Shown here in pieces: positions 1-27,188 of a stretch of 27,188 bases of DNA. The stretch is taken from positions 1-27,188 of IMG/VR virus record IMGVR_UViG_3300028410_000054; one strand, 5' to 3'. The stretch's first letter is position 1. Each line of letters starts with the position of its first letter. Made by a program: the position numbers and the translations under genes. Under the pieces are notes generated by a model that was not told the DNA's origin, did not search any database, and was given only the letters and a program-made list of their open reading frames with translations. The DNA comes from a virus.

Positions 1-2
1 AC

Positions 3-356
3 CCTTACGTTATATCTCATGAGGTGCAAGGCATTAACCATATTATCCTGCATGGAGACAAAAAAGTTAGTTCAAAGACATCTGAAGAAATCGTAAGTTT
101 ATACGGTGCACAAGGAAAATACAATTTTATCACAGAAGCGCACCTTCATAGTGCTATCGAGAAGTTAACCGCAATACAAAGAAGTAAGTACAAAGTAATA
201 CAAGATGATAAGTTAATGTTAAGAAGACTAACGCTTAAGCCTTTTTTTACTGGTAATTATTACAGCGAAACTTTAGGATATAACACTAACGCAGGATATA
301 GTATTCTTTGGGCAAATCACAAAGGACTGCCTAAAATGTTAGATAACACAATATAA
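3..356 (+). CDS. Metallophosphoesterase-like protein, C-terminal part (5' end outside window)
   Basis: The reading frame is open from the left edge (codons from base 3), so this is the C-terminal part of a longer protein; the GTG at 24 is not needed as a start. Visible motifs are LHGDKK, a later AHLHS and an ending GYNTNAGYSILWANHKGLP. Spaced histidines of the HGD and G/A-H-x-H kind are metal-ligand motifs of calcineurin-like phosphoesterases, which occur in Bacteroidetes phages. The N-terminal metal motifs would lie outside the window, so the assignment rests on resemblance of the C-terminal part. The gene ends 6 nt before the spanin-like gene and is probably co-transcribed with it. A nuclease or phosphatase role is inference. 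Confidence 0.5.
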   Translation, partial: PYVISHEVQGINHIILHGDKKVSSKTSEEIVSLYGAQGKYNFITEAHLHSAIEKLTAIQRSKYKVIQDDKLMLRRLTLKPFFTGNYYSETLGYNTNAGYSILWANHKGLPKMLDNTI

Positions 357-362
357 AACGAT

Positions 363-785
363 ATGAAAGCAACACACGCACTTTTAATATTTTTCCTTCT
401 TATAGGATGCAAAGCAAAAGAAACAACCGTAGAACGAACAAGAACGAGCGATACACTTATAACAAAGTCTTTTGAGTATGTAAGTAAACCCATAGAAACA
501 AAATATACCTTTTCAATAGAATGTGATAGCTTAGGAAATGTAAAAGAAATTAAAACTTTTGAATCTTCTGGACTTAATTCTGCAAGTGTAAAGCTTAAGA
601 ACAATCAATTAGATTTAAGATTATTAACTGGATTAAGTAGGGTCAAAACAGATACGATATATAAGACAAAGTATAAGGACAAATATAAGACAAATGATGT
701 AGTAAGATACAAAACACCTTTATGGATGTGGCTTACAATTATTTCTTTAGTTTTAGTTATTATTTTATTGCTTAGATTCAGATAA
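363..785 (+). CDS. Putative unimolecular spanin (u-spanin), lysis protein
   Basis: The 140-aa protein has a short lipoprotein signal (MKATHALLIFFLLIGC, lipobox LIGC with Cys16) and one strongly hydrophobic segment near the C-terminus (about residues 119-137, WMWLTIISLVLVIILLL) followed by RFR. Between them lies a polar stretch of about 100 residues with beta-like alternation. A lipoylated N-terminus in the outer membrane plus a C-terminal inner-membrane anchor is the defining topology of one-piece spanins such as phage T1 gp11 (131 aa), which fuse the two membranes in the last step of Gram-negative lysis. No holin or endolysin is visible nearby; they may lie to the left. An ordinary lipoprotein with a C-terminal anchor is the alternative. 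Confidence 0.65.
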   Translation: MKATHALLIFFLLIGCKAKETTVERTRTSDTLITKSFEYVSKPIETKYTFSIECDSLGNVKEIKTFESSGLNSASVKLKNNQLDLRLLTGLSRVKTDTIYKTKYKDKYKTNDVVRYKTPLWMWLTIISLVLVIILLLRFR

Positions 786-821
786 AGTGTTATATTAGTG
801 TTTTCATAGTTTTAGTTTAGA

Positions 822-850
822 CCCTTTACATAGATGTAAGGGGTTTTTTT
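822..850 (+). terminator. Intrinsic terminator after the spanin-like gene
   Basis: CCCTTTACAT (822-831) pairs with ATGTAAGGGG (834-843) with one G-T wobble, followed by seven T (844-850). It closes the left-edge operon. Confidence 0.85.
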
Positions 851-882
851 ATACCTAAACTTTAACAGTATTAGTTTAAATA

Positions 883-917
883 TTTGTTCATTTATCCATT
901 TGTTGGTTGTATATTTG
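883..917 (+). promoter_or_regulatory. Bacteroidetes-type promoter for the early small genes
   Basis: TATATTTG at 910-917 fits the TAnnTTTG -7 box. TTTG at 883-886 is a possible -33 box with a rather long 23-nt spacer. The first gene starts at 952. Confidence 0.6.
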
Positions 918-951
918 TATAAGCAATGAAGCTAAAAAATAAACCAAACCT

Positions 952-1143
952 ATGAATTTCATCGAACAATTACAAGAAGCATTACTACTAGGTCTTAAAA
1001 CCAACGTAGACGCAGAATCAATTAACCTAGAAAACAAGCTTAAGGCAGACCCTAGTAATATCACACTTAAGGAGCTTCGCTTAATCTTCCAAGCTGCTGG
1101 CATAAAATCAATAACAATCGAAAACACAACTATTAAAATATAA
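952..1143 (+). CDS. Small hypothetical protein (63 aa)
   Basis: Not recognised. The 63-aa protein is mostly helical-looking (LQEALLLGLKTNVDAESINLENKLKADPSN) with a short hydrophobic beta-like end (IKSITIENTTIKI). It is the first gene after the TATATTTG promoter and is followed 3 nt later by the next gene. It has no cysteines or membrane segment. The position suggests an early-expressed phage accessory protein; function unknown. Confidence 0.65.
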   Translation: MNFIEQLQEALLLGLKTNVDAESINLENKLKADPSNITLKELRLIFQAAGIKSITIENTTIKI

Positions 1144-1146
1144 GCT

Positions 1147-1416
1147 ATGAAAGAGCAAGTAGAAGCATTACTAGACAAGTTAAAGAATCATGAAGACGTA
1201 AGTTCATTTAGTCTTTATGAAGATAAAGAACAAAGTCTTTGGGATTTTTATTACCACGCTACAGGATGGTATAAGAATGTTTATTTTATGATTGGCATGA
1301 ATAAATACTTTAATTCAGAAGATGACTTTACGATAGTAAGTCACGTCACTAATAATGCGGAAGATTTTAAAACCTTCCTACAAACATTAACTAACCTAGA
1401 ATTTAGAATTAAATAA
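1147..1416 (+). CDS. Small hypothetical protein (89 aa)
   Basis: Not recognised. An 89-aa acidic, aromatic-rich protein (SLWDFYYHATGWYKNVYFMIGM in the middle) without membrane segment or cysteine motif. It lies 3 nt after the preceding gene and 1 nt before the next, so the three small genes at 952-1660 form one transcription unit. Confidence 0.65.
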   Translation: MKEQVEALLDKLKNHEDVSSFSLYEDKEQSLWDFYYHATGWYKNVYFMIGMNKYFNSEDDFTIVSHVTNNAEDFKTFLQTLTNLEFRIK

Positions 1417-1417
1417 A

Positions 1418-1660
1418 ATGAAAATAATCAGAGAAGAAATAAATGTTGAATTAATTTTTGAAACTTACAAAGTCAAAACCAATTCACCAAACCTTACTTA
1501 TTCAAAATTTTGTATTTACAAACTAGGTACTAGCGTTACTATTGTTAACGGTTGGAAAAATTCAACTATAAATATGAGTCCTCACAAAAAAGATAAAGTT
1601 TTTGAATTGACAGGATTAAAGCCTGAGGATTATGTGAAAATAGTTACATTATATGTTTAA
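1418..1660 (+). CDS. Small hypothetical protein (80 aa)
   Basis: Not recognised. An 80-aa basic protein rich in beta-branched residues, with a C-terminal segment LTGLKPEDYVKIVTLYV. It begins 1 nt after the preceding stop. The following 48 nt contain the 11-mer AATCCGTTTAT (1662-1672), which recurs in the putative origin at 3160-3170, and an imperfect -7 box (TATATTTA, 1679-1686). Confidence 0.6.
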   Translation: MKIIREEINVELIFETYKVKTNSPNLTYSKFCIYKLGTSVTIVNGWKNSTINMSPHKKDKVFELTGLKPEDYVKIVTLYV

Positions 1661-1708
1661 TAATCCGTTTATTAATGTTATATTTAAACTCACTTAAAAA
1701 CTAAAATT

Positions 1709-1828
1709 ATGGGATGGACTAATCCAGAAGACGAGAAAGACTTAGACAAAAAATGTTTCTATTGTGGGAAACCTTGCAGAAAGACATTTTGTAATAAAGA
1801 TTGTGAACAAGCAGAACAAAACGATTAA
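1709..1828 (+). CDS. Tiny zinc-ribbon-like protein (39 aa)
   Basis: A 39-codon frame starts MGWTNPEDEKDLDKKCFYCG and ends at TAA 1826-1828, four bases before the next gene. Cysteines are at residues 16, 19, 23, 28 and 32 (CFYCGKPCRKTFCNKDC). The C-x2-C ... FC-x3-C spacing is typical of small treble-clef or zinc-ribbon modules. It is probably a structural zinc site with nucleic-acid or protein binding, but a partner cannot be named. Confidence 0.6.
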   Translation: MGWTNPEDEKDLDKKCFYCGKPCRKTFCNKDCEQAEQND

Positions 1829-1832
1829 AACT

Positions 1833-2297
1833 ATGGGAAAGACAAAAGAATTAGCAATGAGACTGACAGCTGAAAATTTTGAGGAATTAAGTTTTGCTCA
1901 GGACTTCAGCAAAAAAGAAGCTAAGAAAAAAGGTACCGACTTAGCTAATGAGATATTAAATAACGGCAATAGCAATCCTTTGGAGGTGATGGCTACACTT
2001 GTAAGACTAAGCGAAGTGATCAATACCTTCCAAACGGAATTAAAGGCAAACCTAGACCTTTCAGAAGAGCTAAAACTAAACGGTGTTAACTTCAAAAGCC
2101 GTCAAGGCTATGCAGTTTATGACTACTCACAGGATGGAATGATTGATCATTATGAAAAGGTACTTAAGCAGCGTAAAGATTTAATAAAATCCGCTTGCAA
2201 AGCTGGTGAACCCGTTACCGATCCAAATACAGGCGAAGAAATTAATCCGGTGCCTGTAAAAAATTACACTAAAGATAGTATAGTTATTACATTCTAA
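1833..2297 (+). CDS. Phage protein of unknown function next to the SSB-like gene
   Basis: The ATG at 1833 (MGKTKELAMRLTAENFEE) is chosen because an upstream in-frame start would overlap the zinc-ribbon gene. The 154-aa protein is helical and charged, with AQDFSKKEAKKKGTDLANEI and a region around LVRLSEVINTFQTELKANL that could form a coiled coil; the C-terminal third is proline-rich (DPNTGEEINPVPVKNYTKDS). The neighbouring SSB-like protein suggests a role in recombination or replication, but no catalytic motif is visible and the function is not assigned. Confidence 0.7.
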   Translation: MGKTKELAMRLTAENFEELSFAQDFSKKEAKKKGTDLANEILNNGNSNPLEVMATLVRLSEVINTFQTELKANLDLSEELKLNGVNFKSRQGYAVYDYSQDGMIDHYEKVLKQRKDLIKSACKAGEPVTDPNTGEEINPVPVKNYTKDSIVITF

Positions 2298-2349
2298 ATA
2301 GAGCTGACGCGGTCACAGCAATTTGATCGTATTTTAAAACATTTATATT

Positions 2350-3024
2350 ATGAGTTGGTTAGAAAGAGAAGAAACAAAAAGTAAAAACCCAGCGAAGAAA
2401 TTCTTAAGCTGGAAGTCTGAAGAGAAGTGCTTTGCTTACTACGACAAAGACAAAAAGGAAAACATCTTAGTCCCACTTCCTTTTAAATTTGTAATCCTAG
2501 AACATTATCACACCGTAAAAGGATGGAATGATGCAAGCGAAAGCGGTATTTATTCTAACGAAGTGTTTCAAATTGGAAACGAAGAGCTACAAGTTAAAAG
2601 CTTTAAAGGTGGTAAAATTGCAGAGGGTTTATACAAAGATAATAAACCTGCTATTGTTGCCGCTGGTGGACATTATGCCAGAAGTATCTACGCAGTTACC
2701 AATGACCTTGAAATAATTAATATAAGCCTAAAGGGTAGCGGTGTAAGTAGCTATTCGGATTTTATTAACGATATAGGGGATGGCAATTTTGATAAAAATT
2801 GGATAGAAGTAACGGAAGCCAAAGAGCTTAAAAAAGGAAAAGTAAACTATTCTATACCAGTATTTAAAAAATCAACTGCAATCAAAGACAGAAGCAAGCT
2901 AATGCCATTTGCGGATGAGTTACAAAGTTATATGATAGATTATACTGCTGAGGGTTCTGAGGTCGTTAGAGCCAAAGCAAAAGAACCTGAGATAGAAGAA
3001 AAGGAGGACGATTTGCCTTTCTAA
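2350..3024 (+). CDS. Putative phage single-stranded DNA-binding protein
   Basis: The 224-aa protein ends in an acidic tail with a terminal hydrophobic tip, EIEEKEDDLPF (about residues 214-224). This matches the DDLPF-type tail with which bacterial SSB and analogous phage proteins recruit replication and repair partners. The body is rich in beta strands and aromatic residues, consistent with an OB-like fold, though no classic SSB signature can be read by eye. It is the last gene before a terminator and the replication region, which fits the role. Confidence 0.6.
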   Translation: MSWLEREETKSKNPAKKFLSWKSEEKCFAYYDKDKKENILVPLPFKFVILEHYHTVKGWNDASESGIYSNEVFQIGNEELQVKSFKGGKIAEGLYKDNKPAIVAAGGHYARSIYAVTNDLEIINISLKGSGVSSYSDFINDIGDGNFDKNWIEVTEAKELKKGKVNYSIPVFKKSTAIKDRSKLMPFADELQSYMIDYTAEGSEVVRAKAKEPEIEEKEDDLPF

Positions 3025-3042
3025 ATTTATTAATTACAAGTG

Positions 3043-3076
3043 AAAACCCCTTTGCAGAAATGTAAAGGGGTTTTTT
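3043..3076 (+). terminator. Intrinsic terminator after the SSB-like gene
   Basis: AAAACCCCTTT (3043-3053) pairs with AAAGGGGTTTT (3064-3074) around a 10-nt loop, with a run of T through 3076. Confidence 0.9.
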
Positions 3077-3240
3077 ATTTCGGATTATCGCTTCTCTATA
3101 TACCCCCTTTGAGAGAATAATTAAAAAAACAATAGGGGGGGGTCTAAATCCTAAAATAAAATCCGTTTATCCGCACTGTTTTTTATAACACATTGATATT
3201 TAACTACTTACAAAAAACGGATTATTCGGATTAAAATATA
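3077..3240 (+). other. Gene-free repeat region, candidate replication origin
   Basis: No gene is seen between 3025 and 3375. This part is AT-rich and has paired CGGAT half-sites: one at 3081-3085, an inverted pair ATCCG-TTT-ATCCG at 3161-3173, and a direct pair CGGAT-TATT-CGGAT at 3218-3231. A C5 run (3103-3107) faces a G8 run (3135-3142), able to form a GC clamp around an AT-rich loop. CTCT (3094-3097) can also pair with AGAG (3112-3115). Repeats and structure directly before the replication gene suggest an origin or initiator-binding region; this is inference. Confidence 0.4.
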
Positions 3241-3241
3241 G

Positions 3242-3271
3242 TTGTTTATTTAATTAAATGTTATATATTTG
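3242..3271 (+). promoter_or_regulatory. Strong Bacteroidetes-type promoter of the replication operon
   Basis: TTG at 3242-3244, 19 nt, then TATATTTG at 3264-3271, a full match to the TAnnTTTG box. The first stem of the leader RNA begins 8-9 nt downstream, so that RNA would start at or very near the 5' end of the transcript. Confidence 0.8.
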
Positions 3272-3279
3272 TTATTCAA

Positions 3280-3363
3280 AGGTCTGGCAACCTCAAAAAA
3301 TTTATTAGTAGACCCCTTTTTATCTTGGAAAGCCAGACCTCCACTTTAAACAAGGGGTTTTTT
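3280..3363 (+). ncRNA. Structured leader RNA (interleaved stems, terminator-like) before the primase-helicase
   Basis: P1: AGGTCTGGC (3280-3288) with GCCAGACCT (3332-3340), 9 bp perfect. P2: ACCCCTT (3312-3318) with AAGGGGT (3352-3358), followed by TTTTTT (3358-3363). The order P1-left, P2-left, P1-right, P2-right means the stems interleave: both together make an H-type pseudoknot, and P2 alone is an intrinsic terminator with a long loop. The primase ATG follows 12 nt after the T tract. A second RNA with the same layout lies on the minus strand at 24218-24296. It may be an attenuator, a ligand- or protein-sensing leader, or an independent small RNA; I cannot match it to a named family. Confidence 0.6.
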
Positions 3364-3375
3364 AGTTAAAAAAAT

Positions 3376-5733
3376 ATGAAGGACATTCAAATAACAGCTT
3401 TTAAAAGCATAAGAGATACAAAAACTCCTTACTATATTTCATTGGAAAAGTCTATTAAGAGGATTCACTCCGGAGTTTCAAAGGAGCTTATTAATAAGAT
3501 TAGAAATACAGATGACAAAGGGGAAAGGGATTTATTAAAATCACACTTACCTTCCATCTGTTATGGTGGTGTATTTCCAGAACGAAATAAAAACAGCCTT
3601 AAGGAACATAGCGGTTTAATGATAACTGACTTTGATAAAATGCCTACCAAAAGAGATTTTGATAATGTTTGGAAACAACTTACAAATAATCCTCATTGTG
3701 TGTTTCTTTTTTCTAGCCCTTCTAGTGGAGCTAAAGAAACTTATGGTATCAAAGCATTAGTAAGAATTCCAAAGTGTACACATCAAGAGCATACAAAGTA
3801 TTTCAAAGCTTTTAACGATGAATTTAAAATACCGTATTGGGATAATTCAAATTCAGATGTGAGTAGGGTTTGTTATGAAAGTTATGATCCTAATTGCTAT
3901 GTGAATTATAAAGCCAAAGTATTTGAGCCAACTTTAAAAGATGAGGGGTTTGATATAAAGGATCGAGTTCCTTTAATTCCTGTAACCGATGAAGATAAAA
4001 TTATCGATAAAATAATGGCTTTCAATTGGAAAAAAGACTTTATCGAAGGTGAAAGGAATAACTTTATTTTTGATCTTGGTGGTGCGTTTTGCGAGTATGG
4101 TATTAGTGAAGATTATGCAATAGGGTATATTCAAAACAATGTAGCTTATGGAGATTTTAAAGAATCGGAAGTTTACAATACTATTAAATCAGCTTATAAG
4201 AGAAGATCCTTTGGAAGTAAATATTTTGAGGATTACAATAAGCAAAACGCCATTAAGACCAATCTAAAGAAGGGCAAAGCAAAAGTTATAGATCAGTATA
4301 AAATAGAAGAGGAAGTTTATGACAGTCTTAAATATGAAGCTGAGGTTGATAATTTTTGGGATGTAGACGATAAAAATAAAATCAAAGCTAATCCCTTAAA
4401 GTATAAGAGATTCTTAGAGCGTAATGGATTTAAGAAATACTTTCCCGCAGACTCTTTAAAACCCTCTTGGGTATTTATAGAATCAAATAAAGTTAGCGAA
4501 GTATCTCCAGAACGCATAAAGGATTTTGTTTTGGATTACCTAAACGAAAAAAACGAATACGATGTTTGGAATTATTGTGCAAACTATCAAAATTTATTTA
4601 GTGAAAGCTTTTTATTAATGCTCGAAAGTATAGAGTTATCCATGATAAGAGATACAAAAGAAAAGTCTTTTATCGCTTATTCCAATGGGATTTTAGAAAT
4701 AACAAAAGATAAAATTAAACTATTGGATTATATCGATGTGGATGCTTACATCTGGAAGGCACAAATTATAGATAGGGATTTTGAGATTACTAATGATGTA
4801 GAAAATAACTATAAGCTTTTTATATCAAATATTTCTCAGGATAGTTCTGATCCGATTGAGTGTGTTTTGGGTTATCTTTTATCTAGGTATAAGAATAAAA
4901 TGAACAACAAAGCTATAATTTTAAATGATGAGGTCATAAGTGAAAACCCAGAAGGGGGGACTGGTAAAGGTTTATTTGTTCAGGGTATTAGACAAATGAG
5001 GAAGGTATCTATTTTAGATGGTAAAACCTTTGATGATAAGAAAAGCTTTCCATATCAAACTGTTTCACAAGATACAGATATTCTAGTTTTCGACGATGTA
5101 AAAAAGAATTGGGACTTTGAATCTAAATTTAGTTTAGTTACTGAAGGAATGACACTAGAGCGTAAAAATAAAGACGCTATTAAACTATCGATTGAAGAAA
5201 GTCCTAAGATGTTAGTGAGTACAAACTACGCAATTAAGGGCGAAGGAAACAGCCATGACAGGCGAAGGCATGAGATAGAGATAGCACAATACTATGGCAA
5301 GAACTTAACTCCTTATGATGAGTTTGGACATCAACTTTTTGACGATTGGAACCAAGTTACCTTTAATAAGTTCGATAATTATATGGTTGGTTGTTTACAA
5401 AAGTATTTGCAAAAAGGACTAATTCCACAGAAAGCAAAAAACTTAACTATGCGCAAATTCATAGCTGAGACCTGTATGGAATTTCACGAGTTTATGAGCG
5501 ATCAAGATAATTTTCCTCTTAACAAAAGAAATGATAAAGCTATTATCTTCAATTCTTTTGTACAAGAGTATAAGGATTATGAGAAATATTTAACTAGAAA
5601 GCGATTCCATATTTGGGTGAGTAAGTATGCAAGTTTTATTAAAGCAGACTTCGACTCAGGGAATACCAACGGTCTTAAATGGTTTGAGATTAACAACGGG
5701 GGAGAAACCAAAAACGAAGAAGTTCCATTTTAA
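3376..5733 (+). CDS. Primase-helicase fusion (BT4734/VirE-type N-terminus, SF3 helicase)
   Basis: A 785-aa replication protein. The N-terminal third resembles the BT4734/VirE_N primase-like domain: acidic pair in MITDFDKMP (D85, D87) and the FLFSSPSSGAKETYGIK stretch. A PriCT-like helical segment (GERNNFIFDLGGAFCEYGIS) follows at about 220-280. The C-terminal half is an AAA+/superfamily 3 helicase: Walker A NPEGGTGKG (524-532, K531), Walker B DILVFDDV (D573, D574) and motif C MLVSTNY (N617). This is the arrangement of phage primase-helicases that prime and unwind at the fork. It is the first gene after the structured leader and is followed 13 nt later by an SF2 helicase gene. Confidence 0.85.
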   Translation: MKDIQITAFKSIRDTKTPYYISLEKSIKRIHSGVSKELINKIRNTDDKGERDLLKSHLPSICYGGVFPERNKNSLKEHSGLMITDFDKMPTKRDFDNVWKQLTNNPHCVFLFSSPSSGAKETYGIKALVRIPKCTHQEHTKYFKAFNDEFKIPYWDNSNSDVSRVCYESYDPNCYVNYKAKVFEPTLKDEGFDIKDRVPLIPVTDEDKIIDKIMAFNWKKDFIEGERNNFIFDLGGAFCEYGISEDYAIGYIQNNVAYGDFKESEVYNTIKSAYKRRSFGSKYFEDYNKQNAIKTNLKKGKAKVIDQYKIEEEVYDSLKYEAEVDNFWDVDDKNKIKANPLKYKRFLERNGFKKYFPADSLKPSWVFIESNKVSEVSPERIKDFVLDYLNEKNEYDVWNYCANYQNLFSESFLLMLESIELSMIRDTKEKSFIAYSNGILEITKDKIKLLDYIDVDAYIWKAQIIDRDFEITNDVENNYKLFISNISQDSSDPIECVLGYLLSRYKNKMNNKAIILNDEVISENPEGGTGKGLFVQGIRQMRKVSILDGKTFDDKKSFPYQTVSQDTDILVFDDVKKNWDFESKFSLVTEGMTLERKNKDAIKLSIEESPKMLVSTNYAIKGEGNSHDRRRHEIEIAQYYGKNLTPYDEFGHQLFDDWNQVTFNKFDNYMVGCLQKYLQKGLIPQKAKNLTMRKFIAETCMEFHEFMSDQDNFPLNKRNDKAIIFNSFVQEYKDYEKYLTRKRFHIWVSKYASFIKADFDSGNTNGLKWFEINNGGETKNEEVPF

Positions 5734-5746
5734 AAACTAAGAAACT

Positions 5747-6982
5747 ATGTACAAACTAAAAGAACATCAAATTGAAAAGTCTAAGGAATTAAATGAGATC
5801 CTACTAGACTATAAGATAGCCTATCTCGCAGGTGAAGTGAGATCTGGAAAAACTTTAACAGCTTTAGAAGCTGCTAGATTATACGGGGCTAGTAAGGTGA
5901 TTGTAATTACCAAAAAGAAAGCGATACCAAGTATCTTATCGGATTACGAAAACTTTAAATTTCCTTATCAAATAGTAGTTATTAATTACGAATCATTGCA
6001 TAAGCTGGATAATTACGACTGTGATCTGGTTATTTACGATGAATCTCATTCACTATCTGGATTTCCAAAACCAAGCGTAAGAACAAAGCTTTGCAAGAAA
6101 CTATTTCATAAAACACCTTGCATTCTAATGACTGGGACGTCAGCAGTCGAATCTTACTCTCAATATTACCATCAGTTTTTTGTAAGTGCTTACAGTCCGT
6201 TTAGTCGATACAAGAATTTCTACAAATGGGCTAAGGACTTTGTTGAGGTTTGGGAACGTAAACTACCAACGCATAGTATAAGGGTTTATGATCGTGCCAA
6301 TGTGGCAAAGATTGATAAAATACTAAAGCCTTACATGGTCGTAATGACTCAACAGGACGCAGGGTTTGAGGTTAAAATAACTGAGCATTATTTGACTGTT
6401 GAAACTCCTCCTCCAATTAAAGGTTTAGTTGACATATTGTTAAAGGGTAGAGTTGTAAAAGGTAGCGCTGGCTATATTTTTGGAGATACTCCAGCAAAAC
6501 TGCAAAGCAAAGTCCATCAGCTTTATAATGGCCATTGCATAATTGAGGATGTTAACGGTGAAACATCTAACGTAATACTTGACACTTACAAAGTGGACTT
6601 CATTAGAGAGCGTTTTAAGGACGATAAAATTGTAATTATGTATTACTACCAGAATGAGCTTAAAATGATTGAGAGCGTATTTGGTGAAGCTGTTACAACC
6701 GATATAGATGAATTTAATACTACAGATAAAAGTTTTGCTTTACAACAATCCTCGACTGAGGGAATGAATCTAAGTAAGGCTGATTCTCTGGTTTATTTAA
6801 ATTTAGGATTTAGCGGTAAAAATTATATACAATCTAGAGATCGCATGACCGTTCAAAGCCGTAAAGAAAATAACATTTACTTCATTTGTGAAAGTGATGG
6901 CATTACGGAAAATATACTAAAAGCGGTAACCAAAAAGAAAAACTTCAATACTAGAATTTTTAAACAAAACTTTGAATTATGA
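5747..6982 (+). CDS. Superfamily 2 DEAD/SNF2-like helicase
   Basis: A 411-aa protein with SF2 motifs in order: Walker A GEVRSGKT (29-36), motif II DESH (98-101), motif III MTGTSA (128-133) and a C-terminal motif VI-like QSRDRMTVQSR. Two RecA-like lobes fit the length. The Walker A variant with E-V-R instead of the usual spacer resembles SNF2-type phage helicases in Bacteroidetes. It probably remodels DNA during replication or recombination. Its stop overlaps the methyltransferase start by ATGA, so the two are translationally coupled. Confidence 0.85.
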   Translation: MYKLKEHQIEKSKELNEILLDYKIAYLAGEVRSGKTLTALEAARLYGASKVIVITKKKAIPSILSDYENFKFPYQIVVINYESLHKLDNYDCDLVIYDESHSLSGFPKPSVRTKLCKKLFHKTPCILMTGTSAVESYSQYYHQFFVSAYSPFSRYKNFYKWAKDFVEVWERKLPTHSIRVYDRANVAKIDKILKPYMVVMTQQDAGFEVKITEHYLTVETPPPIKGLVDILLKGRVVKGSAGYIFGDTPAKLQSKVHQLYNGHCIIEDVNGETSNVILDTYKVDFIRERFKDDKIVIMYYYQNELKMIESVFGEAVTTDIDEFNTTDKSFALQQSSTEGMNLSKADSLVYLNLGFSGKNYIQSRDRMTVQSRKENNIYFICESDGITENILKAVTKKKNFNTRIFKQNFEL

Positions 6983-7656
6983 TAACAGCAACTAACGAAG
7001 ATAATATGTTAATGATGGCACGTTATCCAGATGATTATTTTGATTTGGCTATTGTTGATCCTCCTTATGGGATTGACGTAGCAAATGACAGCAGAAGCGG
7101 GAAATCTTTTAAAACTAATTTTGGAGGCAAATCCAAAATGGTAAAAGCTAGAAGCTATAAAAAATCAGATTGGGACAAAACGCCGCCAGAAGTTGATTAT
7201 TTTAATGAATTAATTAGAGTATCTAAGAATCAAATTATATGGGGAGCAAATCATTTCTGCAATTTATTTGCAGCAAATTCTACGGCTTGGATAATATGGG
7301 ACAAAGACAATGGGGAAAGCAATTTAGCAGATGCAGAAATAGCCTACTCATCATTTGAAAAGTCTGTAAGAATATTTAGCTTTAAATGGCACGGTATGCT
7401 GCAAGGCAATATGAAAAACAAACAGAACAGAATCCACCCCACAGAAAAACCTATAAAACTTTATGAGTGGTTACTAATGAACTACGCAAAAGAAAGAGAC
7501 AAGATATTAGACACGCATCTAGGCAGTGGCTCAATAGCGATAGCTTGCCACAATCTAGGCTTTGATCTTACGGCTTGCGAGTTAGATAAAGATTATTATG
7601 ATGCAGCAATGAAAAGACTTAAGCAACATCAAAATCAACAAGTAATGAAGTTTTAA
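6979..7656 (+). CDS. DNA adenine methyltransferase, beta class (DPPY)
   Basis: The 225-aa protein has the catalytic DPPY (27-30) near the N-terminus, HPTEKP (153-158) and the AdoMet-binding DTHLGSGS (178-185) near the C-terminus. DPPY before the glycine-rich motif is the beta-class order of N6-adenine/N4-cytosine methyltransferases. HPTEKP and DPPY favour N6-adenine. No cognate restriction enzyme is adjacent, so this is an orphan phage enzyme, likely protecting phage DNA from host restriction or marking it for replication control. The target site cannot be read from the sequence. It starts within the ATGA overlap with the helicase. Confidence 0.9.
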   Translation: MITATNEDNMLMMARYPDDYFDLAIVDPPYGIDVANDSRSGKSFKTNFGGKSKMVKARSYKKSDWDKTPPEVDYFNELIRVSKNQIIWGANHFCNLFAANSTAWIIWDKDNGESNLADAEIAYSSFEKSVRIFSFKWHGMLQGNMKNKQNRIHPTEKPIKLYEWLLMNYAKERDKILDTHLGSGSIAIACHNLGFDLTACELDKDYYDAAMKRLKQHQNQQVMKF

Positions 7657-7658
7657 TT

Positions 7659-7898
7659 ATGGCATCTAAGAAACAAACTAAATTAATAAAACATTGGAAA
7701 GACAAAGGTTACTTTGTTATTAATCTTGTTAAGATTACACCTATAGGACTTCCAGACTTGGTAGCCTTGAAACCTAATGAGGTTATATTTATAGAGTCTA
7801 AGGAGATCTGGGATAAGCTCAGTCCCTTACAGATAGCAAAAATCGAAATACTAAAGAAGCTAAATTTTAAAGTGTATGTCAACGAAAATGAATATTAA
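7659..7898 (+). CDS. VRR-NUC domain nuclease
   Basis: A 79-aa single-domain protein with the motifs of the VRR-NUC family: GLPDLVAL (30-37, D33), IESKE (45-49, E46 and K48) and LSPLQ (54-58, Q58), followed by a helix and the closing strand FKVYV. The D ... ExK ... Q set is the PD-(D/E)xK nuclease core. Phage stand-alone VRR-NUC proteins are thought to cleave branched DNA such as Holliday junctions. It starts 2 nt after the methyltransferase stop, so it belongs to the replication operon. Confidence 0.85.
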   Translation: MASKKQTKLIKHWKDKGYFVINLVKITPIGLPDLVALKPNEVIFIESKEIWDKLSPLQIAKIEILKKLNFKVYVNENEY

Positions 7899-8097
7899 TC
7901 CTTATGAAACTTATAAGTCTCCAAAGGGATTGGATTATAGAGTTACAGGCGTTGAAATGGTAGAAAAGTCTGGTCGCTGGATAGATGGAGTGTTAAGGTA
8001 TCACTGGTTAGTTTCCATTTGTTTTTTGGATTCTGATAAGAGGTTAACTTTAGAATATGATTACAACGAAAAAATAATTAAAAAGTTTAACACATAG
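7876..8097 (+). CDS. Small hypothetical protein at the end of the replication operon
   Basis: Not recognised. A 73-aa protein (or 69 aa from the second ATG at 7888) that overlaps the nuclease gene by 23 nt, which suggests coupling. It is rich in Tyr and charged residues (GLDYRVTGVEMVEKSGRWIDG) and ends in a beta-like segment RLTLEYDYNEKIIKKF. The GxDYRVTGV pattern suggests a small beta barrel, but this is only an impression. Confidence 0.65.
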   Translation: MSTKMNINPYETYKSPKGLDYRVTGVEMVEKSGRWIDGVLRYHWLVSICFLDSDKRLTLEYDYNEKIIKKFNT

Positions 8098-8101
8098 TCT
8101 G

Positions 8102-8132
8102 TTTGTTTATTTGTTTATCTATTGTATATTCG
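8102..8132 (+). promoter_or_regulatory. Promoter at the start of the accessory region
   Basis: TTTG (8102-8105), 19-nt spacer, TATATTCG (8125-8132), one mismatch to TAnnTTTG. The next ATG is at 8149, giving a very short leader. Confidence 0.7.
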
Positions 8133-8148
8133 TATAAAATTTAAAACT

Positions 8149-8406
8149 ATGAAACTAAAAGAAGCAAGACAAATATTAAAAGACCATAATGAATGGAGAA
8201 GGTTCAACAGTGTTGGTTTATCAAGAAAATCTGACCCTAAAATGGCTCAACCTAGAGAATTAGGCATAGCAATTCACACAGTAGTTAAGCATTATGAAAC
8301 CCGAAATATAGTTAATAACTGCGAGGGTTGCGGAATTGAAACAGAAGATAAAGAAAAACATTGCGAAGTATGCGAATGTAAAGGTAATGAAGCTTATAAG
8401 GAATAA
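8149..8406 (+). CDS. Small protein with C-terminal zinc-binding cysteines
   Basis: The start is taken at ATG 8149 because the in-frame TTG upstream lies inside the promoter. The 85-aa product begins MKLKEARQILKDHNEWRRF and contains QPRELGIAIHTVVKHYET, a pattern I recognise from uncharacterised phage proteins of Bacteroidetes. The C-terminus has NCEGCG ... HCEVCEC, two C-x2-C pairs likely to bind zinc. Function is unknown; a DNA- or protein-binding role is possible. Confidence 0.65.
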   Translation: MKLKEARQILKDHNEWRRFNSVGLSRKSDPKMAQPRELGIAIHTVVKHYETRNIVNNCEGCGIETEDKEKHCEVCECKGNEAYKE

Positions 8407-8466
8407 TAACTTTTATAACGAATAGGTATATGAATAGGCGACTAAATACGCACTAAACTTTGAATT

Positions 8467-8805
8467 ATGAAAAAACAAAATAAAGATACACAAGCCCCTG
8501 AATTAAGCACTAACTTGCCATTATTTATAGATAGGCTTTCTTCTGAACTCAATAAAAAGTTAGAAGATTATATTATTGAAGGATTAAAAAGAAAGGGATT
8601 TGAGTTTGAAAACAGATTAGAACTTGAAACCTTCATTAAAAATAATTGCAGATGTGAGGACACTCCGCATAAAAAAGAGCGCGTTTATTTTGCAAATGAC
8701 ACACCTTTCTTTCTACACAAATACGAAATTGAAATGACAAATCCTATAACGCTTGATTGGGATGTTAAGATGTGCACTAACTACGGGTCTTATGCTTACC
8801 TATAA
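8467..8805 (+). CDS. Hypothetical protein (112 aa)
   Basis: Not recognised. A 112-aa protein with a helical N-terminal half (LFIDRLSSELNKKLEDYII) and a conserved-looking core RLELETFIKNNCRCED. Its stop codon is the TAA of a TAACG sequence that opens the palindromic element at 8803-8929. This stop-in-repeat arrangement is repeated at the end of the gene at 9030-9320. Confidence 0.65.
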   Translation: MKKQNKDTQAPELSTNLPLFIDRLSSELNKKLEDYIIEGLKRKGFEFENRLELETFIKNNCRCEDTPHKKERVYFANDTPFFLHKYEIEMTNPITLDWDVKMCTNYGSYAYL

Positions 8806-8929
8806 CGTGCCACGTATAAGAATTGAAGCGGATAAATGAGTTGTAAAGTAATACTTGATAACTGAAATAAATAAATAATAACTTAACACCGATAAAGAAA
8901 TGAACCGCTTTTGTTTTTATACGGTGTTA
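8803..8929 (+). repeat. Palindromic TAAC...GTTA intergenic element (copy 1), attC-like
   Basis: Outer ends TAAC (8803-8806) and GTTA (8926-8929). CGTATAAGAATTGAAGCGG (8813-8831) faces CCGCTTTTGTTTTTATACG (8905-8923), about 15 of 19 positions complementary. A nested inverted repeat TAACACCG (8884-8891) / CGGTGTTA (8922-8929) is perfect. The left arm recurs at 10652-10670. The layout recalls the folded recombination sites of integron gene cassettes, but homology is not established. Confidence 0.55.
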
Positions 8930-8947
8930 GCAAATGTAATTTACGGG

Positions 8948-9043
8948 ATGAATTTACCTTACGTTCTCGCTCACTTAATAGGCGACTTTCTGTTACAAAA
9001 TGATTGGCAAGCAGTTGGAAAGAAGAAAAATGGACAGACTTAA
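8948..9043 (+). pseudogene. Truncated DUF3307 gene (N-terminal 31 codons)
   Basis: A 31-codon frame begins MNLPYVLAHLIGDFLLQNDW and runs into TAA at 9041-9043. The H-L-x-G-D-F-x-L-Q-x-D-W signature is the conserved N-terminus of DUF3307 membrane proteins, which are normally over 100 residues long. Here the frame breaks right after the first conserved block, and the next gene (ATG 9030) overlaps its end. It looks like a recombination scar rather than a functional gene; a very small membrane peptide is possible but less likely. Confidence 0.55.
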
Positions 9044-9320
9044 AAAACCAAAAGACTTCTTAGAAAAACTAAGATTGACAGATAGCGATTACCAAGATAG
9101 TGGAATGATAAACCATATCGCAGACCTTTTAGAAAGGTACAGTACCGAGCAATTATTTATACAAATTATTATGGAAGTAGAAAAGCAATGGATAGTAAAT
9201 GTTTCTGAATTATTATTACTTTTAAAAGATGGAACTTATAGAATTGGTAAAAGCTCTAACTTATATGGATTTGACTTAATAGATAAAGAAAAGGCGTTGG
9301 CTCTTATTAATGCCAGATAA
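9030..9320 (+). CDS. Hypothetical protein (96 aa)
   Basis: Not recognised. The start at ATG 9030 (MDRLKKPKDFLEKLRL) is preferred to the in-frame ATG at 9000, which lies inside the DUF3307 remnant. The 96-aa product has a helical middle (IADLLERYSTEQLFIQIIMEVEKQW) and a C-terminal segment GSSNLYGFDLIDKEKALALI-like in form. It overlaps the truncated DUF3307 frame by 14 nt, and its stop is the TAA of TAACGG, the start of the next inverted-repeat arm. Confidence 0.6.
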   Translation: MDRLKKPKDFLEKLRLTDSDYQDSGMINHIADLLERYSTEQLFIQIIMEVEKQWIVNVSELLLLLKDGTYRIGKSSNLYGFDLIDKEKALALINAR

Positions 9321-9325
9321 CGGTT

Positions 9326-9344
9326 ATGGCATATGGTTAGTGCC
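9326..9344 (+). repeat. Left arm of a long-range inverted repeat (partner 10318-10336)
   Basis: ATGGCATATGGTTAGTGCC is complementary to 10318-10336 at 17 of 19 positions; the two exceptions become G-T wobbles. The two arms enclose three genes (9548-10305) with their own promoter. A small hairpin TGCCC-GTGA-GGGCA lies further right, at about 9411-9424. Confidence 0.65.
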
Positions 9345-9492
9345 TGATGCAAGCCAAGACCTTTCGATTAAGCTAAAGCCCTTTTCTTTTATTTTTTGAG
9401 CGATGGCAAATGCCCGTGAGGGCAAAAACACCCTGTAATATCCTAATAAATGTTAAATTTCAGGTATAAACCTAAAATAAATTAAATAAAGC

Positions 9493-9523
9493 TTGTGAGA
9501 TACTTAGTATATACCTATATTTG
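9493..9523 (+). promoter_or_regulatory. Promoter of the three-gene accessory cassette
   Basis: TTG (9493-9495), 20-nt spacer, TATATTTG (9516-9523), a full -7 box match. The first gene begins at 9548. The 225 nt before it otherwise hold only the repeat arm and small hairpins. Confidence 0.7.
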
Positions 9524-9547
9524 TGTATAATTAAAAAACAAAGTATT

Positions 9548-9817
9548 ATGGAAACTTTCAATTACAAAGAATTTTTACAAGAAAACAGAAATAGTTTAAT
9601 AGCTATGGTAAAAGAAGAAATGAGATTTGACTTATCTTCTATAACAACCTTAAAACAAGGGATGCAATTAATATTAGATAAAGTTTATATAGCTGAAAGT
9701 GAAGATGAAGCTTGGGAACTTGCAGATGAAGGTTTAGGTAGTGCTACAAGTAGTGCATCATTAGGAAACTTTTTTGACACACAATTAGAAAACAGAAAAA
9801 AATCATACTTAAAATAA
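9548..9817 (+). CDS. Hypothetical cassette protein (89 aa)
   Basis: Not recognised. The start is ATG 9548 (METFNYKEFLQENRNSL); an upstream in-frame TTG lies inside the -7 box. The 89-aa acidic protein has a region AESEDEAWELADEGLGSATSSASLG and a basic end NRKKSYLK. It is the first of three closely spaced genes sharing one promoter inside an inverted-repeat pair. Confidence 0.65.
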   Translation: METFNYKEFLQENRNSLIAMVKEEMRFDLSSITTLKQGMQLILDKVYIAESEDEAWELADEGLGSATSSASLGNFFDTQLENRKKSYLK

Positions 9818-9823
9818 AATATC

Positions 9824-10102
9824 ATGAAAATTCACAAAACAAGTCAACACGGAGACATAACAATAATTGAAGGCAACAAAAAACAAGTCTTAGAAGATTT
9901 AAGAGTTGAAGCCAGAACAAAAAGAAGAGAAAGCAGATTGAGACACAACTTAACTGACAATGTTCATTCAATAGATAAAAGTCTGCATCAATCAGAATTA
10001 GTAACAATGGCTTCTTTTAAATTAGAAAATAAAGGATTAAATGATTTAATTGAACTTCTCAACTCTCATGGAGTAACTAACTATAAAATAGTGTCGAAAT
10101 GA
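9824..10102 (+). CDS. Hypothetical cassette protein (92 aa)
   Basis: Not recognised. A 92-aa basic protein with an Arg/Lys-rich helix (LRVEARTKRRESRLRHN), which could contact nucleic acid. It starts 6 nt after the preceding stop and overlaps the HTH-like gene by ATGA, so the last two genes of the cassette are translationally coupled. Confidence 0.65.
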   Translation: MKIHKTSQHGDITIIEGNKKQVLEDLRVEARTKRRESRLRHNLTDNVHSIDKSLHQSELVTMASFKLENKGLNDLIELLNSHGVTNYKIVSK

Positions 10103-10305
10103 ATATCAAACAAATAAAAAAAGAACTTGGCTTATCAAATGCAGATATAGCCGAGTTTTTTGATTATAAAAACACAAATAGTTTTACTACATCTTCTGCA
10201 AAAAATAGAATTGAAAAAGGCTTAGTGTCTTTTTATCTTCACACGAAAAAAGCTTGGGAGAAAAAAATAAAAGAAAAAGATGATAATCCAGAACCATCAT
10301 CTTAG
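10099..10305 (+). CDS. Helix-turn-helix-like small protein
   Basis: A 68-aa protein whose start, IKQIKKELGLSNADIAEFFD, fits a helix-turn-helix (LGLSNADIAEFF as helix-turn, KNTNSFTTSSAKNRIEKG as recognition helix region). The order L-x-L-S-N-x-D-I-A-x-x-F is typical of XRE-like and related phage/plasmid proteins. It may autoregulate the cassette, whose promoter lies 0.6 kb upstream. A toxin-antitoxin role for the coupled pair 9824/10099 is possible, but no toxin fold is recognised. Confidence 0.6.
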   Translation: MNIKQIKKELGLSNADIAEFFDYKNTNSFTTSSAKNRIEKGLVSFYLHTKKAWEKKIKEKDDNPEPSS

Positions 10306-10317
10306 TATTGATTTTAA

Positions 10318-10336
10318 GGCATTAACTATATGCCAT
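10318..10336 (+). repeat. Right arm of the long-range inverted repeat (partner 9326-9344)
   Basis: GGCATTAACTATATGCCAT closes the three-gene cassette about 1 kb after its left arm. Confidence 0.65.
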
Positions 10337-10365
10337 GTTGTAGCATCGTTTTAATGTGCTACAAC
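10337..10365 (+). repeat. 9-bp hairpin next to the cassette arm
   Basis: GTTGTAGCA (10337-10345) and TGCTACAAC (10357-10365) pair perfectly around 11 nt. No T tract follows, so it does not look like a terminator. It directly abuts the previous arm. Confidence 0.7.
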
Positions 10366-10370
10366 GCTAA

Positions 10371-10380
10371 GTATAACAAA
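10371..10380 (+). repeat. Left arm of an inverted repeat bounding one small gene (partner 10636-10645)
   Basis: GTATAACAAA here and TTTGTTATAC at 10636-10645 are perfect complements and enclose the single gene 10396-10626. Confidence 0.55.
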
Positions 10381-10395
10381 CGAAAAATTTACGAT

Positions 10396-10626
10396 ATGAA
10401 ACCACAAGACTATATTGGAAAGAAAGCGACTTACTTTGAAGAGGGCACGCAAATATTTGGAGAGAACGAAAAAGGAGAACTACAAATGATATTAGATGTA
10501 AGAGGTTGGGGAGCAATCCAAAAAATATTTAATGGTAATGCACAAAAAGCATCGGACTTCCAAGATGAATTGGGAGCGTGGTTTGTTGATGCGATCAATG
10601 AAAAATTGGAACGAGAAACTAAGTAA
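10396..10626 (+). CDS. Hypothetical cassette protein (76 aa)
   Basis: Not recognised. The start is ATG 10396 (MKPQDYIGKKATYFEE); the in-frame ATG at 10330 would read through the hairpin and repeat arm. The 76-aa protein contains LQMILDVRGWGAIQKIF and a C-terminal helix DELGAWFVDAINEKLERE. It is bounded on both sides by the perfect inverted repeat GTATAACAAA/TTTGTTATAC. Confidence 0.65.
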   Translation: MKPQDYIGKKATYFEEGTQIFGENEKGELQMILDVRGWGAIQKIFNGNAQKASDFQDELGAWFVDAINEKLERETK

Positions 10627-10639
10627 ATTTTATGTTTTG

Positions 10640-10771
10640 TTATACAATGTTGTATAAAGTTTGAAGCGGAATAAATAAGCAGAATTATGAAAATTATACA
10701 TAACTTATATTGGGCGAAAAACTTAGTTAATATGCTATGGTGGAAGCTATTATTTTTATTTGGTGTTAGGC
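10640..10771 (+). repeat. Palindromic intergenic element (copy 2), attC-like
   Basis: Begins with the palindrome TTATACAA-TG-TTGTATAA (10640-10657). GTATAAAGTTTGAAGCGGA (10652-10670) matches copy 1 (8814-8832) at 16 of 19 positions. The right side TTTTTATTTGGTGTTAGGCG (ending near 10772) resembles the right side of copy 1. It overlaps the 5' part of the next gene. Confidence 0.5.
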
Positions 10772-10995
10772 GTAGTGCGTTGCCTATACCTAAAGGAATG
10801 TACTGTTATAGCCCTGATATAGAAAAGAACAAAGCAAAGAAAGACTTTAGTACATATTATATAAACCATTGCAAATATTACAAAACTTTAGGTCGTAGAT
10901 ATAATGGATGTAGTTACTTAGGAATAATTACTGATGATATGACCTTTGATGACCAATGTAAAATGTGTGGCGAGAATTATGGTGATGAAGACTAA
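10687..10995 (+). CDS. Cys-containing hypothetical protein (102 aa; start uncertain)
   Basis: Not recognised by function. The frame from ATG 10687 gives 102 aa with a hydrophobic N-terminus (NLVNMLWWKLLFLFGVRRS). A start at ATG 10798 gives 65 aa beginning MYCYSPDIEKNKAKK. The first ~37 codons overlap palindromic element copy 2, which favours the short form, while the protein-like WWKLLFLFGVRR segment favours the long form. The C-terminal part has cysteines in HCKYYKTLG, NGCSYLG and QCKMCG, probably a small metal site. It is enclosed by GTTAGGCGTAGTGC and GCATTACGCCTAAC. Confidence 0.6.
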   Translation: MKIIHNLYWAKNLVNMLWWKLLFLFGVRRSALPIPKGMYCYSPDIEKNKAKKDFSTYYINHCKYYKTLGRRYNGCSYLGIITDDMTFDDQCKMCGENYGDED

Positions 10996-10997
10996 TA

Positions 10998-11011
10998 GCA
11001 TTACGCCTAAC
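10998..11011 (+). repeat. Right arm of cassette inverted repeat (partner 10765-10778)
   Basis: GCATTACGCCTAAC is complementary to GTTAGGCGTAGTGC (10765-10778) at 13 of 14 positions. GCCTAAC and GTTAGGC fit the integron core patterns RYYYAAC and GTTRRRY. Confidence 0.6.
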
Positions 11012-11024
11012 AAAAAACAAAACT

Positions 11025-11420
11025 ATGAATGAAATCGACAAATTACTAAAAAAGCTCAAGCAAGATCAAAACACCCTATTGGAGAACTTCAGGGAGGAGG
11101 TTTTAAGAATCCAATCAGGACAGCAAAAAAAATATGCTCATAAGGATTTTGAGGTTCTTAATGAAATAGTTTGTAGACATTTTGGAATACCATCCATTTT
11201 TGTGCAAACTCGAAAGATTTATTATGTAGCGGCTAGATCTGTTTTTGATTTTATTTTAAGAAACAATGGCCATACTTTAGGATTTATAGGCTCGGAAACC
11301 AATAGAGAGCACACAACAATAATCAACTCTTTAAAAATATATGAAGGGTTTTCTAAAGATGTTTTATATAAAGACTTATATTTAGAAATAAAAAACGAAT
11401 GGAAGACATTAACATACTAA
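11025..11420 (+). CDS. Stand-alone DnaA domain IV-like DNA-binding protein
   Basis: The 131-aa protein has an N-terminal helical part (about 1-35, KKLKQDQNTLLENFREEVLR) and then a segment resembling DnaA domain IV: EIVCRHFGIPSIFVQTRKIYYVAARSVF followed by the signature NREHTTIINSLK (H96-T97-T98). In DnaA this HTH binds DnaA boxes. There is no ATPase domain, so it cannot be a full initiator; phages use such proteins as DNA-binding regulators or origin-binding factors. It is followed by a promoter and a sigma factor gene. Confidence 0.75.
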   Translation: MNEIDKLLKKLKQDQNTLLENFREEVLRIQSGQQKKYAHKDFEVLNEIVCRHFGIPSIFVQTRKIYYVAARSVFDFILRNNGHTLGFIGSETNREHTTIINSLKIYEGFSKDVLYKDLYLEIKNEWKTLTY

Positions 11421-11450
11421 CAAGAAATTAAGCATATTAAAAAAAAAGTT

Positions 11451-11458
11451 TATCTTTG
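11451..11458 (+). promoter_or_regulatory. -7 box upstream of the sigma factor gene
   Basis: TATCTTTG matches TAnnTTTG; no clear TTTG is present at the -33 position. The sigma gene starts 21 nt downstream. A weak -33 box could mean activator dependence, for example on the neighbouring DnaA-like protein (inference). Confidence 0.55.
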
Positions 11459-11478
11459 AGATAATCAAATAAGCCTTA

Positions 11479-11931
11479 ATGAATGTACTCAGCTTAATCT
11501 CAGAGAACCACAAAGAATGGATTAACGTTTGTAAAGTATTTGGAGTAACTGACTATCCAGAAGACATAGTACAAGAAATGTACATTAAGATAAGCAAGTC
11601 TAAGATAGTCACAGAGTTAAATTATAATGGTTATGTATATGTAACCTTAAGAAATCTTTGCTACGATAGTCACAAAAAAAAAGAGTTTAATTTTAACATA
11701 GACGAGAACCGAACAGAAGATAATTTAAAGAGCGATGACCATTTAAACTGGATTGATATACAAAAGGCTTTACATGAGCTTCCTTATTTTGAAAGACAAG
11801 TAATACAGCTACATAAGATTGAAGGCATTAGCCTTTGCGAGATAGAGCGAGAGACAAGCATTTGCAGGGTTAAGATGATGAGAGCAAAGAACAAAGGGAT
11901 AGAATCATTAAAACTAAGATTAAGCAAATGA
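11479..11931 (+). CDS. Phage sigma factor (sigma-70 family, ECF-like)
   Basis: A 150-aa protein with the two core domains of a minimal sigma factor. Region 2 is visible in DYPEDIVQEMYIKISKS and YNGYVYVTLRNLCYDSHKKK (about 25-70). Region 4 is visible in LHELPYFERQVIQLHKIEGI and CEIERETSICRVKMMRAKNKG (about 98-143), an HTH that would contact the -35-like element. Lying just before the terminase and structural genes, it probably directs late transcription. Its stop overlaps the next start by ATGA. Confidence 0.8.
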   Translation: MNVLSLISENHKEWINVCKVFGVTDYPEDIVQEMYIKISKSKIVTELNYNGYVYVTLRNLCYDSHKKKEFNFNIDENRTEDNLKSDDHLNWIDIQKALHELPYFERQVIQLHKIEGISLCEIERETSICRVKMMRAKNKGIESLKLRLSK

Positions 11932-12116
11932 AAAAAGACCTAAGCAAAGACGAAGAAACAAGAGAGTTTATTAAGAACATAAAGCCTAACAGGTATTACA
12001 AAATGGAAGGCACAAGCAAAGTAATAATAGGAAAACAACTTAAAAAAATATACAATGCAACAAGAAATCAAGAAAGAGCCAGCAGAATATTTGGAAAGCC
12101 TAGACAAGAGGACTAA
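11928..12116 (+). CDS. Small hypothetical protein coupled to the sigma gene
   Basis: Not recognised. A 62-aa basic protein (MKKDLSKDEETREFIKNIKP ... RASRIFGKPRQED) that starts inside the ATGA of the sigma factor stop and overlaps the following gene by 62 nt. It could modulate the sigma factor, but only its position suggests this. Confidence 0.6.
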   Translation: MKKDLSKDEETREFIKNIKPNRYYKMEGTSKVIIGKQLKKIYNATRNQERASRIFGKPRQED

Positions 12117-12492
12117 AGAATATAAGGAGTACAAGAAAAGACACGAGAACAAATCTAAAGGACTCGGCGACACCATCGCAAAAGCAACCAATGCAACAGG
12201 CGTAGACAAGCTAGTAAAGTTCATTGCTGGCGAAGATTGCGGATGTGATGAGCGACAGGCGAAACTTAATGAATCATTTGCCTACGATGTCCCTAAATGC
12301 CTGAATGAAGATGAGTACGAATACCTGACAAAACTAATAGGAAACAAGCCAGCGGTCGCAAGCATAGATTTACAGAAGCAAATCATTAAAATTCATAATC
12401 GTATCTTTGCTCAGCAAATAGAATTAAGCTCATGCCCTAGTTGTGTGAGAGCAACAATAAATAAGTTAGAAAAAGTATTAAAACAATATTAA
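12055..12492 (+). CDS. Conserved phage protein with Cys motif GEDCGCDER
   Basis: A 145-aa protein, function unknown. After a charged helical start (about 1-36) comes GLGDTIAKATNATGVDKLVK and then FIAGEDCGCDERQAKLN (Cys62, Cys64), a block I recognise from Bacteroidetes phages next to terminase genes. More cysteines are in VPKCLNE and SSCPSCVRA, so a metal site built from C-x-C and C-x2-C pairs is plausible. The start at ATG 12055 overlaps the previous gene by 62 nt. Confidence 0.7.
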   Translation: MQQEIKKEPAEYLESLDKRTKEYKEYKKRHENKSKGLGDTIAKATNATGVDKLVKFIAGEDCGCDERQAKLNESFAYDVPKCLNEDEYEYLTKLIGNKPAVASIDLQKQIIKIHNRIFAQQIELSSCPSCVRATINKLEKVLKQY

Positions 12493-12497
12493 AGAAA

Positions 12498-12561
12498 GTA
12501 GGGTGAACAGGAGGGAGAGATTAATAAAATGGCTATCAAACCTAACCCTCCAGTTTCCTAC
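12498..12561 (+). other. GC-rich hairpin upstream of terminase, candidate packaging site
   Basis: GTAGG (12498-12502) pairs with CCTAC (12557-12561), and AAC-A-GGAGGG (12506-12515) with CCCTCC-A-GTT (12546-12555), around a 30-nt loop. It is one of the most GC-rich structures in this AT-rich window. No T tract follows. The place just before the small terminase gene is where cos or pac sites often lie; an RNA regulatory hairpin is the alternative. Confidence 0.4.
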
Positions 12562-12578
12562 ATTTAAAACAAATAACA

Positions 12579-12986
12579 ATGCACCCAACAAGAATATTTA
12601 AAAAGCCTGAAGACCTAGAGAAAGCTTGGAGGGCATACAAAGAAGACCTAAAAGAAAAAGCTAAAGCATGGGTAAAGGTTCAATACGTAGGAAAAGACGG
12701 AGACAAGAAACAAGACTCACCTAAACTACCATTAACCTATGAGGGTTTTAAACGCTTCTGCTGGGATGAAAACATAGGAACGGTTCAGCATTACTTTGAG
12801 AACACAGAGAAGATGTACGACGACTTCTGTGAGGTCTGCACGCGCATTAAGAACGAAATAAGAGAAGACCAAATCACAGGCGGTATATTATCATTCTACA
12901 ATCCAAGCATTACTCAGCGCTTAAATAACCTAGTCGAGAAATCAGAAGTTAAGATTGAAGACGTAGACGTTAACTTTGAAGATTAA
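12579..12986 (+). CDS. Terminase small subunit
   Basis: The 135-aa protein carries the pattern of gp3-like DNA-packaging proteins: LPLTYEGFKRFCWDENIGTV (about 50-70, DNA-recognition helices), a central YFENTEKMYDDF helix, and the C-terminal IREDQITGGILSFYNPSITQ ending in RLNNLVEK. It recognises the packaging signal in concatemeric DNA and hands it to the large subunit. It overlaps the large-subunit gene by 11 nt and follows the hairpin at 12498-12561. Confidence 0.85.
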   Translation: MHPTRIFKKPEDLEKAWRAYKEDLKEKAKAWVKVQYVGKDGDKKQDSPKLPLTYEGFKRFCWDENIGTVQHYFENTEKMYDDFCEVCTRIKNEIREDQITGGILSFYNPSITQRLNNLVEKSEVKIEDVDVNFED

Positions 12987-14238
12987 TGTAAAAAGACCAA
13001 AACTAACAAGCTACCAAAAGGATTTCCTTTACAATGGTGCAAGGTTTACGTTTACAGAAGCCTCAACAAAAGCAGGTAAAACCTTTGCCCATATTTGGTG
13101 GATATACGAAAGAGCGCACGAGCCTTGGAATAAAACAGGATATAATCATTGGTGGGTAGCACCTGTATACTCACAGGCTAAGATAGCATTTAACAGGCTT
13201 AGAATTAAACTAGGTCGCACCGGCTATTATAAAATTAACGAATCAAGTCTAACAATTACATGCCCTAATGGTGCTGTTATTTGCTTTAAGTCTGCAGACA
13301 AATACGATAACCTATTTGGTGAAGATGTATACTCAGTTGTATTTGACGAAGCACCTAGGGCAAAGGTAGAAGCCTTCTACGCATTACGTTCTACCGTAAC
13401 CTCAACTAAGGGAGTAATGAAGATGATAGGCAACTTTGGAGGTATCGCCAACTGGATGCACCAAATAAAAGAAAAGGCAAAGACTGACGACCAATACGCA
13501 TATTATAAGATAACAGCTTGGGATGCAGTTAAGGAGGGCATACTAGACGAAGCTGAGATACTACAAGCACAAAAAGACCTACCTACTAAGATATTCCAAC
13601 AACTCTACCTAGCAGAAGAAACAGAAAGCGAAGACCAGCTTATCAGTTTTGACACTATGAAGTCAATGTTTACTAACGACTTTGTCAAGGATGGGACTAA
13701 ATACATTACTGCTGATATTGCCTTACATGGTTCGGATAAGTTTGTTGTATTTGTTTGGTCAGGTTGGAAAATAATCGACTGCATTATAACAGCCAAATGT
13801 GAAGCCCCAGAAGTAGAGAAGTTACTAAAGGAAACAGCTACAAAGTACGGAGTACAACGCAATAACATCACATACGATGCAGATGGTCTAGGATCATTCT
13901 TAAGAGGTTACTTACAAGGAGCGAGACCATTTAACAACGGAGGTACACCAATAGGCAAAACAAACTATAAGAACCTTAAAAGCCAATGCGGTTATGAGTT
14001 TGCAAAGCATTGCAGAATTGAAGGTATTAAAATAGATTGTAAGATAGACAAGGGAGAACTTTACAAAGAATTAGAATGCCTAAAGTCTTATGCACTAGAC
14101 AAAGAGGGAAAGATACAACTGATGCCAAAGGAGAAGATAAAAGAAATTATAGGGCATTCGCCTGACTTGCTAGATGCCATCACTATGAGGATGATGTTTA
14201 ATTTAGAACCGAACAAAGGAAAGTATTATGTATATTAG
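12976..14238 (+). CDS. Terminase large subunit
   Basis: A 420-aa packaging ATPase/nuclease. Walker A-like STKAGKT (30-36), Walker B VVFDEA (D124, E125), then the RNase H-like nuclease part with YITADIALHGSDKF, ITYDADGLG and SPDLLDAIT giving the acidic metal ligands. The start is TTG at 12976 (MKINVKRPKLTS), because no in-frame ATG lies before the Walker A motif; the 11-nt overlap with the small-subunit gene implies coupling. Length is typical of the family. Confidence 0.9.
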   Translation: MKINVKRPKLTSYQKDFLYNGARFTFTEASTKAGKTFAHIWWIYERAHEPWNKTGYNHWWVAPVYSQAKIAFNRLRIKLGRTGYYKINESSLTITCPNGAVICFKSADKYDNLFGEDVYSVVFDEAPRAKVEAFYALRSTVTSTKGVMKMIGNFGGIANWMHQIKEKAKTDDQYAYYKITAWDAVKEGILDEAEILQAQKDLPTKIFQQLYLAEETESEDQLISFDTMKSMFTNDFVKDGTKYITADIALHGSDKFVVFVWSGWKIIDCIITAKCEAPEVEKLLKETATKYGVQRNNITYDADGLGSFLRGYLQGARPFNNGGTPIGKTNYKNLKSQCGYEFAKHCRIEGIKIDCKIDKGELYKELECLKSYALDKEGKIQLMPKEKIKEIIGHSPDLLDAITMRMMFNLEPNKGKYYVY

Positions 14239-14305
14239 TTGTTTTTACCCTGTGGACGATGTTAACTCAACTACTGTAAACACTACAAACTTAAAATAAA
14301 TAATT

Positions 14306-14455
14306 ATGGAATGCAATTCGGTAAGGGATCCTAACATAAAAAGACTTATAATGTTAGTAAAAAACAAAGAAGGTTTAACAGATGTTTGGGAGAAAGGAAA
14401 ATGTTTAGGCAAAGGATTAAGCGATGAAGAAATAAACAATCTTTACTTAAAGTAA
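14306..14455 (+). CDS. Small hypothetical protein (49 aa)
   Basis: Not recognised. A 49-codon frame (MECNSVRDPNIKRLIMLVKN ... DEEINNLYLK) with two cysteines, starting after the A/T-rich TAAATAATT. It fills most of the gap between terminase and the tail chaperone; the preceding 67 nt show nothing clear. Confidence 0.5.
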   Translation: MECNSVRDPNIKRLIMLVKNKEGLTDVWEKGKCLGKGLSDEEINNLYLK

Positions 14456-14484
14456 CAAACAAACAAATCCAAAGTATATTAAGT

Positions 14485-15126
14485 ATGAAGCTAGAGATAA
14501 CTATACCAGAGAAGCTAAGCGAGATTAAGTTAGGACACTATCAAGAGTTCGCAAAGATAGAAGAGCCTAACGACTACGACGTGTTAAGATGCTTTTACGG
14601 AATAGACACTAAAGGAGTCTTTGACATGAAGGCAACGGACGTTAGCAAGCTAGTCGAAGCAATCAATAAGTTATTATTAGAAGAGCCAAAGGAGCTAATC
14701 ACAAGCTTTAAACTAGGCGGTAAAGAGTTTGGATTTATTCCAAGCCTAGACCAAATGAGCTACGGAGAAAACAACGACCTGACAGATTATGTTAACGATA
14801 TAGAAAAGATGACAAATGCAATGGCGGTAATGTATCGACCAATAACAACTAAGCAAAACGGAAAATATCTAACTGAGAAATACAAGGGTAGTTTAGAATA
14901 CTCATCAATAATGTATCATGCTCCGTTAGATGCCTTTTTAAGTGCGAAGGTTTTTTTTTATCATTTAACGAAAGACTTGTTAAACTTTATCCCAGTCTTT
15001 TTGAAGGAGGAGAGCCGACATCTTTCACCCGAAAGTGGGGAAACTATGCAAGCATATATAAGCTCGCTGGAGGACAAATTGAAGCATTTGACAGAGTCAC
15101 CGAAAGGAATGTACATGAATGCTTAA
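14485..15126 (+). CDS. Tail assembly chaperone, short (gpG-like) form
   Basis: The 213-aa protein (MKLEITIPEKLSEIKLGHYQ ... FKLGGKEFGFIPSLDQMSYG) matches a family I recognise in Bacteroidetes phage tail modules, where it occupies the place of the lambda gpG/T5 tail assembly chaperone. It would coat the tape measure during tail assembly. A run of nine T at 14951-14959 allows a -1 shift into an 81-codon extension. The unshifted frame continues past the T run for 55 residues (YHLTKDLLNFIPVF...). Neighbours downstream are tail-completion and neck genes. Confidence 0.7.
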   Translation: MKLEITIPEKLSEIKLGHYQEFAKIEEPNDYDVLRCFYGIDTKGVFDMKATDVSKLVEAINKLLLEEPKELITSFKLGGKEFGFIPSLDQMSYGENNDLTDYVNDIEKMTNAMAVMYRPITTKQNGKYLTEKYKGSLEYSSIMYHAPLDAFLSAKVFFYHLTKDLLNFIPVFLKEESRHLSPESGETMQAYISSLEDKLKHLTESPKGMYMNA

Positions 15127-15203
15127 TGTACTTAGAATACGAAGTAGACAAGTTTAAAGAAGAAAAGAAGAAGCCGACAAATGGAATATCAAGAACTAAT
15201 TAA
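14485..15203 (+). CDS. Tail assembly chaperone, -1 frameshift (gpGT-like) form
   Basis: After codon 158 a -1 shift on T-TTT-TTT (14952-14958) leads into an open frame of 81 codons ending at TAA 15201-15203, for a product of about 239 aa. The extension reads LSFNERLVKLYPSLFEGG, then TRKWGNYASIYKLAGGQIEA and FDRVTERNVHECLMYLEYEV. It has a protein-like composition and resembles the Trp/Tyr-rich C-termini of Bacteroidetes phage chaperones. No ATG exists in this frame upstream of the T run, so it can only be made by frameshifting. It overlaps the next gene by 23 nt. Confidence 0.65.
14952..14958 (+). promoter_or_regulatory. Slippery heptamer T-TTT-TTT for -1 frameshift
   Basis: In the chaperone frame the codons are GTT-TTT-TTT-TAT; both Phe tRNAs can re-pair with TTT after a one-base backward slip. 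No strong stem is obvious just downstream. Confidence 0.6.
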
Positions 15204-15615
15204 GGTAATAAGAGATGAGCTTGAATCTAGTAAATTAATTGCTAGGGTAGAAAAGAGCGATAGACCAGACATGGATTTAAATAAACGCAGCCTTTACCCA
15301 TTAGCTGCTTTCTATTGCGGTGGTGGTGGATTGGCTACTAATGTAGTAAGATACACCGTGCAACTTCTTGTAGCTGACATTTTAGATATTAATAAAGAAA
15401 CAGATCAAGACAACGAGGATTTTATTTGGAATCAATCCTTTGCAGTAGTAAACAATCTATACAACAAACTAAACAGAGGTGTATTATTTACAGAGTTAGT
15501 ACAATCAGAAGAGGAAACTGATTTTGATTTTTTTTCTGATGGAATGGATAAGGGTTTTGCGGGTGTAGCAGTAACTTATGAAATTAGAGTTAAAAATAAC
15601 ATGACACTATGTTAA
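15181..15615 (+). CDS. Tail-completion/tail-terminator-like protein
   Basis: A 144-aa protein (MEYQELIKVIRDELESSKLI ... GFAGVAVTYEIRVKNNMTLC). The pattern of an N-terminal helix, beta strands (RYTVQLLVADIL), a central helical region (FAVVNNLYNKL) and a final strand pair ending in LC resembles the tail-completion (gp17-like) proteins seen in this position of Bacteroidetes phages. It would cap the tail tube at the head-proximal end. It overlaps the following gene by 7 nt. Confidence 0.6.
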   Translation: MEYQELIKVIRDELESSKLIARVEKSDRPDMDLNKRSLYPLAAFYCGGGGLATNVVRYTVQLLVADILDINKETDQDNEDFIWNQSFAVVNNLYNKLNRGVLFTELVQSEEETDFDFFSDGMDKGFAGVAVTYEIRVKNNMTLC

Positions 15616-16139
15616 ACAACACGCAAACAGCATTAGATAAATTCAGCAAGGGCGTAGTTAAGCAATCGAGGACACGACTAACAAAAGGTAAAAAGAACGT
15701 TACTAAAAATCTATACAATGCCATAGACTACGACTTAACAGTATCGCCTAATAGTTTTAGTTTAAAGTTCTATACAGGCGAATACGGTGTATTTCAGGAT
15801 GAAGGAGTTAAAGGAGCAGACCCAAGTTTGGTAAAGAACGGAAAACAAAAAGCACCTAACTCACAGTTTAGTTATAAGAACAAAAGACCACCTATAAAAC
15901 CATTAAAGGAATGGATAAAGGCAAGGGGTTTAAAATACAGAGATAAGGATGGAAGATTTAAAAAAGGAGGTATTAACACTTTAGCGTTTTTGATTAGTCG
16001 AAGCATCTACGCTCAGGGAATTAAGCCGAGTGGATTCTTTACAAAGGCATTTGAGAGCCAATACAAGAATCTACCACAAGAAATAATTAAAGGTTACGCA
16101 TTAGACATGAGAGACCTATTAACATTCACAAAGAAATGA
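15609..16139 (+). CDS. Neck/HK97 gp10-like protein
   Basis: A 176-aa basic protein with FYTGEYGVFQDEGVKGADPS in the middle and a C-terminal stretch GINTLAFLISRSIYAQGIKP plus SGFFTKAFE. The Y-x-x-F-x-D-x-GVKG block, the Pro-rich KRPPIKPLKEWIKARG linker and the IKPSGFF end are familiar from HK97-gp10-like head-tail joining proteins. It probably sits at the head-tail junction. It is coupled by overlap to both neighbours (7 nt before, ATGA after). Confidence 0.65.
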   Translation: MLNNTQTALDKFSKGVVKQSRTRLTKGKKNVTKNLYNAIDYDLTVSPNSFSLKFYTGEYGVFQDEGVKGADPSLVKNGKQKAPNSQFSYKNKRPPIKPLKEWIKARGLKYRDKDGRFKKGGINTLAFLISRSIYAQGIKPSGFFTKAFESQYKNLPQEIIKGYALDMRDLLTFTKK

Positions 16140-17587
16140 AAGCAATACAATTAAGAAGTCCGTTAAATGTATCTTATTCAAGTGAGGATAGCTCATTTGC
16201 ATCTTGTGAGTTTTCAATTTATGTTAATAGAGATGTAACCGATATTGATACTACAACGGTCCCAGACTATTCTTTAATTGCAGAGCCAATAAATAATCGT
16301 GTTAACTTTGAGATAGCCGAACTTATACGAAGTAAGAACGATTATCTTTATGAGGATGATTTTTATACGGCTAGAGATACAGCAACTTACGTATTATTGA
16401 GAGCTGTTTTATTAGATAGTGATGGAGATGAAATACAAGTAAAATATAACTTCTTTAAAGTCAGGGATGGTTATGTAGACCGTAACGAAGTGCAACTATT
16501 AAACAGTGAAATAGACCCAGACCCAAGAACTTGGAGTGACAATGATAATGTAACGATTACAGCAAATCAAACAGACCCTTTTGGCACTAACAATGCTTAT
16601 CTCATTGAAGATACAAACGACGGTTCAAACACTTTTTTAATAGAATCTTTACAAGTAAGCGGAATCCATACAATATCATGTTTTGTAAAAACACAGCAGC
16701 AAATCATAATAGGAAGAGACTTTAACACCAATATAAGATTTGATCCAACTGGATCGGTAGTATCTACTAGCGGTTCTATTATTGCTTACGATGTTTTTAA
16801 GGTTGGGAGTTGGTATAAGATTAGTTTAGTTGTCAATCTTACAGCTGGACAAAGAGCATTTAGAATCTTAGAGCCTTCTGCCGCCTCGCCTTTTACTATG
16901 ACATTATTTAATCCAACAATAATAAAAGGAAATCAACTTAACTTTACACCTTCAGAGGTTTTACTTCAATCTAATACACAAGTATTTTCACATACAAGCA
17001 TACGACCACTTTACATGGTTGACAGAAAAGAATCGGTCGCCTATAATTTGAATTCTATTTCAGCAGATAGAGATTTAAGAGCTTTTTTTATTGGTTATCC
17101 ATTAGTTAATTCTGCTATTGCTAGTATAGCAACAAGAGTGGTTTTTTTAATAAACCAAACTTTAACAATACCTGAAAATATACTGTGCGAAACAAAATAC
17201 ACGCCTGTTAAGGTCAGCTTCATTAATAAGTTTGGAGTTATTCAGGATTTAGTATTCTTTAAAAAGAGGGAGGATAGCTTTAACACGAGTCAACAAGATT
17301 TTAAAGCTAACATTTTAAGAAACGGAACTTACTTACCACATACAGGGCAAAAGCAAATCATCAACAAGCAAGCAAGCGCACAAGTAAAACTAAACACAGG
17401 CTTTTATCCAGAAGAATTTAACGAGGTTTTCAAGCAATTACAATACTCAATTAACTATTGGATAGACGATGAGCCAGCCATACTAACAGGTTCAAACTTT
17501 GCTTTTAAAACTAGTGTAAACGATAAACTTATAAACTATTCATTTGACTTTGAATACGCAAATCCAGATATAAACGATATTAGATAA
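16136..17587 (+). CDS. Tail protein with a carbohydrate-binding-like insert
   Basis: A 483-aa protein. Residues 1-120 and 265-483 look like one tail fold (RSPLNVSYSSEDSSFASCEF at the start, NKQASAQVKLNTGFYPEEF near the end). Between them, about 122-265, is an insert with the pattern of virion jelly-roll CBM-like domains: PRTWSDNDNVTITANQTDPF, then GIHTISCFVKTQQQ, and GSWYKISLVVNLTAG. Such inserts bind surface glycans on host cells. It lies between the neck and the large tail protein and is coupled to both by overlapping stop/start codons. Confidence 0.7.
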   Translation: MKAIQLRSPLNVSYSSEDSSFASCEFSIYVNRDVTDIDTTTVPDYSLIAEPINNRVNFEIAELIRSKNDYLYEDDFYTARDTATYVLLRAVLLDSDGDEIQVKYNFFKVRDGYVDRNEVQLLNSEIDPDPRTWSDNDNVTITANQTDPFGTNNAYLIEDTNDGSNTFLIESLQVSGIHTISCFVKTQQQIIIGRDFNTNIRFDPTGSVVSTSGSIIAYDVFKVGSWYKISLVVNLTAGQRAFRILEPSAASPFTMTLFNPTIIKGNQLNFTPSEVLLQSNTQVFSHTSIRPLYMVDRKESVAYNLNSISADRDLRAFFIGYPLVNSAIASIATRVVFLINQTLTIPENILCETKYTPVKVSFINKFGVIQDLVFFKKREDSFNTSQQDFKANILRNGTYLPHTGQKQIINKQASAQVKLNTGFYPEEFNEVFKQLQYSINYWIDDEPAILTGSNFAFKTSVNDKLINYSFDFEYANPDINDIR

Positions 17588-20448
17588 TGCTGAACCTTCA
17601 ATTATTTATAGAAGATAAAAGAGTAGACTTCTTTGAAGATGAATCTATACAACTCACCGACTCAATTCAGGATGCAAGGGATATAGGAAAAATCTTCACA
17701 GCAGTATCAAGAGACTTTACGGTACCAGCTACACTAATTAACAACAATTTATTTAAGTACTTTTACAATTTTGATATTGTAGATGGATTTGATCCAAGGC
17801 AAAAGGTCAGAGCATCCTTATTTCAAAATGGATTCCTATACAAAAAAGGATATGTTCAGCTTCGATCTGTTAACCTAGAAAACAACAAAGCAACAAGTTA
17901 TAAGATATTCTTTACAGGCTTGTTAGGAGAGCTTAAGGACATTTTTAAAGACGATAAGTTAAGCGACTTACTTCAATTAGAAGAATACAATCATCCTTAC
18001 AGTGCTACAACAATTAGAGCTGGATTACAGAATTATTTTGATGTAGTTAATAACGTGCCAGACTTTACAGCAGGCAACAATAAAGACTTATGTTATCCTT
18101 TTGTTAGTTCTGTTAATAGATATGCTTTTGGTGCTTCGGGATTAAGAACGGTGGATGAAGATGGATTCTTAACAAATAGTAAAATACAAACAAGTGACCT
18201 TAAGCCAGCGTTAAGGGCAACTAGAATTGTTGAAGCAATAGAACAAAAGTATTCTATTATATTCGATAGCGATTTCCTTAAAAACAATACAATATTTACA
18301 GAACTTTACTTATGGCTTAACCGTCAAAAAGGGGTTATGCAAAACTTACAAGTGTTTAATCTAAATTTCTTAATTACAGACTTTTCACCAGAAAGCGGAG
18401 TCAGTGTGATTAATCCCAATAGTGATTTAATAGAAACTGAAAGAACACAAGCAGGGTCTGGTGATGATTTTGTGAATTTTAACTTTCAATATAATATTTC
18501 AGTAATAGGAGGTGGACAAATTGAAGTGCAAATTATAGATGCAATCACAAGCAATATCCTTACTTCTTTTTCAGAAGAAGTGGGTAACGAAACTTTTTCA
18601 GTAAATTATTTATTCCAGTCTTTGGATTATGGTGTTAACAATTTTAAACCTCAAATAAAGTTAATCACTAAGAAAGAAGGACTCACTCAAATAAGCATCG
18701 ATCTAAATGTAACTAGAAACACAAAAATAAATAATAATGATTTTGTACAAGTAGGTAATTATGCATTAACAGATAATCCCTTTTCAGCATCTCCCATGGT
18801 TAATATATTGTCTGAAGTTCCTTCTATGTTAGTTATTGATTTTCTAACTTCAATATTTAAAACCTTTAATCTAACAGCATTAGTACAAAATAACGGAAGT
18901 ATAAAAGTACAACCATTGGATGAGTTTTATGCTGAGGGCAAAGTAATGGACATTACAAATCAAATAGACATAAGCAAAAGCCAAGTTAAGAGATTTGAGC
19001 CATACAGAGAGATAAATTTCGAGTTTGAAAAATCACAGACTTTATTGATGGTTGAGAGAGACAAATCATTAGATGATATTTTTGGAAACCTTAATTTTAA
19101 AATAGCATCTGAAAGCACAACGAAAAATATAGAAGGTGGAGTGTATAATGTAAAATCTAAATTTCATAAGATACTCCCAGAAAGATTAAGAATAGAAGAC
19201 GGATCATTAAGTCCTATCATGTACGCTTTGTATGTTAATCAAGAACTTGAACCCTTAAGCAATGAACCTCTATTATTTTATACAAATAGGCAAAGTTTTC
19301 AATCAACTAGTTTAGTCGAATTTGAAAACGGTGAAGACCTATCAAGTAATATATCTCCATCAAATGTAAAGCAAGATTCAAGCCAAACAATTAATTACGG
19401 TGCAGAGATTGACGAATACACTTTAAAAATTAATAACAATAGCTTGTTCAACAACTTCTATAGAACGTTTATATTGGGTGCGTTCAGTCCTTTGTCAAAA
19501 ACACTAAGTGTAGATGCGCTATTAGATGAAGATTTTATATTGAACTATAAGCTTAGTGATACAATTGTGATTGACAATAGAAAATTTCACATTAATACAT
19601 TAGATGTTAACGGCGGAAACGGAAAAGCAAAAATAGAACTAAGGAATATATTTACTATTCCTCCTATTGTTGTTCAGCCACCACCATCATTTCAAACTTT
19701 AACAATTTCAAGTCCTAGCCAATATGAAAACGATGCAAGCGGTTCTTATACATTTGATGTGATTAGTAATGTTTCATGGACTGTTTCTGAAAGCTCAGAT
19801 TTTATTTCTGTAAGTCCTACGAGTGGTACAGACCATGGAACATTAACAGTTACTTACTTAGAGAATGATACAACAGAATCAAGAAGCGGAAGCGTGACAG
19901 TTGAGGGAGGTGGATTTACTAGGGTTCACACACTAACACAAGCAGGTAAAGCAGTTCAGCTAACTATATCAAGTGAAAGCAATACGGTAGTAAAAGAAGC
20001 AAACACTTATACAATACAAATATTATCGAATACAAATTGGACAGTAAGCGACAATCAAACATGGTTATCCCAAAGCCCTACAAGTGGTTTTGGAGATGCA
20101 ACCTTAACCTTTAATGTTAATAAAAATTACGGTATTAATCAAAGAGAAGCTATAGTGCAAATACAATCAGGTGATGTTACGAGAACACATACAACGACAC
20201 AACAGGAGCAATCTAGTACGCAATTATTTATACATAGCTTAAGTCGAAGGTTTTCACTTCAAGACGTATGCGATGGCCCTACTTTAACTTCAATTAGATA
20301 CACAGATAAAGCAAACTATATAGAATCTACAGTAATATTTTTCGATTTGAATGGAGACAACAAAGTGCCAGCAGGATTCTATAAAAAAGGAAATGATGTC
20401 TTAGAAACTAATAATAACGGAGAGGTAATAAACGTATTAACATGTTAA
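17587..20448 (+). CDS. Large distal tail protein with two BACON domains
   Basis: A 953-aa structural protein. The N-terminal 700 residues (MLNLQLFIEDKRVDFFEDES ... AVSRDFTVPAT) are of a type common in Bacteroidetes phage tails. Two BACON-type beta-sandwich repeats follow at about 702-787 and 788-875, each with SNVSWTVSESS or SNTNWTVSDNQTWLSQSP and the SPTSG turn. The last ~75 residues (LFIHSLSRRFSLQDVC ... VPAGFYKKGND ... EVINVLTC) form a C-terminal domain shared by such proteins. BACON domains are linked to glycan or mucin adhesion, suggesting host recognition. Confidence 0.8.
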   Translation: MLNLQLFIEDKRVDFFEDESIQLTDSIQDARDIGKIFTAVSRDFTVPATLINNNLFKYFYNFDIVDGFDPRQKVRASLFQNGFLYKKGYVQLRSVNLENNKATSYKIFFTGLLGELKDIFKDDKLSDLLQLEEYNHPYSATTIRAGLQNYFDVVNNVPDFTAGNNKDLCYPFVSSVNRYAFGASGLRTVDEDGFLTNSKIQTSDLKPALRATRIVEAIEQKYSIIFDSDFLKNNTIFTELYLWLNRQKGVMQNLQVFNLNFLITDFSPESGVSVINPNSDLIETERTQAGSGDDFVNFNFQYNISVIGGGQIEVQIIDAITSNILTSFSEEVGNETFSVNYLFQSLDYGVNNFKPQIKLITKKEGLTQISIDLNVTRNTKINNNDFVQVGNYALTDNPFSASPMVNILSEVPSMLVIDFLTSIFKTFNLTALVQNNGSIKVQPLDEFYAEGKVMDITNQIDISKSQVKRFEPYREINFEFEKSQTLLMVERDKSLDDIFGNLNFKIASESTTKNIEGGVYNVKSKFHKILPERLRIEDGSLSPIMYALYVNQELEPLSNEPLLFYTNRQSFQSTSLVEFENGEDLSSNISPSNVKQDSSQTINYGAEIDEYTLKINNNSLFNNFYRTFILGAFSPLSKTLSVDALLDEDFILNYKLSDTIVIDNRKFHINTLDVNGGNGKAKIELRNIFTIPPIVVQPPPSFQTLTISSPSQYENDASGSYTFDVISNVSWTVSESSDFISVSPTSGTDHGTLTVTYLENDTTESRSGSVTVEGGGFTRVHTLTQAGKAVQLTISSESNTVVKEANTYTIQILSNTNWTVSDNQTWLSQSPTSGFGDATLTFNVNKNYGINQREAIVQIQSGDVTRTHTTTQQEQSSTQLFIHSLSRRFSLQDVCDGPTLTSIRYTDKANYIESTVIFFDLNGDNKVPAGFYKKGNDVLETNNNGEVINVLTC

Positions 20449-20585
20449 CAGAACTATTAAAAATGCACAATTACTATGGAGTCAGCAAAACGATTGACAT
20501 CGCAAAAGGTGCAAATAAAATACCAGAAAACTTAAACGAAGGAATCGACCAAATCAAAAGAGAATGGCACGCAAAGAAATATTAG
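20442..20585 (+). CDS. Small tail-module protein (47 aa) overlapping both neighbours
   Basis: A 47-codon frame, MLTELLKMHNYYGVSKTIDI ... GIDQIKREWHAKKY. It overlaps the preceding stop by 7 nt and the tape-measure start by 22 nt. The peptide has a natural composition and a helical N-terminus; I judge it more likely coding than not. Function unknown. Confidence 0.5.
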   Translation: MLTELLKMHNYYGVSKTIDIAKGANKIPENLNEGIDQIKREWHAKKY

Positions 20586-22465
20586 AGCTAGAAGGCAAGG
20601 TAAACTCAAAAGAGCTTGTAAAGGAATTTGATGAAGTCCAGACTGAGGTAAACAACACCACTAAGGCGGTCGATAACTTTTCGGATAAATCAAAGAAGGA
20701 TTTAAAGGCGGTTCAAAAGCAAAGTAGTAAGACTGAAAAGGGAGTAAAGGGTATTGGCAAAGGATTTAAAATTCTTGGTGGTGCTATGAAGGCTGCTGGG
20801 ATTGGTTTAATCGTTGGTTTAGTGGCAAAACTTACAGGAGCTTTTTTACAGAATCAAAAGATAATGGATGGGATTAATACAGTCTTTGAAACTGTTAACA
20901 TTGTCTTTTCACAACTAACAACCGCAGTTGTAAATATATTTAATGCGGTGCAAAAGTCTACGGGTGGTTTTACTTCATTGGGAAAAGTAGTAAGTGGAAT
21001 AGTTACACTTGCTTTGACACCGATGAAACTTTCATTTTTTGCTATTAAGTTGGCATTGCAACAAGCTCAACTAGCTTGGGAGAAGTCATTCTTTGGAGAC
21101 AAAGACCAGAACACAATTGAAGAATTAAACAAAGGAATAGCTCAAACTAAGCTAGACATTGTAGAAGTTGGTAAAGATGCTGTTGATGCAGGCACTGACA
21201 TAGCAGAAAACTTTTCTAAGGCAATAGATGAGATTGGAACTGCTGTAAATATTGCAAGCACAGAATTAGGAAAGATAAGCGTTGAAGCTGCAAAGGAACA
21301 AGCAGAAGCATTAGTAGAAGCTAGAAAAGCAGCACAATTAGCCGCAGCACAACAACAATTACTTATAGAAAAGTACGACCAACAAGCAGAAATCCAAAGA
21401 CAGATAAGGGATGACGATAGAGTAGGACTATCAGAAAGGATAAAAGCAAATGAGAGATTAAACGAAATATTAGAAAAGCAACAGGAAGCACAATTAGCAC
21501 AAGCAGAACTTTCGATAAGAGCTGCAAGGCTTCAATTAAATGTTAATAATAATATAGAAAACCAACTAGCATTGACGGATGCACTATCTGAAAAGCAGGG
21601 GGTATTAGCATCCATAGAAGGCTTTAGGTCTGAGCAAAAAGTAAACGAAGCATCTTTAGAAAGAGAGCTTTTGGAACTTCAAAACAGCAGAACCGAAGCT
21701 GAAAGCAAACTATCATTTGAAAAGAGAAGAGCAGCAGCAGAAGAAATAGAAGGCGAGTTGGCTAGATTAGAGAGGTTAAAAGAAATTGCAGTAGATGAGC
21801 GAGAATTTGAGCTTACTAGACTACAAGAAAAAATCAACAATACCAACGCAGAAACACAAGCAAGAATAGATGCTGAGAAAGAGTTTGCTCAGGTTAAATT
21901 TGAGCTAGACCAAAAGGTAAAAGCAAGCTCAGATAAGATTACAGAATTTAACAAGAAAAAAGGAGAGACTGACAAAGACATAGACAAGAAAGTAAACGAT
22001 TCGAAGATTCAAATGGCAGAGCAAAGCCTCGGAGATATTGGAACATTGCTTTCTGATTCAGCAGAAGCACAAAAAGCGGTAGGTATTGCAACCGCATTAA
22101 TTGATACATACAAAGGAATAACAGCGGGTGTAGCTCTAGGTTTTCCCGCAGCAATACCAGCAGTAGCAGCGGCAGCCGCCACAGGTTTTGCAACAGTAAA
22201 AAGTATATTAAGCACAAAACTACCAACCGTAAAAGGAGCAACGGGAGGAGGTGGAGCGAGTGGAGGTACAAGGTCAGCACAAGCGGTAGCACCCCAAGCA
22301 GTCGCCCCTAGTTTTAACATCGTAGGAGACTCAGGGAGCAACCAAATAACAGATGCGATAAATACACAAGGAAGCAGACCTGCAAGAGCTTACGTAGTCT
22401 CTAAGGACATAACCACACAGCAAGAGCTAGACAGGAATACACAAGGCAATTCTAGTTTAGGTTAA
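20564..22465 (+). CDS. Tail tape measure protein
   Basis: A 633-aa protein, mostly long coiled coil. It has a hydrophobic segment at about 62-95 (FKILGGAMKAAGIGLIVGLV), another hydrophobic stretch near 140-165, coiled-coil heptads from about 190 to 480, and a C-terminal hydrophobic region at about 503-548 (GIATALIDTYKGITAGVALG ... AATGFATVKSIL), typical of Bacteroidetes tape measures. Tape length sets tail length: at roughly 0.15 nm per residue this predicts a tail near 95 nm. It is read right after the 47-aa overlapping gene. Confidence 0.85.
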   Translation: MARKEILELEGKVNSKELVKEFDEVQTEVNNTTKAVDNFSDKSKKDLKAVQKQSSKTEKGVKGIGKGFKILGGAMKAAGIGLIVGLVAKLTGAFLQNQKIMDGINTVFETVNIVFSQLTTAVVNIFNAVQKSTGGFTSLGKVVSGIVTLALTPMKLSFFAIKLALQQAQLAWEKSFFGDKDQNTIEELNKGIAQTKLDIVEVGKDAVDAGTDIAENFSKAIDEIGTAVNIASTELGKISVEAAKEQAEALVEARKAAQLAAAQQQLLIEKYDQQAEIQRQIRDDDRVGLSERIKANERLNEILEKQQEAQLAQAELSIRAARLQLNVNNNIENQLALTDALSEKQGVLASIEGFRSEQKVNEASLERELLELQNSRTEAESKLSFEKRRAAAEEIEGELARLERLKEIAVDEREFELTRLQEKINNTNAETQARIDAEKEFAQVKFELDQKVKASSDKITEFNKKKGETDKDIDKKVNDSKIQMAEQSLGDIGTLLSDSAEAQKAVGIATALIDTYKGITAGVALGFPAAIPAVAAAAATGFATVKSILSTKLPTVKGATGGGGASGGTRSAQAVAPQAVAPSFNIVGDSGSNQITDAINTQGSRPARAYVVSKDITTQQELDRNTQGNSSLG

Positions 22466-22471
22466 TTGTTG

Positions 22472-22479
22472 TATATTTG
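22472..22479 (+). promoter_or_regulatory. -7 box before a small gene
   Basis: TATATTTG matches TAnnTTTG; the -33 region has no good TTTG. The gene starts at 22501. Confidence 0.5.
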
Positions 22480-22500
22480 TTTAAACTAAAACTAGAAACT

Positions 22501-22710
22501 ATGAAAAATCAAGCGAAAGTAAGCGTAACGCTAAAAGAAATTAAAAAGTACAAAGCACTTGATGACGAGTATTTTTACAGGCATTTAGCAAAAAGTCTAA
22601 TTGAAGGTATGGAACTAGAAGAACTAAAAAAGCTTATAGTATTTACTAAAGAAAAGGCAACTTATAAAGAAGAAGAAATGGAATACACAGCAACAGTAAT
22701 TTTACCATAA
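22501..22710 (+). CDS. Small hypothetical protein (69 aa)
   Basis: Not recognised. The start is ATG 22501 (MKNQAKVSVTLKEIKKYKAL), since the in-frame TTG at 22477 lies inside the -7 box. The 69-aa protein has an acidic C-terminal part (KATYKEEEMEYTATVILP). It has its own promoter-like box and a terminator, so it is an independent unit between the tail module and the HNH genes. Confidence 0.65.
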   Translation: MKNQAKVSVTLKEIKKYKALDDEYFYRHLAKSLIEGMELEELKKLIVFTKEKATYKEEEMEYTATVILP

Positions 22711-22733
22711 TCGATTAATTACCCGACAAGGTT

Positions 22734-22764
22734 AAACCCTGTGCTTGATTGTACAGGGTTTTTT
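22734..22764 (+). terminator. Intrinsic terminator between tail module and HNH genes
   Basis: AAACCCTGT (22734-22742) pairs with ACAGGGTTT (22753-22761), followed by six T (22759-22764). It ends the small gene at 22501 and insulates against read-through into the antisense HNH genes. Confidence 0.9.
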
Positions 22765-22767
22765 ATG

Positions 22768-23358
22768 TTAGAGCCTTGCGTGTATCTCTCTTATCTTATC
22801 TGGGTTGGGGTGGTGGTTCAATACTCTTTTTAAGTTAGTAGGGTTCACGGATCGGTTTCCTTTTGCTAGGTTATCAGCCGCAGTTAAGAGTTGTAAATTA
22901 CTATAATGATTTAGTAGAAGAGTTTCTTCTATTGTTTTTGATAATGACAAAGGAACAACATGATCTAAATGTAAATCAGTAAATCCGTAAGTATGTCCAT
23001 TACTAGCAATACCGTTAAGCCAATCTAAAAGATAATTATAATCACACTTTAAAATATGTATAATTTTTGCATTTTTTGGATATCCTTTTCTTTTTATGGA
23101 ATTATAAATCAAACCATCTACACACAAAGTTAATTTTTTAACAGGGTTTATTTTATTAAGTTTAAATTTATTTTTTTGTTTTAATATTTTATTTTGAATC
23201 ATTTGTTTTTTTAAAAACAACATTGACTCTTCAAAAAATTTATCACTTTCTTTTTTACAAGTTTCACACATAAATAGGTTATCATATTCAATAATATTGT
23301 GTTTATTAAATTCATCTATACTTTTTAACTTTTGACACTTAACACATTTCTTTTCCAT
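22768..23358 (-). CDS. HNH endonuclease (paralog 2)
   Basis: A 196-aa protein. The N-terminal zinc module is CVKC (C5, C8) with CETC (C31, C34). The C-terminal HNH core is LHLDHVVPLSL (D132, H133) followed by NHYSNLQLLTAADNLAKGNR (N154, N163). The last ~80 residues are highly similar to the neighbouring HNH gene (shared NGIASNGHTYG, LLNHYSN). HNH proteins of this free-standing type nick or cut DNA, as homing-type mobile genes or packaging partners. It lies 14 nt after the first HNH gene, in the same transcript. Confidence 0.85.
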   Translation of the reverse strand: MEKKCVKCQKLKSIDEFNKHNIIEYDNLFMCETCKKESDKFFEESMLFLKKQMIQNKILKQKNKFKLNKINPVKKLTLCVDGLIYNSIKRKGYPKNAKIIHILKCDYNYLLDWLNGIASNGHTYGFTDLHLDHVVPLSLSKTIEETLLLNHYSNLQLLTAADNLAKGNRSVNPTNLKRVLNHHPNPDKIREIHARL

Positions 23359-23372
23359 AGTTTCTAGTTTAT

Positions 23373-24203
23373 TTATAATCTTGAATATATTTCTTTTATT
23401 TTGTTAGGTTCTGGATGGTGTTCTAGTACTCTTTTTAAGTTAATAGGGTTTACGTAGCGGTTGCTTTTTGCTAGGTTTTCATCAGCACTTAGTAATTGAT
23501 AGTTAGAGTAATGATTTAACAAGATTACTTCATCTTCTGTTTCTGCTAATGATATTGGAATAACATGATCTAAGTGTAATTCTCCTATGCCGTAGGTATG
23601 GCCGTTACTTGCGATACCGTTAATCCATTTCATAAAAAAATTAAATTCACATTTTAATATATTGTAAGTTTTAGTTGTTTTGTCGTAACTTTTGGATTTT
23701 AAAGATATATATATAAGATTTGAAACATTACAACTTAACTTGTATAAAGGATTTGTTTGTTTTTTTATAGTTTTGTATAAGTTCGTTCTTTTCTTGTTTT
23801 TTATTTTCCATTCTTTTCTTTGTTTATCTATTTTTAATTTGTTTTTTTCATAATATTCCTTTGTTTGTTCTTTTATTTTCTCTTTATTTTTAAAATTATA
23901 TTCTTTTCTCTTTTCTTTAATATTTTCCTCATTGTTCAATCTATATTTTTTATTATATTCTTTTCTTTTTTCTTTATTTTTTTCATTGTAGAGTTTCATA
24001 CCTTTAATTAATCTTTGTTTATTTTTTTCATAACGCTCTTTTGAATCTTGTTTAATTTTTACTTTATTTTTATTATATTTTATTTTTTTGTATTCTTTCA
24101 AACAAATCTTACAAAAGGAATGTTTACCATTTCTCCCGTCTTTTCTATTACCAAACTCATCAAAATCTTTAACCTCTTTACACTTAGTACATTTCTTTTC
24201 CAT
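23373..24203 (-). CDS. HNH endonuclease (paralog 1, with Lys-rich coiled region)
   Basis: A 276-aa protein with the same N-terminal zinc module (C5, C8, C31, C34) and C-terminal HNH core (LHLDHVIPISL, D212/H213, then NHYSNYQLL and ENLAKSNR). Between them sits a Lys/Glu/Asn-rich repeat region with motifs such as EKRKEYN and KNKEKIKE, probably a flexible or coiled DNA-contacting linker. It is the first gene of a minus-strand pair with its own promoter (24306-24334) and structured leader RNA, consistent with a mobile nuclease unit inserted in a plus-strand structural region. Confidence 0.85.
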   Translation of the reverse strand: MEKKCTKCKEVKDFDEFGNRKDGRNGKHSFCKICLKEYKKIKYNKNKVKIKQDSKERYEKNKQRLIKGMKLYNEKNKEKRKEYNKKYRLNNEENIKEKRKEYNFKNKEKIKEQTKEYYEKNKLKIDKQRKEWKIKNKKRTNLYKTIKKQTNPLYKLSCNVSNLIYISLKSKSYDKTTKTYNILKCEFNFFMKWINGIASNGHTYGIGELHLDHVIPISLAETEDEVILLNHYSNYQLLSADENLAKSNRYVNPINLKRVLEHHPEPNKIKEIYSRL

Positions 24204-24217
24204 AATATAATTAAATT

Positions 24218-24296
24218 AAAAAACCCTATTCAAAATCAGGGCTCGACAACCGATTAAGAATAGGGTTTAACTAATATTTTATTAAGGTGTCGAGCC
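24218..24296 (-). ncRNA. Structured leader RNA (interleaved stems, terminator-like) before the HNH genes
   Basis: On the minus strand: P1 GGCTCGACA (24296-24288) pairs with TGTCGAGCC (24248-24240), 9 bp. P2 AAACCCTATTC (24268-24258) pairs with GAATAGGGTTT (24231-24221), 11 bp, and ends in six T (24223-24218), with the HNH ATG 14 nt later. Stem order P1-P2-P1'-P2' is the same as at 3280-3363, and loop 1 is alike in both (CCTYAA ... TATTAGT) although the stems differ. P2 alone is a terminator; P1 and P2 together form a pseudoknot. Confidence 0.65.
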
Positions 24297-24305
24297 TTTA
24301 GATTG

Positions 24306-24334
24306 CTAATATAATACTTTTATATTCTAATCAA
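24306..24334 (-). promoter_or_regulatory. Promoter of the HNH pair (minus strand)
   Basis: Minus strand TTG (24334-24332), 18-nt spacer, TATATTAG (24313-24306), one mismatch to TAnnTTTG. The leader RNA begins 9 nt downstream, the same distance as in the plus-strand copy. Confidence 0.65.
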
Positions 24335-24344
24335 CTCTTTTATT

Positions 24345-24367
24345 GTTAAAATTTGTTACATTTTAAC
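24345..24367. repeat. 7-bp inverted repeat, possible operator
   Basis: GTTAAAA (24345-24351) and TTTTAAC (24361-24367) around 9 nt, between the HNH promoter and the protease gene. It could regulate either direction; the sequence gives no more. Confidence 0.35.
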
Positions 24368-24387
24368 GATTAGACAGTACTTTAAGT

Positions 24388-24966
24388 ATGGACTTAAGAG
24401 AGATGTACGTCGACGAAGAAAATGTTAAGCTAGGAGTACACGCTGTTAGCGTTGTAGAAGACCCAGCGATAGAAAGCAACTTCATCACATTAGCAGACGA
24501 AACTAAAATAGAGCTTGCAGAAGTGAGCAAAGAGAGACGTATCTTATTAGGTGCTGCATTGATTCCAAACAAACCTATATTAAGAGTTGAAGACGATAAG
24601 GAATACTACATATATTTTTCAAAAGAAACCATTGCAAAGATTGCCTTAATGTTTGCAAAGAATAAATATAGTGACCAAGTAACCGAAGAACACGCTAAGC
24701 AAGTCAAGGGAATGACCATTTTTGAGTCGTGGTTAACAGAAGACAAGCAAATCGATAAGTCAGCATTTTACGGCTTAGATGTTCCAGTAGGTACTTGGTG
24801 TATCTCTATGAAAGCAGACAACCAAGAAGTCTACAACCTAGCAAAAGAAGGCAAGATAAAAGGCTTTAGTATTGAGGGGTTCTTTTCGGACAAACTAGAG
24901 AAAAAAGAACCAAGCAAAGAAGACAAAGAAATAGAAATATTAACTGAAATAATGGCAATATTATAA
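24388..24966 (+). CDS. Prohead protease, XkdF-like
   Basis: The 192-aa protein shows the XkdF/prohead-protease pattern: IPNKPILRVEDDKEYYIYFS, a conserved His in TEEHAKQV (H102), VPVGTWCISMK and the catalytic Ser in KGFSIEGFF (S161). Such proteases trim scaffold and capsid during head maturation. A Lys/Glu tail follows. It opens the head module 184 nt after the HNH leader; no clear promoter is seen in the gap apart from the inverted repeat at 24345-24367. Confidence 0.8.
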   Translation: MDLREMYVDEENVKLGVHAVSVVEDPAIESNFITLADETKIELAEVSKERRILLGAALIPNKPILRVEDDKEYYIYFSKETIAKIALMFAKNKYSDQVTEEHAKQVKGMTIFESWLTEDKQIDKSAFYGLDVPVGTWCISMKADNQEVYNLAKEGKIKGFSIEGFFSDKLEKKEPSKEDKEIEILTEIMAIL

Positions 24967-24980
24967 ATATTATTTAAAAA

Positions 24981-25184
24981 ATGGCAAAGAAAAAAGGAAA
25001 AACACCAAGTAGGACAAGTCCTAAAAATAGTAAAAGAGGTTGTCTTTGCGAAGATGGCACTTACAAGGCTGAGTGTTGCGATGGCAGCTTGCAAGCTCAG
25101 GGGATAGGAGCGACTGTAGGACAAAACACCTCAGACGTTCAAGAAGCAAATGGAATAAGAATTAAACAATCAAATAGAGGTTAA
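24981..25184 (+). CDS. Small Cys-rich head-module protein
   Basis: A 67-aa protein with a basic N-terminus (MAKKKGKTPSRTSPKNSKRG) and cysteines at 21, 23, 32 and 33 in CLCEDGTYKAECCDGSLQAQ. This RGCLCEDGTY...CCDGSLQAQG block is familiar from Bacteroidetes phages between the protease and capsid genes, function unknown. Its basic N-terminus could bind DNA or the acidic scaffold-like protein encoded next. Confidence 0.7.
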   Translation: MAKKKGKTPSRTSPKNSKRGCLCEDGTYKAECCDGSLQAQGIGATVGQNTSDVQEANGIRIKQSNRG

Positions 25185-25185
25185 A

Positions 25186-25770
25186 ATGAGCGAAACAAAG
25201 GAAACACTTTTGGATAAAATTGCCAGCAAAGTAGGTTTAATGCTTACAGGCGAAGAATCCAAAAAAGAAGTAAAGCTAGAAAAGGCTGTACTTAAAGACG
25301 GTACACCCGTAGAAATTGAAGGCAAGGCAATATTTGTATTGACCGAAGACGGGGAAAGACTCCCAGCACCCGTAGCAAATCACGAGCTAGAAAATGGCGA
25401 TGTGGTTGTAGTGGAAGAGGAAGGCGTAGTTAAAGAGATTATAAAAGCCGACTCAGAAGCTGAAGAGGAAGACTTAAAAGAGGACAAAATGGAGTTCGCT
25501 TCTAAAGAGGACATGCAAAACCTCAAAAAAGAAATGGACGAATTAAGGGGCATGATTGAAGGCAAGGACAAAGAAGAAATGTCTAAGGAGGATTTAGCAA
25601 AAGCCGAGCCTGTAAAAGAAGAGATTAAAAAGGAAGAGTTAAGCGCAGAAGAGCCTGTAAAAAAGGTAACGCACTCACCCGAAAAGGAAGTTAAAAAGAA
25701 TATTAACCTATACGCACAGAAAAGAAAAGGAGACACCAAGAGCGTTGTCTTCCAGAAATTATTTTCATAA
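25186..25770 (+). CDS. Scaffold-like acidic protein upstream of the major capsid
   Basis: A 194-aa very acidic protein. Residues about 25-90 form a beta-rich domain with LKDGTPVEIEGKAIFVLTED and NGDVVVVEEEGVVKEI. Residues about 90-150 are a Glu/Lys-rich coiled coil, and a basic C-terminus follows. Position between protease and major capsid, acidity and coiled coil fit a scaffolding protein; a decoration role is also possible. It starts 1 nt after the preceding stop. Confidence 0.65.
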   Translation: MSETKETLLDKIASKVGLMLTGEESKKEVKLEKAVLKDGTPVEIEGKAIFVLTEDGERLPAPVANHELENGDVVVVEEEGVVKEIIKADSEAEEEDLKEDKMEFASKEDMQNLKKEMDELRGMIEGKDKEEMSKEDLAKAEPVKEEIKKEELSAEEPVKKVTHSPEKEVKKNINLYAQKRKGDTKSVVFQKLFS

Positions 25771-25792
25771 ACCAATTTAATACAAAAAAAAG

Positions 25793-26749
25793 ATGGCAAC
25801 CACAACAAACATTACAACTAGCTATGCAGGAGAAGGCGCAATGCCTTACGTTGCAGCGGCTTTATTTTCATCCCCAACTTTAGAGCAGGGAGGTGTAGAC
25901 ATTATCCCAAATATCAAATTTCGTAAAACATTAAGACCAGCAAGTGTTGGCGACATTATCGCAGATGCAACTTGTGATTTTTCTGCATCTTCTAGTGTTA
26001 CTTTACTCGAAAGAGTTTTAGAACCTAAAGAGCTTCAAGTAAATCAGCAATTTTGTAAGACTGATTTTATTGATACTTGGGATGCAGTCGAAATGGGTTT
26101 TTCTGCTTTCGATGTAATACCTAAAACCTTTGCTGACTTTATCATTGCTGAATACGTTGCTAAAGTAGCAGAAGCAAATGAGACAAGCATTTGGAGAGGT
26201 GTAGCATCTAACAAAGGAGAGTACAATGGATTTACAACTATTGTTGCAGACGATGCAGACCTTCCATCAGATCAAGAAATCACAGGAACTACCGTAAATC
26301 CTGAAAATGTAGTTGATGAGCTTGGAAAAGTTGTAGATGCAATTCCTAACAGATTATACGGTAAGGAGGATTTAAGAATCTACGTAGCAACAAATGTTTA
26401 CAAAGCTTATACAAGAGCTTTAGGTGGATTTGGTGCTAACGGTGTAGGAGCTGCAGGTGTAAATAACCAAGGTAACAACCAAAGTTTAGGAGCTTTAGAA
26501 TTTGATGGAGTTCAGTTGTTTATGACATACGGACTAGCTGCAAATACAATGTTAGCGACTAGAGTTTCAAACCTTAAGTTCGGAACTGGATTGCTTTCGG
26601 ATCACTCAGAAGTGAGATTAATTGACATGGCAGAAACTGACGGAAGCAAAAATATCAGATTTATAATGAGATTTACAGCAGCAGTTCAGTACACTTTTGC
26701 AAAAGACATCGTAACATACGGAATCGTAAATAGCGCAAATCCAGCTTAA
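25793..26749 (+). CDS. Major capsid protein (HK97 fold)
   Basis: A 318-aa protein with hallmarks of HK97-fold capsids: an N-terminal arm, a long E-loop/spine region and a P-domain with GVASNKGEYNGF and YGKEDLRIYVATNVYKAYTR, closing with SEVRLIDMAETDGSKNIRF and AVQYTFAKDIVTYG. It follows the scaffold-like gene after 22 nt. A clean hairpin lies just after its stop. Confidence 0.85.
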   Translation: MATTTNITTSYAGEGAMPYVAAALFSSPTLEQGGVDIIPNIKFRKTLRPASVGDIIADATCDFSASSSVTLLERVLEPKELQVNQQFCKTDFIDTWDAVEMGFSAFDVIPKTFADFIIAEYVAKVAEANETSIWRGVASNKGEYNGFTTIVADDADLPSDQEITGTTVNPENVVDELGKVVDAIPNRLYGKEDLRIYVATNVYKAYTRALGGFGANGVGAAGVNNQGNNQSLGALEFDGVQLFMTYGLAANTMLATRVSNLKFGTGLLSDHSEVRLIDMAETDGSKNIRFIMRFTAAVQYTFAKDIVTYGIVNSANPA

Positions 26750-26752
26750 TCA

Positions 26753-26775
26753 AAAGGGAGTTAATAGCTCCCTTT
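26753..26775 (+). other. Hairpin after the capsid gene
   Basis: AAAGGGAG (26753-26760) pairs with CTCCCTTT (26768-26775). Only an A/T mix follows, not a T tract, so it may stabilise the capsid mRNA or attenuate partly rather than terminate fully. Confidence 0.6.
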
Positions 26776-26791
26776 ATAATACAAAATAAAT

Positions 26792-27188
26792 ATGGCATGT
26801 GATATAACAAAAGGTCGTTTAGACACACCTTGCAAAACAGGCGTTGGAGGGGTTAAAGCCTTTTACTTCGCCAACTTTGAACCTCTAATTTACAAGCAAT
26901 TTGAAAAAACTGATGGATTAGTTACCTCACTTTTGACAAGTCCAACTACACCTTTAGAGTTGTACAAATATGAGCTTAGAAGTTCAGGACATAACCTAGA
27001 GGATGCTAACGAAAATTCGGAAGAAACGGGAACTTCATTTGTGACCTCTACTTTTACAGCTATCTTAAAACAGATTGGTGCTACAACTAGAGATGAATTG
27101 CAACTAGCAAGCTTTGGGAGACCTCAGGTCTTTGTGGAGGACTATAACGGTAACTTTTTACTTGTAGGAATTGAAAACGGTTGTACTG
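26792..27188 (+). CDS. Tail-tube-like structural protein, N-terminal part (runs off right edge)
   Basis: The frame is open from ATG 26792 to the window end, about 132 codons. It begins MACDITKGRLDTPCKTGVGG and contains YKYELRSSGHNLEDANE, IGATTRDELQLASFGRPQVF and EDYNGNFLLVGIENG. The RPQVFVEDYNGN...LVG block is one I recognise in the structural protein that follows the capsid gene in Bacteroidetes phages, probably the tail tube. The C-terminus is outside the window. Confidence 0.65.
   Translation, partial: MACDITKGRLDTPCKTGVGGVKAFYFANFEPLIYKQFEKTDGLVTSLLTSPTTPLELYKYELRSSGHNLEDANENSEETGTSFVTSTFTAILKQIGATTRDELQLASFGRPQVFVEDYNGNFLLVGIENGCT

Follow-up and report, generated by a model that had tools for sequence, protein, structure and literature searches.

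Among known systems, the closest in kind to the locus described here are the PeSLs (promoter early stem-loops) of T4-like phages, elements that were reportedly studied in Arbiol 2010 and Comeau 2014. According to papers that cite this work, PeSLs consist of a host-type promoter and a stem-loop, are repeated before unrelated genes and are tied to gene shuffling, and a title cited there calls them composite promoter-terminator motifs (PMC4503421, PMC3950731). Another kind of dispersed phage motif are the ESAS of cluster K mycobacteriophages, inverted-repeat motifs of unknown function that lie just upstream of many start codons and share a conserved 17-bp sequence consensus (PMC3203893). The element presented here is PeSL-like in layout, since it also comprises a promoter followed by a stem-loop and is reused before many unrelated genes. 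It differs in its Bacteroidota hosts, in its promoter of the TAnnTTTG type, in the few copies per phage and in a loop that pairs, with covariation, either with the 5' end of the RNA or with the loop of a 5' hairpin (P0), whereas the citing passages do not mention loop pairing in PeSLs. As it has neither the E. coli-type early promoter of a T4-like myovirus nor a simple stem-loop, it does not belong to the PeSLs as these passages portray them. With the ESAS it shares dispersal and inverted repeats close before start codons; however, it possesses a promoter and a T-tract and retains its shape without its sequence. No conserved 17-bp repeat is present and the stem sequences are almost completely different between elements, which separates it from the ESAS as well. 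RNAI and RNAII of ColE1, which control replication, form loop-loop helices via fully paired 7-nt loops, and these loops diversify between relatives. By analogy, the element may be likened to this pair, as it also pairs loops, targets replication genes and has loops that diverge between relatives, but its two loops reside in one RNA, pair in cis and are followed by a U-tract before the start codon; an antisense partner was not found. The leader of T4 gene 32 contains an autoregulatory pseudoknot that serves as translational operator at a single gene. The present element is likewise a phage pseudoknot in the leader of replication genes, yet it is linked to a promoter, terminator-like and used before many gene families.

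The analysed stretch (the window; 27,188 nt, positions 1 to 27,188 of the IMG/VR virus record IMGVR_UViG_3300028410_000054) encodes a terminase and a BT4734-type primase and, together with its promoters, is of the Bacteroidota phage type. Two copies of the element were found (Table 1). An earlier note, made from the letters of this DNA, had described the minus-strand copy at 24313-24218 as TTG-N18-box, 9 nt, P1, P2, six T and, 14 nt later, an ATG, and had regarded it as a second instance of an architecture at 3280-3363. Direct reading of both copies confirms this layout as well as the agreement in order and spacing. In copy 2, 9 nt lie between the TATATTAG box and the 5' arm of P1, P1 and P2 comprise 9 and 11 bp, respectively, and the ATG (24203) follows 14 nt past the six-T tract, while in copy 1 it follows 12 nt past the T6 tract.

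Table 1. Coordinates of the two element copies and their downstream genes in the window.
Feature	Positions	Strand	Details	Basis
Copy 1, promoter	3242..3271	+	TTG (3242-3244), 19-nt spacer, TATATTTG (3264-3271)	sequence
Copy 1, P1 5' arm AGGTCTGGC	3280..3288	+	pairs with 3332-3340	
Copy 1, P2 5' arm AGACCCCTT	3310..3318	+	pairs with 3352-3360	
Copy 1, P1 3' arm GCCAGACCT	3332..3340	+	pairs with 3280-3288	
Copy 1, P2 3' arm AAGGGGTTT and T6	3352..3363	+		sequence
Replication primase/helicase gene	3376..5733	+	785 aa; directly downstream of copy 1	
Copy 2, promoter, Bacteroidetes-type	24306..24334	-	TTG (24334-24332), 18-nt spacer, TATATTAG (24313-24306)	sequence
Copy 2, P0 hairpin	24284..24298	-	AAGG [CTCGACA] CCTT; weak energy	predicted fold of isolated 5' part
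Copy 2, P1 5' arm GGCTCGACA	24288..24296	-	partner 24248-24240	double compensatory changes in 5/9 P1 pairs (A2)
Copy 2, P2 5' arm AAACCCTATTC	24258..24268	-	within P1 loop	sequence and A2 alignment
Copy 2, P3	24234..24255	-	AATCGG (24255-24250) / CTGATT (24239-24234)	nested minimum-energy fold; also in relatives
Copy 2, P1 3' arm TGTCGAGCC	24240..24248	-	within P2/P3 hairpin loop	sequence and A2 alignment
Copy 2, P2 3' arm GAATAGGGTTT	24221..24231	-	pairs with 24268-24258	sequence and A2 alignment
Copy 2, T6 tract	24218..24223	-	U-tract of terminator-like hairpin	sequence; T-rich tail also in relatives
HNH/endonuclease VII-like gene	23373..24203	-	276 aa; directly downstream of copy 2	
Second HNH-like gene	22768..23358	-	196 aa; C-terminal sequence common to both HNH-like genes	ORF listing

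The two copies precede unrelated genes. The 785-aa product behind copy 1 matches PF08800 (E 2.2e-11), PF08708 (E 3.4e-8) and the DNA primase/helicase family PHROG 18375. The 276-aa product behind copy 2 matches PHROG 1035 (endonuclease VII; E 2e-15) and PHROG 2255 (HNH; 2.4e-5), and a Pfam search with this protein gave no match. The 196-aa gene is homologous to the 276-aa gene, follows 14 nt behind it and has no element of its own. This tandem pair with its own promoter-leader sits amid plus-strand virion genes, reminiscent of a moron-like insertion. In copy 1, the 3' arm of P2 with its tail, AAGGGGTTTTTTAGTT, agrees at 15 of 16 positions with the 3' half of a plain terminator-like hairpin located at 3043-3080.

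The surroundings of the primase gene display two further features. In 49 of 60 relatives, the 500 nt upstream of the primase include a stretch of six or more G or C, compared with 0.015 per 500 nt elsewhere; in the window it is located at 3135-3142, and in the relatives (L003-L082) it is often close to TGTGTWS repeats. Possibly, it is part of a replication origin. In addition, the window ORF preceding the primase gene (2350-3024) ends in EEKEDDLPF and the primase itself in NEEVPF, while the commonest ends among the primases of the relatives are IAF, IPF, IDF, IYF, VPF and similar. Such termini recall the acidic tip at the C-terminus of single-strand binding proteins.

Three structural traits went unmentioned in the earlier note, i.e. 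the interleaving of the stems, P0 and P3. In both window copies, the arms are arranged in the order P1 5', P2 5', P1 3' and P2 3'. Hence, the 3' strand of P1 resides in the loop of the P2/P3 hairpin, and this loop is base-paired to the very start of the RNA. In the predicted fold of copy 2, P3 closes the terminator-hairpin loop that contains the 3' arm of P1. Nested folding yields only the P2 hairpin with the inner P3 and misses P1, because P1 and P2 interleave. The linker L1 always measured at least 14 nt although the search descriptor allowed 9, a minimum in keeping with the length that an interleaved fold would need. Overall, the interlocked structure of the element is considered near-certain. 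In one subtype (L006, L013, L017, L022, L015 and L235, the latter being FCL-2 37483), an extra small hairpin is present in L1 between P0 and P2, e.g. AAGGTTTTTTAACCT.

The 5' hairpin P0 is more variable. It is usual where P1 starts at least 7 nt after the -7 box; at distances of 1-5 nt it is weak or lacking. P0-like stems were found in 53 of 77 real elements and in 27 of 77 after flanks had been swapped between elements. P0 is firm only in the alignment termed A1 (see below) and suggestive elsewhere; for the window copies, weak stems of 4 bp are predicted, in copy 2 between AAGG (24298-24295) and CCTT (24287-24284) with most of the 5' arm of P1 as loop, and possibly in copy 1 between AGGT (3280-3283) and ACCT (3290-3293). 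Where the 5' partner of P1 is the P0 loop, P1 can form a loop-loop kissing helix. Two complementary hairpin loops, that of P0 and that of P2/P3, indeed occur in all 19 sequences of A1 (19/19), with compensatory changes, and kissing loops are absent in the class of elements that lacks P0.

The stems are supported by covariation within subgroups. A1 comprises 19 sequences (NUMOD4-HNH leaders and others) that were picked by a pattern over the linker, two C of P2 and L2 only, so that the other pairings in this alignment are unselected. It contains P0 as a 4-bp hairpin whose loop is the 5' arm of P1; by pairing over 7 bp with the P2/P3 hairpin loop, this arm forms P1. In A1, pairing is intact in 99.3% of cells, and double changes affect 11 of the 22 pairs, versus 0-2 pairs when the partners are slid by 1-3 columns; the covariation score amounts to 0.328 (slid, at most 0.028). 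The covarying pairs are distributed over P0 (3/4), P1 (3/7) and P2 (5/7). For A2, the window's own subgroup, double changes were seen in 10 of 20 pairs, including five of nine in P1, with a score of 0.475 versus at most 0.116 when slid. In A3, the ACCGCCAA subgroup, P1 is invariant and P2 variable; on its own, this alignment would say little about P1. Non-Watson-Crick paired cells across A1, A2 and A3 comprise 46 G-U and 5 A-C, which fits an RNA transcribed from the strand of the promoter. The covariation-like pattern that the earlier note had seen in two copies is borne out by the alignments, and the refutation proposed there, a P1 that is not conserved next to a bidirectional terminator at P2, does not apply: P1 covaries and the T-tract is one-sided, which rules out a simple bidirectional terminator. 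Conservation of CCTYAA...TATTAGT in loop 1, likewise put forward there, holds for the subgroup of the window and is lost across the whole set. Two side observations concern individual sequences. A P1 core, CCGCCAA/TTGGCGG, is common to the ACCGCCAA subgroup (L011-L172) and to L016 and L176, which are otherwise different elements before unrelated genes, and L194 carries at 12908-12994 an A1-type element in which one P0 pair is disrupted and behind which no ORF was found; this copy may be decaying after the loss of its gene.

The pattern extends far beyond the two window copies. Using a descriptor anchored at the T-tract, 44 elements with scores of at least 50 were detected in ~1.1 Mb of related phage DNA, whereas dinucleotide-shuffled and reversed sequence gave 0.5 and 6, respectively. 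A second scan was anchored solely at the promoter box, with neither T-tract nor ORF as criterion, and retrieved 58 distinct elements scoring at least 44 versus 3 in shuffled downstream sequence. The TAnnTTTG/TAnnTTAG box precedes all of these promoter-anchored relatives, in most cases with TTG 15-23 nt upstream, and for 56 of the 58 strong elements an ORF begins no more than 60 nt downstream, the usual distance from P2 being 9-22 nt. The strict pattern CCT[CT]A..TTAGT matched, among the true elements of the first 118 loci, the window copies alone; homologs were therefore sought via genes and shape. Among relatives of the primase, drawn from viral contigs, most have the architecture at the matching site with unrelated stem sequences. 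L003 and L004, whose primase is 94% identical to that of the window, exhibit a compensatory C-G to G-C change within P1. In L005 (primase 81% identical), the element ahead of the primase, at position 564, is of the HNH-linked kind (GGCTAGACA, with TTAATCGGT as L2 and CTGATTAT as L3), which suggests that the element acts as an exchangeable module.

Other searches delimit this distribution. A covariance model of the NUMOD4-HNH subgroup gave no hits in 251 whole genomes from the family of a Flavobacteriaceae MAG, which is weak evidence given strict filters and no positive-control genome, and a scan of genome contigs for the primase returned two MAG contigs only. The promoter-anchored scan yielded nothing convincing in the first 50 kb each of Cellulophaga phage phi38:1, crAss001 and Maribacter phage Panino or in Polaribacter phage Leef_1. 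With Rfam 15, no hit above the gathering score was obtained in the window and none at the elements of five relatives at E values up to 1. The elements gave no Rfam riboswitch match, with pseudoknots of the preQ1 and SAM-II types, which have a conserved ligand-binding core, considered, and their unpaired parts have only an A/U-rich linker in common across subgroups. The suggestion of an undescribed phage-encoded element thus apparently stands, as the literature search also found no description, although subscription journals were outside its scope and an earlier description is possible.

About 30 clusters of downstream ORFs follow the elements, some of them perhaps by chance, which together with the three alignments substantiates the idea of one RNA architecture ahead of unrelated genes. 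Three unrelated primase/helicase types are served, i.e. BT4734/PriCT primases, a PrimPol-DUF3987 protein and a DUF5906 helicase-type protein, along with HNH/endonuclease VII-like, NUMOD4-HNH, GIY-YIG-NUMOD3, YopX and many small proteins. Upstream of the primase alone, 17 different P1 sequences occur, and each phage record holds one to four copies. Cultured carriers include Flavobacterium phage elemoB_14-3B, with elements before an HNH gene and before the replication operon, elemoE_10-3D, in which the element at the place matching that of elemoB has an identical promoter and different stems, and FCL-2, with an element before gp54.

The 3' part of the element resembles a terminator. Promoter-anchored elements contain a median of seven T in the ten positions after P2, versus 2-3.5 in shuffled matches, and A1 shows five invariant T after the hairpin, though T was not used in its selection. 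At most positions from -18 to -7, the element leaders have 55-79% T, whereas the start regions of the remaining genes in these phages are rich in A (54-58% A at -14 to -11). Like an attenuator leader, the element places a hairpin and an immediately adjoining U-tract between promoter and start codon. A mutually exclusive antiterminator pairing is absent: the bases of P1 and P2 are separate in all elements shown, which sets P1 apart from classical antiterminators, and it might promote termination, hamper it or leave it unchanged. Termination may be weak where the tail is short or interrupted, as in some elements (TTTTAACTTTTT; TTTTTAC).

Taken together, the element is best read, with a probability of roughly 0.55, as a modular promoter and attenuator-leader cassette of Flavobacteriia-type phages. 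As far as sequences permit such a proposal, the P2 hairpin and its U-tract would act as a transcription attenuator close to the promoter and restrain the expression of replication and homing-endonuclease genes, and P1 may set the frequency at which the polymerase reads through. Transcription would start a few nt after the TAnnTTTG/TAnnTTAG box, with the RNA beginning at or just before P0/P1, and the leader would fold into the 5' hairpin P0, which one class lacks, and a second hairpin of the terminator type, formed by P2 and the inner P3, with a U-tract that runs almost up to the start codon. The loop of this second hairpin may then pair with the P0 loop or with the free 5' end to form P1. RNA polymerase covers approximately the last 14 nt of its RNA. 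With ~8 nt in L3 and 7-11 nt in the P2 arm, the P1 3' strand would be leaving the polymerase about when the U-tract is reached, and P1 would thus form at the termination decision. Any trans-acting factor would presumably read the fold or its junctions, since the sequence changes freely while the fold stays. A precedent is Rop, which reads the fold of the ColE1 kissing RNAs.

P2 lies so close to the start codon that a role in translation or mRNA stability would be compatible as well. An insulating or protective 5' UTR, in which the fold shields the 5' end from decay and keeps the AU-rich start region unpaired for context-independent expression of a mobile gene, the T-tract being incidental, is a less probable alternative. 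P2 ends 9-22 nt before the ATG and so adjoins the initiation region, the 5' end is hidden by P1/P0, and a shape kept without sequence fits a mechanical role; moreover, initiation in Bacteroidia relies on upstream adenines and low structure (PMC9976891). Against this, the start region is unusually T-rich rather than A-rich in comparison with other genes of the same phages, and a pure insulator has no need of an invariant T5 after a clean hairpin base. Alternatively, termination at P2 might release a structured RNA of 80-95 nt that acts in trans, e.g. by loop-loop pairing with other leader copies. ColE1 RNAI/RNAII and the P4-type immunity RNAs of phages provide precedents for such copy-number or immunity-type control. 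In favour of this, promoter, compact fold and terminator are all parts of the unit itself, and its loops of 7-9 nt are self-complementary within one RNA. However, cis pairing should outcompete trans pairing; the consistent junction to a start codon 9-22 nt further on is leader-like, and the rarity of antisense promoters over or near the leaders (1/78 elements) leaves antisense control unsupported and a separate antagonist RNA not evident. A small-RNA source thus appears rather improbable, even if folds that are kept while loops are replaced (elemoB versus elemoE; 17 P1 versions before one gene) are what specificity groups would produce. Conceivably, though with similarly low likelihood, the kissing loops of a phage-wide family of cis leaders are exchangeable specificity tags, and the terminated leader from one copy senses and tunes copies with matching loops in a dosage or immunity control of replication and homing genes; divergence of the loops between sister phages would then give rise to new specificity groups.

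HK022 put sites directly follow a promoter and head early-type genes. The element occupies the same position, and a put-like RNA would modify the polymerase to ignore later terminators; an ending in a terminator-like tail of its own, the lack of conserved primary sequence and downstream units that include single genes render this function very improbable. Hardly tenable is a DNA-level element (protein-binding inverted repeats, a recombination site or the remnant of a homing site) or mere chance. Inverted repeats and a frequent link to homing endonucleases would be compatible with the former, but the ratio of 46 G-U to 5 A-C and the covariation of interleaved helices point to RNA, and neither option agrees with the fixed order of promoter, element and ATG or with 58 real versus 3 shuffled elements.

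Whichever function applies, the cultured Flavobacterium phages elemoB, elemoE and FCL-2 make the element directly testable, and it could serve as a portable expression part for Bacteroidota, in which Shine-Dalgarno sequences are not generally used. Searches of the Rfam type are poorly suited to such an element, because its sequence turns over while the interlocked shape persists. A promoter, a terminator and a loop-loop helix are joined here in one movable part that recurs before unrelated primases and endonucleases. Judged from sequence comparison, it appears to represent an undescribed RNA family that would set the expression of replication and homing-endonuclease genes in many environmental phages.
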